DNA of 64,000 nucleotides from positions 2,286,501-2,350,500 of the forward strand of contig NZ_CP013661.2 of NCBI RefSeq assembly GCF_001465835.2, in the 5' to 3' direction. Position numbers and translations under genes: made by a program. Positions 1-64,000 of this stretch are shown piece by piece. Numbering within the stretch: position 1 is the stretch's first letter; each line of letters starts with the position of its first letter. The notes under the pieces were generated by a model, which did not search any database, was not told the DNA's origin, and saw only the letters and a list, made by a program, of their open reading frames with translations. This DNA is from Planococcus kocurii (lineage in GTDB: Bacteria; Bacillota; Bacilli; Bacillales_A; Planococcaceae).

Positions 1-1
1 T

Positions 2-601
2 GAAGCGGTTGCAGCTGCAGTTGAATCAGCCAATGCTGCAAACATTCCAGTCGTTACGGTTGACCGTAGTGCTGCGGGTGGAGAAGTCGTTTCTCACATT
101 GCGTCAGATAATATTGCGGGTGGAGAAATGGCGGCAGAACATCTTATTTCAATTGTAGGCGAAGGCGCTAAAGTTGCGGAACTTGAAGGAGTTCCAGGAT
201 CTTCAGCTGCACGTGAGCGCGGAGAAGGCTTTAACAACATCGCTGCAGACAAGTTGGATATTGTGGCTAAGCAAACCGCGAACTTTAACCGTGCTGAAGG
301 CTTATCCGTCATGGAAAATCTTCTTCAAGCAAACCCGGACATTACGGGAGTGTTTACTCATAATGATGAAATGGCCTTAGGTGCTCTTCAGGCAATAGAA
401 GCTTCAGGAAAAGATATTGCCGTAGTTGGATTTGATGCTACAGAAGATGCTGTAAAAGCGGTGGAAGAAGGCCGTCTTGCTGGAACAGTTGCACAAAAAC
501 CTGGAATGATTGGTGAAATGGCTGTTGAAGCGGCTGTTCAATCACTTGATGGTAAAGAAGTAGAAGCATCCATTCCAGTTGAGTTGGAATTGATCAAATA
601 A
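2..601 (+). CDS. rbsB: Ribose ABC transporter substrate-binding protein, 3' part
   Basis: C-terminal two-thirds of a periplasmic-binding-protein-fold lipoprotein of the RbsB/type 1 sugar-binding family; the start lies before the window. The visible part (about 199 residues, open from base 2) holds typical RbsB segments: PVVTVDR, HIASDN, a GVFTHNDEMALGALQAI stretch and VVGFDATEDAV, ending in a short SIPVELELIK tail. In this family the protein captures D-ribose outside the membrane and delivers it to the RbsAC permease. A strong terminator follows directly, so this is the last gene of its operon, as rbsB is in Bacillus rbsRKDACB. Another pentose or autoinducer-2-like ligand cannot be excluded without the N-terminal part. 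Confidence 0.9.
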   Translation, partial: EAVAAAVESANAANIPVVTVDRSAAGGEVVSHIASDNIAGGEMAAEHLISIVGEGAKVAELEGVPGSSAARERGEGFNNIAADKLDIVAKQTANFNRAEGLSVMENLLQANPDITGVFTHNDEMALGALQAIEASGKDIAVVGFDATEDAVKAVEEGRLAGTVAQKPGMIGEMAVEAAVQSLDGKEVEASIPVELELIK

Positions 602-624
602 CCAACCATTACTGGTTGTCACTA

Positions 625-668
625 AGCTGTAGCTTTCTCGAATCATTTGAGAAAGCTACAGCTTTTTG
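625..668 (+). terminator. Rho-independent terminator after rbsB
   Basis: A 15-bp perfect stem (AGCTGTAGCTTTCTC and its complement) with a 9-nt loop, running into a T-rich tail. It closes the ribose operon. Confidence 0.9.
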
Positions 669-769
669 TATGTAGAAATTACCGTAAAGGGTTACTGCAA
701 TATGTTTGGCGACTGACTATTCAGACTTCTGTTATACTAGTGTTAAAAGCAGTATGGGGGGGTCAGTAG

Positions 770-1039
770 ATGAAACATGTATGGACAGTGAAGTACAGGG
801 AACATACAATTTGCGTCATCAATACATGGACCAATGAAAAATTGTTTGTCGATGGTGTTTTACAGGATGAGCAGGTCGGCTTGTATTTCACTTCTCGATT
901 AGTTGGAAAAGTGAAAAATGAAGACGGTGAATACGAGGATATTAAAGTATCGCTTAGTACTAGTTTGTGTAGAGTCCAATGCCGCATGTTTGTTGGAGAG
1001 CGGTTAATTTATACAACAAAATTGCAAATGGGTGGATGA
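770..1039 (+). CDS. Small hypothetical protein, 89 aa
   Basis: No family was recognised. The product is a soluble, beta-rich-looking 89-residue protein (MKHVWTVKYREHTICVINTW...) with two cysteines near the C-terminus and no signal peptide or membrane segment. It is a plausible real gene: an uninterrupted G run (GGGGGGG) that could pair with the anti-Shine-Dalgarno sequence lies about 8 nt before the ATG, a TATACT -10-like box lies at about 733, and a terminator follows. It stands alone between the rbs operon and the C26/M19 pair. No function can be assigned. Confidence 0.6.
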   Translation: MKHVWTVKYREHTICVINTWTNEKLFVDGVLQDEQVGLYFTSRLVGKVKNEDGEYEDIKVSLSTSLCRVQCRMFVGERLIYTTKLQMGG

Positions 1040-1087
1040 CTGTGGAACAAAAAACGACTAGAAAATATGCATATAAATAGTGGGAAT

Positions 1088-1119
1088 CTGCAAGAGTCAA
1101 AGCTCATGCAGGTTTTTTT
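1088..1119 (+). terminator. Terminator after the 89-aa gene
   Basis: The stem CTGCA/TGCAG is extended by GAG/CTC across one mismatch, and GTTTTTTT follows. Confidence 0.7.
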
Positions 1120-1218
1120 GCTGATTGTTCAAACGAATGTTGATAAACGAATTTCTAGTATTCTACAGTGAAAGTCTGTATGTTTAATCTATTCAGTTTT
1201 TTGAGGGGGTATACATAA

Positions 1219-1941
1219 ATGAAACCAATTATTGGTCTTACCGCGTCTCTTGAACTAGGGCGGGATGAATATGGTATCGAAATTGCTGACACTGAAGCAA
1301 TTTTAGCGGCGGGAGGTCTGCCATTCATGCTTTGTCACTTAACGGAAAAAGCGGACATTGACGAAATTGCTGAACATATTGATGGCTTGTTTTTGGCAGG
1401 AGGCTACGACATTGACCCAACCGTATTTGGTGAAGAGCCACATCCAAACCTAGGTGTCATCATTCCGTCTCGTGATGCATTTGAATTAGCGTTAGCCAAA
1501 AAAGTAATGGCGTTAAACAAACCCATATTAGGCGTATGTCGAGGAGCTCAAGTAATAAATATTGCTGTGGGTGGCGATATGTATCAGGACATCTCTACAC
1601 AAGTAACAGCAGATTTGGTGCAACACCAGCAAAGAGCACCACGGTTTCACGGCTCTCATTTTGTTGAGGTCGGAGAAAGCACACTTCTGCACCGATTAAC
1701 AGGGATGCGGCGGTTAAAAGTGAATAGCCGCCATCATCAGGCAAATCGACTGGTACCTAAGCCTCTGATCATTAGTGGGGTGTCGAGTGATGGCATTGTA
1801 GAAGCGATTGAAAGCACACAGCACCTCTTTGTTTTAGGAGTGCAATGGCATCCTGAAAATATGGCAAGAGTTGCAGACTCAGCATCGCTCGGAATTTTCA
1901 ACGGGTTTATCGAAGCATGCCGAGAAGAAGGAGATGAATAG
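1219..1941 (+). CDS. Gamma-glutamyl-gamma-aminobutyrate hydrolase family protein (peptidase C26)
   Basis: Class I glutamine amidotransferase-fold hydrolase of the PuuD/C26 family, 240 aa, which cleaves gamma-glutamyl amide bonds. The catalytic triad is visible: Cys107 in GVCRGAQ, and His211 and Glu213 in WHPEN. The oxyanion-type GLFLAGGYD segment is near residue 56. There is no signal peptide, so it is cytosolic. The start follows GAGGGGG by about 10 nt. The stop codon abuts the ATG of a peptidase M19 gene, so the two are one operon and presumably act in sequence on gamma-glutamyl peptides. The substrate (gamma-Glu-GABA, a gamma-glutamyl dipeptide or glutathione) cannot be read from the sequence; no puuABC genes are adjacent, which argues against putrescine catabolism. 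Confidence 0.88.
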   Translation: MKPIIGLTASLELGRDEYGIEIADTEAILAAGGLPFMLCHLTEKADIDEIAEHIDGLFLAGGYDIDPTVFGEEPHPNLGVIIPSRDAFELALAKKVMALNKPILGVCRGAQVINIAVGGDMYQDISTQVTADLVQHQQRAPRFHGSHFVEVGESTLLHRLTGMRRLKVNSRHHQANRLVPKPLIISGVSSDGIVEAIESTQHLFVLGVQWHPENMARVADSASLGIFNGFIEACREEGDE

Positions 1942-2895
1942 ATGCAAATTTTCGATACACATTGTGATGCGCTTCTAAAGCTGCAGGTAGCAAAACGAAA
2001 CGCATTATTTAACGGAGAGTTGTTAGACTACCAACATTCAGATTTACTGGATACCAATTTCAACCGGCTCAAAGCGGGAGGTGTAAAAGTACAGTTTTTT
2101 GCTGTTTTTGTTCATCCAGACTTTCCATCTGATGAAAAATGGCAGCATGCACTCGAACAAATCGATCTTTTTTATAGTGAAATCCTTGGAGGAAATCCAC
2201 TGATGAAGCACATCAAGAATTGGCAAGACATCGAGTGGCTAAAAGATGATGAAATTGGCGCGGTTTTGACGCTTGAGGGAGCGGATGCGTTTGGTAACGA
2301 CTTGGCAAAACTTCGCCATCTTTACCGGTTAGGTGTGCTGTCAGTAGGGTTGACTTGGAACAACGCCAACCTATGTGCTGATGGAGTTGGCGATCCACGT
2401 GGTGCAGGTTTAACAGTGCTAGGAAAAGAAGTAGTTCTTCTTAATAATGAACAGCATGTTTTTACTGATGTTTCTCATTTATCCATAAATGGATTTTGGG
2501 ACGTGATGGAACTAGCAAAATATCCAATTGCCAGCCACTCGAACGCCCGTGCTCTCTGCGATCATCCGCGCAATTTGAATGACGAGCAAATTCGAGCGAT
2601 GTTCAAAAATAATGGAATGATCGATGTCGTGTTTTGTCCGCAGTTTATTAACAAAGACAGTGATCAAGCGACAATACCGGATTTGATTCGTCATATCGAT
2701 CATCTTTGTTCGCTTGGTGGAGTTCGCCAAGTGGGCATTGGATCAGACTTTGACGGAATTTCCTCGTACATTACAGATCTTAATAATGCATCCGAATTTC
2801 CTAACCTGATTGACGCGCTACAAAAACACTATACAGTTACAGAAGTAGAAGGCTTTATGTATCGGAATTTTCTTGAACACCGTCCCGGAATTTAA
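1942..2895 (+). CDS. Dipeptidase, peptidase family M19 (membrane/renal dipeptidase family)
   Basis: Zinc dipeptidase with a TIM-barrel amidohydrolase fold, 317 aa. Visible metal-site motifs are DTHCD at the N-terminus (His7, Asp9), LTLEGAD for the bridging glutamate, SHSNAR for a histidine ligand and GIGSDFDG near the C-terminus. Family members hydrolyse L,D- and L,L-dipeptides, including Cys-Gly. The gene starts immediately after the C26 stop, with GAAGGAG upstream inside the C26 3' end, so translation is coupled. A step after gamma-glutamyl removal, hydrolysing the remaining dipeptide, is a reasonable inference. There is no signal sequence, so it is probably cytosolic. Confidence 0.88.
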   Translation: MQIFDTHCDALLKLQVAKRNALFNGELLDYQHSDLLDTNFNRLKAGGVKVQFFAVFVHPDFPSDEKWQHALEQIDLFYSEILGGNPLMKHIKNWQDIEWLKDDEIGAVLTLEGADAFGNDLAKLRHLYRLGVLSVGLTWNNANLCADGVGDPRGAGLTVLGKEVVLLNNEQHVFTDVSHLSINGFWDVMELAKYPIASHSNARALCDHPRNLNDEQIRAMFKNNGMIDVVFCPQFINKDSDQATIPDLIRHIDHLCSLGGVRQVGIGSDFDGISSYITDLNNASEFPNLIDALQKHYTVTEVEGFMYRNFLEHRPGI

Positions 2896-2921
2896 ATCTA
2901 TAAAACGATGGTCACATAAGT

Positions 2922-2957
2922 AATCCCTTTCACATAAATGCGAAAGGGATTTTTTTA
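2922..2957 (+). terminator. Bidirectional terminator between M19 and brkB
   Basis: AATCCCTTT and AAAGGGATT-type arms surround a 12-nt loop, and TTTTTT follows on the plus strand. The element separates two convergent genes. Confidence 0.8.
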
Positions 2958-3842
2958 ATATTTATTCATAGAGGATTCCGTATTTTCGATAGAAGTCTCA
3001 CCTTGTGCGACGGCTTCAGGTGAAGCAGCTAGTCGACGTCTATGCAAAATTGCGTTTATTTCAGCGCCAATGACTAAAATTAGACCGGTCAAGAAGAACC
3101 ACAGCATCAAGACAATGAGTCCTCCAAGGCTGCCATAAGTCGCGGAATAACTGCCGAAGTTTGACACATAGATGGAGAAGCCAAATGACACGACTTGCCA
3201 TAAAACAGTTGCGATGACAGCTCCGATAATAACTTCTTTAAACGGAAAGTTTTTATCGGGAGCAAATTTGTACATGAATGCCAAAACCATACTCATGACT
3301 GCGATCGAAATGACCCAACGTAAAACTTGGAAAATGATTTCAGTTTGTTCAGGAAGATTAAAGAACGATTTAATCATATCGATAATCGTACCACCGAAGA
3401 TAGGTAAAATAAGTGCAACGATGACCGCAATTAGCATGCCCAGTGTTAACACAATAGCTGTTGCTTTCAATTTGATAAACGAACGCGTTTCTTCAATGCC
3501 ATAAGCTTGGTTGGTAGCATTAATAAAAGCAGACAGCGCATTCGATGCAGACCAAAGCGTACCCAGTATACCAAATGTCAACAAGCCACCTGATGGCGTA
3601 GTGACCACACTCACAATTGTATCTTGGAATGTAGAAGCCACTTCTCCTGGTAGAATGGTACCGATGAAATCTACGGCACGTTGTGGATCAATTTGCAGAT
3701 AAGGCAAAATTGCCAGCAGCAAAATCAACAAAGGAACAATGGCTAATAAATAATAATAAGCTTGTGCTGCAGCTAGAGTTGTCGCGTTATCTTTTTTGAA
3801 TTCATTGCCGAGCTCTTTAACAAATCCCATAGCTTTACTCAT
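2955..3842 (-). CDS. YihY/BrkB family integral membrane protein
   Basis: 295-aa membrane protein of the YihY/virulence factor BrkB family (once mislabelled ribonuclease BN). It has about six hydrophobic segments, starting at the AYYYLLAIVPLLILLLAILPYL segment near residue 28. The family motifs LGTLWSASNALSAF and a long C-terminal GGLIVLMLWFFLTGLILVIGAEINA segment are clear. The C-terminal tail is charged and cytosolic. A GGAGGGCG Shine-Dalgarno site precedes the ATG. Its biochemical role is not established; envelope or transport functions have been proposed for the family. It is monocistronic. Confidence 0.85.
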   Translation of the reverse strand: MSKAMGFVKELGNEFKKDNATTLAAAQAYYYLLAIVPLLILLLAILPYLQIDPQRAVDFIGTILPGEVASTFQDTIVSVVTTPSGGLLTFGILGTLWSASNALSAFINATNQAYGIEETRSFIKLKATAIVLTLGMLIAVIVALILPIFGGTIIDMIKSFFNLPEQTEIIFQVLRWVISIAVMSMVLAFMYKFAPDKNFPFKEVIIGAVIATVLWQVVSFGFSIYVSNFGSYSATYGSLGGLIVLMLWFFLTGLILVIGAEINAILHRRRLAASPEAVAQGETSIENTESSMNKY

Positions 3843-4028
3843 ATGACGCCCTCCATTTAAAAAATTAGTTACTTTGTATATGCCCTATTAAAGAATACAT
3901 TAACCCTTAAATAGTAATAAAAGAATAATTACAAAGCCACGACAAATCATTTTAGTCCGAAAAAAAGGAACTGTCCCATAAGTCCCTAAAAAAAGAAGAA
4001 GAAAAAGAATTTTTTTCTTCTTCTTTTT

Positions 4029-4109
4029 TTAGAGTGAGTGCCCTGAAAGCAGTTGGCGGATGCCGGCTACTTTCAGGAGATTGAGGATCAATGCCACAAT
4101 CCCGAAATT
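4029..4109 (-). pseudogene. Transposase C-terminal fragment
   Basis: On the minus strand, 26 codons and a stop read NFGIVALILNLLKVAG followed by IRQLLSGHSL. This resembles the C-terminal helix of IS transposases (an RNFGI-type motif followed by a hydrophobic helix). An in-frame TGA lies immediately upstream and nothing recognisable precedes it, so it is a decayed fragment. The assignment rests on its position between IS-like ends and on recall of the motif. Confidence 0.4.
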
Positions 4110-4168
4110 TCATCGAGGTCCTGCAGTAGCAATCGTCGGAATGGACATCAGCCTTTTCTCACAAATGC

Positions 4169-4215
4169 AAAAAAGAGCTGTCCCAAAAGTCATGAAAATG
4201 ACTTTTGAGACAGCT
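4169..4215 (-). terminator. Terminator for the CNNM gene, formed by the IS-relic end
   Basis: On the minus strand a roughly 19-bp stem (GAGCTGTC...ATGACTTTTG, one C-A mismatch) with a GAAA-type loop runs into TTTTTT. The same arms carry the IS-like end sequence. Confidence 0.75.
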
Positions 4216-4224
4216 CCTTAAAGC

Positions 4225-5526
4225 TTATTTCGGCAATAGATCACAGGCGACTTTTAAGATATGGTGATTCTCCATTTCAACAATAGACCATTGACAACCT
4301 TTTTTTACAAAGCGATCACCAGTCTCAGCTTCAATTAGCTGATGTTGTATCCATCCCGCAATCGTATCAATATCTTCGCTGTCTTCAAACTCAAAATCGA
4401 AACGTTCTTCCAAATCTTTTAACAGGACGCGTCCGTTTAGAAGATAGCGTGTCTCGCTTTCCTTAATAATTTCCTCATCTTCTTCTTCATCAAACTCATC
4501 TCGGATTTCTCCGACAATTTCCTCTAGTATATCTTCCATTGTAATCAAACCAGAAGTTCCACCATATTCATCGATGACAAGAGCGATATGCGTGCGATCT
4601 TTTTGCATTCTTACTAAGGCATTTTGAAGCGGTGTTGTTTCATGGAAATAAGGGAGATCGTGAATAAGTTCCAACATTTCAAAATGCCCGTTAACAGCAT
4701 AATGCGTCAACACTTCTTTCGCATTGATAAATCCAATTAAATCGTCTTTGTCTCCGTCTTTTGCGATAGGATAACGTGTAAAACGATGGTCACGGATTTC
4801 AGCTAGAAGTTCCTCAGCTGATAAGTCATCTGAAAAGGCAATCATCTGAGTGCGAGGAATCATCACATCTTTTGCACTGCGTTCATCAAAAGCAAAAATA
4901 TTTTGCATATAAGACAATTCAGTTTGATTGATTTCCCCACTTTGGAAGCTTTGAGCCATAATAATTTTCAACTCTTCCTCTGAATGAGCTTGATCTTCTT
5001 TGGCAGGTTCCACACCAAAAATCCGTAACAGAATACGAGCAGAGCCATTCAGAATGAAAATAAACGGATACATGATTTTACCAAACCAATAGAGAAAAGG
5101 TGATAATAATAGCGTCATGCGTTCAGCAAATTGAAGCGCTAGCGATTTTGGAGCCATTTCCCCGATGACAACGTGCAAAAATGTCACAAGCGAGAAAGCG
5201 ATAAAAAATGAAATGACAGTAGAAGCGGAAGAAGGAACATCGAGCATTTCGAACAAAGGCAGCAAGAGCCGTTCAACAGTAGGTTTCCCTAACCAGCCTA
5301 ATCCAAGAGCGGTAACAGTGATACCAAGCTGACAAGCTGACAAATAATAATCAAGATCACTGGTTATTTTTTTGACCAGTACGGCTTTTTTGTTTCCTTC
5401 ATCAATCAATTGGTCGATGCGCGACATCCGGACTTTAACGACGGCAAATTCCGAGCCGACAAAAACAGCCGTTAACGCGATTAGCAAGACGAGTAAAGCT
5501 AGATTCAATATAAGTATGGGGTCCAA
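4225..5526 (-). CDS. CNNM/DUF21-CBS-CorC_HlyC transporter-associated protein (hemolysin family)
   Basis: 433-aa membrane protein. The domains in order are an N-terminal DUF21/CNNM membrane domain (residues 1 to about 190, with [20 protein letters not shown] and [10 protein letters not shown]), a tandem CBS pair (about 215-335, with [10 protein letters not shown] and [22 protein letters not shown]) and a C-terminal CorC_HlyC domain. The family includes Mg2+-related exporters; the hemolysin label is historical. The only in-frame start near the N-terminus is TTG, because TAA lies four codons upstream. Its Shine-Dalgarno GGAGGTGA is linearly too far away but is bridged by a hairpin (see 5527-5556). 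It is transcribed alone and ends at the IS-relic terminator. Confidence 0.9.
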
Positions 5527-5556
5527 TAAATTCCCTTAAATAAGGGATTCACCTCC
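5527..5556 (-). promoter_or_regulatory. Shine-Dalgarno with an intervening hairpin before a TTG start
   Basis: On the minus strand GGAGG, four nt, a 6-bp stem with a 4-nt loop (TCCCTT-ATTT-AAGGGA, 5532-5547) and ATTTA precede the TTG. Linear spacing is 25 nt, but with the hairpin folded it is about 9 nt, which is optimal. No nearer ribosome site exists. Confidence 0.6.
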
Positions 5557-5614
5557 GAAAGTAGTTGTTGAAGTTAAATTTACCATAATTTTATCGTTAA
5601 ATATAGAGTAAAGC

Positions 5615-6244
5615 TTAATGCTCAGCAATGATCTGACGCGTGAGTTCTTTCACATCAATGGCTGTATCCTCATTAATTACATCATCTAGCATAACATTTT
5701 TAAAATAGCCAACACTCGTAGGTAGCGGCAGGCCGAGCAGTTTAGTCAAAGCAATTCGATACATAACAACAAACTCCTTGTCGGTATTCCCGCGTTTTAA
5801 CTCTGCAAAAGCTTCGTAAAATTGATCGAGTTTATCTGCCATCTCCAGCAAACGTCCTTCAATCGTTGCGTCTTTTCCTTCTTTCATACGGTCGAAAAAG
5901 ACATCGCGGAATTCTTCTGGAATCTCACGAAGGATAAATTTCTCCATCATGCCTTCCTCCACTTTCGCAATCATTTCTTTTAATTCGGGAGATGCGTATT
6001 TGACAGGTGTTTTAATATCACCAATAAACACCTCTGCGAAATCGTGATTGATTGTTTTCTCATACAATGATTTCCAATCAATTTCTTGACCGGAACGTTC
6101 TTCGATTGTTGCAAAAAACATAGCATACTGACTGACTTTCCAGGAATGTGCTGCAACATTATGTTCTTCAAACTTAAACATTCCAGGTGCCCGAATAATT
6201 CGTTCCAAATCATTCAATGAAGTAAAAAAACGATGAATTCCCAT
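5615..6244 (-). CDS. YfbR-like HD-domain protein (5'-nucleotidase family)
   Basis: 209-aa HD-superfamily phosphohydrolase like E. coli YfbR, which dephosphorylates deoxyribonucleoside 5'-monophosphates. Metal-binding motifs are visible: His29 or His32 in EEHNVAAHSW, HDFAEVFIGDIKTPVKY (the HD pair), and the later EMADKLDQFYEA. The reading frame is open 42 codons further upstream (to 6370), but that extension is encoded by a MITE-like repeat. The start chosen here, MGIHRF at 6244, has AGAGGAGG at ideal spacing and agrees with family N-termini. The substrate specificity is inferred from the family. Confidence 0.85.
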   Translation of the reverse strand: MGIHRFFTSLNDLERIIRAPGMFKFEEHNVAAHSWKVSQYAMFFATIEERSGQEIDWKSLYEKTINHDFAEVFIGDIKTPVKYASPELKEMIAKVEEGMMEKFILREIPEEFRDVFFDRMKEGKDATIEGRLLEMADKLDQFYEAFAELKRGNTDKEFVVMYRIALTKLLGLPLPTSVGYFKNVMLDDVINEDTAIDVKELTRQIIAEH

Positions 6245-6265
6245 AAAAACGCCTCCTCTAAAAAC

Positions 6266-6376
6266 AACTATATAGGTTGAACTAATGATTGCCACTTGTC
6301 GATATTCCGCAAACCAGCCTTCTTGCCAGAGCCATGCCCAAAGCGATGTAGAAAAGTCGCGTTCTTTCATTTAACA
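6266..6376 (-). repeat. MITE-like dispersed repeat, copy 1
   Basis: Read on the minus strand, this 111-bp copy shares with the copies at 13703-13885 and 58766-59017 a left arm (ATGAAAGAA, TTCTACA-CGCT, CTTTGGGC), a right arm (GTTTG-GGAATA) and a right end (GTTCAACCTATATAGTT). The outer ends are imperfect inverted repeats of the form AACTATATAGGTTGAAC. It is the shortest of the three clear copies. It lies directly upstream of the yfbR-like gene, and read-through would add a spurious 42-residue N-terminus to that protein. Confidence 0.65.
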
Positions 6377-6479
6377 GGGATGAATTCCTATACATAGGTA
6401 ATTTTCCTATCTTCAGCATACACGATTTTTAGTATAATAAAAATGATACTGAAAAAGCACGACAAAGGAGAAAAAAAGC

Positions 6480-6956
6480 ATGACGGGTAAAACACATATT
6501 ATCGGTGGCATAACAGCAAGTCTTGCTTTTGCACAAATTACGAACTATGAACCAGTTCTTTTAGTAGGAGCAGGTGTGCTTGGGGCAGTGATTCCAGACA
6601 TTTGTCATGGCGGGAGCAAAATCGGACGAAGCCTGCCTGTTCTTTCAAAAATAATCAATGGTCTTTTTGGTCACCGTACATTTACGCATAGTTTATTGTT
6701 TCTGGCACTAATCGCATGGTTACTAAGCAAATTCATGCCGGTTGAAGCTATTTCAGCAGGATTGTTAGTAGGAATGATCAGTCATATTGTATTGGATATG
6801 GCAACGAAAAGAGGCGTTAAATTCTTTTTTCCATTCAAGTGGACGGTTCGTTTTCCAATAACCGCTACTACAGGAGGCGCTTCTGAATCTTTGGTTTTCG
6901 CTCTTCTGTCTCTTCTGACGGTGTACTTTGGATACGGTGTTCTTTTTGCGCTCTAA
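6480..6956 (+). CDS. YdjM/DUF457-type membrane-bound metal-dependent hydrolase
   Basis: 158-aa membrane protein of the DUF457 (YdjM-like) family. Diagnostic motifs are the N-terminal MTGKTHIIGG, the PDICHGGSKIGR loop, GHRTFTHSLL and SHIVLDM, whose conserved His and Asp residues are thought to bind metal. Four hydrophobic segments are evident. AAAGGAG lies 9 nt before the ATG, and a TATAAT box at about 6435 suggests its own SigA promoter. In E. coli ydjM is LexA-regulated, but no LexA box was found here. The function is not established. Confidence 0.82.
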   Translation: MTGKTHIIGGITASLAFAQITNYEPVLLVGAGVLGAVIPDICHGGSKIGRSLPVLSKIINGLFGHRTFTHSLLFLALIAWLLSKFMPVEAISAGLLVGMISHIVLDMATKRGVKFFFPFKWTVRFPITATTGGASESLVFALLSLLTVYFGYGVLFAL

Positions 6957-7019
6957 GTGTTTCACTTTTAGGCCTTAGGGATATAAAAGCAAAAACTGGT
7001 AGCAATATAGGAGTTGAGG

Positions 7020-7050
7020 GAAGACGATTTTAAATCGTCTTCTCTTTTTT
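7020..7050 (+). terminator. Terminator after the YdjM-like gene
   Basis: Perfect GAAGACGATTT / AAATCGTCTTC stem followed by TCTTTTTT. Confidence 0.85.
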
Positions 7051-7168
7051 GGAATTTTTTAGCGGAAAATAGAGTTATCTTAGTTTTTAACCTTGTTTCT
7101 ATTGATAGAAAACTATACAATTACAGGAATAAATATTCAACAAATTCTGAAAAAAATGGAGGGATTGT

Positions 7169-8815
7169 ATGATTGCTGCAACATGGAATTGGATGTGGGA
7201 AAAGCATGATCAGGCCAAAGATACATTTCGTCTTTTTACCAACCCAGGAGCAGGTATTCCTGATGATCGTGACCGGGCAGAAGATGCCGGATCTTACGAT
7301 GAACGTAAGAAAAACCGCAGCTATAATACACCTCAGTTAATTGGCTTGTTTCTCGGTCCGCTGCTATTTCTTTTAACTTTGCTTTTTTTTAATCCTGAAG
7401 GACTACCGCCTGAAGCGAGAGCGATACTGGCTAGTACTATTTGGATTGCGACTTGGTGGATTACGGAAGCTATTCCGATTCCCGCAACATCGCTTCTGCC
7501 CATTATTCTTTTTCCAATGACCAACGGGCTTGATGTAAGCGCTACAACTTCGGCATATGGCAATGATACAATTTTTCTTTTCATGGGTGGCTTTATGATT
7601 GCTTTGACAATGGAAAAATGGGATTTGCATAAGCGAATTGCCTTAACGATTATTTCAGTCATTGGTACAAACACAGAACGCATCATTCTTGGCTTTATGG
7701 TGGCTACTGGTTTCTTATCCATGTGGATTTCCAATACAGCGACGGCCATGATGATGGTACCCATCGGTTTGGCCATTATCTATCAAGTATCAGAAGCGCT
7801 GAAAGATGACGCTTCAATTGATACCTCAAAAGAAAATTTTGGTTTTGGTAAAGCACTGATGCTTGGAATTGCTTATTCTGCTTCACTTGGCGGGATTGCG
7901 ACATTAATCGGAACGCCACCAAATACACTTTTAGCAGGGGCAATCAATGAAATTTACGGGATTGAGATTACTTTTGCTCAGTGGATGCTATTTGGTGTAC
8001 CACTGGCGTGGATTTTTATTTTAGTTGCTTGGGTTTATCTAGTGAAAGTGGCTTATCCGCAAAAGTTGAAGCATTTACCAGGAGGAAGCGAAGTAATCCG
8101 CCAACAGAAAAAAGACTTAGGCGTAGCTTCTTATGAAGAAAAAGCAGTCTTTGTGGTTTTCGTAGCAGTAGCGCTTGCTTGGATTAGTCGTTCGTTTGTT
8201 CTCGATGCTTTTGCACCCAACCTGGAAATGACAGATGCGATGGTCGGTTTAATCGCCGCAATGATTTTGTTCATTATTCCATCCAAGAATAGAAAAGGTG
8301 ATAATTTGTTAGACTGGGCGACAGCAGTCAAGTTGCCTTGGGGCATTTTGTTGTTATTTGGTGGAGGGTTAGCTATCGCTGCTGGATTTACCAATTCAGG
8401 TCTTTCTGAATGGATTGGAAACCAATTGATTGGACTGCAAGGTGTGAATGTTTTAGTCATTGTGTTGGTCGTAGCGGCTCTTGTGTTATTCCTGACTGAG
8501 ATCACTTCAAACACGGCGACGGCTTCGATGATGTTCCCAATTATGGCATCACTTTCAGTAGCTCTTAGCATTCATCCGTATGCATTGATGGTCACTGCGG
8601 CCGTTGCAGCATCTTGTGCATTTATGTTGCCAGTTGCAACACCACCGAACGCAGTCGTTTTTGGCTCCGGCTATTTGAAGATTTCAGATATGGCTAAAGC
8701 TGGACTTGCGCTTAATATCTTTGGCATTTTCTTTGTTGGACTCGCCGTATTCTATTTCTTGCCGCTGGTTTGGGGCATTGACTTACTAACGATTCCAGAT
8801 GAATTTCTAAAATAG
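7169..8815 (+). CDS. SLC13/DASS family sodium:dicarboxylate symporter
   Basis: 548-aa divalent anion:Na+ symporter family protein, probably importing succinate, malate or fumarate with Na+. It has 11-12 hydrophobic segments after a charged 50-residue N-terminal extension. Family signatures are present twice, in keeping with the inverted-repeat fold: SNTATAMMMVPIGLAI with IATLIGTPPNTLLAG, and TSNTATASMMFPIMASL with LPVATPPNAVVFGSGYL; SNT and TSNT are the Na+/carboxylate clamp motifs. GGAGGGATTGT precedes the ATG. It is monocistronic and ends at a bidirectional terminator. Confidence 0.92.
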   Translation: MIAATWNWMWEKHDQAKDTFRLFTNPGAGIPDDRDRAEDAGSYDERKKNRSYNTPQLIGLFLGPLLFLLTLLFFNPEGLPPEARAILASTIWIATWWITEAIPIPATSLLPIILFPMTNGLDVSATTSAYGNDTIFLFMGGFMIALTMEKWDLHKRIALTIISVIGTNTERIILGFMVATGFLSMWISNTATAMMMVPIGLAIIYQVSEALKDDASIDTSKENFGFGKALMLGIAYSASLGGIATLIGTPPNTLLAGAINEIYGIEITFAQWMLFGVPLAWIFILVAWVYLVKVAYPQKLKHLPGGSEVIRQQKKDLGVASYEEKAVFVVFVAVALAWISRSFVLDAFAPNLEMTDAMVGLIAAMILFIIPSKNRKGDNLLDWATAVKLPWGILLLFGGGLAIAAGFTNSGLSEWIGNQLIGLQGVNVLVIVLVVAALVLFLTEITSNTATASMMFPIMASLSVALSIHPYALMVTAAVAASCAFMLPVATPPNAVVFGSGYLKISDMAKAGLALNIFGIFFVGLAVFYFLPLVWGIDLLTIPDEFLK

Positions 8816-8828
8816 CATTATTCATAGT

Positions 8829-8868
8829 AAAAGCAGGCTTACCTTCCGGTAGAGCCTGCTTTTTTTCT
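8829..8868 (+). terminator. Bidirectional terminator between the DASS and MFS genes
   Basis: AAGCAGGCTTACC-TTCC-GGTAGAGCCTGCTT stem (one mismatch) with TTTTTTT. It overlaps the last codons of the convergent MFS gene. Confidence 0.85.
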
Positions 8869-10038
8869 GTAAAATGCAACAGCTGCTATGTAAAGAAGTG
8901 GCAAAATGGCGGTAAAAAGAACAAGACCTGTCCAACCACCAGAGGTCCATAAAGGACTTAATAGGGAACTTCCGGCTGCGACACCCGTGTAGTAAGCTAC
9001 TAAATACAAACTAGAAGCACTGCCTTTATGGTGAGTTGCTTGTTGACTTACAGAAGCAGCAGTTAAAGAGTGAGAGGTAAAAAATCCAAGGCAAGTTACG
9101 CAAAGGCCGACAACAATCATCCAAAGGTATGGACTAAGTGTCATAAAAATTCCAACTGATAAAATAAACACGCCTGCTAAACGAACATTGCGCAAGCCAA
9201 ACTTTTCAGCAACTCGACCAGCTATTGGTGAACCGATAACACCAATCCCATACGCAAAAAACAAATAGGATATGGCCTGTAGCGACATTGTAAAGGGAGG
9301 CGCCTCTAAATAAAAAGGTAAGTACGTCCAAATACCCGTAAAGGAAATTTGCAAAATTGTACCAAGACCGAAGACGATGAGTAGTGCAGGATTTTTTAAG
9401 TGAAACAAGAAGCCTTCTATATCTTTTGCAAAGCTTACTTGGCTAGAGTTAAAATTTCGTGATGGCGGCAGTAAATAAAGGACAACAACGAATATGAAAA
9501 GTCCCGTCACGGCAAAAGCATAAAAGGAAATTTGCCACGAGAAATGGTCAGTTAGGAAGCCCGTTAAAAACCGTCCCAACATCCCGCCGAGCGCGTTACT
9601 AGAAATATAAAGAGCAGTGGCATAGGCAATATTTTTTCTATCGATTTCCTCGCTGATATAAGCAAGTGCTGCAGCAGGAACACCTGCCAGCGCAAAGCCT
9701 TGGATAAAACGAAGAATTAGCAGGATAGAAAATGAATCGGTCAAAGGAATGACGAAAAAAGGAATGGCTGAACCGAGTAAAGAATAAATGATATACGATT
9801 TTCTACCGTTACGATCAGAAAAAAATCCGAGAATAATGAGTCCAAGTATTAAGCCGATAATGGTTAGTGATAAAGACAAGCTAGCCGTAGAGACCGGAAC
9901 TTGAAATTCTTCTACAAAAACCGGAAGCAAGGGCTGTACAGCGTACATGTTCGCAAAAATAAATAAAGAAGCAAACAGAAGACTGAGGATGATTTTCCAA
10001 AACTGACGGTCTTTAACAGTATAGCGTTGCGAATCCAT
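8839..10038 (-). CDS. MFS transporter, YnfM-like
   Basis: 399-aa major facilitator with 12 predicted membrane helices. The motif-A-type loop GFFSDRNGRKSYIIYS between helices 2 and 3, the helix-1 NMYAVQPLLPVF and the RFIQGFALAGVPAAALAYISEE region match the YnfM/YybF drug:H+ antiporter group. The substrate is unknown. The Shine-Dalgarno is weak (GGACGTGA). It is a single gene convergent with the DASS transporter. Confidence 0.85.
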   Translation of the reverse strand: MDSQRYTVKDRQFWKIILSLLFASLFIFANMYAVQPLLPVFVEEFQVPVSTASLSLSLTIIGLILGLIILGFFSDRNGRKSYIIYSLLGSAIPFFVIPLTDSFSILLILRFIQGFALAGVPAAALAYISEEIDRKNIAYATALYISSNALGGMLGRFLTGFLTDHFSWQISFYAFAVTGLFIFVVVLYLLPPSRNFNSSQVSFAKDIEGFLFHLKNPALLIVFGLGTILQISFTGIWTYLPFYLEAPPFTMSLQAISYLFFAYGIGVIGSPIAGRVAEKFGLRNVRLAGVFILSVGIFMTLSPYLWMIVVGLCVTCLGFFTSHSLTAASVSQQATHHKGSASSLYLVAYYTGVAAGSSLLSPLWTSGGWTGLVLFTAILPLLYIAAVAFYRKKAGSTGR

Positions 10039-10277
10039 AGGTCACGTCCAATCGATACTCACTTTTTTGTCTTAAGTAAATCAAAGAAATGACTTAAGAG
10101 TGAAGAGGCTTCATTGTTTTCTATTCTACATAAGTTTATCGAAAGATTTTACTTTTTCAGTTAGATAGATGTGAAAGTTGATATTTCACAACGAGAGCGA
10201 GGAGGAGAAATAGAGACTTTACGTTAAATTTCAACAAAATAAACAATTACAAAAGTAAACTTTCTCATCATAATGGA

Positions 10278-10308
10278 ACAAAAAACCCGCATGCACAAAG
10301 GCAGCGGG
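10278..10308 (-). terminator. Terminator after the 143-aa hypothetical gene
   Basis: On the minus strand a CCCGCTGC / GCATGCGGG-type stem with a bulge runs into TTTTTTG. Confidence 0.75.
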
Positions 10309-10314
10309 AAAATT

Positions 10315-10746
10315 TTATAGTTTATTGAAGAAAGAAAGAACTTGTTTTTTTGTAGGTTCTTGCAAACGGTAGCGCAATTCTTTGTTCTGGGTATTAACGA
10401 TATGATAGGCCGGATTTTCAGCAACTGTGAATTTCCAATGGGGTTTGGTATTTTTCTTTTTAATTTGAAGTTCAGGAAGCATCATCTTTTTAGTGAAGCT
10501 TTCAAGTTTCGCCATTAAAAAGGTATCCATGTACCGTACGAGCAAAAAGCCTTGTTGACGTTCCGGATCGAACTTCGCCAAATTGAATTCACTGACGTCA
10601 AATCCCTTTTCATATCGCTGAACAGACGGGGACAGTACAAAACAATCTTCATTCATAAAGATAGTTGAGTTTCCTTGTTGTTTCAGCCCTAATTCTTCAA
10701 CCAGAAAATCCTTGTTGACGAGACTCATTTCGCGTGCAGTAGCCAT
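10315..10746 (-). CDS. Hypothetical protein, 143 aa
   Basis: No family was recognised. The product is soluble, basic in its second half (IKKKNTKPHWKF) and has no signal or membrane segment. The gene is credible: AGGAGGAATCAC precedes the ATG, a TATAAT -10 box lies at 10780-10785 on the same strand, and a terminator follows. It is transcribed alone. No conserved catalytic pattern stands out. Confidence 0.65.
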   Translation of the reverse strand: MATAREMSLVNKDFLVEELGLKQQGNSTIFMNEDCFVLSPSVQRYEKGFDVSEFNLAKFDPERQQGFLLVRYMDTFLMAKLESFTKKMMLPELQIKKKNTKPHWKFTVAENPAYHIVNTQNKELRYRLQEPTKKQVLSFFNKL

Positions 10747-11060
10747 GTGATTCCTCCTAATATAACTCGTTGTTCTTCTATTATAACACTATTTAGCCAT
10801 TTAAGGGACCTTAACGAATTTTCCGTTGATTTTGAGTCTAAGAGAGTGCAAAGGCTCAGGGCTATCGATTTAAAGGGATAAAGAGCGGTACTAAAAGTCA
10901 AGCCAGAGCAGGACGAAAAAACTAGAAAAGTGAATAGTGTTACAATCTTAATATGTCATAAGTTGTCTGAATTTTATCCTCGTAAAAGACAAAAAGGATA
11001 AAAGAGTGAATTTTCTGTTATATTTATAGTAAATGATAAACAGAGGAAGGAGCGATTGAG
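10747..11060. other. Divergent promoter region
   Basis: A 314-bp gap between the 143-aa gene and the SRAP gene. On the minus strand TATAAT (10780-10785) serves the former. On the plus side an AT-rich stretch (TTATATTTATAGTAAATG) lies 30 nt before the SRAP ribosome site. An ATCCT...AGGAT inverted pair flanks 10978-11000. No LexA box or RNA gene was seen. Confidence 0.4.
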
Positions 11061-11738
11061 ATGTGTGGAAGATACTCGCTGTTCACTGATTACGCAGTAT
11101 TAATTGAGCGTTTTACTATTGAAACGTCAAAAATTGATCAACATAGCTATTCAAAAAGCTATAATGTAGCACCTTCGCAACAAGTCCTATCAATCATCAA
11201 TGATGGAGACAAAAATCGCCTTGGTGAACTCCGCTGGGGGCTGATTCCTTCATGGGCAAAAGACGCGAAAATTGGTTATAAGATGATCAATGCCCGGGCA
11301 GAAACGGTAGCGGAAAAACCTAGTTTTCGCAATGCTTTTAAAAAAAGACGCTGTTTGGTAGTGGCAGATTCCTTTTATGAATGGCAGCGCGCGGGCGCAG
11401 AAAAAATTCCAATGCGAATCAAATTAAAAACTGGAGAACCTTTTGCTTTTGCAGCTATTTGGGAATCGTGGACAGGACCTGATAACAAAACCATCAATAG
11501 CTGCTCGATCATAACGACAAGTTCAAATGCTTTAATGGAATCTATTCATGATCGAATGCCTGTTATTTTATCAAAAGAAGACGAAAAAACTTGGTTAGAC
11601 CCACATGTGGAAGATATTGAGATATTAAAGAACTTGTTGAAACCTTACCGAGCTGAAGATATGGAGGCGTACCGTGTCTCTGAAGAGGTCAATTCTCCGA
11701 AGAACAATAAACCCGAATTGATTGAAAAAGTTGGCTGA
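11061..11738 (+). CDS. SOS response-associated peptidase (SRAP/YedK/HMCES family)
   Basis: 225-aa SRAP-domain protein. The family forms a stable thiazolidine crosslink with abasic sites in single-stranded DNA through Cys2 and so shields them. The catalytic set is intact: Cys2 in MCGRYSL (exposed after Met removal), Asn77 in INARAET, Glu107 in DSFYEW and His163 in SIHDRMP. RWGLIPSWAKD is the DNA-binding signature. GAGGAAGGAG precedes the ATG. It stands alone with no LexA site in view, so SOS control is not supported here. Confidence 0.92.
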   Translation: MCGRYSLFTDYAVLIERFTIETSKIDQHSYSKSYNVAPSQQVLSIINDGDKNRLGELRWGLIPSWAKDAKIGYKMINARAETVAEKPSFRNAFKKRRCLVVADSFYEWQRAGAEKIPMRIKLKTGEPFAFAAIWESWTGPDNKTINSCSIITTSSNALMESIHDRMPVILSKEDEKTWLDPHVEDIEILKNLLKPYRAEDMEAYRVSEEVNSPKNNKPELIEKVG

Positions 11739-11783
11739 ATCAGGGAACCTTTACTGATCCAACTAGTCAAAGGGGGAATAACA

Positions 11784-12631
11784 ATGAAGAGTGGCTTGGT
11801 ATTAGAAGGTGGCGGAATGCGCGGCGTTTATACTGGGGGAGTGCTTGAAAAGCTACTAGAAGAAGAAATTTTTGTGGATTACGTCATTGGGGTCTCGGCA
11901 GGTGCTTGCCATGCATCTTCTTACGTCTCTAGACAAACCGGTCGTAACCGGGAAGTGACCATTGGCTATGTGAACCACCCCGAATATATTTCAATTAAGA
12001 ACTTGCTGACTAAACGTGAGCTTTTTGGCATGGATCTGATTTTTGATAAAATTCCAAACAGTTTAGTGCCTTTCGATTACGACGGGTTTTACACTTCAAC
12101 AGAAGAATTTGTAGTAGGTACCACAGATTGTCAGACAGGAAAAGCGGTATATTTTGAAAAGCAACGTCGACCCGAAGATGTGTTGACAATCGTCAGAGCT
12201 TCTAGTTCTTTGCCTTTAATGTCGCAGCCAGTAAAGTTTGACGGTAAACTATTGATGGACGGCGGTATTGCGGACCCACTTCCAATTCGTAAAGCACTAT
12301 CAGATGGGGTGACCAAACCAATCATTATCTTAACTAGAGAAAAGGGCTATCGAAAAAAAAGAGTCGATTTGCGAGAATTCTACCATCGTTTGTCCGCAAG
12401 TATCCTGCTATTGCAAAGACAATGGAAAATCGGCACCTGTATTATAACGAAACGATGGAATTTATTGAGAAGTTGGAAAGTGAAGGTTTGGCTTTAGTCA
12501 TCAGACCCTTTAACTTGTATAAGATCAAAGGCATCGAACGAGATCCTAAAAAGCTCGAAATTTTGTACAATCAAGGCTATCAAGATGCGACTGACAAATT
12601 CAATGAAATACTTTCTTTTCTTCAAAAATAA
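11784..12631 (+). pseudogene. Patatin-like phospholipase (RssA/YjjU type) with a frameshift
   Basis: A patatin-like lipid acyl hydrolase. The N-terminal 200 residues carry the full catalytic machinery: the oxyanion loop GGGMRG, nucleophile Ser38 in GVSAG, and Asp159 in MDGGIADP. After REFYHR the frame runs into an unrelated tail, while the expected C-terminus (KTMENRHLYYNETMEFIEKL) continues in another frame to 12631. One missing T in the TTT at 12389-12391 restores HRFVRKYPAIAKTMENRH and gives a normal 282-residue protein. It is either a true recent frameshift or a base-calling error. AAAGGGGGAAT precedes the ATG. Confidence 0.8.
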
Positions 12632-12685
12632 CTTTTGCAATTTTGGAAAACACATCGTGGTAAAATTAGTTGAGGTGATTGATTT

Positions 12686-13132
12686 ATGATTTGCAAACTA
12701 AATCATCAAGATGAACAAATTGCTAAAAATATTCAGCAAATCCAACAGCAGGCTTACCGTATAGAAGCTGAAATGATGGGCTTTTATGGAATTCCACAGC
12801 TCCATGAACCAATTTTGGAAATCCAACACAGTACGGAAATATTTATCGGATTCAACGAAGAGCAATTACAAGGAGTCATTTCTTATCAGGTCGAAGAAGG
12901 ACTGATCGATATCCACCGGCTAGTTGTTGCCCCTTGTTATTTCCGAAAGGGTGTTGCTAAACAATTAATCGAATATGTATTGAGAAACTACCGGGGATAC
13001 GAATTCATCGTTAGTACCGGTACTGCAAACAAACCGGCAATTGCTCTTTATCAAGCGTTTGGTTTTCAAGAAAAACGGCTAATTGAAGTAGCACCCGGTA
13101 TTTATTGCACACAATTTAGCTTGAGCAATTAA
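12686..13132 (+). CDS. GNAT family N-acetyltransferase
   Basis: 148-aa GNAT-fold acetyltransferase. The acetyl-CoA-binding stretch is VAPCYFRKGVAKQLIEYV (an R/Q-x-x-G-x-A-like motif A), preceded by the beta-strand DIHRLVV and followed by a typical NKPAIALYQAFGFQEKR end. The substrate is unknown. TTGAGGTGATTG precedes the ATG. It lies between the patatin and the Lrp gene with short gaps and may be co-transcribed. Confidence 0.85.
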   Translation: MICKLNHQDEQIAKNIQQIQQQAYRIEAEMMGFYGIPQLHEPILEIQHSTEIFIGFNEEQLQGVISYQVEEGLIDIHRLVVAPCYFRKGVAKQLIEYVLRNYRGYEFIVSTGTANKPAIALYQAFGFQEKRLIEVAPGIYCTQFSLSN

Positions 13133-13182
13133 ATCCAAAAATACGATAATCAAATTCTAAAATAAAAGCTTGAGGTGTATTT

Positions 13183-13632
13183 ATGAGATTAGATGACATT
13201 GATCGAAAGATATTGGCGTTACTGACCGGCAATGGCCGGATGTCATACGTAGATATCGGTAAAGAATTAAATTTATCCCGTGTTGCGATTCGTGAAAGGG
13301 TTCACCAGTTAACGGAGGCGGGAGTTATCGAAAGTTTTACAGTGGTAATCAATAGTGAAAAAGTCGGTAAAAAAGTTTCTGGATTTTTTGAAGTAGACTG
13401 CGAACCGGCTTCTTTGGTGGAAGTCGCTCAAGCTTTAGCAGACAATCCAAGTGTCGCGAGTTGCTATCAGATGACAGGACCATCCACTCTTCATATGCAT
13501 GTGCTAGTTGACGATTTTGCTGGCCTTGAAAAATTCATTAACGAAGAACTATATGCGCTCGAAGGAATCACGCGAGTCGAAAGTCATATTCTCCTCCGAC
13601 GATTTAAAAGTCGTACAGGAATGAAATTATAA
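13183..13632 (+). CDS. Lrp/AsnC family transcriptional regulator
   Basis: 149-aa feast/famine regulator. It has an N-terminal winged HTH (LDDIDRKILALL to RERVHQLTEAGVI) and a C-terminal RAM domain (about residues 65-140) that binds an amino-acid-like effector. In B. subtilis an Lrp-type gene (ywrC) sits with the chromate transporter genes ywrAB and the gamma-glutamyltransferase-like ywrD. Here the homologous genes lie downstream, separated by a peptide ABC operon, so control of that cluster is a reasonable inference. A strong terminator follows. Confidence 0.9.
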   Translation: MRLDDIDRKILALLTGNGRMSYVDIGKELNLSRVAIRERVHQLTEAGVIESFTVVINSEKVGKKVSGFFEVDCEPASLVEVAQALADNPSVASCYQMTGPSTLHMHVLVDDFAGLEKFINEELYALEGITRVESHILLRRFKSRTGMKL

Positions 13633-13666
13633 AAGCCTGCAGCTTAAAAAGCTGCAGGCTTTTATA
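13631..13666 (+). terminator. Terminator after the lrp-type gene
   Basis: AAAAGCCTGCAGCTT / AAGCTGCAGGCTTTT perfect stem; it may work in both directions. Confidence 0.88.
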
Positions 13667-13702
13667 ATTTCAAATTTCATAACATCTAGTGAATGTGCAA
13701 AT

Positions 13703-13885
13703 AGTATGTAAGTTGAATGAAAGAAATCGACTTTTCTACACCGCTTCGGCCGCTTTGGGCATGTCTCTCGTAAGAAGCCGGGCAAAGTTCACCAGTCTTC
13801 TTACTTCGCCCAGCCTGTGGACCCGAAACCACAGCTGTTTTGTGGAATACCGAAAAATGGACATGATTAGTTCAACCTATAAAGT
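13703..13885 (+). repeat. MITE-like dispersed repeat, copy 2
   Basis: 183-bp copy in the 440-bp gap before the ABC operon. It has the shared arms and the right end TTAGTTCAACCTATAAAGTT. Inside is an 8-bp perfect stem (GTAAGAAG at 13770-13777 with CTTCTTAC at 13797-13804) and a TGTGG/CCACA pair, so the transcript would fold. A short frame starts ATGAAAGAAATCGAC in the left arm and stops after 18 codons. The rest of the gap is AT-rich, with a TATAAT at about 13998 that may belong to the ABC operon promoter. Confidence 0.68.
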
Positions 13886-14075
13886 TTTTTTTACTTAAAG
13901 TAAGGTTAAAACAGATTATATCGAACTTTACGAAAGCATAAATATTAAAAAAACATATTTTCGTAATTTAGATGTAGCTTTTTGAACAGTCTTGCCCTAT
14001 AATCAAAATTATCAAATTATTTCTTTTGGGAATCAATTTATAATAAATGCTTAACAAATGATTGGAGGGGTAAGA

Positions 14076-15017
14076 TTGATTGCTTTAATAATACGCAGAA
14101 CTTTGCAATTGCTGTTCCTGTTGCTCGGTATTTCATTTCTTGTATTTTCTTCAATGTATATTGCTCCGGGAGATCCGGCTGCTGTGATTGGGGGGCCAAC
14201 AGCTACAGAATCAGATATTACAGCAATTCGAGATAACCTCGGATTGAATGATCCTTTTCTTACTCAATATGTAAGATATGTGGGGAACGCAGTTCAAGGA
14301 GATTTTGGGTATTCTTATCAAACTACCCAACCAGTAGCAGATGCAATAATGATTAGATTTCCCAACACCTTGAAATTAGCAATTGCCAGCATGATTGTAG
14401 CGGTAATCATCGGAGTCTTGACCGGCCTAATTTCTGCATTAAAACAAAATTCTTGGTTGGATATCTCCGCAACAACCTTTGCACTAGCTGGGATTTCGAT
14501 TCCGAATTTCTGGTTAGGTGCTCTATTGATTTTAGTATTTGCTGTAAATCTTCAGTGGTTACCAGTTGGGGGAATGTCCAATCCCTTCTATACAATCGAT
14601 GGTATTAAAGAATTAATTTTGCCTGCAATCACTCTCGGAACGGGTTCTGCGGCTATGATTGCACGAATGACTAGATCTTCTATGCTCGAGGTAATTCGTG
14701 CTGACTATGTTCGCACGGCACGAGCAAAAGGGGTTAAAGAAAGAAATGTGATATGGATTCATACGTTAAAAAATGCCATGATTCCAATCATCACTGTTAT
14801 TGGCTTGAATTTTGGTCTCCTTCTGGGTGGAACAATCATTACTGAAAAAGTGTTTGCTATTAATGGTGTTGGACGTTTAATGATTGATGCCATTGCAGCC
14901 CGCGATTTTCCAATGGTGCAAGGTTCTGTTTTACTCGTAGCAACTTTGTTTGTAGTAGTAAATTTAATCGTGGATATCGTGTATACGTATATCGATCCAC
15001 GTATCAAGTACGAGTAG
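14076..15017 (+). CDS. Peptide/glutathione-type ABC transporter permease (DppB/GsiC family)
   Basis: 313-aa inner-membrane permease of the oligopeptide/dipeptide/nickel family, with six membrane helices and the cytoplasmic EAA loop (ARMTRSSMLEVIRADYVRTARAKG). The first residues match GsiC/DppB (RRTLQLLFLLLGISFLVFSS, then APGDPA). An in-frame ATG exists six codons earlier at 14058, but GGAGGGG (14064-14070) lies after it and five nt before TTG 14076, so TTG is the likely start. First gene of a five-gene operon. Confidence 0.9.
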   Translation: MIALIIRRTLQLLFLLLGISFLVFSSMYIAPGDPAAVIGGPTATESDITAIRDNLGLNDPFLTQYVRYVGNAVQGDFGYSYQTTQPVADAIMIRFPNTLKLAIASMIVAVIIGVLTGLISALKQNSWLDISATTFALAGISIPNFWLGALLILVFAVNLQWLPVGGMSNPFYTIDGIKELILPAITLGTGSAAMIARMTRSSMLEVIRADYVRTARAKGVKERNVIWIHTLKNAMIPIITVIGLNFGLLLGGTIITEKVFAINGVGRLMIDAIAARDFPMVQGSVLLVATLFVVVNLIVDIVYTYIDPRIKYE

Positions 15018-15033
15018 AAGGGAGCGTGGAACC

Positions 15034-15921
15034 ATGACCACAGTTCAAGCAGTGGAATTGAAACCTAAAAAAAGAGAAAAGTATTATGTAACAACGATCA
15101 GACGATTGCTTAAGAATAAATTAGCTGTCGTAGGGTTAATCATTGTCATTTTACAAATATTAATAGCGATTTTCGCGCCATTTATTACAATTCACGATCC
15201 TATCAAACAAAATCTAGCAACCAGTGAAATGCCTGTTTTCAGTGAAGGACATTGGCTTGGAACAGATAATTACGGACGTGATGTATGGAGTCGAATTGTC
15301 TATGGAGCTCGTATTTCTTTAGTAGTGGGAAGTGTGGCTGTCACTTTGGGACTTGTCGGTGGAATTATTTTAGGAATGTTGGCAGGTTATTACCGGAAAA
15401 TGGATGCTGTCATCATGCGCTTTGTAGATTTACTGTTTTCGTTTCCCGGAATTCTGTTGGCTATGCTAATTATTGCAATTCTTGGTACAAGCCTAGTAAA
15501 TGTAGCAATTGCGATTAGTATCTGGTCGATACCTACTTGTGCTCGTATTGTCAGAGGTTCAGTACTATCAATAAAAGAAAAAGAATATATCATGGCTATG
15601 CGTTCAATGGGAGCATCGGATCTTCGCATTATGACTCGTCATATTTTGCCGAATGCTTCAGCACCAATTATCGTTTTTGCTACTATGCGAATGGCTACAG
15701 CGATCTTATCGACAGCTGCTCTTAGTTATTTAGGACTCGGTGCTCAGCCGCCAACACCTGAGTGGGGAGCAATGATTTCGCAAGGACAAGATTTTATGTG
15801 GTCATCACCTCATTTAACTATTGTACCTGGAATTGCTATCATGTTGACCGTCTTTGCTTTTAACGTATTGGGCGATGGTCTTCGCGATGCGCTTGATCCA
15901 AACATGGATTTACAACAATAA
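15034..15921 (+). CDS. Peptide/glutathione-type ABC transporter permease (DppC/GsiD family)
   Basis: 295-aa partner permease. It has an N-terminal helix (VVGLIIVILQILIAIFAPFI), the DppC hallmark GTDNYGRDVWSRIVYGARISL, an EAA loop (REKEYIMAMRSMGASDLRI-like, 190-210) and five further helices. It pairs with the upstream permease as a heterodimeric pore. AAGGGAGCG precedes the ATG 16 nt after the upstream stop. Confidence 0.9.
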   Translation: MTTVQAVELKPKKREKYYVTTIRRLLKNKLAVVGLIIVILQILIAIFAPFITIHDPIKQNLATSEMPVFSEGHWLGTDNYGRDVWSRIVYGARISLVVGSVAVTLGLVGGIILGMLAGYYRKMDAVIMRFVDLLFSFPGILLAMLIIAILGTSLVNVAIAISIWSIPTCARIVRGSVLSIKEKEYIMAMRSMGASDLRIMTRHILPNASAPIIVFATMRMATAILSTAALSYLGLGAQPPTPEWGAMISQGQDFMWSSPHLTIVPGIAIMLTVFAFNVLGDGLRDALDPNMDLQQ

Positions 15922-15944
15922 AACATATAGGAGGAATTTATTCA

Positions 15945-17498
15945 ATGAAGAAAAACTGGCTACTTTTATTAACATTAATCGGGTTACTAATTTTGAGTGC
16001 TTGTTCAGAAAGTACAATTCCAGAAGATACAGAAGGTAGTGAAGGTTCAACTTCTTCAGAAGCTGTAGAACAAGAAGTAATTTATGCTTCTACTACAGAT
16101 GCAGTCGGGCTTTCACCAACGTTGACAAATGATTCGGTATCTTCAAGTGTCATGTCTCAGGTTTATGAAAACTTGTTTGAACGCAATCCTGAAACAATGG
16201 AACTTGAGCCGAAATTGGCTGAGTCCTATGAAAATACCGATGAATTAACTTGGGTCATTAAGTTAAAAGAGGGCATTAAATTTCAAGACGGTACACCATT
16301 TAATGCGGAAGCAGTAAAGTATACATTTGAAAAATTAGTCGATCCAGCTACTGCAGCACCACGGGCTTCTCTACTGGAGCCAATTGATACGGTTACAGCA
16401 GTTGACGAGACAACTGTAGAAATTAAGACGAAATATCCATACGGACCTTTGTTAGCTGCCTTATCTCACTCAAATGCAGCGATTATTTCTCCTACTGCTG
16501 ATGAAGCACAGGATTTGATGCAAAACCCAGTAGGCACAGGTCCTTTCAAATTTGGAAGTTGGAGCCAAGGAGATCAAATCGTGTTGGAAAAGAACGAAGA
16601 TTATTGGGATGGAGCTCCTGACCTAGATAGAGTGACATATAAAGTTGTACCTGAAATTTCAACAGCTATTTCTATGCTGCAAACTGGTGAAGTAAACTTT
16701 ATCGATGCTTTGCCATCAGAGCAATTGTCACGTGTTGAATCTTTAGACAATGTGGAAGTTACGAAAAAGGAAGGAACGCCTGTTTATTACTTAACATTTA
16801 ATCATTCGAAAGAACGCAATAAAAACCCGAATTTCCGTAAAGCGGTAGCAAGTGCAGTAGACCGTGATGCTTTCGTTGAAAAATTGAATGGTCTCGGTGT
16901 TAGAAGTGATAGCATTCTTGGACCTCAAGTATTTGGTTATGAAGAATCAGCAGACAGCGGTGGAACAGCCTACGATCCAGAAGCAGCTAAAAAACTGGTG
17001 AAGGAAAATGGATTTGGTGATGAACCGATTAAATTACTTGCGGCTAATCGCGACAACTTTATTTTAATGGCTGAAATTGTACAATCTCAATTGACAGAGG
17101 CAGGATTCAATGTAGAAATTGAAACAATGGAATGGGCTACTTTTCTTGATACAGCAAGAGCAGGGGAATATGATTTAACATTCCTAAGTTGGTCCAATGT
17201 GACAAGTGATGGTTCCGAAATGTTCTACCCGAACTTCCATTCTGATAATGTGGGTGCTTCGAACCGTGCACAGTACAGCAATCCGGAATTTGACAAACTT
17301 GTCGAAGCTTCTCGTACAACAGTTGATCAAGAAGAACGTAAAAACTACTTGGCACAAGCAAACCAATTGATGCTTGATGAAGATGCAGCTATTGTGATGT
17401 ATCACGGCGTAGTGACTGCTGCTACGGATCAATCGATTCAAGGACTTCAACTCGATCCAAATGGCCAATGGTTCTTACAAAAAGTAACAAGAGAGTAG
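15945..17498 (+). CDS. Oligopeptide/glutathione ABC transporter substrate-binding lipoprotein (family 5)
   Basis: 517-aa solute-binding lipoprotein. The lipobox is LSAC with Cys20, followed by a Ser/Glu/Thr-rich linker (about 21-40). The family 5 fold is shown by LAESYENTDELTWVIKLKEGIKFQDG, NPVGTGPFKF and YWDGAPDLDRV. It resembles proteins often annotated as glutathione-binding in Bacillales, but the ligand cannot be decided by eye; the downstream gamma-glutamyltransferase favours a gamma-glutamyl peptide. AGGAGGAATT precedes the ATG. Confidence 0.88.
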   Translation: MKKNWLLLLTLIGLLILSACSESTIPEDTEGSEGSTSSEAVEQEVIYASTTDAVGLSPTLTNDSVSSSVMSQVYENLFERNPETMELEPKLAESYENTDELTWVIKLKEGIKFQDGTPFNAEAVKYTFEKLVDPATAAPRASLLEPIDTVTAVDETTVEIKTKYPYGPLLAALSHSNAAIISPTADEAQDLMQNPVGTGPFKFGSWSQGDQIVLEKNEDYWDGAPDLDRVTYKVVPEISTAISMLQTGEVNFIDALPSEQLSRVESLDNVEVTKKEGTPVYYLTFNHSKERNKNPNFRKAVASAVDRDAFVEKLNGLGVRSDSILGPQVFGYEESADSGGTAYDPEAAKKLVKENGFGDEPIKLLAANRDNFILMAEIVQSQLTEAGFNVEIETMEWATFLDTARAGEYDLTFLSWSNVTSDGSEMFYPNFHSDNVGASNRAQYSNPEFDKLVEASRTTVDQEERKNYLAQANQLMLDEDAAIVMYHGVVTAATDQSIQGLQLDPNGQWFLQKVTRE

Positions 17499-17505
17499 GG
17501 TAAGT

Positions 17506-18522
17506 ATGGCAGAGACATTACTTGAAGTGAAGAATTTAGTGACATCATTTCGTACAGCGGAAGGTTCATTACAAGCAGTTAGAGATGTCTCTTTCCATGT
17601 AGATAAAGGAGAAACCTTATGTATAGTTGGAGAATCAGGATGCGGTAAAAGTATTACTTCGCTATCTGTGATGCGACTGTTGCCTTCAAACGGCACTATT
17701 GAAAGTGGAGAGATTCTACTAGATGGTGAGCCTCTCGAAAAACTTTCACATGAACAGATGCGTAAACTTCGAGGTAATAAGATGTCAATGATTTTCCAAG
17801 AACCGATGACCGCATTGAATCCAGTGCTAACAATCGGCTACCAATTACGTGAACCTTTACTTTTGCATCATAAATTATCGAAAAGCGAAGCCAGTAAACA
17901 AAGCATCGAATTGCTGAAGCAAGTTGGAATTCCAAGTGCTGAAAAACGGTTGAATCAATATCCTCACGAATTAAGTGGAGGGATGAGACAGCGTGTCATG
18001 ATTGCGATGGCACTTGCTTGTCATCCGAGTTTACTAATTGCTGATGAGCCGACAACGGCTTTAGACGTAACGATTCAGGCACAAATTTTAGATTTAATCA
18101 AAGATTTAAAAGATAAATTAAATATGGGGGTGTTGATGATCACCCACGATATGGGTGTTGTAGCAGAAGTTGCCGATCGAGTTATGGTCATGTATGCAGG
18201 GAAAAAGATAGAAGAAGGACCAGTACGTGAAATTTTTGAAAATCCACAGCATCCCTATACAATTGGTTTATTGAATTCAGTGCCAAATGTAGATGATCCA
18301 GAATTTGAATTAGAACCGATTCCTGGGAATATGCCAGGGTTAAATGAAAAAATAACGGGCTGCCGCTTTCACCCACGCTGTATGTTTGCTATGGATAAAT
18401 GTAAAACAGACGTACCTCCAGAGTTCAATGCAGGAAAAGGTCATCATGCAAGCTGTTGGCTGTTAGACAAGGAGGTGGAATTTGTTGACAACAATCAAAG
18501 AAAAATCACCCTCGAAGTCTGA
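17506..18522 (+). CDS. Peptide ABC transporter ATP-binding protein (DppD/OppD family)
   Basis: 338-aa ATPase. Walker A is GESGCGKS (about residues 44-51), the Q-loop is FQEPMTALNP, the signature is LSGGMRQR, and Walker B is LLIADEPTTALD. The C-terminal oligopeptide extension with the Cys-rich GCRFHPRCMFAMDKC motif is typical of DppD/OppD, where such cysteines can hold an iron-sulfur cluster. It starts 8 nt after the binding-protein gene. Its 3' end carries the ribosome site of the next gene. Confidence 0.92.
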   Translation: MAETLLEVKNLVTSFRTAEGSLQAVRDVSFHVDKGETLCIVGESGCGKSITSLSVMRLLPSNGTIESGEILLDGEPLEKLSHEQMRKLRGNKMSMIFQEPMTALNPVLTIGYQLREPLLLHHKLSKSEASKQSIELLKQVGIPSAEKRLNQYPHELSGGMRQRVMIAMALACHPSLLIADEPTTALDVTIQAQILDLIKDLKDKLNMGVLMITHDMGVVAEVADRVMVMYAGKKIEEGPVREIFENPQHPYTIGLLNSVPNVDDPEFELEPIPGNMPGLNEKITGCRFHPRCMFAMDKCKTDVPPEFNAGKGHHASCWLLDKEVEFVDNNQRKITLEV

Positions 18523-19483
18523 AATTTTACTAGAATTAGATGGAGTAAAAAAATACTTTCCGATTAAAGGTGGTATATTGAAAAGAGTCATAGGGAATGT
18601 CAAAGCGGTGGAATCAGTTTCCTTAAAACTCTATAAAGGTGAAAGTCTTGGAGTCGTAGGAGAGTCAGGATGCGGCAAGTCGACTCTCGGCAGAACAATT
18701 TTGGGACTTGAAGAACTTACTGATGGGAAAATTTTCTTTAATAAGCAGGAGATTCAAGATTTAAAGCGAAAAGAGAAGAAGAAGTTTGTTAAGGAAATGC
18801 AGATGATTTTTCAAGACCCTTACGCATCCTTAAATCCTCGTCAGCGAATCGGTCACGCATTGGATGAAGTATTCAAGATGCATACGAATATGCCTTTGCA
18901 AGAAAGAAGGGGTGCAGTGGAGGATTTATTGAAGGAAGTGGGACTGAAATCAGAGCATTATGATCGTTATCCGCACGAATTCAGTGGAGGGCAACGACAA
19001 CGCATTGGAATCGCGAGGGCAATTGCCTTGAATCCCCAGTTTATCATTTGTGATGAAGCTGTTTCAGCGTTGGATGTGTCCGTACAGGCCCAGGTATTAA
19101 AGCTTTTGAAAACCTTGCAGGAAAAGTACGATCTTTCTTATTTATTCATTTCACATGATCTAGGAGTAGTTCGTTATTTTTGTGATCGCGTATTGGTCAT
19201 GTATTTGGGTCATACAGTAGAGATGAGTGATGTTGCTAACATTTTTAAGAATCCACTTCATCCCTATACTCAAGCTTTATTGTCTGCAATTCCAAGGCCG
19301 TCAGTAGATGCGAAAAAAGATCGAGTGCGTTTGGTGGGAGATATGCCAAATCCATCAAATCCACCTTCAGGTTGTCCATTCCATACGCGTTGTCCTATCG
19401 TACAAGAAAGATGTAAAGTAGAAAAACCAGCCTTTATTGAACATGAAAAAGATCATTTTGCAGCTTGCCATTTTGCCGGATAA
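18482..19483 (+). CDS. Peptide ABC transporter ATP-binding protein (DppF/OppF family)
   Basis: 333-aa second ATPase. It has Walker A GESGCGKSTLGR, Q-loop FQDPYASLNPR, signature FSGGQRQR, Walker B FIICDEAVSALD, and the C-terminal Cys motif SGCPFHTRCPIVQERC. The start is TTG 18482 or the adjacent TTG 18485, both following AAGGAGGTGG that lies in the 3' end of dppD. The genes overlap by about 40 nt, which implies coupled translation. It completes a full importer. Confidence 0.92.
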   Translation: MLTTIKEKSPSKSEILLELDGVKKYFPIKGGILKRVIGNVKAVESVSLKLYKGESLGVVGESGCGKSTLGRTILGLEELTDGKIFFNKQEIQDLKRKEKKKFVKEMQMIFQDPYASLNPRQRIGHALDEVFKMHTNMPLQERRGAVEDLLKEVGLKSEHYDRYPHEFSGGQRQRIGIARAIALNPQFIICDEAVSALDVSVQAQVLKLLKTLQEKYDLSYLFISHDLGVVRYFCDRVLVMYLGHTVEMSDVANIFKNPLHPYTQALLSAIPRPSVDAKKDRVRLVGDMPNPSNPPSGCPFHTRCPIVQERCKVEKPAFIEHEKDHFAACHFAG

Positions 19484-19489
19484 TCAATA

Positions 19490-19525
19490 AGCCGAATGCG
19501 GAAGCGTTTCCGCATCCGGCTTTTA
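19490..19525 (+). terminator. Weak terminator or attenuator before the gamma-glutamyltransferase gene
   Basis: GCCGAATGCGGAA-GCG-TTTCCGCATCCGGC stem followed only by TTTTA. It is probably leaky, leaving the next gene partly co-transcribed. Confidence 0.6.
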
Positions 19526-19545
19526 TACTGACAGGAGGAGTTTTT

Positions 19546-21150
19546 ATGGACTATTTACACAACCCATTTACAGCACAAAGACATACCGTATTTTCAAAAA
19601 AAGGCATGGTGGTTACGTCGCAGCCATTGGCGTCGCAAGCAGGCATTGAAATTATGCAAAATGGAGGTAATGCCATCGATGCAGCAATTGCCACAGCAGC
19701 GGCTTTAACGGTTGTTGAGCCGACCTCAAATGGTATCGGTGGGGATGCCTTTGCGCTTGTCTGGGTCAAAGACAAGTTGCACGGCTTAAACAGTTCGGGT
19801 CCCGCACCAAAAAGTATTTCTCCTGAAGCGGTCAAAGCTTTAGGGTATGAGAAAATGCCGACGCACGGTTTAGTGCCTGTGACAGTTCCTGGAGTTCCAG
19901 CTGCATGGGCTGAATTATCGAAGAAGTTTGGTAAGTTGTCTCTAGCAGAAGCTTTAAAACCAGCAATCCGTTACGCAGAAGAAGGTTATCCATTAACACC
20001 GATTCTGGGTAAATATTGGCAAGCAGCCTACGCTAAATACAAAGATTCGTTTACAAGCGAAGAATACCAAGGATGGTTTGATACGTTTGCACCAAACGGC
20101 AGAGCACCTGAAATTGGAGAAATGTGGTCATCTCCTGGGCATGCCAAAACATTAGTAGAAATTGGTCAAACCGATTCACGTTCTTTTTATGAAGGAGCAA
20201 TTGCAGAAAAAATAGATGCTTTCATGAAAAAACATGATGGGTTCTTATCTAAAGAAGACTTGGTAGCGTTTGAACCCGAGTGGGTAGAGCCCATTTCAAC
20301 TGAATACCGTGGTTACGAAGTGTGGGAAATCCCACCAAATGGACAAGGCATGGTTGCTCTTATGGCCTTAAACATATTCAAAGAATTAGCACCACCGAAA
20401 TGGCAGTCTGCTGAAACTTTTCATGAACAAATCGAAGCGATGAAGCTGGCGTTTACAGATGGTAAAGCGTTTATCACAGAGCCAGAAAATATGCCAGTCA
20501 GCACGGAGCATCTATTGTCTCAAGAATATGCGGCAGCTCGGGCTAAAACGATTAATGAAACTGCTGCGGATCCTGTACCATACGAATTGCCTAAAGGCGG
20601 TACAGTTTATTTATCTACTGCAGATGAAGAAGGCAATATGGTTTCTTATATCCAAAGCAACTACATGGGTTTTGGTTCAGGAATTGTTATTCCAGAAACA
20701 GGCATTGGGTTACAAAACCGTGGAGCGGATTTTTCATTAGATGCAGAACATCCGAATGTATTGGCTGGAGGAAAACGAACATTCCATACGATCATTCCAG
20801 GATTTCTTACGAAAAACAAAAAAGCAGTCGGTCCTTTCGGAGTGATGGGTGGCTATATGCAACCTCAAGGACATTTCCAAGTGATTACGAACACCATTGA
20901 TTATTTAATGAACCCACAAGCAGCACTCGATGCACCAAGGTGGCAATGGATTGAAGGCAAGACCGTTCTTGTTGAGCCGGACTTCCCTAACTATTTGGCA
21001 CAAGGCTTAACACGAAAAGGCCATCATATCCAAGTAGCAACAGACAGTGGCAGTTTTGGAAGAGGACAAATCATTTGGCGCAATCCTGAGACCGGCGTAT
21101 TATCCGGGGGCACTGAATCGCGTACAGATGGGGCGGTGGCTGTTTGGTAG
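19546..21150 (+). CDS. Gamma-glutamyltransferase/hydrolase family protein (YwrD-like), cytosolic
   Basis: 534-aa N-terminal-nucleophile hydrolase of the gamma-glutamyltranspeptidase family. These are made as a proenzyme and cut before a nucleophilic Thr, here predicted as Thr353 in KGGTVYLSTAD. Other family motifs are GGNAIDAAIATAAALTVVEPTSNGIGGDAF and GVPAAWAEL. There is no signal peptide, so it is cytosolic like B. subtilis YwrD and would act on imported substrate. The ATG at 19546 follows ACAGGAGGAG; the frame is open upstream but that part holds the terminator. Placed between a peptide importer and the chromate transporter. Confidence 0.9.
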   Translation: MDYLHNPFTAQRHTVFSKKGMVVTSQPLASQAGIEIMQNGGNAIDAAIATAAALTVVEPTSNGIGGDAFALVWVKDKLHGLNSSGPAPKSISPEAVKALGYEKMPTHGLVPVTVPGVPAAWAELSKKFGKLSLAEALKPAIRYAEEGYPLTPILGKYWQAAYAKYKDSFTSEEYQGWFDTFAPNGRAPEIGEMWSSPGHAKTLVEIGQTDSRSFYEGAIAEKIDAFMKKHDGFLSKEDLVAFEPEWVEPISTEYRGYEVWEIPPNGQGMVALMALNIFKELAPPKWQSAETFHEQIEAMKLAFTDGKAFITEPENMPVSTEHLLSQEYAAARAKTINETAADPVPYELPKGGTVYLSTADEEGNMVSYIQSNYMGFGSGIVIPETGIGLQNRGADFSLDAEHPNVLAGGKRTFHTIIPGFLTKNKKAVGPFGVMGGYMQPQGHFQVITNTIDYLMNPQAALDAPRWQWIEGKTVLVEPDFPNYLAQGLTRKGHHIQVATDSGSFGRGQIIWRNPETGVLSGGTESRTDGAVAVW

Positions 21151-21743
21151 GCGTCAAGAAAGTGGAGAAGCAGCAAGTCCAGCGTTCCCACTTGAAAATC
21201 AATAAGGACCTTTTTTTCGCATTTTTCCGCGTAGGTCTTCTCGGATTTGGTGGTGGACCTGCTGCTATTCCTCTTTTTCATCGTGAAGCTGTTGTCAATT
21301 ACAACTGGATGACAGAAGACGAGTTCGGAGATACTTTAGCGTTGGGAAATACGATGCCAGGACCTATTGCGACGAAAATGGCAGGCTATATCGGTTATCG
21401 TGTTAATGGGATAATGGGTTGTCTTGTCGCACTGGCTGCGTCAGTCATTCCGACAGTTATCTTAATGATTGTTTTGTTGGGCATTTTACAAAAATACAAA
21501 GATCTTGAATGGGTCAATAGCATGTCAGCCGCAGTGGTTCCAGTCGTAGGCGTTATGTTGGCGGTAATGACGTGGGATTTCTTTCAGAAGTCAGGAAAAG
21601 CTTTAGGGTTAGGACGTGCCATTCTATTCACAGCGATTGCCATTATTTTACTAGAACTAATGGGAATCCATCCGGCGATTGTCATCGTAGGCATTTTGAT
21701 TGTTTCCTTCACTTCATTTAAGAAGGGAGTCGGACCGAAATGA
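21144..21743 (+). CDS. Chromate transporter half-protein 1 (short-chain ChrA)
   Basis: 199-aa single-domain CHR protein. Key residues are in FFRVGLLGFGGGPAAIPLF, WMTEDEFGDTLALGNTMPGPIATKMAGYIGYRVNG and three to four later helices. Short CHR proteins work as pairs and the next gene is the second half. The start is uncertain: TTG 21144 overlaps the gamma-glutamyltransferase stop by 7 nt and follows GGGGCGGTGG, whereas GTG 21162 is an alternative. Chromate, or possibly sulfate-like oxyanion, efflux is known for the family; the physiological substrate here is not shown. Confidence 0.85.
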   Translation: MVGVKKVEKQQVQRSHLKINKDLFFAFFRVGLLGFGGGPAAIPLFHREAVVNYNWMTEDEFGDTLALGNTMPGPIATKMAGYIGYRVNGIMGCLVALAASVIPTVILMIVLLGILQKYKDLEWVNSMSAAVVPVVGVMLAVMTWDFFQKSGKALGLGRAILFTAIAIILLELMGIHPAIVIVGILIVSFTSFKKGVGPK

Positions 21744-22273
21744 TTTACTGGTCTATCTTTTTAGCATTTTTTATCCCCGGTATTTTAGGCTATGGCGGGG
21801 GGCCGGCCTCAATTCCGCTTGTGGAAAAAGAAGTAGTAGATCACTACGGCTGGATGACCACCCAAGAGTTTGGAGAAGTTCTCGCTTTGGGAAATGCTTT
21901 GCCAGGTCCCATCGCAACGAAAATGGCGGGATATATTGGTTATATGGAAGGCGGCATCCTTGGCTCTATTGTTGCTTTAGTTGCTTCAGTGGCGCCGTCA
22001 CTTATTTTAATGGTGCTGTTGATGGTCACTCTTTTAAAGTACAAAGATTCACCAAAAGTCCAAAACATCACCAAATTAGTTCGCCCTGTAATTGCTGTCT
22101 TGTTGGGTGCCATGACATTGCAGTTTTTTATGACATCTATTCATACATCAGGAACTGTACAGACTGTTATTCTAGTGGTCGTTAGCTACTGGTTGTTAGA
22201 AATGAGAAAAGTTCATCCAGCCTTCGTTATAGTAATGGCACTCGGTTATGGTGCGGTGTCTGGGATCCTTTAG
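21740..22273 (+). CDS. Chromate transporter half-protein 2 (short-chain ChrA)
   Basis: 177-aa CHR domain homologous to its upstream partner: FFIPGILGYGGGPASIPLVEKEVV and GWMTTQEFGEVLALGNALPGPIATKMAGYIGYMEGG. It begins in an ATGA overlap with the preceding stop and has AAGGGAG upstream, so the two halves are translationally coupled, as in the B. subtilis ywrA/ywrB pair. A terminator follows 30 nt later. Confidence 0.88.
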   Translation: MIYWSIFLAFFIPGILGYGGGPASIPLVEKEVVDHYGWMTTQEFGEVLALGNALPGPIATKMAGYIGYMEGGILGSIVALVASVAPSLILMVLLMVTLLKYKDSPKVQNITKLVRPVIAVLLGAMTLQFFMTSIHTSGTVQTVILVVVSYWLLEMRKVHPAFVIVMALGYGAVSGIL

Positions 22274-22303
22274 TTTTGTGTTTTCGAAAAAAATAAGCAC
22301 ACG

Positions 22304-22333
22304 AAGTCATCCGATTAGGGGTGGCTTTTTTTA
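22304..22333 (+). terminator. Terminator after the chromate transporter genes
   Basis: AAGTCATCC / GGGTGGCTT stem (three G-U pairs in RNA) followed by a run of Ts. Confidence 0.75.
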
Positions 22334-22383
22334 TGTGGTGAAAAAGACAGGCATTATGATTTACTTTTAATTCAAGAACGTAT

Positions 22384-22417
22384 ATTGTAGACAACAAGGA
22401 TAATTATTGTCTACAAT
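22384..22417. promoter_or_regulatory. Palindromic operator upstream of the Rrf2-type gene
   Basis: A perfect 11-bp inverted repeat, ATTGTAGACAA and TTGTCTACAAT, with a 12-bp AT-rich spacer. It ends about 18 bp before the first possible start codon. Its position suggests autoregulation by the adjacent Rrf2 protein; a TATATT box (22381-22386) partly overlaps the left arm. Confidence 0.7.
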
Positions 22418-22435
22418 TGAAAGAGGGTGATTTGG

Positions 22436-22918
22436 GTGCACATGAAACCAGGTGTAGAACAATCCGTATATGCCGTTCTTCTATTAAATATGTTGCCTGA
22501 TAAAGCGGTGCTACCAGGAGAAGCGATTAGTCATCAACTAGGAACTTCGCCAACTTATTTTCAAAAGCTTTTGAGGAAATTGGTCAGTGCGGGCTTAATC
22601 ACTTCTGTACCAGGAGTTAAAGGCGGCTTTAAATTAAACAAAAATCCTGAAGACATTAGCGTATTTAATATATATGTAGCCATTGAAGGACAACAATCGC
22701 TTTATTCACCAAGTGGGGTGTTAGGAGATTTGCTGGAACTTGAAGAGCCTGAGCGGTGCTGCTTGCTGACAGATTTAATGATCCAAGCAGAAAATGCGTG
22801 GCGCGACCGGATGGAACAAGAAACAATTGCTTCTCTTTCCGAAAAGATGAAAGAACAACAGTTTCAAGAAAAAACGAAAAAACTGACCGATTGGCTGTCT
22901 CAAAAATTAGTCGGTTAA
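22436..22918 (+). CDS. Rrf2 family transcriptional regulator
   Basis: About 160-aa Rrf2-type regulator. It has an N-terminal winged HTH (EQSVYAVLLLNMLPDKAVLPGEAI to VPGVKGGFKLNKNP). The C-terminal half lacks the three-cysteine cluster of IscR/NsrR (only an adjacent CC pair near residue 105), so it resembles the YwnA/YwgB group rather than iron-sulfur sensors. Possible starts are GTG 22427, GTG 22436 and ATG 22442; AGAGGGTGA spacing favours GTG 22436. A perfect palindrome upstream is its likely operator. The target beyond itself is unknown. Confidence 0.85.
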   Translation: MHMKPGVEQSVYAVLLLNMLPDKAVLPGEAISHQLGTSPTYFQKLLRKLVSAGLITSVPGVKGGFKLNKNPEDISVFNIYVAIEGQQSLYSPSGVLGDLLELEEPERCCLLTDLMIQAENAWRDRMEQETIASLSEKMKEQQFQEKTKKLTDWLSQKLVG

Positions 22919-22935
22919 AAGCGAAAAGAGGAATA

Positions 22936-23178
22936 ATGATGATTGATAGTTTACCACGTATTAACCAGTTAGCAAAAAAAGCGCGAGAAGAAGGACTGAC
23001 CAATGCAGAAAAAGTAGAACAACAAGTATTGCGTGAAGACTATTTGCGTTCAATTCGTGGGCAAGTAGAATCAACTGTCACTAGTATGACGGTTATCGAT
23101 CCACTTGGTGAAGACGTTACTCCTGAAAAAGTACGAACAAAAAAAGAAAATAATCTAATCATAGAAAGTTTAAACTAG
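22936..23178 (+). CDS. DUF896 (YnzC-like) small protein
   Basis: 80-aa protein of the UPF0291/DUF896 family: [19 protein letters not shown] followed by [21 protein letters not shown], matching the two-helix core of B. subtilis YnzC. The C-terminal tail is longer than YnzC. The start is the first of two adjacent ATGs after AAGAGG. It sits 18 nt after the Rrf2 gene and 14 nt before hslO, so the three are probably co-transcribed. The function is unknown. Confidence 0.85.
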
Positions 23179-23192
23179 AGAGGAAGAACAAG

Positions 23193-24071
23193 ATGAACGA
23201 TTATTTAGTGAGAGCATTGGCCTATGATGGACAAGTGCGAGCGTACGCTGCCTGGACGACAGAAACTGTAGCGGAGGCCCAGCGTCGCCATTATACATGG
23301 CCGACTGCATCTGCAGCACTTGGAAGATCCATGACGGCAAGCGTAATGCTAGGCGCCATGATGAAAGGCGAAGAAAAGTTGACGATCCGTATTAACGGTG
23401 GAGGCCCAATTGGCACTATTTTAGTGGATGCCAATGCGAAAGGCGAAGTTCGAGGCTATGTGAGCAATCCGTTAACTCATTTTGATTTGAACGAACAAGG
23501 AAAACTTGATGTCAAAAGAGCAGTCGGTACAGAAGGAACGTTAGCAGTTTCCAGAGATATTGGGTTGCTTCAACCGTTTGTTGGACAAGTTCCGATCGTG
23601 TCAGGTGAGTTAGGTGAGGATTTTACGCATTACATTACAACCTCTGAACAAATTCCGTCTTCTGTAGGAGTTGGTGTAATTGTGAATCCTGACAACACGA
23701 TTCAGGCTTCAGGTGGGTTTATCATTCAATTACTACCTGGTACAGAAGAAAGTATTATTGAAGACATTGAAGCGCGTCTAAAAGTAATTCCGACAATCTC
23801 AAATATGGTGCGCCAAGGTCTATCACCGGAAGATATTTTAGATGAAGTGCTGGGGAACGGAAACGTTAAAGTACTAGACGAAATGCCTGTGAAGTTTCAG
23901 TGCCAATGTTCAAGAGATCGTATTTCTAACGCGATTCAAGGACTTGGTGTTGCCGAAATTGAAGACATGATTGTGACAGACGGCAAAGCAGAAGCACAAT
24001 GCCATTTTTGTAATGAAAACTATCTGTTCTCGAAAGAGAATTTGGAAGATATGTTGAAAACAGAAGCATAA
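23193..24071 (+). CDS. hslO: Hsp33 redox-regulated chaperonin
   Basis: 292-aa Hsp33. The N-terminal folding domain begins [17 protein letters not shown], and the C-terminal zinc centre has Cys237, Cys239, Cys270 and Cys273 (CQC ... CHFC). Zinc release and disulfide formation on oxidative stress activate its holdase function. GAGAGGAAGAAC precedes the ATG. It ends at a terminator. Confidence 0.96.
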
Positions 24072-24081
24072 GTAGAACGAG

Positions 24082-24115
24082 AGGTCCACGCACGTTGTTG
24101 CGATGGACCTTTTTT
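24082..24115 (+). terminator. Terminator after hslO
   Basis: AGGTCCACGCA / TTGCGATGGACCT stem with one mismatch, followed by TTTTTT. Confidence 0.85.
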
Positions 24116-24145
24116 ATTGGAATGATAAAAAAGGTATGTTATTAT

Positions 24146-24163
24146 TATCTTGAATTCGAGATA
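24146..24163. promoter_or_regulatory. MhqR-type operator
   Basis: TATCTTGAATTCGAGATA is a near-perfect 18-bp palindrome. It matches the MhqR box as I recall it from B. subtilis (TATCTcgaAtTCgAGATA). It lies 47 bp before a gene of the mhqD family, a known MhqR target. Confidence 0.75.
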
Positions 24164-24209
24164 TATATTGATGCAATAAAAAGTAGAAGCAATTGGAGGT
24201 TATTAGAAG

Positions 24210-24812
24210 ATGAAACATATTTTTAAACAAGGCACGAATCTATCAAAATCAACCTTACTTATGCTCCATGGAACGGGTGGAAATGAAACGGATTTATTAG
24301 CTATTGCGGCTCATATCGATCCGGAAGCATCTGTGTTGAGCGTTCGTGGAAATGTCTCTGAGAACGGCATGCCACGGTTTTTTAAACGCCTATCAGAAGG
24401 TATATTCGATATGGAAGATTTAAAATTCCGTACGGAAGAGCTGTATAACTTTATTGGTCAAGCAGCGGAGGAACATGGCTTTGACCGCACACAAGTTGTT
24501 GCAATTGGCTATTCGAACGGAGCCAATATTGCAGCTAATTTACTGTTCACGTATACTGGCGCATTAAAGGGAGCTATTCTTCATCATCCAATGGTTCCAA
24601 ATCGTCATACAGATTTACCTGATTTGGCGAATACTCCTGTATTTATCGCAGCGGGTACAAACGATCCGATTTGCCCAGCAGAAGAATCAATAGACCTTGA
24701 AAAATTATTAAGCAATGCCGGTGCAGAAGTAGAATTGCATTGGGAAAATTTCGGTCATCAATTGACGATGCCAGAAGTAGAAGCTGCGAAAAACTGGTAT
24801 GATAAGTTATAA
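24210..24812 (+). CDS. Alpha/beta hydrolase, MhqD-like carboxylesterase
   Basis: 200-aa carboxylesterase/phospholipase family hydrolase. LLMLHGTGGNETD is the oxyanion loop. The nucleophile Ser is in GYSNGANIAANLL (about residue 105), Asp in AAGTNDPICP and His in ENFGHQLT. In B. subtilis MhqD belongs to the hydroquinone/quinone response repressed by MhqR; a matching operator upstream supports that identity. GGAGGTTATT precedes the ATG. No mhqR gene is in the window. Confidence 0.85.
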   Translation: MKHIFKQGTNLSKSTLLMLHGTGGNETDLLAIAAHIDPEASVLSVRGNVSENGMPRFFKRLSEGIFDMEDLKFRTEELYNFIGQAAEEHGFDRTQVVAIGYSNGANIAANLLFTYTGALKGAILHHPMVPNRHTDLPDLANTPVFIAAGTNDPICPAEESIDLEKLLSNAGAEVELHWENFGHQLTMPEVEAAKNWYDKL

Positions 24813-24816
24813 AAGG

Positions 24817-24848
24817 AACCTTCCTCGAGAAATTGAGGAAGGTTTTGT
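24817..24848 (+). terminator. Terminator after the MhqD-like gene
   Basis: AACCTTCCTC / GAGGAAGGTT perfect stem, then TTTTG. Confidence 0.85.
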
Positions 24849-24898
24849 TGGTTTTGATGCCATTCACAAAGCTTCTCGTTACGATAGGGTGCGAGTTT

Positions 24899-24928
24899 TT
24901 GACAAAGGCTGTGGGTTTCCTTCATGAT
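24899..24928 (+). promoter_or_regulatory. Candidate SigA promoter of glsA
   Basis: TTGACA, an 18-bp spacer and CATGAT, 30 bp before the ribosome site. Confidence 0.5.
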
Positions 24929-24957
24929 AAGAGAAAAGAAAGCTTAGGAGGAAAGAG

Positions 24958-25923
24958 ATGCAAAATAATCCGCATATTCGAGAACAACTAGAGGCTTGGG
25001 TAGAAGAAAATAGAGGCCATGCGATATTAGGAAATACTGCACAATACATCCCGGCACTTGGAAAAGAGGATCCGAGTCAGCTTGGAATTTGTATGGTGGA
25101 CGACAATGGAAATTATTATTGCGCAGGCGATACGGACAAAGAATTCACTTTACAGAGCATTTCAAAAGCGTTGACATTTATCGCACTCAGCTGCAACTAC
25201 GGATTGGATTTCGTATTAGAACGAGTGGATGTAGAACCAACAGGAGAAGCGTTTAATTCCATTATTCCGTTTGAAATTCATCGACCAAACAAGCCGTTTA
25301 ATCCTTTTATCAATGCTGGAGCCATCACTATTTCGGCATTGCTGCCAGGACAAACGAGTCAGAAAAAATATGAATTTCTGCTCCATTTTCTAGAAGAATT
25401 AGTCGGACATCCATTGGAGCTTGATAAAGAAGTCTATGATTCGGAATGGGCATCCTCACATCGCAACAGGGCGCTTGCTTATTATTTGAAAGAAGCAAAA
25501 TTCTTAGAAATTGAAGTAGAAGAAGCACTAGATATTTACATTCGTCAATGCGCAATTAAGGTGAGTACGAAAGATTTGGCGTTAATCGGTTTGATCATCG
25601 CCTATGATGGTTTTAATCCCATTACAAAAGTAAAACATTTTTCAGAAGAAATCGCTCAAGTTGCCAAAGTACTCATGGTGACATGTGGCATGTATAATTC
25701 CTCTGGAAACTTTGCAGCTCATGTTGGCATTCCAGCTAAAAGCGGTGTGTCAGGTGGCATTATGGCCGCAGTGCCACCGAAACTCCATTCGCAAACTTAT
25801 GAGTTTCGGGCAGGTGCGGGCATCGGTGTTTATGGTCCCGCCATTGATGTGCAAGGGAACAGTGCAGCAGGCACGATGATGCTGCGTCAAATTTCGAAAG
25901 AATGGGATTTGAGTATTTTTTAA
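24958..25923 (+). CDS. glsA: Glutaminase A
   Basis: 321-aa serine-dependent beta-lactamase-fold glutaminase that hydrolyses L-glutamine to glutamate and ammonia. Catalytic Ser67 and Lys70 are seen in LQSISKALTF. Other signatures are PFNPFINAGAI, the MVTCGMYNSSGNFAAHVGIPAKSGVSGGI region and the DVQGNSAAG end. Length is slightly above the usual 305-310. AGGAGGAAAGAG precedes the ATG. Unlike B. subtilis ybgJ or ylaM, no transporter gene is adjacent. Confidence 0.95.
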   Translation: MQNNPHIREQLEAWVEENRGHAILGNTAQYIPALGKEDPSQLGICMVDDNGNYYCAGDTDKEFTLQSISKALTFIALSCNYGLDFVLERVDVEPTGEAFNSIIPFEIHRPNKPFNPFINAGAITISALLPGQTSQKKYEFLLHFLEELVGHPLELDKEVYDSEWASSHRNRALAYYLKEAKFLEIEVEEALDIYIRQCAIKVSTKDLALIGLIIAYDGFNPITKVKHFSEEIAQVAKVLMVTCGMYNSSGNFAAHVGIPAKSGVSGGIMAAVPPKLHSQTYEFRAGAGIGVYGPAIDVQGNSAAGTMMLRQISKEWDLSIF

Positions 25924-25928
25924 TAGTA

Positions 25929-25964
25929 CCCCGCAAGCTGTCATAAGCTTGTGGGATTTTTTTT
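25929..25964 (+). terminator. Terminator after glsA
   Basis: CCCGCAAGCT / AGCTTGTGGG stem followed by TTTTTTTT. Confidence 0.85.
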
Positions 25965-25985
25965 GTAAAAAATTTGTATGAATGT

Positions 25986-26009
25986 GTTTTAAAAAGCGAG
26001 ACAGGGTAA
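25986..26009 (+). promoter_or_regulatory. Candidate SigB promoter of katE
   Basis: GTTTTA, a 12-bp spacer and GGGTAA fit the general-stress consensus GTTTAA-N12-15-GGGTAT. The position suits the ribosome site at about 26033. Confidence 0.65.
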
Positions 26010-26046
26010 TAGGAGAATGAATAACAAAAGCAGAAGGAGTGGCAAA

Positions 26047-28092
26047 ATGACAAAACAACCTGAAGTGAACAAAAACAGCAAAGATGAGCAACTTGAGCAG
26101 TACCGAGTAGATGATTCTGGCAAAAGCCTAACAACCAATCAAGGGTTGAAAATGGCTGAGGATGAATTTTCGTTAAAGGCTGGTGAACGTGGTCCTACCT
26201 TGTTGGAAGATTTTCATTTTCGGGAAAAAATGACTCATTTTGATCACGAACGTATTCCAGAGCGAGTCGTTCATGCCAGAGGATATGCTGCACATGGTGT
26301 ATTTGAAACATATGATTCTTTAGAGCATTTAACGAAAGCAAAATTTTTATCTGAAAAAGGGAAAAAGACACCCGTATTCGTGCGCTTTTCTACTGTTGCC
26401 GGATCAAAAGGGTCTGCTGAGACCGTACGAGATTTGCGCGGTTTTGCTACGAAATTTTATACTGAAGAAGGAAATTACGATCTAGTTGGAAATAATGTAC
26501 CGGTATTCTTTATTCAAGATGCCATCAAATTTCCAGATTTTGTTCACGCAGTAAAACCAGAGCCACACAATGAGATGCCGCAAGCTGCAAGTGCCCATGA
26601 TACGTTGTGGGATTTTGTCATTAACAACCAGGAAACTGCACATACGATGATGTGGTTAATGTCAGACCGTGCAATCCCCCGCAGTTTTCGAATGATGGAC
26701 GGTTTTGGCGTACATGCTTTCCGTTTCATCAATGCAGAGGGCAAATCACATTTCGTTAAGTTTAGCTGGAAGTCTACGCTGGGTACCCATTCACTTGTGT
26801 GGGATGAAGCGCAGAAAATTTCTGGAAAAGACCCAGATTTCAATCGCCGCGATTTATACGATTCAATTGAACAAGGAGATTTTCCAGAATGGGAATTGGG
26901 CGTTCAAATTGTCGCGGAAGAAGATGAGTATAAATTCGACTTTGATTTACTAGATGCGACTAAACTATGGCCGCAAGAAGAAATTCCAATGCAGATGGTC
27001 GGCAAAATGACCTTGAATCGCAACGTGGATAATGTCTTTGCCGAAACAGAACAAGTAGCTTTCCACCCAGGACATGTGGTACCTGGAATCGACTTTTCTA
27101 ACGATCCCTTGCTTCAAGGGCGTTTATTTTCTTATACCGATACGCAATTACTGCGCTTAAACGGTCCGAATTTCCATGAACTGCCGATTAATCGACCAGT
27201 ATGTCCGTTTCATAACAATCAGCGAGACGGTTTTGGCCGGCAATCGATCAATAAAGGACGAGTCGCTTATCAAAAAAGTTCATTTACCAATAATACACCA
27301 GCTCCTGTAAGTGAGGCTGAAGGCGGCTATTCTCATTACCAAGAGAAAATGGAAGGGCGTAAAGTTCGTGCCCGTAGTGAAAGTTTTAAAGACCATTTTT
27401 CACAAGCTACGATGTTTTGGAACAGCATGACAGAACCGGAACGAAAGCATATTATCGAGGCCTTCAGCTTTGAGCTTGGGAAGTGTCAAGAAATTTGGAT
27501 TCGTGAAGGAGCCATTGAAATGTTTGCAAATGTTAACTTGGAAATGGCACAAGCTATAGCTAAAAATATCGGAGTGACGCCTCCAACAACGGGTGGTTCA
27601 GCTGTCACCAAAGTTTCGCCCGCATTAAGTATAGACAATACGATTAAATCGGCTGCTACCCGTAAAGTGGGTGTATTGGTCGATACAGGTTTTAACGATG
27701 CCGAAGTGCTGAAGATTCTTGAAAAACTCAAAACTGAAGGCGTACAGTATGAAGTTGTTAGTGAAATGCAAGGCAAGCTAGAAGGTTCAAGTGGCAAAAA
27801 ACTGGAAGTTGATCATACCTTCACGACGACTGACCCAGTGCTCTATGATGCCATTTATGCGGTTGGTGGACCGGATGTCAGCAAGAAATTCGCTAAAGAA
27901 GCGGCACGTTTCATCGGTGAAGCATTCGACCATTACAAACCGATTGGCGCTACGCATGATGGTCAAAAATGGCTTGAAACAGCAGGGATCGAGAGCCAGC
28001 CTGGTATAGTAGGAGGCGATCATTCTCGTTTTGCACAAGCATTCATAGAAGCAATTGCAGCCCACCGTCACTGGGATAGACAGGTCGAATAA
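26047..28092 (+). CDS. katE: Large-subunit (clade 2) catalase
   Basis: 681-aa monofunctional heme catalase. The distal His is in [12 protein letters not shown], the [17 protein letters not shown] region follows, and the proximal heme-ligand Tyr is in RLFSYTDTQ. It carries the C-terminal flavodoxin/DJ-1-like domain (from about residue 540, [11 protein letters not shown]) that defines large catalases. The ATG at 26047 follows AGAAGGAGTGG at 7 nt; an in-frame ATG ten codons earlier has its ribosome site too close. A SigB-type promoter lies upstream, as for B. subtilis katE. Detoxifies hydrogen peroxide in the cytosol. Confidence 0.96.
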
Positions 28093-28123
28093 AGAGTTAA
28101 AAACGAATTTTAATTTTTAAAAG

Positions 28124-28148
28124 GTTTAAGAAAATGAAGGTCGGGTAA
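28124..28148 (+). promoter_or_regulatory. Candidate SigB promoter of the YsnF-like gene
   Basis: GTTTAA, a 13-bp spacer and GGGTAA: near-perfect match to the SigB consensus, 35 bp upstream of the ribosome site. Confidence 0.75.
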
Positions 28149-28198
28149 TTTCTAAACTAAGCAAACATATTCATATTAAAAAATTGGAGGAATAGTAA

Positions 28199-29296
28199 AT
28201 GACTAACAATAAATTTATGGGTACGTTCGATAACGAAACAGAGGTATTAAGTAAAATTGAAGAACTAAAAGCACAAGGCTCTAAAGAAGATGATATGTAC
28301 GTAATGGCTCGAGACGAAGGCCAGATTTCGATGGTACGTGGACGGACGGATGTAGATTACAAATCATCTGAAGGAAACTGGATGGATAAATTCATGGGCT
28401 TCTTATCAGGAGACGACTCAACACGTGAAGCATTTTCTGGTATGGGAGTAGATAAAGACGAAGCTGACCGCTACTATAACGAAGTACAAAACGGCAAGAT
28501 TCTATTATTTGTAGACCGTGAGTATGGTGCAAACTACGAAGGACAAGCACCTTATGACAATACTTCAACAAGCACTGCAGCAGGAACAATGGGTGCAGCA
28601 GGACTAGGTAGCAACAGAAATCATCTAGATAACGAAGCTGTAGGCAGAGATGGTCTAACAGTAGACACAAATGAAGAAAACGATGTTTATTACAATAAGA
28701 AAAACGATACATTTAGTCGAGACACAACTGACACAGCAGGTGTTGGAAAAGATGCAGGAACAGGCTTTGGTCTTGGATCTGACCGTACAACGGAAGATTT
28801 AAATCGTACAGATCGTCTTGATGGGACGGATAAAAACTTTAACCATGGAGACACAGAAGAAGAGAAACTTCGTTTACACGAAGAACGTTTAAGTGTTGAC
28901 AAAGAACGTGTGCAAACGGGTGAAGTCAATGTTGGAAAACACGTTGTCGAAGAAAACCAAACAATTGAAGTACCAGTAGAACGTGAAGAAGTCTATATAG
29001 AGCGTCGCCCAGTAAATGAAGAAACAACAGGGAATTCCTTTGATAACAATTCTGGATTAACAGGAGATGCATATCAAGAAGGCGAAAACATCCATATTCC
29101 CGTGACAGAAGAACGCGTTGAGGTGACAAAAAAAGATGTAGTAGCTGAAGAAATTATAGTTGGAAAACGTAAAGTACAAGACACAGAAACTGTGAATGAA
29201 ACGGTTCGTCACGAAGAAGCGGATATCGACGAAGATACCATTTCAACAAAAGACAAGTTAAATCATGATGATCACAAAGATCGTGATCGTTTCTAA
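28199..29296 (+). CDS. YsnF/DUF2382 general stress protein with a GSP17M-like N-terminus
   Basis: 365-aa highly charged cytosolic protein. Residues 5-100 resemble the general stress protein 17M domain (GTFDNETEVLSKIEELKAQG, with a SEGNWMDKFMGFLSGDD turn). A Gly/Asn/Thr-rich linker follows. The C-terminal half is the DUF2382 (YsnF/AvaK) domain with KLRLHEERLSVDKERVQTG and repeated V-E/V-P strands. YsnF is SigB-dependent in B. subtilis, and a strong SigB-type promoter is present here. Biochemical role unknown. GGAGGAATAGTAA precedes the ATG. Confidence 0.88.
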   Translation: MTNNKFMGTFDNETEVLSKIEELKAQGSKEDDMYVMARDEGQISMVRGRTDVDYKSSEGNWMDKFMGFLSGDDSTREAFSGMGVDKDEADRYYNEVQNGKILLFVDREYGANYEGQAPYDNTSTSTAAGTMGAAGLGSNRNHLDNEAVGRDGLTVDTNEENDVYYNKKNDTFSRDTTDTAGVGKDAGTGFGLGSDRTTEDLNRTDRLDGTDKNFNHGDTEEEKLRLHEERLSVDKERVQTGEVNVGKHVVEENQTIEVPVEREEVYIERRPVNEETTGNSFDNNSGLTGDAYQEGENIHIPVTEERVEVTKKDVVAEEIIVGKRKVQDTETVNETVRHEEADIDEDTISTKDKLNHDDHKDRDRF

Positions 29297-29312
29297 AGAA
29301 AATCTAGTTGAA

Positions 29313-29337
29313 GGCGGGGATTAATCCCCGTCTTTTT
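29313..29337 (+). terminator. Terminator after the YsnF-like gene
   Basis: GGCGGGGAT-TA-ATCCCCGTC stem followed by TTTTTG. Confidence 0.85.
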
Positions 29338-29388
29338 GTTCGTCCAACAGGAATAGCGTATAGTAGAAAGAGGCAAGGAGGGATAGCA

Positions 29389-29589
29389 ATGGACGGTAAA
29401 AAAAGAAGTGACGTTAAGCCAGGTATTGAAGTACATGTGATTTTAAAGCAAGATCAGCGTTCAGGCAAGAAAACACACGGTGTTGTAAAAGATTTGCTAA
29501 CAAATTCTGCGACACATCCACATGGCATTAAAGTTCGCTTACAAGATGGACAAGTAGGACGGGTCTGTGAGATTTTATCAGGAAAATAG
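29389..29589 (+). CDS. YwbE family protein
   Basis: 66-aa protein of the YwbE/DUF2196 family: RSDVKPGIEVHVILKQDQRSG followed by KKTHGVVKDLLTNSATHPHGIKVRL and QVGRVCEIL, the full family length. It is a small beta-barrel-like protein of unknown function. The ATG follows CAAGGAGGGATAG; the upstream open frame contains the previous terminator and was discarded. Confidence 0.9.
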   Translation: MDGKKRSDVKPGIEVHVILKQDQRSGKKTHGVVKDLLTNSATHPHGIKVRLQDGQVGRVCEILSGK

Positions 29590-29663
29590 AGCTTCTTTCA
29601 CTTTTATGTAAGAAAGCACTGTGCACCAAGCCTCTTTAATAACAAGGACTATTATAAGTTAAA

Positions 29664-29698
29664 CAAAAACGGATCCATTAAAATGGGTCTGTTTTTGT
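29664..29698 (+). terminator. Terminator after ywbE
   Basis: ACAAAAACGGATCCATT and its wobble complement form a long stem ending in TTTTTGT, which also overlaps the region before the helicase gene. Confidence 0.75.
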
Positions 29699-29738
29699 GT
29701 TAATATAGGGATATTGAAAAATGAAGGAGTCTCTCAAA

Positions 29739-31865
29739 ATGAGCCAATTCTTTGAACGTAAAAAACAGGAACTTGGAGTTCAATTAAATAAAATACAGCG
29801 AAAAGCAGTAGAGCGTACAGAAGGTCCTTTGCTGTTGTTAGCGTGTCCGGGGTCTGGAAAAACGACTACGATGATTATGCGTATCGGTTACCTAATCGAA
29901 GAAAAAGGGATATCTCCGCAACGTATCAAAGCGATTACATTTAGTAAGGCATCTGCTAATGATATGCTCGAGCGGTATAAACGATTTTTCCCAACGCTAC
30001 AGCCAATTGATTTTTCGACTATCCATAGCTTAGCCTTTCAAATTACGCGTGATTATTTTTCAGGATCTCGTTACGTCATGATAGAAGGCAGTGAGACAAA
30101 TGGCCTTCATAAGAAGAAACTCCTCCGTGAAATGTACCGAACGGAAAATGATGAGCCAATTACAGATGACCAATTAGAAGAGTTGATTTCTTTTATTAGT
30201 TACGTGAAAAATAAAATGCTGCCTAGGAAACAATGGGCAAAATTGAAAGAACCTTTTCCTGGAGCAATCGAAATCCTGAAAACTTACGAAGCGTTTAAAG
30301 AGAACTATGACGTAAGGTTAGTTGATTTTGACGATATGTTGTCGTTAGCCTACGAAGCACTGGAGAAAGACAAAAGTTTGCTTGCGAAGTACCAAGGACG
30401 CTGGGATTATGTCATGACAGACGAAAGTCAGGATACTTCATTGATTCAACATGCCATTGTAGAAAAAATAGTAGCTCGCCATCAAAACCTATGTGTTGTA
30501 GCTGACGATGACCAGTCAATTTATACATGGAGAGCTGCCGAACCGACTTATTTACTGAAGTTTAGAACAGTTTACCCAGACGCTTATATTATGAAAATGG
30601 AGCGTAATTATCGCTCCTCCCAAAATATTGTGCATACAGCTAACGAATTTATCAAAACCAATAAAAAGCGGCATGACAAAAACATGTTTACTAAGCAACC
30701 TGAAGGAGACCCCATCGTTTTAAGGCGCTTAGGTTCAGAAGAAGCACAATTTAAGTACGTTATGAAAGAGCTCAAGGAATTGACAGATTATGGAGATGTG
30801 GCGATTTTATACCGCAACAACTCGTCTTCAACTTTACTGATGAGTGAACTTGAACGTTTAGGCATTCCTTTCTATATGAAGGATTCTGATAATCGTTTTT
30901 TCTCTCATTGGATTGTAGAAGATATGTTAAATTTTATGCGTTTTAGCCTGAAGCCAGAACGCATTGATATTTATTCGAAAGTTGCTTCTAAAACGAATGC
31001 CTATTGGTCAGGGAGCCAATTGAAAATGCTAAGTCGCATGAATCCGACAGAGGAACATGCTTTTGATCAAATCAATTTAACAATTACCTTAAAAGACTAT
31101 CAAATTAAAATTTTAGCTGAACAGAAAAAATGGTTTGCTGCGTTGAATGGCATGAAGCCGTTGAAAGTGATTCGAACAATTCGTGGGGAAATGGGCTATG
31201 ATCAAATGCTCGCGAGTCGTGCCGAGAAGTTTGGGATGAAAATGACATACCTGGCTCAGATTTTGACGACATTGGAGCAAATTGCAGAGCCGCTTGAATC
31301 CATGACAGCTTTTGCAAAACGCCTAAAGCAGTTAGAACAAGTAACACAACAAGCGAAAAAAGAGAAAACTGACGATATGCTAACCTTATCAACATTTCAC
31401 AGCTCTAAAGGTTTGGAATTTGAACGAGTTTACATGATTGACTTAGTAGAAGGAGTCATCCCAACTGAAGAAGATGGGGAAACGCCTGACAGTTTAGAAG
31501 AAGCGCGCCGCCTATTTTACGTTGGCATGACAAGAGCTAAAAGCCATTTAGAATTGATTAGTTACGGAAGTGAGTCTCGGTTTGCGGATGAAGTACGCAA
31601 CTTAATCGTTCCTGAAAAAAGAATGGCAACGCCACAACGAACTGCAACGAAAACACCTATCAAAGTAAAAGTACCCGACAATCCGAATGCCATCCATTCA
31701 GAAGATGTATTGCGTGAAGGGGTTCAGGTTAGGCATCGCGTCTTCGGAGCCGGGGAGATTGTCGAACGAGATCAAGAACGAATCTCCATCCAATTCGCAA
31801 AAGAACGCAAAGAATTAATGATTGATATCTGCCTAAGTTATCGGTTATTAGAGATGATTAACTAG
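29739..31865 (+). CDS. UvrD/PcrA-like superfamily 1 DNA helicase
   Basis: 708-aa SF1A helicase. Motif I is ACPGSGKTTT (Lys41), motif II is MTDESQDTS (DESQD in place of the common DEFQD/DEYQD), motif III is DDDQSIYTWRAAEP, motif IV is ERNYRSSQNI, motif V is STFHSSKGLEFERVYMI and motif VI is RRLFYVGMTRAK. It matches B. subtilis YjcD more than PcrA in size and lacks the PcrA C-terminal tail, although a short Tudor-like element (VRHRVFGAGEIVERD) closes the protein. The ATG at 29739 follows AAGGAGTCTCTC; an ATG six codons earlier lies before that ribosome site. Confidence 0.9.
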   Translation: MSQFFERKKQELGVQLNKIQRKAVERTEGPLLLLACPGSGKTTTMIMRIGYLIEEKGISPQRIKAITFSKASANDMLERYKRFFPTLQPIDFSTIHSLAFQITRDYFSGSRYVMIEGSETNGLHKKKLLREMYRTENDEPITDDQLEELISFISYVKNKMLPRKQWAKLKEPFPGAIEILKTYEAFKENYDVRLVDFDDMLSLAYEALEKDKSLLAKYQGRWDYVMTDESQDTSLIQHAIVEKIVARHQNLCVVADDDQSIYTWRAAEPTYLLKFRTVYPDAYIMKMERNYRSSQNIVHTANEFIKTNKKRHDKNMFTKQPEGDPIVLRRLGSEEAQFKYVMKELKELTDYGDVAILYRNNSSSTLLMSELERLGIPFYMKDSDNRFFSHWIVEDMLNFMRFSLKPERIDIYSKVASKTNAYWSGSQLKMLSRMNPTEEHAFDQINLTITLKDYQIKILAEQKKWFAALNGMKPLKVIRTIRGEMGYDQMLASRAEKFGMKMTYLAQILTTLEQIAEPLESMTAFAKRLKQLEQVTQQAKKEKTDDMLTLSTFHSSKGLEFERVYMIDLVEGVIPTEEDGETPDSLEEARRLFYVGMTRAKSHLELISYGSESRFADEVRNLIVPEKRMATPQRTATKTPIKVKVPDNPNAIHSEDVLREGVQVRHRVFGAGEIVERDQERISIQFAKERKELMIDICLSYRLLEMIN

Positions 31866-31917
31866 CGCCTCTGTGAACCTACAGATGTGACATACAGAAG
31901 AACGCGGGGAAATGGCA

Positions 31918-33186
31918 ATGAAAATAAGGGATTGGGATCGAAGTTTAAAAGTGCGTCTAATCGGCGAGTTTTTTATGAATACAAGTTATTGGATGGTATT
32001 CCCATTTTTAGCGATTTACTTTGCGGAAGAATTTGGTAAGGGGACCGCAGGATTACTACTAGTTATTTCGCAAATGTTTTCTGTGGCATCAAACTTAGTC
32101 GGTGGCTATTGTGCAGATCGGTTTGGACGTCGCCGCATGCTAGTAGTGGCCTCTACTGCTCAAGGCTTATCGTTTTTGCTATTTGCCTTTGCCAATTCTC
32201 CGTGGCTGCAGTCTCCTGAACTTGGCTTTGTCGCGTTTACACTTGCTGGCATGTGCGGTGCTCTTTATTGGCCAGCAAGTCAGGCGATGATTGCAGACGT
32301 TGTACCGGAAAAATACCGTAGCGATGTTTTTGCCATTTTTTATACGACCTTAAATATCGCAGTTGTAGTAGGTCCATTATTCGGAGCGATTCTGTTCTTT
32401 TCTTATCGCTTTGAATTATTGCTAGCGGTTACAGTGATTTCGATGCTTCTGAGTGTAGTTTTACGATTGCTTACAAAAGAAACCCTCTCACAAGCTATGG
32501 TGGAAAAATGGCAGTCGCAAACAGCAACTGGGTGGGTCGGAGCGATTTCGAAGCAATTTAAAGAGTACGGCTTAATTTTTAAGGATCGTCTGTTTCTCCT
32601 TTTTATTATTGCTGGCGTGTTAGGTGCACAGACATTCATGCAACTAGATTTGCTTATCCCGGTCTATTTGAGAGAAACCATTGATAGTCAAACAGTGGCT
32701 TCTTTGTTTAACCGAGAATGGTCTGTTACTGGAGAAACCTCTTTTGGTTTGTTGCTAGCTGAAAATGGATTGTTTGTGGCATTACTAACAGTAGTTGTAA
32801 CTCGGTGGATGACGAAGTTTCCGGAAAAATGGGTTTTCTTCACTTCCGCTGCTTTCTACGGTTTAGCTATGTGGCTCTTTCCACTAACTGATTGGTTTTG
32901 GATGTTTGTAATTGCGATGGCCGTCTTCACCTTTGCTGAACTGATGGTGGTCGGTCTGCAGCAAAACTTTATCTCCAAACTTGCACCAGAAGACATGCGT
33001 GGCCAATATTTTGCAGCTGCTAGTTTACGTTATACCATTGGGCGCATGATTGCACCGATCTCCATCCCCATGACCGCCTGGTTTGGTTTTCCATTGACGT
33101 TCGGTGTATTGGGGTTACTGGCACTTGCTAGTGGTTTTGTCTACTTGCTTATGTTTCGATTATACGAAAAAAGGCCTTCCTATTGA
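31918..33186 (+). CDS. MFS transporter (DHA1-type)
   Basis: 422-aa major facilitator with about 12 helices and a wide extracytoplasmic or cytoplasmic insertion (VYLRETIDSQTVASLFNREWSV) in the second half. The motif-A loop is CADRFGRRRMLVVAS and motif C-like residues follow in helix 5. Likely a multidrug efflux or unknown-substrate proton antiporter. The ATG at 31918 has GCGGGGAA at 8 nt; an in-frame ATG two codons earlier is too close to it. It ends at a bidirectional terminator, convergent with a DUF3243 gene. Confidence 0.85.
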   Translation: MKIRDWDRSLKVRLIGEFFMNTSYWMVFPFLAIYFAEEFGKGTAGLLLVISQMFSVASNLVGGYCADRFGRRRMLVVASTAQGLSFLLFAFANSPWLQSPELGFVAFTLAGMCGALYWPASQAMIADVVPEKYRSDVFAIFYTTLNIAVVVGPLFGAILFFSYRFELLLAVTVISMLLSVVLRLLTKETLSQAMVEKWQSQTATGWVGAISKQFKEYGLIFKDRLFLLFIIAGVLGAQTFMQLDLLIPVYLRETIDSQTVASLFNREWSVTGETSFGLLLAENGLFVALLTVVVTRWMTKFPEKWVFFTSAAFYGLAMWLFPLTDWFWMFVIAMAVFTFAELMVVGLQQNFISKLAPEDMRGQYFAAASLRYTIGRMIAPISIPMTAWFGFPLTFGVLGLLALASGFVYLLMFRLYEKRPSY

Positions 33187-33202
33187 GGAAGGCCTTTTGT
33201 TT
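33169..33202 (+). terminator. Bidirectional terminator
   Basis: AAGGCCTTCC-TATTGA-GGAAGGCCTT perfect stem flanked by A and T runs. The MFS stop codon lies in its loop. Confidence 0.9.
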
Positions 33203-33206
33203 TGCT

Positions 33207-33518
33207 TTACTTTTGGTCTTTAGCTAATTTAACTAGCATGTGTGCAAGCATGTGTTGCTCTTCTTTATCGCCAACCTGCCATAAGCGGTGCAATAAATAT
33301 TCTTCACTATTTTTAGGATCTTCTTTTTTCGCAAGATAAGATGCAACTTTTTCAGCTAGTTGTGCGATGCGCTCTTCGCTCAAGCCCAATTTCTCGCCCA
33401 TCTCAACTTTGTCACTTAAGTAATTCATGAATACAGAAAAATCTGCTAAAATTTTGTCTTTTTTCTGTTGGTCTGTATTTTCTAGTTTATCTTCAACTTT
33501 TTTATTGATGTTTTCCAT
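33207..33518 (-). CDS. DUF3243 family protein
   Basis: 103-aa all-helical cytosolic protein of the DUF3243 family (B. subtilis YmfJ group), with ILADFSVFMNYLSDKVEMGEKLGLSEERI, SYLAKKEDP and LWQVGDKEEQHMLAHMLVKL. The function is unknown. ATG 33518 is preferred over the in-frame TTG 33530, which touches the AAGGGAG ribosome site. Confidence 0.85.
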   Translation of the reverse strand: MENINKKVEDKLENTDQQKKDKILADFSVFMNYLSDKVEMGEKLGLSEERIAQLAEKVASYLAKKEDPKNSEEYLLHRLWQVGDKEEQHMLAHMLVKLAKDQK

Positions 33519-33615
33519 TTGTTCGCCCAACTCCCTTATGATTTTTCAATACATTGATTATTTACCACGATTTTAAAAAATTAAACATCCAATTTGAAAA
33601 ACGTTCAGAAGATTC

Positions 33616-33640
33616 GTTTAAATAGAATCGATAAGGGTAA
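33616..33640 (+). promoter_or_regulatory. Candidate SigB promoter of the VLRF1-type gene
   Basis: GTTTAA, a 13-bp spacer and GGGTAA, with the same geometry as the YsnF-like promoter. The ATG is 40 bp downstream. Confidence 0.72.
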
Positions 33641-33680
33641 TGAGATAACAAGGATGGAATATAAGAAGGAGGATGATTGA

Positions 33681-34505
33681 ATGACCTTATATGACAAAAT
33701 CCAGGAATTGAAAAGTTTTGAATGTCCAGACCGCTGCGTGTTAAGTGTATATTTAAATACCAATCCAGCTGATTCAAATGCTCAAAACGGAGCATGGAAG
33801 ATCCATCTGAAAAATGGCTTGAAGCGATTAGATGAATATTTAACAGCTTCGAACAATGAAAAAGAAATAAAAGCATATAAAAATTTGCGCAAAAAAGTTG
33901 AAAAAGAGATTTTAGACAATCAAAACGATCTTCAAAAAGGTGTTGTCATTTTCGCTTCAGAACACGAAGATCTTTGGTCAGTGCATTATGTACAAATTCC
34001 TGTGAAGACAAGTTTCCATTGGGAAAACAAACCTGTCCTAGAAGAGCTTCGTTATATGTACAAAGCTTATCCATACGCAGGTATCGTGTTGCCAGGATTT
34101 AAAGGGATTCGTGTCATTGATACGTCTATGGGAATTATCAATGAAGAATTTTTTTATGAGTTTGATTCAGGACTTGAAGTCTGGACAGAACAAAAGGGCG
34201 CACGAAGTTCAGGTCGAGTAGGAGCTGGAGGCGGGAGCACAGTCACTGGTGGTGGCGGTGGAAGTCCAGCCGATGAATTAGATCATCGGTTAAGAGAAAA
34301 CTTAGAACGTTTCTACAAAGACATGGGCGGAAAAATGGAGAAGCTGAGAAAAGAACGCAAATGGGAAGAAATTCATGTAGTCGGCGAAGCCGAACATGCT
34401 AAGTCATTTGCTAAAACACTTCAACAAAAACCGAAAAGCTGTGTCTATAAAAACTTGATGAATAATGATTCTGGGAAAATTCTACACGAAGTATTCGAAG
34501 TATAA
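33681..34505 (+). CDS. VLRF1/aeRF1-type release-factor-like protein
   Basis: 274-aa protein related to bacterial homologues of archaeo-eukaryotic release factor 1 (VLRF1 family). It begins LSVYLNTNPAD, has a central domain (VHYVQIPVKTSFHWENKPVLEELRY, then YAGIVLPGFKGIRVID) and a glycine-rich loop (GAGGGST and GGGGGSP, about residues 178-198). That loop is at the place where the VLRF1 family has its peptidyl-tRNA-hydrolysing loop; no canonical GGQ is present, so catalysis is uncertain. Family members act in ribosome rescue. A SigB-type promoter suggests induction by general stress. AAGAAGGAGG precedes the ATG. It is monocistronic. Confidence 0.7.
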   Translation: MTLYDKIQELKSFECPDRCVLSVYLNTNPADSNAQNGAWKIHLKNGLKRLDEYLTASNNEKEIKAYKNLRKKVEKEILDNQNDLQKGVVIFASEHEDLWSVHYVQIPVKTSFHWENKPVLEELRYMYKAYPYAGIVLPGFKGIRVIDTSMGIINEEFFYEFDSGLEVWTEQKGARSSGRVGAGGGSTVTGGGGGSPADELDHRLRENLERFYKDMGGKMEKLRKERKWEEIHVVGEAEHAKSFAKTLQQKPKSCVYKNLMNNDSGKILHEVFEV

Positions 34506-34507
34506 AT

Positions 34508-34541
34508 AAACCACCTCAGCAAAGTTGCTGAGGTGGTTTAT
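34508..34541 (+). terminator. Bidirectional terminator
   Basis: AAACCACCTCAGCAA-GTTGCTGAGGTGGTTT perfect stem. It separates the convergent VLRF1-type and FhuF-type genes. Confidence 0.9.
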
Positions 34542-35221
34542 TTAGGTTTAGGGCAAAATGTGCACGTATTAAAAGATGGCATTTCTTTGTACAAGCAACA
34601 GGTTTTTCTAAGCGGTTTTGAAACAGCTTGTTGCAAGGAAGTGTCACCGAGTAATTTCGCAAGATAAGAAGTTTTGATTGGCTTCCAATTTTCTTCATTC
34701 ATAAGCCATTCTAAGTCTGCGGCGACTTTTCGTGGATTTCGGGTTTCTAGATTAGCGTAAAACCACAAGACAGAACCGAGCACGTTTTCCCAGCAAGTGA
34801 TAGGAGAGATTTTTATGTGTTTTTTAAATTCATCGAGCAACTCGTTTACTTGTCTATGAAGAATGTCATGAAACGCTTGGAACCTCCTGTGTGCGTCAAT
34901 CGGTTGAAATGTCGACGACTTCGCATGGACCTGTAAAAGAGGAAGCCCATAATTATGAACACGGTCAAATTCTAATTCACGCCAATCGACAGAAAAATAC
35001 CCGTTATATTGATCGATTAGGCTAAACTGAGCAGTTACGTAAAGAGCATATTGTCGGAAAAAATAAGATACTGCAACGCCGGCGTTGTCAGTTCCACACC
35101 AGTGCTTTAATTCTTCGATCATTGTGGGGACATCTTGACTAAGTGGCTGTTGTGGAATGCGGTCTGTTGCAACAGATTGCGTGCTTAGCAAGTATTTGGC
35201 TTGTTGCGGGAAAGTCACCAT
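34538..35221 (-). CDS. FhuF-type ferric-siderophore reductase (2Fe-2S)
   Basis: 227-aa protein of the FhuF/IucA-IucC C-terminal-like family. The closing Cys208-Cys209, Cys220 and Cys223 motif (TCCLYKE...NTCTFC) binds a [2Fe-2S] cluster and is diagnostic. These proteins reduce ferric hydroxamate or other siderophore complexes in the cytosol to release iron. There is no siderophore transporter next to it and no Fur box was recognised upstream. It is monocistronic. Confidence 0.85.
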   Translation of the reverse strand: MVTFPQQAKYLLSTQSVATDRIPQQPLSQDVPTMIEELKHWCGTDNAGVAVSYFFRQYALYVTAQFSLIDQYNGYFSVDWRELEFDRVHNYGLPLLQVHAKSSTFQPIDAHRRFQAFHDILHRQVNELLDEFKKHIKISPITCWENVLGSVLWFYANLETRNPRKVAADLEWLMNEENWKPIKTSYLAKLLGDTSLQQAVSKPLRKTCCLYKEMPSFNTCTFCPKPK

Positions 35222-35351
35222 GATTCACCTCTTCAGTTATTATGCTACGTTAAAAGGGAAGAGTTTGCAAAGTCATCAAACAATCTAACAAGAGCTATTC
35301 GCCTATTATTTTATTGAGAAGTCGATTAAACTGAGGAAAAGGAGTGAGGAA

Positions 35352-35714
35352 ATGGAATTTTCTATTATAACAATCGACCACGTTCAGGTTGCAGCACCTG
35401 CAGGGGAAGAACAAGTTGCAAGAAACTTTTATGCGGAGATTTTGGGAATGCAAGAGATTGAAAAACCAGAAGCGCTAAAAGGTAGAGGAGGTGCCTGGTT
35501 CGAGTTTGGTAGTCAGCAATTGCATGTAGGCGTAGAAGAGCCATTTTCACCAGCAAAAAAAGCACATCCAGCATTTCAGGTAGCTGGTTATGAGGAGTTA
35601 AAGGAACATTTGTCAGTAAACAAAATTGAATTGAAAGAAAACAATAGCATTCCAGGTGTCGAACGATTTTTTGTTTTTGATCCGTTCGGCAATCGGCTAG
35701 AATTTCTGAAATAA
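35352..35714 (+). CDS. VOC family protein (glyoxalase/dioxygenase fold)
   Basis: 120-aa single-module vicinal oxygen chelate protein. Metal-ligand candidates are His9 (TIDHVQVAA), His57-type in QQLHVGVEEP and Glu in GNRLEFLK at the C-terminus. It resembles glyoxalase-like proteins near B. subtilis YwkD in size. The substrate is unknown. GGAGTGAGGAA precedes the ATG. Confidence 0.85.
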   Translation: MEFSIITIDHVQVAAPAGEEQVARNFYAEILGMQEIEKPEALKGRGGAWFEFGSQQLHVGVEEPFSPAKKAHPAFQVAGYEELKEHLSVNKIELKENNSIPGVERFFVFDPFGNRLEFLK

Positions 35715-35750
35715 AAATGCCAATGCCCGACGTCAGGGCATTGGCATTTT
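35714..35750 (+). terminator. Terminator after the VOC gene
   Basis: AAAATGCCAATGCCC / GGGCATTGGCATTTT perfect stem. Confidence 0.9.
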
Positions 35751-35821
35751 ATAAATGGTTTTAGTAGCAGGTAAAATGGTGATTGGAGCCACTGCTATAC
35801 ATAATGATAAATAAGTGCATA

Positions 35822-35853
35822 TCAAAAGCTGCCCGGTAAATAGGCAGCTTTTA
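35822..35853 (-). terminator. Terminator after hmp copy 1
   Basis: AAAAGCTGCC / GGCAGCTTTT arms with a 9-nt loop, on the 3' side of the minus-strand gene. Confidence 0.8.
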
Positions 35854-35860
35854 GAAAAAA

Positions 35861-37042
35861 TTATACGGTTTGAAGAGCGATTGCTGGACCGAAGAATTCA
35901 AAGTGAATTTGTTCTTCTTTCATGCCGAGTGCTTGCAGTTCTTGAATCATGGCTTCCATGAATGGAACAGGTCCACATACATAAACATCACCTGTGATGT
36001 CGACGTATTCTTCTAAAACCGTACGTGTAATATAGCCTTGTGGCTGGTCAGAGTAAAACGTTTTATAGCGTGCATCAGTCATAGTCGCAACGTATTTCTG
36101 AATATCCTTATCGAAAGCATGCATAGATTCATTGCGTGCAGCGTGAAGGAATGCAGTTGGACGTTCTGGAGTTAACGTAGCCACAGTTTCAAACATGCTC
36201 ATCATCGGTGTAATGCCGACACCACCACTTACAAATGCGACGGGTGTAGTTTTTTCAGTATCGAGAACGAATTCACCTGCAGGAGCACTAACTTCAAAGC
36301 GATCGCCTACATTCATTTCGTCATGAAGATAAACGGAAACGCGGCCGTTTGGATCATTGTCTGCATCGCGTTTAACGGAAATACGGAATTCGTCTGCTTG
36401 AGCTGCTTGAGAAAGACTATATTGACGGTTGAACAAATACTGCTCTCCTGGAATTGACATGCGTAAAGAAATATATTGGCCGGGCTGATAAGCAGGAACA
36501 TCTTTTCCGTCAGCTGGTTTCAAGTAGAAAGAAGTGATACTTTCGCTTTCTTTTTCTTTGCGGACAATTGAAAAGTCTTTAAAGAAACTCCAGCCGTTTT
36601 CTTGAGATTCCATTTTTGCATACATTTCTTTTTCAACGCCGATAAAGGCATCTGCAATTACGCCATATGCTTCTGCCCAAGCATTGATGATGTCATCGGT
36701 TGCTGCATCGCCCAAAACTTCTTTGATCCCCTTTAATAAGTATTCTCCAACAATCGGATAATGTTCCGGTTTAATTCCCAAACTTACGTGTTTATTAGCA
36801 ATTTGGACAACTGCTGGAAGAATAGCTTCTAGATTATCGATATGGACGGCTGCAGCATAAACCGTGTTTGCCAATGCAGCCTGCTGACGACCTTTTTTCT
36901 GGTTCGCGTGATTAAAAATATTTAAAAGTTCAGGATGCGCTTCGAGCATGTTCTTGTAGAATACAGTCGTGATCGCTGTTCCGTGTTCTTCCAATACCGG
37001 TACTGTGGATTTGATGATCGCTCTTGTTTCTTGTGATAACAT
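35861..37042 (-). CDS. hmp: Flavohemoglobin (nitric oxide dioxygenase), copy 1
   Basis: 393-aa flavohemoprotein. It has an N-terminal globin domain (1 to about 140, with the proximal His in NKHVSLGI), an FAD-binding domain (about 150-255, RQYSLS) and an NAD(P)-binding domain (about 265-390, VSGGVGITPMM). It converts NO to nitrate with O2 and NADPH. ATG 37042 has AAGGAGAG at 9 nt; an upstream in-frame TTG is too near. An NsrR-type operator lies 60 bp upstream. A second hmp follows upstream on the same strand. Confidence 0.96.
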   Translation of the reverse strand: MLSQETRAIIKSTVPVLEEHGTAITTVFYKNMLEAHPELLNIFNHANQKKGRQQAALANTVYAAAVHIDNLEAILPAVVQIANKHVSLGIKPEHYPIVGEYLLKGIKEVLGDAATDDIINAWAEAYGVIADAFIGVEKEMYAKMESQENGWSFFKDFSIVRKEKESESITSFYLKPADGKDVPAYQPGQYISLRMSIPGEQYLFNRQYSLSQAAQADEFRISVKRDADNDPNGRVSVYLHDEMNVGDRFEVSAPAGEFVLDTEKTTPVAFVSGGVGITPMMSMFETVATLTPERPTAFLHAARNESMHAFDKDIQKYVATMTDARYKTFYSDQPQGYITRTVLEEYVDITGDVYVCGPVPFMEAMIQELQALGMKEEQIHFEFFGPAIALQTV

Positions 37043-37100
37043 AATCAATCTCTCCTTTTGTTTTCTATATCTTGACTATACTCCTCTAATTCCTTTAAAG

Positions 37101-37117
37101 ATATATTTAAAATACAT
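37101..37117 (-). promoter_or_regulatory. NsrR operator upstream of hmp copy 1
   Basis: On the minus strand ATGTATTTTAAATATAT matches at all 17 positions the B. subtilis NsrR consensus ATRTATYTTAAATATAT as I recall it. The wider AAGATG...ATATCTTT symmetry supports a dimer site. Confidence 0.8.
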
Positions 37118-37160
37118 CTTTAAAATTTGGACACAACTAATTTCACAGAAAAGTCACAAC

Positions 37161-37321
37161 AAAGAAAAGCGGAAGCGACCATGTAGCTCCGACAGGCATA
37201 AGGCAGATCAGCAGTGTGGCGTTCTGTGCCACGCAGTTGAGTTGACTTATGACCCGAGGAGTGGGTCGCTGGAGTCTGGACAAAAAGAAAAGCGGAAGCG
37301 ACCGTGTAGCTCCGACAGGCA
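37161..37321 (+). repeat. 38-bp direct repeat pair between the hmp genes
   Basis: Copies at 37161-37198 and 37284-37321 differ at one base and begin AAAGAAAAGCGGAAGCGACC, then (A/G)TGTAGCTCCGACAGGCA. The 85 bp between them include a CGACCCACTCC/GGAGTGGGTCG-type palindrome. GCGGA(A/G)GCG...GACAGGC repeats of this kind occur in many Bacillales intergenic regions. Together with the short-period repeat at 37404 this accounts for most of the 500-bp gap. Confidence 0.75.
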
Positions 37322-37403
37322 CGGGGTGGATTCGACAAACGGCATTTTTTTGGTCGTTAAACTAAAAAAACCCATTAAATGGATATACAGTCGCTATTCA
37401 TTC

Positions 37404-37474
37404 AAATACTGTCCGTTTGGCGATGAATACTGTCCAAACCAGGAAAATACTGTCCAAATCCATCAAAATACTTC
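37404..37474 (+). repeat. Short tandem repeat, about 21-bp period
   Basis: AATACTGTCC occurs at 37405, 37426 and 37446, and a decayed AATACTTC at 37467, at intervals of 21, 20 and 21 bp. That is two helical turns, so the copies face the same side of the DNA. Confidence 0.7.
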
Positions 37475-37503
37475 ATATTTCACCTAAACACTTCTCTACG
37501 CAT

Positions 37504-37530
37504 AAAAAAAGTCCAGCATAAGCTGGACTG
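37504..37530 (-). terminator. Terminator after hmp copy 2
   Basis: On the minus strand AGTCCAGC-TTAT-GCTGGACT followed by TTTTTT. Confidence 0.88.
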
Positions 37531-37538
37531 GAATGCAT

Positions 37539-38726
37539 TTATTCACTATTCGTATTTAAATCCATAGCAGGCCCAAAAAATTCGTAGTGAATCTGTTCTT
37601 CTGGAATGCCCATGCGATGTAATTCACGAATCATAATCTCCATAAATAGCGCGGGTCCACAAACATAGACATCACTTGCGGGATCGACATATTCCTCAAG
37701 CATTTCCCGGGTAATAAAGCCGTTGGGTTCATCTGAATAAACAGCTTTATAGCGAGCATCGGCCATCATCTTAGCGTATACTTGAATGTCATTATCAAAT
37801 GCTTGCTGCAGTGGATTACGAGCGCCATGTAAGAAGGTGGTCGGACGCTCTGGTGTAGATTTTGCAACTGTTTCAAACATACTCATCATCGGCGTGATGC
37901 CAACACCGCCACTGATAAATGCGACCGGAGATACCTTCGTCATGTCGAGGACAAAGACTCCGGCTGGAGCACTAATTTCAACGTGATCACCTTCATTGAC
38001 ACCGCTGTGCAAGTAGTTAGAAACGACGCCATTTGGATCGTTGTCATTTTCACTCTTTACCGAGATACGGAATTCATCTGATTTCGGTGCTTGAGAAAGG
38101 CTATATTGTCGAATAACTAAAAACTCTTCACCAGGCATAGAAAGCCGTATCGAAATATACTGACCGGGTGTATAAGGCGGTACGTCAGATCCATCTGCAG
38201 GTTTCATGTAAAAGGAAGTGATGACTTCACTTTCTTTTACTTTACGTGTCACAATAAAATCTTTAAAGAAAATCCAGCTATTTTCCTGCTCTGCCGTTTG
38301 TTTATACATGTCTTTTTCAACGCCGATAAAGGCGTCCGCAATAACGTCATAAGCCTCAGCCCAAGCTTCAAGTATGTCATCAGTTGCAGCATCCCCGAGT
38401 ACTTCCTTCATAGCTTTTAATAAGTATTCGCCAACAATTGGGTAATGTTCAGGCAAGACACCGACACTCACGTGTTTATGAGCAATTTGAACAACTGCCG
38501 GAAGAATTTCCTCGAGGTTATCGATATTAACGGCTGCTGCGTGAACCGCATTAGCTAGTGCTGCTTGTTGACGACCTTGCGCTTGGTTTGCTTGATTGAA
38601 AATATTCAATAATTCAGGATGTGCCACAAAAAGGTTTTCATAAAATCGAGTAGTAATTGCCATACCATATTCCTCTAAAACGGGTACAGTCGACTTAACA
38701 ATTGACCGAGTTTGTTCTGATAACAT
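37539..38726 (-). CDS. Flavohemoglobin (nitric oxide dioxygenase), copy 2
   Basis: 395-aa paralogue of copy 1, with the same three domains, HKHVSVGV around the proximal His, RQYSLSQAP for FAD and ISGGVGITPMM for NAD(P). The two are closely similar along their whole length, indicating duplication. ATG 38726 follows AAAAGGAGTG; a longer frame to 38798 lacks a ribosome site. No full NsrR box is upstream, only a half-like GTATTTT, and nsrR is divergent 90 bp away. Confidence 0.94.
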   Translation of the reverse strand: MLSEQTRSIVKSTVPVLEEYGMAITTRFYENLFVAHPELLNIFNQANQAQGRQQAALANAVHAAAVNIDNLEEILPAVVQIAHKHVSVGVLPEHYPIVGEYLLKAMKEVLGDAATDDILEAWAEAYDVIADAFIGVEKDMYKQTAEQENSWIFFKDFIVTRKVKESEVITSFYMKPADGSDVPPYTPGQYISIRLSMPGEEFLVIRQYSLSQAPKSDEFRISVKSENDNDPNGVVSNYLHSGVNEGDHVEISAPAGVFVLDMTKVSPVAFISGGVGITPMMSMFETVAKSTPERPTTFLHGARNPLQQAFDNDIQVYAKMMADARYKAVYSDEPNGFITREMLEEYVDPASDVYVCGPALFMEIMIRELHRMGIPEEQIHYEFFGPAMDLNTNSE

Positions 38727-38816
38727 AGTAAACACTCCTTTTCGTATTTTGAGGTTCATTTGCTTTCGAAAGAACCAAAAAGTCTCTATAATAAACAATC
38801 AGAAGAGGTGAGTAAA

Positions 38817-39251
38817 ATGAGATTGACCATGTATACTGATTTCTCATTACGTGTTTTGATTTATTTAGGCACAAAAGATCCAGAAAAGTTAACGACCATC
38901 CAAGAAATTTCTGATGCTTACAATATATCCAAAAATCATTTAACAAAAGTTACATTTGAGCTTGGAAAAGCTGGATTTATTCATACAGTAAGAGGAAGAG
39001 GCGGTGGTATTCGTCTGGCAGATCTCCCACAACATATTAATATTGGTACGGTAATTAGGAAAATGGAAGACGACTTCCATTTGGTTGAATGTTTTAATTC
39101 AGCTACAAATCGTTGTCCCATTTCATCAATTTGCGGGCTACGCGGTGCTTTAGGCAAAGCACTCAACGCATATTTATCAGTACTGGATGAATATACGCTT
39201 GAAGACCTCATGTTTAATCGAGAAGGGCTCCGCGAAATTCTGAAGACATAA
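38817..39251 (+). CDS. nsrR: NsrR, nitric-oxide-sensing Rrf2 repressor
   Basis: 144-aa Rrf2-family iron-sulfur regulator. It has an N-terminal winged HTH (RLTMYTDFSLRVLIYL to VRGRGGGIRLA) and three cluster-ligand cysteines, Cys92, Cys100 and Cys106, spaced as in NsrR. NO destroys the cluster and relieves repression of hmp. It is divergent from hmp copy 2. ATG 38817 follows AGAAGAGGTGAG; a TTTCGA-17-TATAAT promoter lies just upstream. Confidence 0.93.
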   Translation: MRLTMYTDFSLRVLIYLGTKDPEKLTTIQEISDAYNISKNHLTKVTFELGKAGFIHTVRGRGGGIRLADLPQHINIGTVIRKMEDDFHLVECFNSATNRCPISSICGLRGALGKALNAYLSVLDEYTLEDLMFNREGLREILKT

Positions 39252-39284
39252 AAAAACGGCTCAATCTCTTGAGCCGTTTTTTTA
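39251..39284 (+). terminator. Bidirectional terminator
   Basis: AAAAAACGGCTCAA-TCTC-TTGAGCCGTTTTTT perfect stem between nsrR and the convergent oxidase-fold gene. Confidence 0.9.
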
Positions 39285-39285
39285 T

Positions 39286-39708
39286 TTATAGTTCTAGAGT
39301 TTGCGGCTCTTGCCCTTTTTTATTCATTAACCGTACGCGATCAGGTTTAATGGCTAAAATAACAAGATTCGGATCATCAGGTCCTTCAAACCAACCTTCC
39401 AAATGCTCATTCCAAACTTTGTCGATCATTTCACGTTCGTCATGTATCGACATGGTTCCTTCAATTTCTAAGAACGAATCGCCAACTCCTTCGCCTTCAT
39501 ATCCCAAAAGAATATGAGCATGTGGATTAGCTTCTAGCTCGTCGACTTTTTGCGTCTTTTTACTGGTAGCGGTGTAAAGTGTAAAATCATCGTTAAAAAA
39601 AGTCATATAACGCGAATGAGGCTTATTGCCTTTAATTGTTGCGAGAGTTCCCACGTAACTTTCCTCTAAAATTTTTAACGCTGCTTTTTTAACATCTTCC
39701 TGATTCAT
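39286..39708 (-). CDS. Pyridoxamine 5'-phosphate oxidase-fold general stress protein (YdaG/GSP26-like)
   Basis: 140-aa split-barrel flavin-binding protein. SYVGTLATIKGNKPHSRYMTFF, YTATSKKTQKVDELEANPHAHILLG and the GWFEGPDDPNLVILAIKPDRVRL end are typical of general stress protein 26/YdaG. It probably binds FMN; the reaction is unknown. ATG 39708 follows AAAGGAG at 8 nt. A SigB-type promoter is upstream, consistent with SigB control of ydaG in B. subtilis. Confidence 0.88.
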   Translation of the reverse strand: MNQEDVKKAALKILEESYVGTLATIKGNKPHSRYMTFFNDDFTLYTATSKKTQKVDELEANPHAHILLGYEGEGVGDSFLEIEGTMSIHDEREMIDKVWNEHLEGWFEGPDDPNLVILAIKPDRVRLMNKKGQEPQTLEL

Positions 39709-39740
39709 CCATACCACTCCTTTTGTCTTTGTACTTAATC

Positions 39741-39766
39741 TATTCCTTTTTAAACTTTAACTAAAC
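39741..39766 (-). promoter_or_regulatory. Candidate SigB promoter of the YdaG-like gene
   Basis: On the minus strand GTTTAG, a 14-bp spacer and GGAATA. Confidence 0.55.
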
Positions 39767-39767
39767 A

Positions 39768-39800
39768 TAAAAGACCCGCTAGAAGGAGCGGGTCTTTTAT
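39768..39800 (-). terminator. Terminator after the EamA gene
   Basis: AAAAGACCCGCT-CCTTCT-AGCGGGTCTTTT-type stem on the minus strand. Confidence 0.88.
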
Positions 39801-39807
39801 GTTTGTT

Positions 39808-40695
39808 CTATTCTATTATTTTAGGTGTTCGATTAAATGCACTTGGCAGCACCATACCAATTAGAATAATGAAGATTCCTCCGATTTGAAGAGGTGTCAA
39901 CACTTCGCCCAGAATAATAACCGATGCGAGAACAGCTACTGGCAATTCCATCGCGCTTAAAATGGAGGCAAGTCCTGAACCAACACGCGGAACTGCGATG
40001 GAGAAAAAGTAAATAGGCATAATAATACCGAAAAACCCGAGTAACAAGCCGTAAACCCACAAACCTTCAGCGAATAATTGTCCATTCCAAACAATTTCGG
40101 GTGTTTGAAAAAAGCCAACAATAATCGCTGCGAAAAGTGATACGTAAAACAGACGAGCTGAAGTGTCCATACCGTCGATTTGCTTGCCGTTAACAAACAT
40201 GAAAGCCGAAAAACAAAAAGCAGCTCCAATTCCCCAAGCCCATCCTTGCCAAGGAATCGCGCTTAGATCTGTTCCGATGATTCCAGCGGCAAACAGTGTT
40301 CCTGTAAATAATAAGATTAAAGAAAAGACTTCTGTTCGTTTCAGCCATCGCCGATTGACGATACAATCAAGGAACATACCGATCCATGTAAATTGGAACA
40401 ATAAAACAACTGCTAGTGAGGCGGGAAGATAGTTAAGAGAGTGTGCGTAAACCATACCGGTAGCAGCTGTGAAACTGCCGGACAGCAGTAAGATTTTCCA
40501 ACCTTTAATTCTTGGCATTTTGCGCTGTGTTATAAAAAATAAAAGGGCTGCTAATACGAACCCTATAAAATATTGACTAGTCACGGCTTCAGCGGCTGTG
40601 AAACCATTTTTCATTGCGACTTTTATAATAGTTGAGAGAATTCCATAACAGCTTGCTGCTACGACAACCATAAGTGGATAAATCCAGTTTTTCAT
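39808..40695 (-). CDS. EamA/DMT family transporter
   Basis: 295-aa ten-helix drug/metabolite transporter with two EamA repeats (residues 5-135 and 150-285), for example KNGFTAAEAVTSQYFIGF and a second-half SGLASILSAMELPVAVLASVIILGE signature. The substrate is unknown. The minus-strand ribosome site is CAGGAGTG. It is transcribed alone. Confidence 0.87.
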   Translation of the reverse strand: MKNWIYPLMVVVAASCYGILSTIIKVAMKNGFTAAEAVTSQYFIGFVLAALLFFITQRKMPRIKGWKILLLSGSFTAATGMVYAHSLNYLPASLAVVLLFQFTWIGMFLDCIVNRRWLKRTEVFSLILLFTGTLFAAGIIGTDLSAIPWQGWAWGIGAAFCFSAFMFVNGKQIDGMDTSARLFYVSLFAAIIVGFFQTPEIVWNGQLFAEGLWVYGLLLGFFGIIMPIYFFSIAVPRVGSGLASILSAMELPVAVLASVIILGEVLTPLQIGGIFIILIGMVLPSAFNRTPKIIE

Positions 40696-40731
40696 TTTCT
40701 TTCACTCCTGTTCAAACGAGAATCATAGCAT

Positions 40732-40767
40732 AAAAAAACCATAGAGAATAGTCTCTATGGTTTTTTT
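40732..40767 (-). terminator. Terminator after the 76-aa gene
   Basis: AAAAAAACCATAGAGA / TCTCTATGGTTTTTTT stem. Confidence 0.88.
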
Positions 40768-40802
40768 AAAAAAGTATTTACTTTTATGAGCGTTCATATT
40801 TA

Positions 40803-41033
40803 TTATTCTGGGAATTTTTCTTCGCTTGAAGAATTACTTTTCGTTCCACGTTTATCGCTTTCTTCACGCTTTTCTTGTTTCAAATCTTCCATCGGGATGG
40901 TGTCGACAGTCATTTCTTCTTTGTGCATTTCCGTAAGTGTTTTTTTATCCGTTTTGTACTGTTCAGGATTATCCATGGGACCGCCATCGCTTATGTTACG
41001 ATCTTCATCCTTAAATGGTTTTTTGTCTGACAT
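40803..41033 (-). CDS. Small charged hypothetical protein, 76 aa
   Basis: No family was recognised. The product is disordered-looking and rich in Lys, Glu, Asp and Ser (MSDKKPFKDEDRN at the start), with no hydrophobic core, as in some stress-induced small proteins. GAGGTG precedes ATG 41033 by 6 nt, whereas the open frame further upstream lacks a site. A SigB-type promoter and a terminator bracket it. No function can be assigned. Confidence 0.7.
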   Translation of the reverse strand: MSDKKPFKDEDRNISDGGPMDNPEQYKTDKKTLTEMHKEEMTVDTIPMEDLKQEKREESDKRGTKSNSSSEEKFPE

Positions 41034-41068
41034 GTAAAGCACCTCTTTCTTTTTTGTAGTAGTCTTTA

Positions 41069-41094
41069 TATTCCTTAAATGAAACTTTTGAAAC
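41069..41094 (-). promoter_or_regulatory. Candidate SigB promoter of the 76-aa gene
   Basis: On the minus strand GTTTCA, a 14-bp spacer and GGAATA. The rest of the 41095-41270 gap shows nothing recognisable. Confidence 0.5.
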
Positions 41095-41274
41095 ATGAAG
41101 TAGACCCACATTTTCTAAATAACTAACCCTTGATATAGCTTTGATCTGTCAGTAAAAATGAGCATGTCCACCACAAAGACAGGCATCGACTTATCAAAGT
41201 TCCACTGCTTCCAACTTCTTCAATATGGCATTCACTGTGCACGCGCACAAAACGCCAGAAGTGTTATCTAAAAA

Positions 41275-41309
41275 AACAGGTGTATTGGACTGGGTCCAAT
41301 ACACCTGTT
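41275..41309 (-). terminator. Terminator after pepT
   Basis: AAACAGGTGTATTGGAC-TGG-GTCCAATACACCTGTTT perfect stem. Confidence 0.92.
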
Positions 41310-42527
41310 TTATTTAACGGACTTTACAATTTCGATAATGACTTGTGTTGCTTTCTCCATATTTTCCACAGAAATGAATTCGTATTTTCCGTGATAATTT
41401 TCGCCACCTGTGAAGATGTTTGGTGTTGGAAGCCCCATGTACGACAATTGAGAACCATCTGTACCGCCACGAACAGGCACAATGTTCGGCTTGATTTCTA
41501 ATGCAGTCATAGCGTGCTCTGCGCGATCGACAATTTCCATAACGGGTTCGATTTTTTCCCGCATATTGTAATATTGATCTTCAATTTCTAGCAGAATGGC
41601 TTGTTTGCCATATTGCTGTTGAAGCTTTTCCGCAACTTCTTCCATATGCCGTTTTTTATCTTCGAATTTATTTTTATCGAAATCACGGATAATATAGCTC
41701 AATTCCGCTGTTTCAATATCGCCAACAAAATTATTCAAATGAATAAATCCTTCATAGCCTTCTGTTAACTCAGGAACTTCATGTTTCGGCATTTCTTGTT
41801 GGAATTGAATAGCGACTGTTTGCGCATTGACCATTTTATCCTTTGCTGATCCCGGATGAACGCTTTTCCCTTGAATGGTCAGTTTCCCGCTCGCTGCGTT
41901 AAAACTTTCGTACTGCAACTCGCCAAGAGGGCCGCCGTCCATGGTGTATGCATATTGTGCACCAAAGCGTTCAACGTCGAATTTATGTGGACCGCGACCA
42001 ATTTCTTCGTCTGGTGTAAAGGCGACGCGGATTTTTCCATGCTCAATTTCAGGATGAGCATTTAAATATTCCATTGCAGTCATAATTTCAGCAATACCGG
42101 CTTTGTTGTCTGCGCCAAGTAATGTCGTGCCATCTGTTGTGATTAGCGTATGGCCCACGTAGTCTTTTAAAGAAGGAAAATCCGACACAGTCATCGTAAT
42201 GCTGTTATTTAGTGAGATGTCCTGTCCATTATAATTATCAATACGTTTCGGATTAACGTTTTTTCCAGTAAAGTCTGTCGCAGTGTCAACATGTGCCAAA
42301 AAACCAATTACAGGAACTTCTTTGTCGGTATTGGCCGGAAGCGTGCCGAAAAGGTAACCGGATTTATCCATATCGACATCAGTCAAGCCAATGGTTTTCA
42401 TTTCCTGTTCCAATTCACGGAGCAAGTCCCACTGCCCAGTTGTAGAAGGGGTGGTGGTACTAGTGAAGTCGGATTGTGTATCGATTTTGGCGTAACGAAC
42501 GAGTCGTTCAATTAAAGTCTCTAACAT
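41310..42527 (-). CDS. pepT: Peptidase T (tripeptide aminopeptidase)
   Basis: 405-aa family M20B zinc aminopeptidase releasing N-terminal residues from tripeptides. Metal ligands are His79 and Asp81 in [14 protein letters not shown] for Asp at the bridging position, DEEIGRG for the catalytic Glu, TMDGGPLGE for another Asp and [12 protein letters not shown] near the end. AGGAGGATTTATAC precedes the ATG. It is monocistronic. Confidence 0.96.
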
Positions 42528-42553
42528 GTATAAATCCTCCTAGAATAAGTTCT

Positions 42554-42619
42554 GTACAAGTTGAATGGTGTTGCCGACTTTTTTAGCGTTATGGAACAGC
42601 AACTTCAACCCATATAGTA
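42554..42619. repeat. Possible decayed MITE-like repeat
   Basis: A 66-bp stretch between pepT and the M20 gene has end-like sequences GTACAAGTTGAATGG and TTCAACCCATATAGTA and internal GACTTTTTTAGCG and GGAACA, echoing the arms of the three clear copies. Heavily decayed if real. Confidence 0.3.
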
Positions 42620-42662
42620 GTAGTTTAGCACGAAGTGGGAAAATGGTGAAAATTCTGGTCAC

Positions 42663-42694
42663 AAAAAAACGACGCCCGGCAAGGGACATCGTTC
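42663..42694 (-). terminator. Terminator of the metNIQ-M20 operon
   Basis: AACGATGTCCC / GGGCGTCGTT-type stem (imperfect) with TTTTTTT on the minus strand. Confidence 0.75.
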
Positions 42695-42696
42695 AA

Positions 42697-43901
42697 TTAG
42701 TTTTGCTTTTTCAGTTTTAATGCTTCTGTATGCGCAGCTTGTACTTCCTCTAGTAGAGTTGTCTTTGTCAGCAATAGATACCCAGTAGTAGCTAATGCTT
42801 TAGCGCCTTTGATCAACGCATTATTGCCTTGCTCTGATTTAGCAGCTTCACGAAACTCAGCAGTATGGGCAATTAGGCTTTCAGGACCAATTTTAATATA
42901 GCCATGTGCAGTAGGGACTACGTAACTAATGTTGCCAGCATCGGTAGAACCAAGGCCAGAAATCCGGGAATCTGCCACCGCCTCACCTAGTGCTTCAAGC
43001 TCGCTACGAACAATCACATCCAAAGCGGGTGTAATGACCAAGTCACGCACTTCATTTTGGAAACGTTCGATTTTTACTGTAGCACCAGTTGCCAATGCCG
43101 CGCCTTCAGCAATCGCTCGAATTTTACGAGCAGTGTCAGCTGTTTTCTTCCAAGAATCACCCCGAATATAAAAGCGTGCCGCCGCATATTCAGGAATGAT
43201 GTTCGGTGCATCACCTCCATGAGTGATAATCCCGTGGATACGCGCATCTGAAGGTAATTGCTGACGCAAAGCATTGATGCTATTAAATAGCTGCAAGACC
43301 GCATCAAGTGCATTAATGCCTTGTTCAGGAGAGCCTGCTGCATGCGCGGGCTTACCGTAAAAGTGGAATTCCAATGGATCAACAGCAAGGGAAGGACCAG
43401 TGACAGCTGAATTTCCAGAAGGATGTAGCATCAAAGCCGCATCAATACCTTCGAGCAGGCCGTGTTTAACGAAACTGCCCTTGGCGCTACCATTTGGACC
43501 GCCTTCTTCTGCAGGTGTTCCAAGAACGACAACTCGGCCACCAATAAGGTCTAAGGTTTCTGATAATGCAATGGCGGCAGCGACGCTAGTGGTTCCAATA
43601 ATGTTGTGGCCACAGGCATGACCGATTCCAGGCAGTGCATCATATTCAGCAAGGTAAGCGATTGTTGGCCCAGAAAGTGAGCTTTCTTTACTGGCAAAAA
43701 AAGCAGTGTCGTGACCGGCGACGCCTTTGTCAACGGTAATCCTGCGTCTTCAAGCAAATCAATTAATAAAGAACTCGCATAAAATTCTTCATTACCAAGT
43801 TCAGGTTTGGCGTGAATTGCCTGGCTTGTTTCAATATATATCGTACGTTGCGAGTCGATGGATTGAGAGATGATCTGTCTTGCTTCCTTGATAAGGGTCA
43901 T
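42697..43901 (-). pseudogene. M20 family metallopeptidase/amidohydrolase with a frameshift
   Basis: M20D-type amidohydrolase (AbgB/HipO-like). The N-terminal 60 residues run in one frame from ATG 43901 (TAGGAGGAATTCC upstream). The remainder, VAGHDTAFFASKE, AYLAEYDALPGIGHACGHN, GTPAEEGGPNG and MLHPSGNS, runs in another frame down to 42697. Adding one T in GGATTACC on the minus strand (about 43735-43742) joins them into 401 residues. It is last in the S-box-controlled metNIQ operon, which suggests a sulfur-containing N-acyl amino acid or peptide substrate. It is either a real frameshift or a sequencing error. Confidence 0.82.
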
Positions 43902-43928
43902 TGGAATTCCTCCTATATAGATAACTTC

Positions 43929-44762
43929 TTATTGGTAATCGACAAGCTCATCTACTGTAACAACAGTTGGAATTTGAGCACCTTTCGTATGCTCAATAAT
44001 AAATTCAGCGGTATCTTCCTGTTGATAAATCTCGACGATTTTCTGGTAAGCTTCATTATCAGCGTCTTCAGCGTTTGCAGCAATCAAGTTAATATACGGT
44101 TTAGCCGTATCACTTTCGCGAGCGATTGGATCTTTAGTTGGGTTTAATCCCGCATCAACGGCAACACCATTGTTGATGATTGAAGCAGCCACATCAGGCA
44201 TTGCACGTGGTGTATGACCAGACACCATAGGGACAATTTCAATGTTTTTTGGGTTTTCGATAATGTCTTCTGCCGTTCCAGTAAGTCCAGCATCGTCAGA
44301 AAGTGTGATCAATCCTGCTTCGTCGAGAAGTAATAGTGCGCGGCCCATGTTGGTCGCTTCATTGGGAGTTGCGATTTGTGAACCTTCAGGAATATCATCG
44401 ATAGATTCGTATTTATCAGAATACAAGCCCATCGGTGCAATGACGGTCGAACCAATCGGTACGATATCAATATTATGCTCAGCAACAAATTCATCAAAAT
44501 AAGAAATCGTCTGGAACGCATTCAAATCCAGTTCCCCTTCAGCTAGCGCTAGGTTCGGAGCTACATAATCAGAAAAAGTTTGGATTTCCAACTCAATTCC
44601 TTCCTTCTCCGCTTTGTCCGCAATATAATCCCAAATCGTCGTATCCGAACCGCTAATACCAAGTGTTACGGTCGTTTTGCCTTGTGCATTGCTATCGTCT
44701 CCGCAAGCAGCCAAAATGAATACCAGTAGTAAAAGTAATGTTGCTGTTAAAATTTTTTTCAT
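43929..44762 (-). CDS. metQ: Methionine ABC transporter substrate-binding lipoprotein
   Basis: 277-aa MetQ/NlpA family lipoprotein with a lipobox LAAC and Cys20. Signatures are TVTLGISGSDTTIWDYI near the mature N-terminus, LNAFQTISYFDEF and IGLYSDKYES-like binding-site segments. It binds L- or D-methionine outside the membrane. ATG 44762 follows TGGAGGAAT; a GTG-type extension by five codons would include that ribosome site. Third gene of metNIQ. Confidence 0.93.
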   Translation of the reverse strand: MKKILTATLLLLLVFILAACGDDSNAQGKTTVTLGISGSDTTIWDYIADKAEKEGIELEIQTFSDYVAPNLALAEGELDLNAFQTISYFDEFVAEHNIDIVPIGSTVIAPMGLYSDKYESIDDIPEGSQIATPNEATNMGRALLLLDEAGLITLSDDAGLTGTAEDIIENPKNIEIVPMVSGHTPRAMPDVAASIINNGVAVDAGLNPTKDPIARESDTAKPYINLIAANAEDADNEAYQKIVEIYQQEDTAEFIIEHTKGAQIPTVVTVDELVDYQ

Positions 44763-44794
44763 GAGTAATTCCTCCATTTTTAAGGTGTATTTTA

Positions 44795-45445
44795 CTAATT
44801 ACGTCTGACTTGCCTCGATAATACATTTCCAAAAGATTGAACGCCTTGTACCAGTATGACCAAAATAGCTACTGTGATGAACATTACGACCGTGTCGAAT
44901 CGTTGATATCCGTATGTAATGGCTAAGTCCCCAAGACCACCGCCGCCAATAGCGCCAGCCATTGCAGAAGCACCAATAAGTCCAACTACAGCGATTGTCA
45001 AAGCAAGAACAAGTGAACTTAACGCTTCGGGAATCAAGAAGCGAAAAATAATTTGCAACGGAGAGGCACCCATTGCTTGTGCGGCCTCGATCACACCTTT
45101 ATCGACTTCAAGCAAAGAGTTTTCAATTAACCGAGCAATGTATGGCCCCGCATAGAAAACTAGTGGAACGATGGCTGCAGCTGTACCAATCGATGTACCG
45201 ACAATGAGCCGAGTTAATGGAATAATGGCAACCATTAAAATAATAAAAGGAATAGAGCGAAAAATATTGATGACGACATTCAATACTTTAGACACGATTT
45301 CATTTTCCAACAAATGTCCATGACGTGTAACGACTAACAAGATACCGAGAGGAAAGCCAATCAATAACGAAAATCCAAACGCAACACCTGTCATATAGAC
45401 GGTTTCCCATAAAGCTTCCAAAATTTGTTCGTAATCAACGGACAT
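44795..45445 (-). CDS. metI: Methionine ABC transporter permease
   Basis: 216-aa MetI permease with five membrane segments and the EAA loop (SLLEVDKGVIEAAQAMGASPLQII). ATG 45445 has GGAGGTC at 9 nt; TTG 45451 is closer but too near. The start overlaps the metN stop by 11 nt, so translation is coupled. Confidence 0.93.
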   Translation of the reverse strand: MSVDYEQILEALWETVYMTGVAFGFSLLIGFPLGILLVVTRHGHLLENEIVSKVLNVVINIFRSIPFIILMVAIIPLTRLIVGTSIGTAAAIVPLVFYAGPYIARLIENSLLEVDKGVIEAAQAMGASPLQIIFRFLIPEALSSLVLALTIAVVGLIGASAMAGAIGGGGLGDLAITYGYQRFDTVVMFITVAILVILVQGVQSFGNVLSRQVRRN

Positions 45446-46466
45446 AATCAATGACCTCCTCTATTTGAATAGTGCTGTCCCTAATAGAAGATAAGGCACG
45501 TTCCACTTCGCTTGACTCTCCAGAGAATTCGACAATTAAGTTGCCGTATGGAACACCTTGCAATTCGGTAATATTGCCGAATAGTACATTCAAATCAACG
45601 TTAAAGTCACGTGACACTCGGGACATGAAGGGTTGACCGACTGATGTGCCAGTAAACTGCAACCGGTATATGGCCTGATTATTTTGTTTATCTTGAATTT
45701 GTGCTAGCAGCGATTCAGGCAACTCGTCGTTCATAACAGAGCGAACAAATCGTTTGGTGGTAGCTTGCTGTGGATTAGAGAAAACGTTAAAGACGCTTCC
45801 TTGCTCAATAACTTTCCCTGCTTCAAGCACGGCCACTTTGTCACAGATTTCTCGAATGACGCCCATTTCGTGTGTGATGAGCAGGATGGTAATATTGTAT
45901 TCTTTATTGATTTTGCGAAGTAGGTCCAAAATCGATTTCGTCGTTTGTGGATCAAGTGCTGATGTTGCTTCGTCGCATAACAGAACGGAAGGATTCGTTG
46001 CAAGAGCACGAGCAATGCCGATGCGTTGCTTTTGTCCACCTGACAGCTGGTCTGGATATTTTTGCGCCTGATCTGCAAGTCCGACGAAATCGAGCAACTC
46101 TTTTACTTGTTTTTCGATATCATTTTTCGGTGTGTTAGCTAACAGGAGCGGCATAGCGACGTTATGATAAACCGTTTTTGAATGGAGTAAATTAAAATGT
46201 TGGAAAATCATACCGATATCTTTTCTGATAGTACGAATTTCTTTGCTAGATAGCGTCGAAATATCCTTTCCGTGAATTAATACACGTCCTTTAGAAGGAC
46301 GTTCGAGCAAGTTTACAGTGCGGATTAGCGAGCTTTTACCGGCTCCACTAAAGCCAATAACTCCGTAGATTTCGCCAGTTTGGACAGTTAAATCGATGCC
46401 GTTCAATGCATAGATTTCCTGTTTACCTGATTGGTAGGTTTTGGCGACGCCTTCGAATTGAATCAT
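45435..46466 (-). CDS. metN: Methionine ABC transporter ATP-binding protein
   Basis: 343-aa ATPase. Walker A is GFSGAGKSSLIR, the Q-loop is FQHFNLLHSKTV, the signature is LSGGQKQR, and Walker B is VLLCDEATSALD. The C-terminal NIL/ACT-like domain (about 265-343) is the site of methionine trans-inhibition in MetN. It is the first gene after the S-box. Confidence 0.95.
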   Translation of the reverse strand: MIQFEGVAKTYQSGKQEIYALNGIDLTVQTGEIYGVIGFSGAGKSSLIRTVNLLERPSKGRVLIHGKDISTLSSKEIRTIRKDIGMIFQHFNLLHSKTVYHNVAMPLLLANTPKNDIEKQVKELLDFVGLADQAQKYPDQLSGGQKQRIGIARALATNPSVLLCDEATSALDPQTTKSILDLLRKINKEYNITILLITHEMGVIREICDKVAVLEAGKVIEQGSVFNVFSNPQQATTKRFVRSVMNDELPESLLAQIQDKQNNQAIYRLQFTGTSVGQPFMSRVSRDFNVDLNVLFGNITELQGVPYGNLIVEFSGESSEVERALSSIRDSTIQIEEVIDYVR

Positions 46467-46534
46467 AGTAAGTAGACCTCCTCATGCTGTATTGTTATTC
46501 AAATCGTTAATGCTCACAATCCGTCGAGAAACTA

Positions 46535-46714
46535 GACAAAAAGAGCCCCCTTTTTTCTTAACCATAAGAAAAAAGAGGGCTCCTGTTGAAACCATCTAAT
46601 TCTCATCTTCCAAATGCATGGATGCATTTGCAGGAGTTGGCACAGTTTTTGCGGTTAAACAAATCTGCTGCCGAAACGTCATAGGGCCTGTCCCTCGGTT
46701 TCTCTGGATAAGAA
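46535..46714 (-). ncRNA. SAM-I (S-box) riboswitch of the metNIQ-M20 operon
   Basis: Read on the minus strand, the 5' end is CTTATCCAGAGA, with the conserved GAGGGA, GGCCCTATGA-GT and CGGCA core. P1 closes with GATGAGAA (46600-46607), pairing with TTCTTATC at 46707-46714. An intrinsic terminator follows (GAGCCCCCTTTTTTCTTA with its complement, then TTTTT, 46535-46583). SAM binding should terminate transcription. This and its promoter fill the gap between metN and plsY. Confidence 0.93.
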
Positions 46715-46745
46715 AGTGATGTATGCTATTCGATTCGTGATTCCT

Positions 46746-46774
46746 ACTTTATGGCGGAATAACAAAAAAGTCAA
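46746..46774 (-). promoter_or_regulatory. SigA promoter of the metNIQ S-box leader
   Basis: On the minus strand TTGACT, a 17-bp spacer and TAAAGT, about 32 bp before the aptamer. Confidence 0.6.
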
Positions 46775-46825
46775 GATGAATATTGAAATTTATTTTTTAA
46801 TCTTCAAAATTCATTGTATTCCTTT

Positions 46826-47470
46826 CTAAATGGACGGAGTAGGTTTCTTTCGAAAAACTGATGATACTGTAGGTTCACTGCCATTCTTTATTCGGATAAT
46901 ATTTTCTCGATGTTTCCATAAAGCCATCGTGAACAGGACTAGCGCTATTAGTAACGGCCATAGACCGACTGCAGGGATAAAGGCAATTACAAAATACACG
47001 GCGTACAAAACGAATACGCCAATGACAAGATAATTTGTTACCAGTGAAACAACGATCAATAACAATAATCCGAGCAACCCGAGCTTCCAGTCAAGCGCTA
47101 TCATTACACCTATTACAGATGCTGTACCTTTTCCGCCGTCAAAGTTCATATAGAACGGAAAATTATGACCAACTATTACGGCAGCTCCTGCAACGAACAA
47201 TAGGGTCCAGATTGTTGCAGTTGAAAAGCTACCTAAGTCCACTAACAAACGTAACCCCGCAACAACAGCAAAGCCTTTGGAAACGTCAATAAAGGCAACG
47301 AGCAAACCATATTTCCAACCCAGCACGATGGCTGCATTAGAAGCACCGGAATTTTTTACGCCCGAATTTTTGATGTTCACGCCTGATACGGCTTGTGCAA
47401 CAAGTGAACCATGACAACAACCGATAAAATAACCTGTAATCAGTAAGAGCAAAATCCAAATGACCATCAT
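46826..47470 (-). CDS. Glycerol-3-phosphate acyltransferase, PlsY family
   Basis: 214-aa membrane acyltransferase. It carries the PlsY motifs NSGASNAA (a G-x-x-N-like loop, about residues 41-48), GHNFPFYMNFDGGKGTAS (acyl-phosphate site) and a later N/E loop. About five hydrophobic segments are seen. PlsY adds an acyl chain from acyl-phosphate to glycerol-3-phosphate. As it stands alone and is divergent from metYX, it may be a second copy rather than the housekeeping PlsY. AGGAGGAATTA precedes ATGATG. Confidence 0.85.
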   Translation of the reverse strand: MMVIWILLLLITGYFIGCCHGSLVAQAVSGVNIKNSGVKNSGASNAAIVLGWKYGLLVAFIDVSKGFAVVAGLRLLVDLGSFSTATIWTLLFVAGAAVIVGHNFPFYMNFDGGKGTASVIGVMIALDWKLGLLGLLLLIVVSLVTNYLVIGVFVLYAVYFVIAFIPAVGLWPLLIALVLFTMALWKHRENIIRIKNGSEPTVSSVFRKKPTPSI

Positions 47471-47541
47471 TAATTCCTCCTCTACACTAAAAGATAACGT
47501 TTGAAAGAAGACAAGGTTTCAAAATTTTTTGACTAATAAGC

Positions 47542-47570
47542 TTGACAAACGCCAATAAAGTTTTTATACT
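47542..47570 (+). promoter_or_regulatory. SigA promoter of the metYX leader
   Basis: TTGACA, a 17-bp spacer and TATACT, 30 bp before the S-box aptamer. Confidence 0.82.
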
Positions 47571-47600
47571 TCACAACAAGATCAAAAATCAAATCAAATA

Positions 47601-47766
47601 CTCTTATCAAGAGTGGCGGAGGGATAGGCCCTGTGATGCCCGGCAACCGACAGACATTTTGTTTGTAAAGGTGCTAATTCCTACAGAATCGATTTACAGG
47701 TTCTGAGAGATAAGAGGAGGAAACTCCGTAATTTACGGCCCTCTTCTTAGCGAAGGGGGCTTTTTT
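47601..47766 (+). ncRNA. SAM-I (S-box) riboswitch of metYX
   Basis: The aptamer runs from CTCTTATCAAGAGTGGCGGA to GAGAGATAAGAG (47705-47716). Core elements GAGGGATAGGCCCTGTGATGCCCGGCAACC (given in part: GAGGGA, GGCCC, TGATGCCCGGCAACC) and the P1 arms CTCTTATC/GATAAGAG are intact. The terminator GCCCTCTTC-TTAG-CGAAGGGGGC plus TTTTTT is at 47738-47766. SAM excess should end transcription before metY. Confidence 0.95.
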
Positions 47767-47814
47767 CGTCCCCTTTAGCATGTGTTACTACTAAAAAAAC
47801 AGGGGGAATAGAAA

Positions 47815-49107
47815 ATGACAAACTTTAAACCAGAAACATTATTATTACACGGAGGACAACAACCAGATCCAACGACAGGCTCTAGAGGTGTTCCTGTTTA
47901 TAAAACCACTTCGTATGTTTTTAAAAATACACAGCATGCACAAGACCTCTTTGGACTGAAAGATACAGGCAATATTTACTCACGCATTATGAATCCGACG
48001 GTCGATGTCTTTGAACAACGAGTAGCGTTACTAGAAGGTGGCACTGCAGCAGTTGCTCTTTCTTCAGGAATGGCCGCTATTGCTTTTTCCATTTTGAACA
48101 TTGCAGAAGCGGGTGATGAAATCGTAGCAGATAGCAGTCTTTACGGTGGCACCTACAATTTGTTTGCTAACACGCTACCACGCTATGGCATCACAACAAA
48201 ATTCGTCGATGCGACCGATCCAGAAAATTTTAAAGCAGCAATTACAGATAAAACAAAAGCGATATTTGGTGAAATTATTGGCAATCCAAGCTTGAATGTT
48301 TTTGATGTCGAAAAAGTAGCAGAAATTGCCCATGCTAACGGATTGCCGTTATTGATTGATAATACATTTGCCTCTCCTTACGGCAGCAACCCGATTGAGT
48401 TTGGTGCAGACGTCGTCATTCATTCTGCGACAAAGTGGATTGGCGGACACGGAACGACAATTGGTGGCGTTGCGGTGGATGCTGGGAAATTCAATTGGGA
48501 CAATCCACGTTTCCCAAATTATACACAGCCTGACGAAACCTATCATGGACTGCGGTACGGCATTGATGTACCAGGTGCAGCTTTTGCGACAAAACTTCGC
48601 GTTCAATTATTACGTGATTTTGGCCCTTCACTAAGCCCGGATAGTGCTCATGCTTTACTGCAAGGATTAGAAACTTTACATTTACGGATTCCAAAACACA
48701 ATAGCAACGCTCAAATTATTGCAGATTACTTAAAACAGCATCCACAAATCGAGTGGGTAAACTTCCTTGGATTTGAAGAACATCCTTCTCATCAATTGGC
48801 GAAGAAATACTTGAAAAATGAAGGTTATGGATCGATTGTCAATTTTGGTATCAAAGGTGGAAGAGAAGCAGGACGTAACGTAATTGATCACATAAATCTC
48901 TGGTCTCATGTAGCCAATGTAGGAGACGCCAAGTCGCTAATTATTCACCCGGCTTCCACGACACATCAGCAATTGAACGATGAAGAGTTAACTGCATCTG
49001 GCGTAACGGAAGAGTTGATTCGTTTGTCTGTTGGATTGGAGAATGCAGAAGATTTAATCGCTGATTTGGAACAGGCCATACAGGCAGCAGTTTTGGAAAA
49101 GGTATAA
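47815..49107 (+). CDS. metY: O-acetylhomoserine aminocarboxypropyltransferase (sulfhydrylase)
   Basis: 430-aa PLP-dependent Cys/Met metabolism enzyme that makes homocysteine from O-acetylhomoserine and sulfide. The PLP lysine is Lys207 in HSATKWIGGHG. PSLNVFD and NGLPLLIDNTFASPY are conserved. The long form (about 430 aa) and pairing with metX favour direct sulfhydrylation over cystathionine synthesis. AGGGGGAATAG precedes the ATG. Confidence 0.93.
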   Translation: MTNFKPETLLLHGGQQPDPTTGSRGVPVYKTTSYVFKNTQHAQDLFGLKDTGNIYSRIMNPTVDVFEQRVALLEGGTAAVALSSGMAAIAFSILNIAEAGDEIVADSSLYGGTYNLFANTLPRYGITTKFVDATDPENFKAAITDKTKAIFGEIIGNPSLNVFDVEKVAEIAHANGLPLLIDNTFASPYGSNPIEFGADVVIHSATKWIGGHGTTIGGVAVDAGKFNWDNPRFPNYTQPDETYHGLRYGIDVPGAAFATKLRVQLLRDFGPSLSPDSAHALLQGLETLHLRIPKHNSNAQIIADYLKQHPQIEWVNFLGFEEHPSHQLAKKYLKNEGYGSIVNFGIKGGREAGRNVIDHINLWSHVANVGDAKSLIIHPASTTHQQLNDEELTASGVTEELIRLSVGLENAEDLIADLEQAIQAAVLEKV

Positions 49108-49119
49108 GGAGGGATCGTC

Positions 49120-50133
49120 ATGAAAACAGTATCCATTGGCTCATTAATCCTGGACTCTACTAAGACGATAGATGATGTGGAACTTGCATACGAACGTCTC
49201 GGAGATGAAACAGCTCCTGCGATCCTGATTTGCCATGCATTGACAGGTAACCAATACGCATTCGGTACTGAAAAAAATCCAGGGTGGTGGGCAGGATTAA
49301 TCGGACCAGGAAAACCCGTGGATACAACTGTTTTTCAAGTGATTACCTTTAACGTACTCGGAGGCTGTCACGGATCGACGGGTCCTTTATCGAAAAATCC
49401 GAAAACAGGAATTCCTTACCGAGCTGACTTTCCAACATTGACGATACGTGATATGGTTCGAGCGGAATATCGTGCATTAAAAGAATTGGGAATTGACCAC
49501 CTTGCAGGAGTCATTGGCGGTTCCCTTGGTGGAATGAAAACCTTAGAATGGGGAAACCTCTATCCAGATTTTACGGATGCGATTTTTCCGCTAGCTGTCA
49601 CTCCCTATTACAGTGACTATGGAGTGGCGTTTAATCACATTGGCATATTGGCGATTGAAAGTGATGGGGATTTTAATAATGGAGACTATGCAGATGCGTC
49701 TCTTTTGAAGGGGTTTCATGTTGCTAGAATGGCAGGAATGGTTACTTATCGAAGCGGTCATATGTTCAATCGGCGCTTTGGTCGTAGTGGCGATGGCGAA
49801 GAATTTGATGTGCAGTCATATTTGAATTATCAAGGCAAGAAATTAGCCGGTCGTTTTGATGCCAATAGCTATGTATTACTGCTGAGAGCTATGAATACAC
49901 ATGATATCCAAGATGCTGTACTAGATGTTCCCGTCTATTCCTTATCTTTTACGCGCGATTTGTTGTATCCAAGTGAGCTAATGGCTCCGTGGCTTGAAAA
50001 ACAAAAGACGGCAAGTTGGAAAATCGTTGAAACAGAATTTGGCCATGATGGATTTCTTGTTGAATTTGATAAATGGAGCGGATTTATCGAGAATAAGCTA
50101 AAAAGCCTAGTAGTGCCTGAGCTCACCAGATAA
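49120..50133 (+). CDS. metX: Homoserine O-acetyltransferase
   Basis: 337-aa alpha/beta-hydrolase-fold acyltransferase that activates homoserine with acetyl-CoA. Nucleophile Ser135 is in GGSLGGM; Asp lies in SFTRDLLYP and His in EFGHDGFLV. NQYAF and FNVLGGCHGSTGP form the substrate pocket. It starts 12 nt after metY with AAGGAGGG, so metYX is one S-box operon. Confidence 0.93.
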   Translation: MKTVSIGSLILDSTKTIDDVELAYERLGDETAPAILICHALTGNQYAFGTEKNPGWWAGLIGPGKPVDTTVFQVITFNVLGGCHGSTGPLSKNPKTGIPYRADFPTLTIRDMVRAEYRALKELGIDHLAGVIGGSLGGMKTLEWGNLYPDFTDAIFPLAVTPYYSDYGVAFNHIGILAIESDGDFNNGDYADASLLKGFHVARMAGMVTYRSGHMFNRRFGRSGDGEEFDVQSYLNYQGKKLAGRFDANSYVLLLRAMNTHDIQDAVLDVPVYSLSFTRDLLYPSELMAPWLEKQKTASWKIVETEFGHDGFLVEFDKWSGFIENKLKSLVVPELTR

Positions 50134-50195
50134 TTAGTGAATTTCTGCTCGCACTGTTTCGCAAGCAAGACGTTGAAAATTATCTTCGATAACAA

Positions 50196-50235
50196 AAAGG
50201 CACCTAAAGGATACGCGTCCATTAGGTGCTTTTCT
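50196..50235. terminator. Bidirectional terminator between metX and the HTH gene
   Basis: AAAAGGCACCTAAAGGA / TCCATTAGGTGCTTTT stem with a short central loop. Confidence 0.8.
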
Positions 50236-50248
50236 ATGTGTACTAAAG

Positions 50249-50479
50249 TTAGTCTTCGTCTTTAATATCCACATCTTCTGGTATGGGCATAGTGCGCCAT
50301 TCTTCTAGCGCTAGCTTGGCCTGTTCCAATTGTTGAAAATGCGCTTCAAATTGAGAGGTATTGATGATGTATTGTTCCCCGTCATGAACTGCGCGGATAC
50401 GACCTTCTAATACGTAACGATTTACTTGTTCTTCGGGCATGGATAAAAAAGTGGCAGTTTCCTGGACTGTCATGTACAT
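50249..50479 (-). CDS. Small excisionase-like HTH protein, 76 aa
   Basis: 76-aa MerR/excisionase-type DNA-binding domain: TVQETATFLSMPEEQVNRYVLEGRIRAV followed by a short beta hairpin (GEQYIINTSQFEAH), then an acidic helix. Such chromosomal proteins often have nothing to do with phage excision. No integrase or att site is nearby. GGAGGAGATCCC precedes the ATG. Confidence 0.72.
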   Translation of the reverse strand: MYMTVQETATFLSMPEEQVNRYVLEGRIRAVHDGEQYIINTSQFEAHFQQLEQAKLALEEWRTMPIPEDVDIKDED

Positions 50480-50685
50480 GGGATCTCCTCCTCTTTTCTT
50501 TTATTATAATAGAAGAAGACGGCTACCTCAAACCATTGGTGTCATCGTGTGTTCGTTAAAAAAGAATGTTAGTAGACGATGTTAATCATCAATTACCTTG
50601 TTTTCTTTAGAACTTTAACATCTAGACTTCGAACTGTTCGTTAATAAGAGTTTTTTTATGCGACTAAGGTTTTAATATATTAAGC

Positions 50686-50711
50686 GTTTAGCGATAGGAA
50701 AGTACGGGGAT
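50686..50711 (+). promoter_or_regulatory. Weak SigB-like promoter before the mechanosensitive channel gene
   Basis: GTTTAG, a 14-bp spacer and GGGGAT. The -10 box deviates from GGGTAT. Confidence 0.35.
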
Positions 50712-50751
50712 AGTACTAGTGAATACTATACAAAAAAAGGAGGACGACTGT

Positions 50752-52014
50752 ATGAATGATATTGGTAATTCTTTTAGAGGCGTCGGATATACAATTATTG
50801 ACTACATTCCAAATGTTTTAGGCGCGTTACTATTACTGCTTATCGCCTGGATTGTCGCAACAATTGTACGAGCCATTTTCACCAAAGGGTTAAAAAAAGC
50901 AGGTGCAGACCGGGCCATGGTCAAAGGACATATGGCGAAAACAAAAGAAAGTGCAGACAGCATGTTGGATTCCATAGGGAAAATTCTTTATTACCTCATT
51001 TTCATTTTGTTTATTCCGAGCGTTTTGCAAGCTTTGGATATGAACAACGTAGCACAGCCAATTTCAAATATGATGAACAAGTTATTGGCATTCCTGCCTA
51101 ATCTGTTCATGGCCATCATCATTTTAGTCATTGGTTATTTTGTTGCCAAATTTGTGAAGAACCTTGTGTTCAGTCTTTTAACAGCGATAAATATTGATAA
51201 ATGGTTCAATAAATTTACTAACAAAACAAGTGGTGCTTCGACAAGTACGACAAGAATGGACGCTGGAGACAAAGCAACTCTAGCTAATGTATTGGCTAAT
51301 GTAGTGTTTGTTATCGTCTTGATTCCGATTTTGACCATTGCGTTAGAAACATTAAACATCCGTTCGATTTCTGAACCAATTGTCAATATGCTCAACCAAG
51401 TTCTAAACATGATCCCGAATATTTTCGTAGCGATCATCTTGATCTTGGTAGGTGTATTAATCGGTAAATTTGTAGGAGACTTGTTGATTAGCCTGTTGAA
51501 CGGAACAGGTATCAATCGCTTCTCAACGTATTTGAACACAGACAAAACCAAAACACCGAGCATTGATATTGCGAACATCATTGGCAAAGTAGTACAGGCG
51601 ATCATCATCATTTTCTTTACTGTAGAAGCTATGAATGTTTTACAGCTTGATGTATTAAACGGGATTGGTGAAGCCGTAATCGCATACTTACCACTTCTGA
51701 TTAGTTCGCTAATTATTCTGGGTCTTGGATTAATCGGGGGAAGTGTGCTTGGGAACTACGTGAAGCAGTCTTCAGGTAACCGTTTCCTTGGTACAATTGT
51801 CAAATATGCGATTATTATTATCGCTGTATTTATGACACTTGACCAGTTGAACTTTGCAACAAATATCGTTAACCTTGCCTTCCTGTTCATTATTGCGGGA
51901 CTTGCAGTAGCCTTTGCTATTTCCTTCGGTATGGGTGGACGTGAGTTTGCTAAACGTCAGCTTGAAAATCTTGAGAAGAAAATGGAAAAAGAGAACGACA
52001 AACCAAATCTATAA
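50752..52014 (+). CDS. Mechanosensitive ion channel family protein (TM-helix repeat type)
   Basis: 420-aa membrane protein with repeated hydrophobic units of the type YIPNVLGALLLLLIAWIVATIV, FLPNLFMAIIILVIGYFVAKFV, MIPNIFVAIILILVGVLIGKFV and YLPLLISSLIILGLGLIGGSVL, the conserved TM-helix repeat found in MscS-related proteins. The last part (AFAISFGMGGREFAKRQLENLEKKMEKE) is cytosolic and coiled. Gating is inferred from the family. ATG 50752 follows AAAGGAGGACGAC; the longer frame from GTG 50719 lies before that site. Confidence 0.82.
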   Translation: MNDIGNSFRGVGYTIIDYIPNVLGALLLLLIAWIVATIVRAIFTKGLKKAGADRAMVKGHMAKTKESADSMLDSIGKILYYLIFILFIPSVLQALDMNNVAQPISNMMNKLLAFLPNLFMAIIILVIGYFVAKFVKNLVFSLLTAINIDKWFNKFTNKTSGASTSTTRMDAGDKATLANVLANVVFVIVLIPILTIALETLNIRSISEPIVNMLNQVLNMIPNIFVAIILILVGVLIGKFVGDLLISLLNGTGINRFSTYLNTDKTKTPSIDIANIIGKVVQAIIIIFFTVEAMNVLQLDVLNGIGEAVIAYLPLLISSLIILGLGLIGGSVLGNYVKQSSGNRFLGTIVKYAIIIIAVFMTLDQLNFATNIVNLAFLFIIAGLAVAFAISFGMGGREFAKRQLENLEKKMEKENDKPNL

Positions 52015-52022
52015 GATTATTT

Positions 52023-52060
52023 AAAAACTCCCAAAGCTACTTGTAGCTTTGGGAGTTTTT
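52023..52060. terminator. Bidirectional terminator
   Basis: AAAAACTCCCAAAGCTAC / GTAGCTTTGGGAGTTTTT perfect stem between the channel gene and convergent liaR. Confidence 0.92.
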
Positions 52061-52136
52061 TATTGATTGGTGTGTATTTATGAGCATCCAATTATAAGAC
52101 GATTAAATGAGTTCCCCATTCCCATTTTTGAGGGGT

Positions 52137-52772
52137 TTATTTAAGTGGAGAGATGAGTTTATGCTGGAATGCATAAATAACTGCTTGAGTCCGGTCATGA
52201 ACTTCAAGTTTTGCCAAGATATTACTGACATGTGTTTTCACTGTTTTCAAGGCAATAAACAATTGATCGGCAATTTCTTGGTTGGTCAGACCATCAGCTA
52301 GCAACAACAAGATTTCCATCTCACGTTCAGTTAACTCGTCGTGTAGAACCCGTTCATGACGCATTTGCTTCATCATTTTTGTCATCACTTCTGGCTCAAG
52401 TACGGGAGTGCCATTCATCGTTTCACGAATCGAATCAGCAATCCGTGAAGCTTTTGAAGTTTTTAATATATAGCTAACGGCTCCGGCTTGAAGTGCAGGA
52501 TAGACTTTGTCGTCGTCGAGAAAGCTTGTGACAATCATAATTTTGGCTTCTGGCCATTGATCAATGATGGCTTTTGTCGCTTCTGCACCATTCATAATGG
52601 GCATCACCATGTCCATTAGGATCAAATCAGGTCGCAAGTCCAATGCCAATTGCACGGCTTCTTGCCCGTTTGTGGCTTCGCCAGCAACTTCCATATCTTT
52701 TTGAGACTGCAAGTAAGCAGAGACACCTATACGGACCATTTCATGATCATCTACTAACAAGATTCGAATCAT
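52137..52772 (-). CDS. liaR: Response regulator LiaR (NarL family)
   Basis: 211-aa two-domain response regulator. The receiver has DD at 8-9, phospho-acceptor Asp54 in LILMDMVMP and K in ILKTSKASR. The C-terminal LuxR-type HTH is LTEREMEILLLLADGLTNQEIADQLFIALKTVKTHVSNIL. It activates the lia operon on envelope stress. ATG 52772 lies within the liaS 3' end (26-nt overlap), with AAAGGAAG upstream. Confidence 0.92.
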   Translation of the reverse strand: MIRILLVDDHEMVRIGVSAYLQSQKDMEVAGEATNGQEAVQLALDLRPDLILMDMVMPIMNGAEATKAIIDQWPEAKIMIVTSFLDDDKVYPALQAGAVSYILKTSKASRIADSIRETMNGTPVLEPEVMTKMMKQMRHERVLHDELTEREMEILLLLADGLTNQEIADQLFIALKTVKTHVSNILAKLEVHDRTQAVIYAFQHKLISPLK

Positions 52773-53793
52773 TAGGCTTCTTCCTTTCAATTGGAACTTT
52801 TACTTCCACAATGGTCCCTTCAGAAGGAACAGAAACAATTTTGCTCGTAGCACCAATTTCGATGGCGCGTTCTTCAATATGTTTAAGACCGTAAGAAGTC
52901 GATTTGGATTGTTCACTTTCAAATCCGACACCATTGTCTTGAATACGCAAAATCGCAAAATTATCGCGTTCAACAAACAAAATATGAACTTCGGTTGCTT
53001 TGGAATGGCGCAATGTATTGGATAAAGTTTCTTGCGCAATACGGAACAGATGATCTTCGGCTCCTTTTTGCAGGGGCACTTCTTCTAATTTATGATCAAT
53101 CGTAAAATAGACTTTTTCTTTAAGTTCACTAACCAATTCAAACAATCCTTGACGCAAGCTTTTGTCGTGAAGAGCGGCGGGACGTAAATGCAAAAGCAGT
53201 GCGCGCATTTCCAACTGAGCTTGCTGAATCATTTTTTCTGTCTGCAACAGTCCAGGCTGCACCTCTTCGCTTTCAGTCATCGATGACAGCAGCATGGAAG
53301 CAGCAAAAAGCTGTTGAGAAACGGAGTCGTGAAGCTCTCTAGCAAGCCGTTGACGTTCCATAATTAAGCGCTCCTGGATAATCTGATCCTGCGTTTCTGC
53401 ACGTTCATTGGCAATGCGAGTCAAGCTTTTACGCTGTGATTCTAATAACTTTTGCAATTTTAGAATGGAACTCGACAAATTGCGCGGCAAGGTTTTCATT
53501 TGGGCAGCTTGAACGACTGTTTTGTCTTCATTGCGCAAAAGGGCTTGGAAAATCTGTTCGATTTCCTGCACTTTTGATCGCGACAAAGATTCGGTCCACC
53601 ATGATATGCCGACGGACAGAGCGAGCATCAGAACGAGCAACCAAATACCCAAAGGAAGGCCGGCGATAAAATCTTCCCACAGAACGGACCAGCTATTGAA
53701 TGACGGCAAACCAAGCAAAGCAAATAGAATGCTGAAGATAATCAAGGCAAAGAGAGAGGTGAAAAACAGGCTGCGTGGCACAATCTGTCTCAT
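52747..53793 (-). CDS. liaS: Sensor histidine kinase LiaS
   Basis: 348-aa NarX-type kinase with two N-terminal membrane helices (residues 8-30 and 48-66), a short linker and coiled coil, phosphoacceptor His155 in ARELHDSVSQQLFAASM, and HATPase_c (NTLRHSKATEVHILF, DNGVGF). Intramembrane-sensing layout as in B. subtilis LiaS. The start overlaps the liaF stop as ATGA. Confidence 0.93.
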   Translation of the reverse strand: MRQIVPRSLFFTSLFALIIFSILFALLGLPSFNSWSVLWEDFIAGLPLGIWLLVLMLALSVGISWWTESLSRSKVQEIEQIFQALLRNEDKTVVQAAQMKTLPRNLSSSILKLQKLLESQRKSLTRIANERAETQDQIIQERLIMERQRLARELHDSVSQQLFAASMLLSSMTESEEVQPGLLQTEKMIQQAQLEMRALLLHLRPAALHDKSLRQGLFELVSELKEKVYFTIDHKLEEVPLQKGAEDHLFRIAQETLSNTLRHSKATEVHILFVERDNFAILRIQDNGVGFESEQSKSTSYGLKHIEERAIEIGATSKIVSVPSEGTIVEVKVPIERKKPNDSNLVSR

Positions 53794-54488
53794 CTACGAA
53801 TCACCTCGACGTCCCCCATCCAAGTAGTCACGGATACAATCAACTCAGCTCTGTTGCCTTCGTCCGCAGGATAGCCGTCTTCCGCGTGAATGGTGGTATT
53901 GAGAATGCGTTGGCTATCCCCATTGAAAAAACGAGCTTCTCCCAAAAGTGTAGAATAAAAGACGCGTACCGGAACTTCATACGGCACGATAACTTGGACT
54001 TTTCCAAAACCTTGTCGTATGGAAATCAATGAAGGTTTTTTAGGTAAAACAGTATGTGTAGTATCTACAAGGATATCCCCGATAAAACCTTGCACATGAA
54101 TGTCTTTCCACTCGTAAGATTCGATTGGCGTACTTTGAGCGGCCATTACTTTATTCTGGATTAGACCTGTATCTGCGGAACCTTGTAAAGGGGTGGTCTG
54201 AAGCCATGCTTGCCCTTTCCATAGACGAAGCAACAGGTAAATGGCAAGCCCGAAAATCATCAGTCTCAGACTCCACATAGACAAAATAGAAACGCCGATA
54301 AGAAAAGCACCTATCCAAAAATAGGATCTTCGGTATTTACTGGTGTTTCTCAGCGCATAGTAAAGAGTTCCGATACCAAGAAGAATCAAAAACACACTGC
54401 CATTTCCAAAAAAGGCAGCTTCGACGAATATTAATAATAAAGCACTTAGCAAAAAAAATGCTTGTCTGTTTGTTGGAAAATGTTGCAT
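53790..54488 (-). CDS. liaF: LiaF, inhibitor of LiaRS signalling
   Basis: 232-aa membrane protein with four N-terminal helices (residues 10-88) and a soluble C-terminal LiaF/DUF2154 domain (DIHVQGFIGDILVDTTHTVLP, ISIRQGFGKVQVIVPYEVPV, TTWMGDVEVIRR). It holds LiaS in the off state in relatives. GGAGGCAAAAGCC precedes the ATG. Downstream of an internal attenuator. Confidence 0.92.
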   Translation of the reverse strand: MQHFPTNRQAFFLLSALLLIFVEAAFFGNGSVFLILLGIGTLYYALRNTSKYRRSYFWIGAFLIGVSILSMWSLRLMIFGLAIYLLLRLWKGQAWLQTTPLQGSADTGLIQNKVMAAQSTPIESYEWKDIHVQGFIGDILVDTTHTVLPKKPSLISIRQGFGKVQVIVPYEVPVRVFYSTLLGEARFFNGDSQRILNTTIHAEDGYPADEGNRAELIVSVTTWMGDVEVIRR

Positions 54489-54513
54489 GGCTTTTGCCTC
54501 CTTCTTTGTATCA

Positions 54514-54545
54514 GAAAAAATGAGAAGAAGAAAAAACTTCTTCTC
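54514..54545 (-). terminator. Internal attenuator between liaH and liaF
   Basis: On the minus strand GAGAAGAAG-TTTTTT-CTTCTTCTC followed by ATTTTTT. It would give a short, abundant liaIH transcript and partial read-through into liaFSR. Confidence 0.75.
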
Positions 54546-54553
54546 ACTCTATT

Positions 54554-55198
54554 TTAGACAAGTTCTTTTGGAGTTGTGCTATTTTTTTCTAAAGAATCCA
54601 AACGACGTTCCATTGTTGAACGCTCATGCCGCTCTTCAACTTTAGCACCGAGTGTTGTGATGTATAGAGCCATGTCGTCAAAAGAGCCAATACGTTCAGC
54701 GACAAGTTCAGGACTTAGCACTTTGTCCATCTGGTGATGAGCACGCGTGGCATTTTCTTTGCCCATCAATTGCAGTTGCTTTACTTTCATGTCTTTTACT
54801 TTGTGTTTCATTTCTTCGTAGCGGTATTCTAAGCCAGTCAGTTCAGCTATGTTTTCACTTAAGTTGCTTTGCAATACTGAAACGCGAGTAGCGTAAGATT
54901 GAACTTCCATTTTTGCAAAATCAGCGAGATCAGACTCGCCTGAGGTTTGTGCTAATTCCAATTGTTCGTGGCGCTTAGTGAGCATGGCGGATGCTTCTGC
55001 CAATTCTTTCTCTAGTTTACCATTTAGCTGAGCTTGACGTTCAACCCATTTTCCAGTGGTGGTTGTCTGGTTTTCAGCTTCTGTAACGTAGCGATTCAAT
55101 AGAACAAGTGGATTTTTCTCCTCTTTTTTTACGACGACGGCATCCAAGTCGGTTGCGACAGCAAATTTAAAACGTTCCCATAACGTTATCATATTCAT
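54554..55198 (-). CDS. liaH: PspA/IM30 family protein LiaH
   Basis: 214-aa phage-shock-protein-A homologue, almost entirely coiled-coil (residues 25-180), with RFKFAVATDLDAVVVKKEEKNP at the N-terminus. It is expected to oligomerise and bind stressed membrane. AAGGAGAGA precedes two close ATGs (55198 and 55192). Follows liaI by 7 nt. Confidence 0.9.
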   Translation of the reverse strand: MNMITLWERFKFAVATDLDAVVVKKEEKNPLVLLNRYVTEAENQTTTTGKWVERQAQLNGKLEKELAEASAMLTKRHEQLELAQTSGESDLADFAKMEVQSYATRVSVLQSNLSENIAELTGLEYRYEEMKHKVKDMKVKQLQLMGKENATRAHHQMDKVLSPELVAERIGSFDDMALYITTLGAKVEERHERSTMERRLDSLEKNSTTPKELV

Positions 55199-55205
55199 TC
55201 TCTCC

Positions 55206-55553
55206 TTATTTAGTTAGTTTGTTCCATTGTTGTTCAAAGTTCATAAATGGATCGCTTTCTTTTACAGCTGTGACAGAAACGCTTTGGCCATTCCATTTGC
55301 GGTAAATCATCCACAATGCGACAAGGGCGGCGACGCCGATCAAAGCAGGTACATTCGAAATGGCTGCAATTCCTCCGATAATCCCTACAGCTACCCACCA
55401 TACTTTCGCTAATGTCGAAGTGCTTTTTAAATAGTAATGCACCCCGGCGTAGACGATTAGTAAAGATACGGCCAATCCAATCATGTGTCCCAAATTGCTG
55501 AGTACGACGATTCCAGCAATGATGCCGAGCGTAATTAACCAAAATTTGTTCAT
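55206..55553 (-). CDS. liaI: LiaI-like small membrane protein
   Basis: 115-aa protein with four hydrophobic segments (FWLITLGIIAGIVVLSNLGHMIG and WWVAVGIIGGIAAISNVPALIG are internal repeats) and a soluble C-terminal tail. It anchors LiaH at the membrane in relatives. CGAGGAGGCAAAAAA precedes the ATG. First gene of liaIHFSR; liaG is absent. Similar proteins are often mislabelled flagellar rod proteins. Confidence 0.85.
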   Translation of the reverse strand: MNKFWLITLGIIAGIVVLSNLGHMIGLAVSLLIVYAGVHYYLKSTSTLAKVWWVAVGIIGGIAAISNVPALIGVAALVALWMIYRKWNGQSVSVTAVKESDPFMNFEQQWNKLTK

Positions 55554-55573
55554 CTTTTTTTGCCTCCTCGTTG

Positions 55574-55638
55574 ATTTCTAAGTTAATTATACGAAGAGAA
55601 TGAGTTTTTCAATACGGTCTCTGACTGCATCTTTGACT
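55574..55638 (-). promoter_or_regulatory. lia promoter with a candidate LiaR site
   Basis: On the minus strand a 12-bp direct repeat AGTCAAAGATGC-AGTCAGAGACCG (55615-55638) precedes TTGAAA, a short 15-bp spacer and TATAAT (55586-55591). The suboptimal spacer and upstream repeat suit an activator-dependent promoter. Confidence 0.6.
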
Positions 55639-55639
55639 A

Positions 55640-55887
55640 GGTCTTGGGATGTAGAGTGAGCTAGTCCCGGGAGATGTATTTAATCGCACTTGGCCGGAGC
55701 TCCCGCTAGAAGCCAAGCAAAAACGCTACTTCGAGCTCTGCTTCGTCCTTGTGCGCGGTGGTGCTAGGGGCGAGGGAGAGTTGTTTTGTGAAGGATATGA
55801 GTTGGAATGCTATACTGTTTTTTATCACATTGAAAAAATGTATCTTTCGTACAGAGATTTATTTTAAAAGAAGAAAGAGGCGTTTTT
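55640..55887. other. GC-rich spacer between the lia operon and the metallophosphoesterase gene
   Basis: About 150 bp (55645-55790) is clearly richer in G and C than neighbouring gaps and has several short complementary segments (GGGAG/CTCCC, GAAGC/GCTTC, CCCTAGC-like ends), but no open frame, tRNA or riboswitch was recognised. The last 90 bp hold a TATACTG box (about 55811) for the downstream gene. Confidence 0.35.
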
Positions 55888-56976
55888 ATGAAAATAGTTG
55901 CGGGCATCGGTAGTTTCTTGTTGATTTATACAACGCTTGTTGCCTATTTGGGCTGGGCGGTTTATGTTTGGCTAATGAGTTTTTTAGAGGGTGTAAATCT
56001 GTGGATTTTTGCGGCTTTGTGGTTGGTGGTTGCCTATAGTTATGCAATTGGAAGAATCGGTCACAGATGGCTTGGATTTACGGTGCTAGGTTCTTATTGG
56101 TTCGCTTTTTTGCAGTATGCGATTTTGTTGATTCCTGTGGCAAATCTCATTGTGCTAGTGGTGGATTTAAAAAATGATGTGTTTGTTGTAGGTTCATTAA
56201 CTGCCATTATGTTATTGCTGCTATTTAGTGTCGGCACTTACTTGGCTTACAGTCCGGTTGTTCGAAATCTTGAAATTACCGTAGAAGGTAAAGAGGCGGA
56301 ACCTCTTCATATGGTCGTAGGTTCCGATTTTCACTTAGGGTTTTTATCGGGCAAGCGACATTTGCAACGTTTTGTTACTAAAACAAATGCGCTTGATCCG
56401 GATGTTGTCTTTTTAGCAGGTGATTTAGTGGATGACGATCCGGTCTGGTATGCGCGTTATGGCATGTCGGAAGTCATGGAACAGTTGAAACCAGCTCTGG
56501 GTGTTTACGGTGTGTTAGGAAATCATGAGTATTACGGCAAGAAAATTCCATTGCTCGTAAGACTAATGGATAAATCAGGTGTGAAAATGTTAAGAGATGA
56601 AACTATTTTAGTTGCGAATCGTTTTTATTTAACGGGACGTGAAGATCATACGAATGGCAATCGGTTGTCGTTGCTTGAGTTGAAACCTGAAAAAGACACG
56701 GTGCCTTGGATCGTAATGGACCATACGCCGGCCGATTTGAAAACGCCCAGAGAATTAGGCGCAGATTTGCACATGTCAGGCCACACACATAAAGGGCAGA
56801 TGTGGCCGAATCATTTATTGACTAAACGAATTTTTGAACTGGATTACGGCTACCGTTTAATCGAAAAGACACATTTTCTTGTGTCTTCCGGATTTGGATT
56901 TTGGGGTCCGCCGTTGCGTATCGGAAGCCGTTCAGAGTTATGGTCGATAACGATGAATTTCCGTTCATCTTCTTAA
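55888..56976 (+). CDS. Membrane-anchored metallophosphoesterase
   Basis: 362-aa protein with four N-terminal helices (residues 5-130) and a calcineurin-like phosphoesterase domain. Metal motifs are GSDFHLG, LAGDLVDDDP, GNHEYYG, MDHTP and MSGHTHKGQMWP. It resembles the YkuE/YpbG group of cell-envelope phosphoesterases. The substrate is unknown. GAAAGAGGCG precedes the ATG. The gap to the DedA gene is 13 nt, so they form an operon. Confidence 0.87.
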   Translation: MKIVAGIGSFLLIYTTLVAYLGWAVYVWLMSFLEGVNLWIFAALWLVVAYSYAIGRIGHRWLGFTVLGSYWFAFLQYAILLIPVANLIVLVVDLKNDVFVVGSLTAIMLLLLFSVGTYLAYSPVVRNLEITVEGKEAEPLHMVVGSDFHLGFLSGKRHLQRFVTKTNALDPDVVFLAGDLVDDDPVWYARYGMSEVMEQLKPALGVYGVLGNHEYYGKKIPLLVRLMDKSGVKMLRDETILVANRFYLTGREDHTNGNRLSLLELKPEKDTVPWIVMDHTPADLKTPRELGADLHMSGHTHKGQMWPNHLLTKRIFELDYGYRLIEKTHFLVSSGFGFWGPPLRIGSRSELWSITMNFRSSS

Positions 56977-56989
56977 GAGGAGTGTTGTT

Positions 56990-57604
56990 ATGGAAGAATG
57001 GATTACCTCAGTCATGTCGGATTATGGCTATTTGGGTATATTTTTTCTAATTATGCTAGAAAACGTCTTTCCACCGATTCCGTCAGAAGTGATTTTAACG
57101 GTCGGCGGATTTATGACAACGACGACCACAATGACAATACCGGGAGTGATTTTAGCTTCAACTGCGGGCTCTGTCCTTGGAGCGGTAGTGTTGTACGGTG
57201 TCGGTTTATTACTAGACGTTGAGCGGCTGGAGAAAATCATAGATAAATACGGCAGTTGGTTGCGCGTAAAAAAGCAAGACATTCATAAGGCCGATAGCTG
57301 GTTTGATCGTTTTGGGGTTTGGACTGTATTTTTTGGCCGGTTAGTTCCTTTAGTGCGTAGTCTAATTTCAATTCCTGCGGGTATGTCGAATATGAAATTT
57401 GGACTGTTCGTTGGCTTTACGACGCTCGGCACCTTGTTGTGGAATACTGTTTTGGTGTTTATCGGAAGAGCAGTGGGAGACAACCGGGAACAAATTATGC
57501 ATCAGTTTGGTCTTTATTCCAATGTTGTGTACGTCTTATTAGCGTTGAGTGTTGTCGTAGCTATTGGGTATTACATCAAAAAAATAAAAACAACAAACGA
57601 ATAG
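56990..57604 (+). CDS. DedA family membrane protein
   Basis: 204-aa DedA/VTT-domain protein. Its family signatures are LEN-FPPIPSEVILTVGGF near the N-terminus and FFGRLVPLVRSLISIPAGMSNM, with a re-entrant helix and three to four membrane spans. DedA proteins are undecaprenyl-phosphate or phospholipid flippases in several species. AGAGGAGTG precedes the ATG; probably co-transcribed with the metallophosphoesterase. Confidence 0.9.
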   Translation: MEEWITSVMSDYGYLGIFFLIMLENVFPPIPSEVILTVGGFMTTTTTMTIPGVILASTAGSVLGAVVLYGVGLLLDVERLEKIIDKYGSWLRVKKQDIHKADSWFDRFGVWTVFFGRLVPLVRSLISIPAGMSNMKFGLFVGFTTLGTLLWNTVLVFIGRAVGDNREQIMHQFGLYSNVVYVLLALSVVVAIGYYIKKIKTTNE

Positions 57605-57605
57605 G

Positions 57606-57634
57606 AAACTGCTGGCAATTGCCGGCAGTTTTTT
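57606..57634 (+). terminator. Terminator after the DedA gene
   Basis: AAACTGCTGGC-AATT-GCCGGCAGTTT stem and TTTT tail. Confidence 0.85.
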
Positions 57635-57676
57635 AAATTGTTATAATTGTTTAATAATAGAGGATGGAGGATGGGT

Positions 57677-58627
57677 ATGAAGCCAATCGTATTTATTACA
57701 CAAAAGCTGCCGGATCAAGCAGTAGCTGAATTAGCAGAGCAGTATGAAGTTCGCATGTGGCCGGAAGAAGACACTCATGCACCGCGTGAGAGATTGCTTG
57801 AAGAAGCAAAAGAGGCGCATGCACTTTGGACGATGCTATCTGACCAAATAGACAACGAAGTGTTTAGTTCAGCACCGAACTTGAAAATCGTTAGCAACTT
57901 AGCAGTTGGCTATAATAACATCGACTTAGAAGCAGCACGGAAGCATGGTGTTACGGTAACCAATACGCCTGATGTTTTAACTGAGGCGACCGCAGATTTA
58001 ACATTTGCTTTGTTACTTGCGACGGCCCGCAACATAATGGAAGCAGAAAAAACTGTTCGTTCGGGACAATGGAAATCTTGGACACCGATGGGAATGACCG
58101 GACAAAATGTTGGCGGTGCTACGCTCGGAATTATTGGTATGGGGCGAATTGGTGAAGCTGTAGCTCGTCGTGCTCAAGGTTTCGGTATGAATATCCTTTA
58201 CCATAATCGTACGCGTAAAAGTCTTGAAGATGTTCGTTATGCTGAATTTGAAGAATTGCTGAAGGTTTCAGATTACGTGGTGATTTTAACGCCGCTGACA
58301 CCTGAAACTAAAGGGATGATCGGAGCAGCCGAACTGGCATTGATGAAAGATACGGCTTGTTTGATTAATGTAGCTAGAGGCGGGATTGTTGATGAAACGG
58401 CCTTGTATGAAGCTTTGAAAGAACAGAAAATATGGGGTGCCGGACTGGACGTGTTTGAACAAGAGCCTGTACCACTAGACCATCCCTTACTGACATTGCC
58501 AAATCTTACGGTGTTGCCGCATATTGGCAGTGCCACGATTCAAACTCGTTTAGAGATGATGGCATTGAATGCTGAAGCCATTAAAGCATGTCTAGAAAAC
58601 AAATCAGTAAAAAATAGAATCTGCTAA
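57677..58627 (+). CDS. D-2-hydroxyacid dehydrogenase (glyoxylate/hydroxypyruvate reductase type)
   Basis: 316-aa NAD(P)-dependent enzyme. The Rossmann motif is GMGRIGEAVARRA, the catalytic Arg is in NVARGGIVDETAL, Glu in FEQEPV and His in LPHIGSAT. NLAVGYNNIDLEAA is typical of GhrB/GyaR. It reduces glyoxylate or hydroxypyruvate, or acts in reverse. ATG 57677 follows ATGGAGGATGGG; the longer frame from 57647 would put the ribosome site inside the gene. Confidence 0.9.
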   Translation: MKPIVFITQKLPDQAVAELAEQYEVRMWPEEDTHAPRERLLEEAKEAHALWTMLSDQIDNEVFSSAPNLKIVSNLAVGYNNIDLEAARKHGVTVTNTPDVLTEATADLTFALLLATARNIMEAEKTVRSGQWKSWTPMGMTGQNVGGATLGIIGMGRIGEAVARRAQGFGMNILYHNRTRKSLEDVRYAEFEELLKVSDYVVILTPLTPETKGMIGAAELALMKDTACLINVARGGIVDETALYEALKEQKIWGAGLDVFEQEPVPLDHPLLTLPNLTVLPHIGSATIQTRLEMMALNAEAIKACLENKSVKNRIC

Positions 58628-58641
58628 CTAGTAGAAAAAGT

Positions 58642-58668
58642 GCAGCTGCTGTAATAGCTGCCTTTTTT
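58642..58668 (+). terminator. Terminator after the hydroxyacid dehydrogenase gene
   Basis: GCAGCT-GCTGTAAT-AGCTGC followed by CTTTTTT. Confidence 0.75.
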
Positions 58669-58765
58669 GATTGGGTTATTTTAGCTGCCATTTATAAACT
58701 TAGGAAATTCGCGGATTATTCCAAAGCATCGCTAATTTAGACCAGCCTGAGCATTACTACTTAAT

Positions 58766-59017
58766 AACTATATAAGCTGAATGAAAGAAACCAAATCTTC
58801 TACATCGCTGGCTGCTTTGGGCGAAGTAACTTGTTAAGTAAGAAGGTAGTGTCTATTTTTCCGTTAGTAACGGAAAGATATGGCACAAGCCTTTGGCAAC
58901 TGGCACCGTGCCGTCCGATCGCGCCAGTTACATGATCCTCAACCTATGGATCCGAAAACACAGTTGGTTTGTGGAATAGTAACAAGTAGAAATCATGAGT
59001 TCAATCAATATAAAGTT
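58766..59017 (+). repeat. MITE-like dispersed repeat, copy 3
   Basis: 252-bp copy in the 480-bp gap before trhO. Left end AACTATATAAGCTGAATGAAAG, given here as AACTATATAAGCTG, and right end TTCAATCAATATAAAGTT. It shares both arms with the other copies but holds a middle segment not seen in them, with two hairpins (TCCGTT/AACGGA at 58859-58875 and AACTGGC/GCCAGTT at 58898-58929). The short frame ATGAAAGAAACC is again present and stops after 19 codons. The flanking sequence is AT-rich and unremarkable. Confidence 0.65.
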
Positions 59018-59106
59018 GAAGTTTTTCGTTATTTGTTATAAAATGGTTGAGGTTTTTGTTGCTTTTTTGCTACAGAAGCAAATTGAAGAAATAGGAGGTA
59101 TGATTC

Positions 59107-60069
59107 ATGCAAAATCATACACACAATGTCTTACTGTATTATAAATACGTCGAGGTAGAAGATCCAGAAACCTTTGCTACCGAGCATTTGGCTGCTTGTA
59201 AGGAGCTAGAGCTAAAAGGTCGAATTCTTGTTTCTAACGAAGGAATTAACGGAACGTGTTCAGGAACAATTGAGCAAACGGAAGCATATATGAAAATGTT
59301 GAAAAGTGATCCACGCTTCTCGGATACAGCTTTTAAAATCGATGCTGCTGAAGGCCACGCGTTTAAAAAAATGCACGTGCGTGCAAAAAATGAAATCGTT
59401 CATCTTGGATTAGAAGAAGACATCAACCCGAACGAACTGACCGGCACTTATTTAGAACCCGTGGAATTTTATAAACAAATGCAAGAACAAGACACCATCG
59501 TTTTGGACGCGCGAAATGATTACGAATACGACCTTGGGCATTTCCGTAACGCGATTCGTCCAGATATTGAAAACTTCCGCGATCTGCCAGAATGGATGCG
59601 TGACAATAAAGAACAATTTGAAGGTAAAAAAATTCTGACGTATTGCACAGGCGGAATCCGCTGTGAAAAATTTTCTGGCTGGCTGAAAAAAGAAGGATAC
59701 GAGGATGTTTCTCAACTTCACGGAGGCATCGTTAATTACGGCAAAGATCCTGAAGTAAAAGGTGAATTATGGGATGGACAATTATATGTATTCGACGAGC
59801 GTATTGTTGTACCTGTCAATCAAGTTGAACACGTCATTGTCGGCAAAGACCATTTCACAGGAGAACCTTGCGAACGTTATGTGAACTGTGCAAATCCTGA
59901 TTGCAACGCGAAAATGTTGACTTCTGAAGAAAACGAACACAAATACATGCGTTCGTGTTCAGACGAGTGTCGCGAACATCCACGTAACCGTTATGCTTTC
60001 GAGCACGGGTTGACTGGAGAGCAAGTACAAGAACGTTTAAATGCATTAAAGGAAGTAACAACAATCTAA
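59107..60069 (+). CDS. trhO: tRNA uridine-34 hydroxylase TrhO (rhodanese-related)
   Basis: 320-aa TrhO/YceA/YbfQ-type protein. It has an N-terminal TrhO domain ([28 protein letters not shown]), a rhodanese domain (about 125-220, [14 protein letters not shown]) with active-site Cys180 in [11 protein letters not shown], and a C-terminal Cys-rich segment ([13 protein letters not shown], then SCSDEC). It oxidises U34 of tRNA with O2. AATAGGAGGTATGATTC precedes the ATG. Confidence 0.94.
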
Positions 60070-60110
60070 TACAAAAAGCCTCCATAATTTTTGGAGGCTT
60101 TTTTGTATTA
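60068..60110. terminator. Bidirectional terminator
   Basis: AATACAAAAAGCCTCCA / TGGAGGCTTTTTGTATT long stem between the convergent trhO and tctA. Confidence 0.9.
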
Positions 60111-60120
60111 GAAATCTATA

Positions 60121-61647
60121 TCAATCTTCTTCGTTTAACACAATAGTGCGACCTTTCAATTTCAATAGCAAAGGGATTAATAACCAAGCGGCAGCTACCA
60201 TCAGTAGAATTAAAGACAGTGGCTTGGTAAAGAAAATCATGAAATCGCCATTTGAAATCGTCAATGCTCTGCGGAGATTATTTTCAATCATGGGCCCTAA
60301 AACCAAAGCTAAGACGAGTGGTGCCACAGGGAAATCGTTTTTGACGAGTACATATCCCAGTATTCCACAAGCAAGTAACAAGAAGAGGTCGAATGTGGTG
60401 TATTGGACAGCATATACACCAAAGAAAGAAATCGCTATGATGATGGGCAATAAATATTTTTTGGGGGTTTCAATGATTTTGGCAAATACTTTAACCAAGG
60501 GCATGTTCAAAATTAATAACATCAAGTTACCGACAAACATACTGGCGATAAGTCCCCATGCCACTTCAGGATGATCATCAAATAATAATGGACCGGGTTG
60601 AATGTTATACATGATGAGTGCTCCCATTAAGATAGCTGTGGTTCCAGACCCGGGTATGCCCAATGTTAAAAGTGGAATCATAGCACCACCAGATGCAGCA
60701 TTATTGGCTGATTCAGGACCTGCAACACCCGCAATGGCCCCGGTGCCAAATTTTTCAGGAGTTTTGCTGAATTTTTTCTCGGCAATATAAGAGAAAAACG
60801 AAGCGAGCGTTGCGCCGGCACCAGGAAGTACACCGATAAAAAATCCTAAAAGAGATCCTCGCATAATTGGTTTTGCACTATCTTTTAAATCTTGTTTAGT
60901 AGGAAGGATTCTACCAATTTTAGCAATCGTACCATCTTCATGCTCGCGTTCTAAAATCGTTTTAAATACCTCACCTAGCGCAAACAAACCAACTGCGATT
61001 GTTAAAAACTCAAGACCCGAGTAAAGAACGGGTAAATCGTAAGTAAAGCGAGCAATTCCTGATACCGCGTCAATGCCGATTGTGCCAAGAATCAAACCGA
61101 AAACGGTCATCATTAAGGCTTTCGTCATCGATTTTCCAGCCAATCCGCTTACTGCGGCGAGTCCGAGTAACATGAGTGAAAAATATTCAGCGGGTCCGAA
61201 TTGGAGAGCCACATTGGATAAAGGCTCTGCCAATAATACTAGACCAATCAAAGAAACAATTCCTGCCACAAATGAACCGATTGCTGCAATCGATAAAGCG
61301 GCTCCTGCTCTACCTTGGCGCGCCATTTGATAACCGTCAAGCGTTGTGACAACAGAAGAAGATTCTCCTGGTGTGTTCAAAAGAATAGAAGTAGTAGAGC
61401 CGCCGTACATCGCACCGTAATAAACTCCAGCCAATAGGATGATGGAACTTGCTGCAGCTGCTTCTGTCGGCATGCCGGAAGTGATTGTTGCAGTTACTGG
61501 AATAAGAAGAGCTACACCACTCATGGGTCCAATACCTGGCAATACACCAACAGCTGTTCCAATAAGGACCCCTACAAACGCAAAGAGAATGTTCTGCCAC
61601 TGGAATGCGATGCTGAAGCCATCCATTAAAAATTGTAAAGTAGTCAT
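60121..61647 (-). CDS. tctA: Tripartite tricarboxylate transporter, large permease
   Basis: 508-aa TctA with about 12 membrane segments. Conserved motifs are GVLPGIGPMSGVALLIP and YGAMYGGSTTSILLNTPGES in the first half, and LPGAGATLASFFSYIAEKKFS with GVAGPESANNAASGGAMIPLLTLGIPGSGTTA in the second. The TCT family imports citrate or other carboxylates with a binding protein. ATG 61647 is preferred to 61653 because of AAAGGCGG spacing. Last gene of tctCBA. Confidence 0.93.
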   Translation of the reverse strand: MTTLQFLMDGFSIAFQWQNILFAFVGVLIGTAVGVLPGIGPMSGVALLIPVTATITSGMPTEAAAASSIILLAGVYYGAMYGGSTTSILLNTPGESSSVVTTLDGYQMARQGRAGAALSIAAIGSFVAGIVSLIGLVLLAEPLSNVALQFGPAEYFSLMLLGLAAVSGLAGKSMTKALMMTVFGLILGTIGIDAVSGIARFTYDLPVLYSGLEFLTIAVGLFALGEVFKTILEREHEDGTIAKIGRILPTKQDLKDSAKPIMRGSLLGFFIGVLPGAGATLASFFSYIAEKKFSKTPEKFGTGAIAGVAGPESANNAASGGAMIPLLTLGIPGSGTTAILMGALIMYNIQPGPLLFDDHPEVAWGLIASMFVGNLMLLILNMPLVKVFAKIIETPKKYLLPIIIAISFFGVYAVQYTTFDLFLLLACGILGYVLVKNDFPVAPLVLALVLGPMIENNLRRALTISNGDFMIFFTKPLSLILLMVAAAWLLIPLLLKLKGRTIVLNEED

Positions 61648-61665
61648 TGCCATCCGCCTTTCGTT

Positions 61666-62115
61666 TTAAAATTCAGGGAATCCCGGTAATGAGCCGCCGA
61701 GAAATTCGGCGAAAAGATAGTAGACACCAAACGAAAATGCGGTGGCAATAATCAATGTGTGAAGCCATTTTCCACTTTCCATCGTTTGAAAGGCTATGAC
61801 TAAAAATAAGAAAGTCGTAATGACGTAACCAAGTGTCTCTAAGAGAGCAGCATATAGAACAGCACTAAAGAAAATGATAAAAAACTTTTTGTATTTAATC
61901 GGTTCATCGTTTTTTGCAACGGCCTCGTAACGAAAAGTTTCATATAGCAAGCGAGCACTTAAGAGGATCAAAATAGTGCCTAAGCCGATTGGAAAGATAT
62001 CGGGTCCGACTGCTGAACCGTAAGAACTCTCGGATATTCGCTGGCTTTCCATGACAAATAAAAGGCCGATTAGTAAGAAAATAATGCCAGCAAACCGATC
62101 GAAGGTTTTACTCAT
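61666..62115 (-). CDS. tctB: Tripartite tricarboxylate transporter, small permease
   Basis: 149-aa TctB with four membrane segments (FAGIIFLLIGLLFVMES, IFPIGLGTILILLSARLLYE, FIIFFSAVLYAALLETLGYVITTFLFLVIAFQ and a C-terminal helix). It stabilises TctA. AAAAGGAGTG precedes the ATG. The gap to tctA is 18 bp. Confidence 0.88.
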   Translation of the reverse strand: MSKTFDRFAGIIFLLIGLLFVMESQRISESSYGSAVGPDIFPIGLGTILILLSARLLYETFRYEAVAKNDEPIKYKKFFIIFFSAVLYAALLETLGYVITTFLFLVIAFQTMESGKWLHTLIIATAFSFGVYYLFAEFLGGSLPGFPEF

Positions 62116-62164
62116 TGTCTTTCACTCCTTTTAAATTAGAAAACGGCCGAAGCCGCTGTTCTAA

Positions 62165-63184
62165 TTACTTTTGCATATCAAGTGCAGTCAACAACTCAAC
62201 AATCAATTCTTCTTGAGTTTGTAAATATTTTTCGAAATCCTCGCCGTTTTTGTATTCACTTTGCCAACCATTTTGCTCAAGTTCTTGTTTCCATTCCTCG
62301 CTGCCAGACATTTCTTCTAGTTTTTCTGACCAGTACTTGTATGCGGTATCTGACATGTCCTTAGGACCGAAAATACCGCGCCAAATCGTAAATTCAGTAT
62401 CAATACCTTCTTCTTTGAATGTCGGGATTTCGCTTAAGTCACCTTCTAAACGTTCCGGAGAACTTACGGCCAATACTCGAACATCACCAGATTTCATGTA
62501 TTCTCCAATTGTAGATGCATCTGTTGCGATGACATCTGCGTTATCGCCAAGCAATGCAGCTACGGCTTCGCCACCACCATCATAAGAAACGTATTTCACT
62601 GATTTTGGATCAATGCCATATTCAAATGCTGGTAAAATCCCTACCAAATGATCCATTGAGCCCGGAGCAGAACCACCAGCAAATGTAACCGCTTTTGGAT
62701 CAGTCTTTACCGCGTCGAGAACATCGGTTAATGTTTGGAATTCAGAATCTGCACGAACAACAATCGCTCCATAATCACGTGTCAGTTGAGCCAGTGGTGT
62801 TGTATCCTTATAACCGTATGGACTGTTTCCTTCAGCTTTACTATTGTTGATTAGAATCGGTGGAGATTTAACCATAAGCATGTAGTCATTGTCGACTTCT
62901 TTCGTAGCGTATTCTGCCATATAAACGGCTCCACCACCTCCAGGTTTATTTTCGACCATAATTGATTCTTCAATGATGCCTGTTGTATTCATTGTTTTTG
63001 CAATAGAGCGCGCAGTCAAATCCCAGCCACCGCCCGCTCCAGAAGGGGCCACAATTGTTAGTCCACGTTCGGGATAATCGGGCGAACCAGCATCACTAGC
63101 TTGAGAATTTTCTTCAGATGAGCAGGCAGCAAGACCAACCGCTAACATACCAGCAAGAGAAACAGCAATCATTTTTTTGAACAT
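62165..63184 (-). CDS. tctC: Tripartite tricarboxylate transporter substrate-binding lipoprotein
   Basis: 339-aa TctC with the lipobox LAAC and Cys21, then YPERGLTIVAPSGAGGGWDLTAR (the beta-strand/loop that binds the carboxylate), MVENKPGGGGAVYM and ATDASTIGEYMKSGDVRVLA. It is found in the operon order C-B-A. ATG 63184 has AAGGGGATG spacing of about 9 nt; ATG 63193 touches the site. Citrate-like substrates are typical for the family; specificity is unknown here. Confidence 0.93.
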   Translation of the reverse strand: MFKKMIAVSLAGMLAVGLAACSSEENSQASDAGSPDYPERGLTIVAPSGAGGGWDLTARSIAKTMNTTGIIEESIMVENKPGGGGAVYMAEYATKEVDNDYMLMVKSPPILINNSKAEGNSPYGYKDTTPLAQLTRDYGAIVVRADSEFQTLTDVLDAVKTDPKAVTFAGGSAPGSMDHLVGILPAFEYGIDPKSVKYVSYDGGGEAVAALLGDNADVIATDASTIGEYMKSGDVRVLAVSSPERLEGDLSEIPTFKEEGIDTEFTIWRGIFGPKDMSDTAYKYWSEKLEEMSGSEEWKQELEQNGWQSEYKNGEDFEKYLQTQEELIVELLTALDMQK

Positions 63185-63213
63185 ATCATTCATCCCCTTT
63201 TATAATAGTAAAA

Positions 63214-63227
63214 AGACAACGCTTTCA
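63214..63227 (-). promoter_or_regulatory. Candidate CcpA (cre) site of tctCBA
   Basis: On the minus strand TGAAAGCGTTGTCT matches the cre consensus TGWAANCGNTNWCA at all but the last position. It lies 30 bp upstream of the tctC start, where binding would block transcription. Confidence 0.55.
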
Positions 63228-63320
63228 GCGATGTCTTCAACTTATCAGAATATAGGGTGAATTCGATGTTTATTGTCATAAGATGGATACTGTGCATATT
63301 GTTAATACTGTTCATAAAGT

Positions 63321-63998
63321 TCACGGAGTGAAAAAATAGCGTCTTTCAGGTCTTCCAATTGTTCCATAAAGTAATTCTGCTCGGGCTTTCTGGTCTGCTG
63401 TTAAGTGTTCAAGATAACGGCGTGCAGTTGAACGGCTCATGCCACAGGCAGTTCCCATTTCTTCAGCTGTTATGCCAGTTGAAGAGATCGCCAGTTGTTC
63501 TTTTATTTTAATCATTGTACTTGGGTCTATGCCCTTGGGAGTAATCACTTGTTCCATATAAGCTTCGTGGTTTTTGTTCCATAACTGTTCGATCGATTGC
63601 TCATTCAAGGAATCGGATTTCTCAAGTGACATGCTTTTCGACTGATAGGCAAGAAGGCTTTTTTGAAAGCGATCAAAAGTCAGTGGTTTGAGCATATAAT
63701 CAGAAACGCCGGCTCTAAAAGCTTTTTTGACAATGGCTGTTTCAGAAGCAGCTGTGATAAAAATAATATCGGACTCAGGGCTTTCAGATTTGATAAAAGG
63801 CAACAAGTCAGTACCTTTCATATCTGGTAAGAATACATCAAGCAAAATTAGTTGTGGCTTTAATACTTGTATCCAATCTTTTGCTTCAGCACCATTATGT
63901 GCAGCACCTATTACTTGAAATCCTTGGATTTTCTCAATAAAGCGCCTGTGTATGTCTGCAATCCGCTTGTCATCTTCAATAATGAGAATCTCAATCAT
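63321..63998 (-). CDS. CitT/DcuR-family two-component response regulator
   Basis: 225-aa response regulator for carboxylate sensing. The receiver has EDD at 8-10, Asp54 in LILLDVFLPD and Lys in YMLKPLTF; the C-terminal region has a CitT/DctR-type HTH (TAEEMGTACGMSRSTARRYLEHL). It lies upstream of tctCBA on the same strand and should activate it when carboxylate is present. The partner kinase would be expected upstream, beyond the window edge. Confidence 0.88.
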   Translation of the reverse strand: MIEILIIEDDKRIADIHRRFIEKIQGFQVIGAAHNGAEAKDWIQVLKPQLILLDVFLPDMKGTDLLPFIKSESPESDIIFITAASETAIVKKAFRAGVSDYMLKPLTFDRFQKSLLAYQSKSMSLEKSDSLNEQSIEQLWNKNHEAYMEQVITPKGIDPSTMIKIKEQLAISSTGITAEEMGTACGMSRSTARRYLEHLTADQKARAELLYGTIGRPERRYFFTP

Positions 63999-64000
63999 CT

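Follow-up and report, generated by a model that had tools for sequence, protein, structure and literature searches.

A Balon-like baeRF family 5 protein behind a conserved SigB-type promoter in Planococcus kocurii: a probable two-domain ribosome hibernation factor

A one-gene unit under a conserved SigB-type promoter

The window analyzed here is a 64,000-nucleotide stretch of the Planococcus kocurii genome (contig NZ_CP013661.2, positions 2,286,501 to 2,350,500). It contains a gene for a Balon-like protein of the baeRF_family5 group, referred to below as the baeRF5 gene, whose features are collected in Table 1. The 5' neighbor is a divergent gene with a DUF3243 domain (Pfam), and the 3' neighbor is a convergent gene (34538–35221) with no Pfam match at E ≤ 0.001. 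The hairpin that lies ahead of the convergent gene is probably a terminator common to both genes, and it was not among the sites listed by a terminator scan of the window. This arrangement agrees with an earlier sequence-only reading of the locus, which had described a single-gene unit. On the minus strand, the window also carries tandem flavohemoglobin-like genes with globin, FAD, and NAD domains (35861–37048 and 37539–38798).

Table 1. Positions of the baeRF5 gene, its regulatory elements, and the domains and residues it encodes
Feature	Position in window	Strand	Basis and remarks
SigB-type -35 element GTTTAA	33616..33621	+	Motif scan; GTTTNN conserved in 37 of the 38 distinct upstream regions
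SigB-type -10 element GGGTAA, 13-nt spacer	33635..33640	+	Motif scan and conservation
Ribosome binding site AAGGAGG	33666..33672	+	Read directly; 8 nt 5' of ATG
baeRF_family5 / Balon-like protein, reading frame	33681..34505	+	ATG start, 274 aa; Pfam, family profile, predicted fold
N-terminal domain (decoding-center type), residues 1–130	33681..34070	+	AlphaFold2; eRF1 N-domain 2llx over 1–130, Z 12.7, 120 residues
Middle domain (peptidyl-transferase-center type), residues 131–274, PF18846	34071..34502	+	Pfam 131–273; eRF1 middle domain 2hst over 124–274, Z 10.1
Glycine-rich disordered loop, residues 174–194	34200..34262	+	pLDDT <50
Arg203	34287..34289	+	Near-invariant, as is R210 further along the same post-loop helix; 99% each of 77 proteins
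19-bp hairpin, probable terminator	34503..34544		Fold prediction, -29.8 kcal/mol, z -10.5; ahead of convergent gene

Most of the gene neighborhood is retained in the 13 named Planococcus-group loci, in all of which the convergent gene adjoins the baeRF5 gene. In five Sporosarcina loci, none of eight tested neighbors lies within the flank. A search of the P. kocurii genome with the baeRF5 profile finds one gene, that of the window, and plasmid and phage collections hold no mobile copies at E ≤ 1e-5. The P. urativorans Balon model finds no second Balon in the genome, but as the window protein itself escapes this model at E ≤ 0.001, the result says little. Matches to the baeRF5 profile occur in 61 of the 151 genomes of the source's taxonomic family and in 49 of the 299 genomes of the class. 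Two Planococcus genomes (G013 and G019) carry a second family member that is 30% identical, and one of these second copies (L085) lacks the SigB pattern. In two others, the gene is interrupted by a change of reading frame (L048, 5001–5833, equivalent to G033; and G022), reflecting either assembly error or real decay.

The full promoter motif, GTTTAA-N13-GGGTAA on the plus strand (33616–33640), was found by a motif scan of the window. Calling a promoter from motif occurrence was rejected: the loose SigB pattern is found three times in the window against 2.84 expected by chance, so that a single occurrence proves little, and the genome-wide count of 91 + 49 is a mild excess over a backwards control of 56 + 56. 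The promoter is accepted as real because it is conserved across relatives, not because of these counts. After removal of 10 exact duplicates from 48 upstream regions of close relatives, 37 of the 38 distinct regions carry the SigB consensus given for Bacillales in PMC9847131, 62–71 nt 5' of the start, the sole miss being a Sporosarcina bin (L049). A slightly larger set of loci has the consensus in 39 of 40 and the exact form GTTTAA-N13-GGGTAW in 30. Across 34 regions selected for the N13 motif, GTTTA and GGGTA reach 2 bits per position, a value mostly forced by the selection, and 11 of the 13 spacer positions stay below 1 bit, with 1.02 and 1.81 at the other two. Some flanking positions are also conserved, as these regions are closely related.

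A class-wide set of 97 loci, reduced to 77 distinct family proteins by dropping duplicates and the split frame L048, has the SigB pattern upstream in 42 of the 77. Swapped and reversed motifs are found in none of them, and 200 single-base shuffles yield a mean of 0.6 and a maximum of 3. The pattern is retained in four of the five Sporosarcina loci whose neighboring genes are not shared, indicating that the promoter travels with the gene. Genomes other than Planococcus and some Sporosarcina-like ones have the strict pattern once (L068) and relaxed matches that are weak, and a SigB link was not adopted for them. No sigma-70 consensus site was found on the plus strand upstream of the gene. The conservation and the empty controls uphold the near-consensus SigB promoter proposed earlier, and this sequence evidence suggests that the baeRF5 gene is switched on from a general stress promoter.

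The same genome encodes a SigB protein scoring above the curated cut-off, in one operon with RsbW and a preceding anti-sigma antagonist, both also above their cut-offs. The SpoIIE-type phosphatase genes on both sides of these are taken as RsbU- and RsbX-like, and the antagonist gene is preceded by GTTTAA-N14-TGGTAT. Within the window, the gene at 28124–29296, which encodes YflT and DUF2382 domains, has GTTTAA-N13-GGGTAA just upstream and is likely a second SigB gene. The hibernation factor gene hpf, about 451 kb from the baeRF5 gene, is preceded by GTTTTA-N14-GGGAAT. Forty Planococcus genomes with hpf yield 30 loci and 29 distinct upstream regions, of which all 29 contain GTTTYA-N14-GGGAA and five the strict SigB pattern. 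In 28 of these regions, the SigB-like site overlaps a motif that we take to be SigH-like; this overlap could explain the conservation, leaving the hpf SigB promoter only suggestive.

Family assignment and predicted fold

Residues 131–273 match baeRF_family5 (PF18846) with an E-value of 1.3e-39 and 135.8 bits against a cut-off of 27, and the same match is found in 53 of 53 family members, the window protein included (E ≤ 0.1). The NCBIfam MSMEG_1130 (Balon) model also matches, at 1.4e-15 over model positions 16–249 of 387, with a score of 57 bits that falls far below the equivalog cut-off of 480. A family profile built from 53 of the 76 listed family proteins was searched against 177,635 PDB sequences and retrieved two distinct sequences at E ≤ 1, both of them Balon. 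These are MSMEG_1130 (8v9j, 1.2e-11) and a chain of 8rd8 (6.7e-7), deposited as 'methyl-accepting chemotaxis protein', which is the P. urativorans Balon structure. As a single query, the window protein reaches PDB Balon at only 0.015.

The sequence-only reading had placed the protein in VLRF1 and named a profile search as the check that could refute this; that search returned baeRF_family5 instead. At E ≤ 1, the window protein had no listed match to a VLRF model (HMMER filters remove most matches above 0.1), acVLRF1 is touched by two of the 53 family members (best 0.0015), and the GGxSQ motif occurs in none of the 77 proteins. Membership in VLRF1 was rejected on these grounds. The protein and the VLRF1/Vms1 clade have the aeRF1 superfamily in common, and it is at this level that the earlier statement of kinship to aeRF1-type release factors holds.

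The AlphaFold2 model has a mean pLDDT of 83.7 and is good except at residues 174–194 and a few other places. In Foldseek, the top five rows are Balon–ribosome complexes (best 6.4e-13), followed by eRF1 and aRF1, with Rv2629 Balon in 22nd place. VIA-align ranks MSMEG_1130 Balon best, with Z 16.6 (rmsd 3.9, 241 residues aligned, Balon residues 5–256) and 16.3 (rmsd 3.7). The aRF1 and eRF1 structures come close behind, reaching Z 14.3 but at an rmsd of 8–15, P. urativorans Balon has Z 12.6–12.8 (rmsd 5.4–5.8), and Rv2629 has Z 10.5, so that archaeal and eukaryotic RF1 rank by fold ahead of the latter two. Kinases and ParM also appear, at Z about 7, and were discounted as sharing a common arrangement. 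The model thus predicts an aeRF1-like fold that is closest to MSMEG_1130.

Loop, conserved residues, and a missing domain

The glycine-rich loop is disordered in the model, and, as had been noted earlier, it lacks GGQ. Its topology and the family-profile match to Balon suggest that it sits at the place of GGQ and of the Balon lasso loop. The window protein has neither NIKS nor GGQ; across the 77 family proteins, NIKS is absent and GGQ occurs in three (L044, L046, and L058).

The function first proposed for the protein was release or rescue, induced by stress, with peptidyl-tRNA hydrolyzed through an alternative loop. Its aeRF1 ancestry and a glycine-rich loop in the GGQ position fit such an activity, as do a glutamine, Q171, found in 66% of the 77 proteins and the GGQ tripeptide within the loops of three. 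However, no loop glutamine is kept throughout the 77 proteins; Q171 is the best column and lies at the loop base, three residues after W168. The three GGQ tripeptides are not retained in close relatives of their holders and are read as coincidence, so that GGQ catalysis was set aside. The interval from W168 to R203 spans 24–50 residues in 33 Planococcus-type proteins versus 19–27 in 44 others, a total range of 19–50, whereas loop length is narrow within each catalytic family described by Burroughs and Aravind (PMC6514570). According to the same source, the combination of no kept glutamine and unconstrained loop length marks baeRF-1 families that lack catalytic activity. Peptide release therefore appears unlikely, the nearest solved relatives being Balons, and we regard the stress-induced hydrolysis of peptidyl-tRNA as quite improbable.

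Other positions are far better conserved. The arginines of the post-loop helix, which have been linked to large-subunit rRNA (PMC6514570), are accompanied in the N-terminal domain by the near-invariant T27, W39, K44, and K48 among the 77 proteins. In the family-profile alignment, the stretch from T27 lies opposite THREHP of Balon, in an ambiguous register; the HP motif of Balon is presumably the His-Pro within this segment. The near-invariant residues bear on the possibility that the protein has left the ribosome for an RNA-binding or regulatory role, keeping only an inherited aeRF1 fold. The loss of a domain and the expanded low-complexity loop in Planococcus would be compatible with such a departure, but the conserved N-domain residues and post-loop arginines suggest that ribosomal contacts have been retained, making an off-ribosome role very unlikely.

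Balon consists of three domains, the C-terminal one of which contacts EF-Tu (PMC10901736). The window protein ends at aligned Balon residue 256 of 375, and its NCBIfam match stops at position 249; the EF-Tu-binding domain is absent. It further differs from Balon in belonging to a Pfam family of its own and, in Planococcus, in its longer glycine-rich loop. Among 299 Bacilli genomes, the MSMEG_1130 model has 52 matches, 48 of which end by position 287 of 387, in open frames of 121–325 amino acids that include a few fragments. The other four reach position 387 (G059, G094, and second matches in G156 and G238), in open frames of 398–424 amino acids. The short form is thus the rule among Balon-model matches in the sampled genomes. 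G094 and G059 are small genomes with a 398-amino-acid Balon-like protein (loci L132 and L133) that matches the model as far as its last position, and neither yielded a short form. Burroughs and Aravind describe one baeRF-1 family that retained the N-terminal domain and lost the Pelota domain (PMC6514570), which we infer to be family 5. The published Balon survey discarded 806 sequences shorter than 300 amino acids, a step that excluded short proteins of this kind from its data set, yet it names YocB as a homologue (PMC10901736).

The missing domain also bears on a Dom34/Pelota-like role, in which a non-catalytic rescue factor would aid the splitting of stalled ribosomes. Burroughs and Aravind offered ribosome disassembly as an alternative function (PMC6514570), and the predicted fold matches Pelota/Dom34 at Z 7.2–10.8. 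Eight of the 10 Pelota/Dom34 rows, however, begin at residue 131 or 132 and cover the middle domain only, and Pelota is described as meeting its GTPase partner through the C-terminal domain that the window protein lacks. A part in ribosome splitting is accordingly considered unlikely.

A probable hibernation factor

The window protein shares the fold of its N-terminal and middle domains with P. urativorans Balon, MSMEG_1130, and Rv2629, and with the first two also sequence. All three likewise lack NIKS and GGQ and show stress-linked expression. In a control search, the baeRF_family5 profile also finds a match in B. subtilis, presumably YocB, of about 260 amino acids. Balon fills the ribosomal A site under stress, and its homologue YocB is induced by heat, cold, and stationary phase (PMC10901736); yocB also appears in a SigB regulon list (PMC7824861). 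The most credible explanation, which we hold with reasonable though not full confidence, is that the product of the baeRF5 gene is a ribosome hibernation factor of the Balon type with two domains, a member of baeRF family 5 that probably corresponds in Planococcus to YocB and is produced under active SigB. The protein is probably a non-catalytic A-site factor, and shielding idle ribosomes in stress is a more likely function than releasing unfinished proteins.

Under this model, stress would lead SigB to transcribe the baeRF5 gene as a one-gene unit from the promoter identified in silico. By analogy with Balon, the predicted N-terminal domain would dock at the decoding center, and the middle domain would reach the peptidyl-transferase center, placing the glycine-rich loop where the Balon lasso loop wraps A2602. 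Filling the A site in this manner, with no hydrolysis of peptidyl-tRNA, would inhibit idle or stalled ribosomes and keep them silent and intact. Lacking the domain with which Balon grips EF-Tu, the protein would have to act without EF-Tu or with another partner. It would probably work alongside HPF/RaiA, with both presumably occupying the same ribosomes. HPF/RaiA proteins belong to a different family and use different sites from Balon-type proteins; the two are presumed to have a common role, and in this genome hpf, too, is preceded by a SigB-like promoter.

The earlier remark that the link is little studied is fair: in the accessible literature, YocB appears in one sentence of the Balon paper (PMC10901736) and in the SigB regulon list (PMC7824861). 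Searches for YocB together with Balon, hibernation, or the ribosome returned only the former, and among the matches listed from 2024 on that connect Balon with B. subtilis or sigma B, no other Balon paper appeared. No functional test or ribosome binding of a Balon without its C-terminal domain was found in this accessible literature. Earlier publications already cover the family, its link to stress, and its kinship to Balon, and the interest of the present protein lies in hibernation without EF-Tu.

The partnership of Balon with EF-Tu-GDP has been suggested to sense energy and start hibernation (PMC10901736). More tentatively, the dominant Balon form of Bacilli might be a two-domain, EF-Tu-independent hibernation factor, in which case the EF-Tu (GDP-sensing) step of Balon would be dispensable, and the decision to hibernate might in this lineage have shifted away from the sensing of nucleotides on the ribosome and onto SigB-driven transcription, together with HPF. 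A natural version of Balon that lacks the EF-Tu domain, is common in Bacilli, and in Planococcus stands behind a conserved SigB promoter offers a direct way to ask whether EF-Tu is needed.
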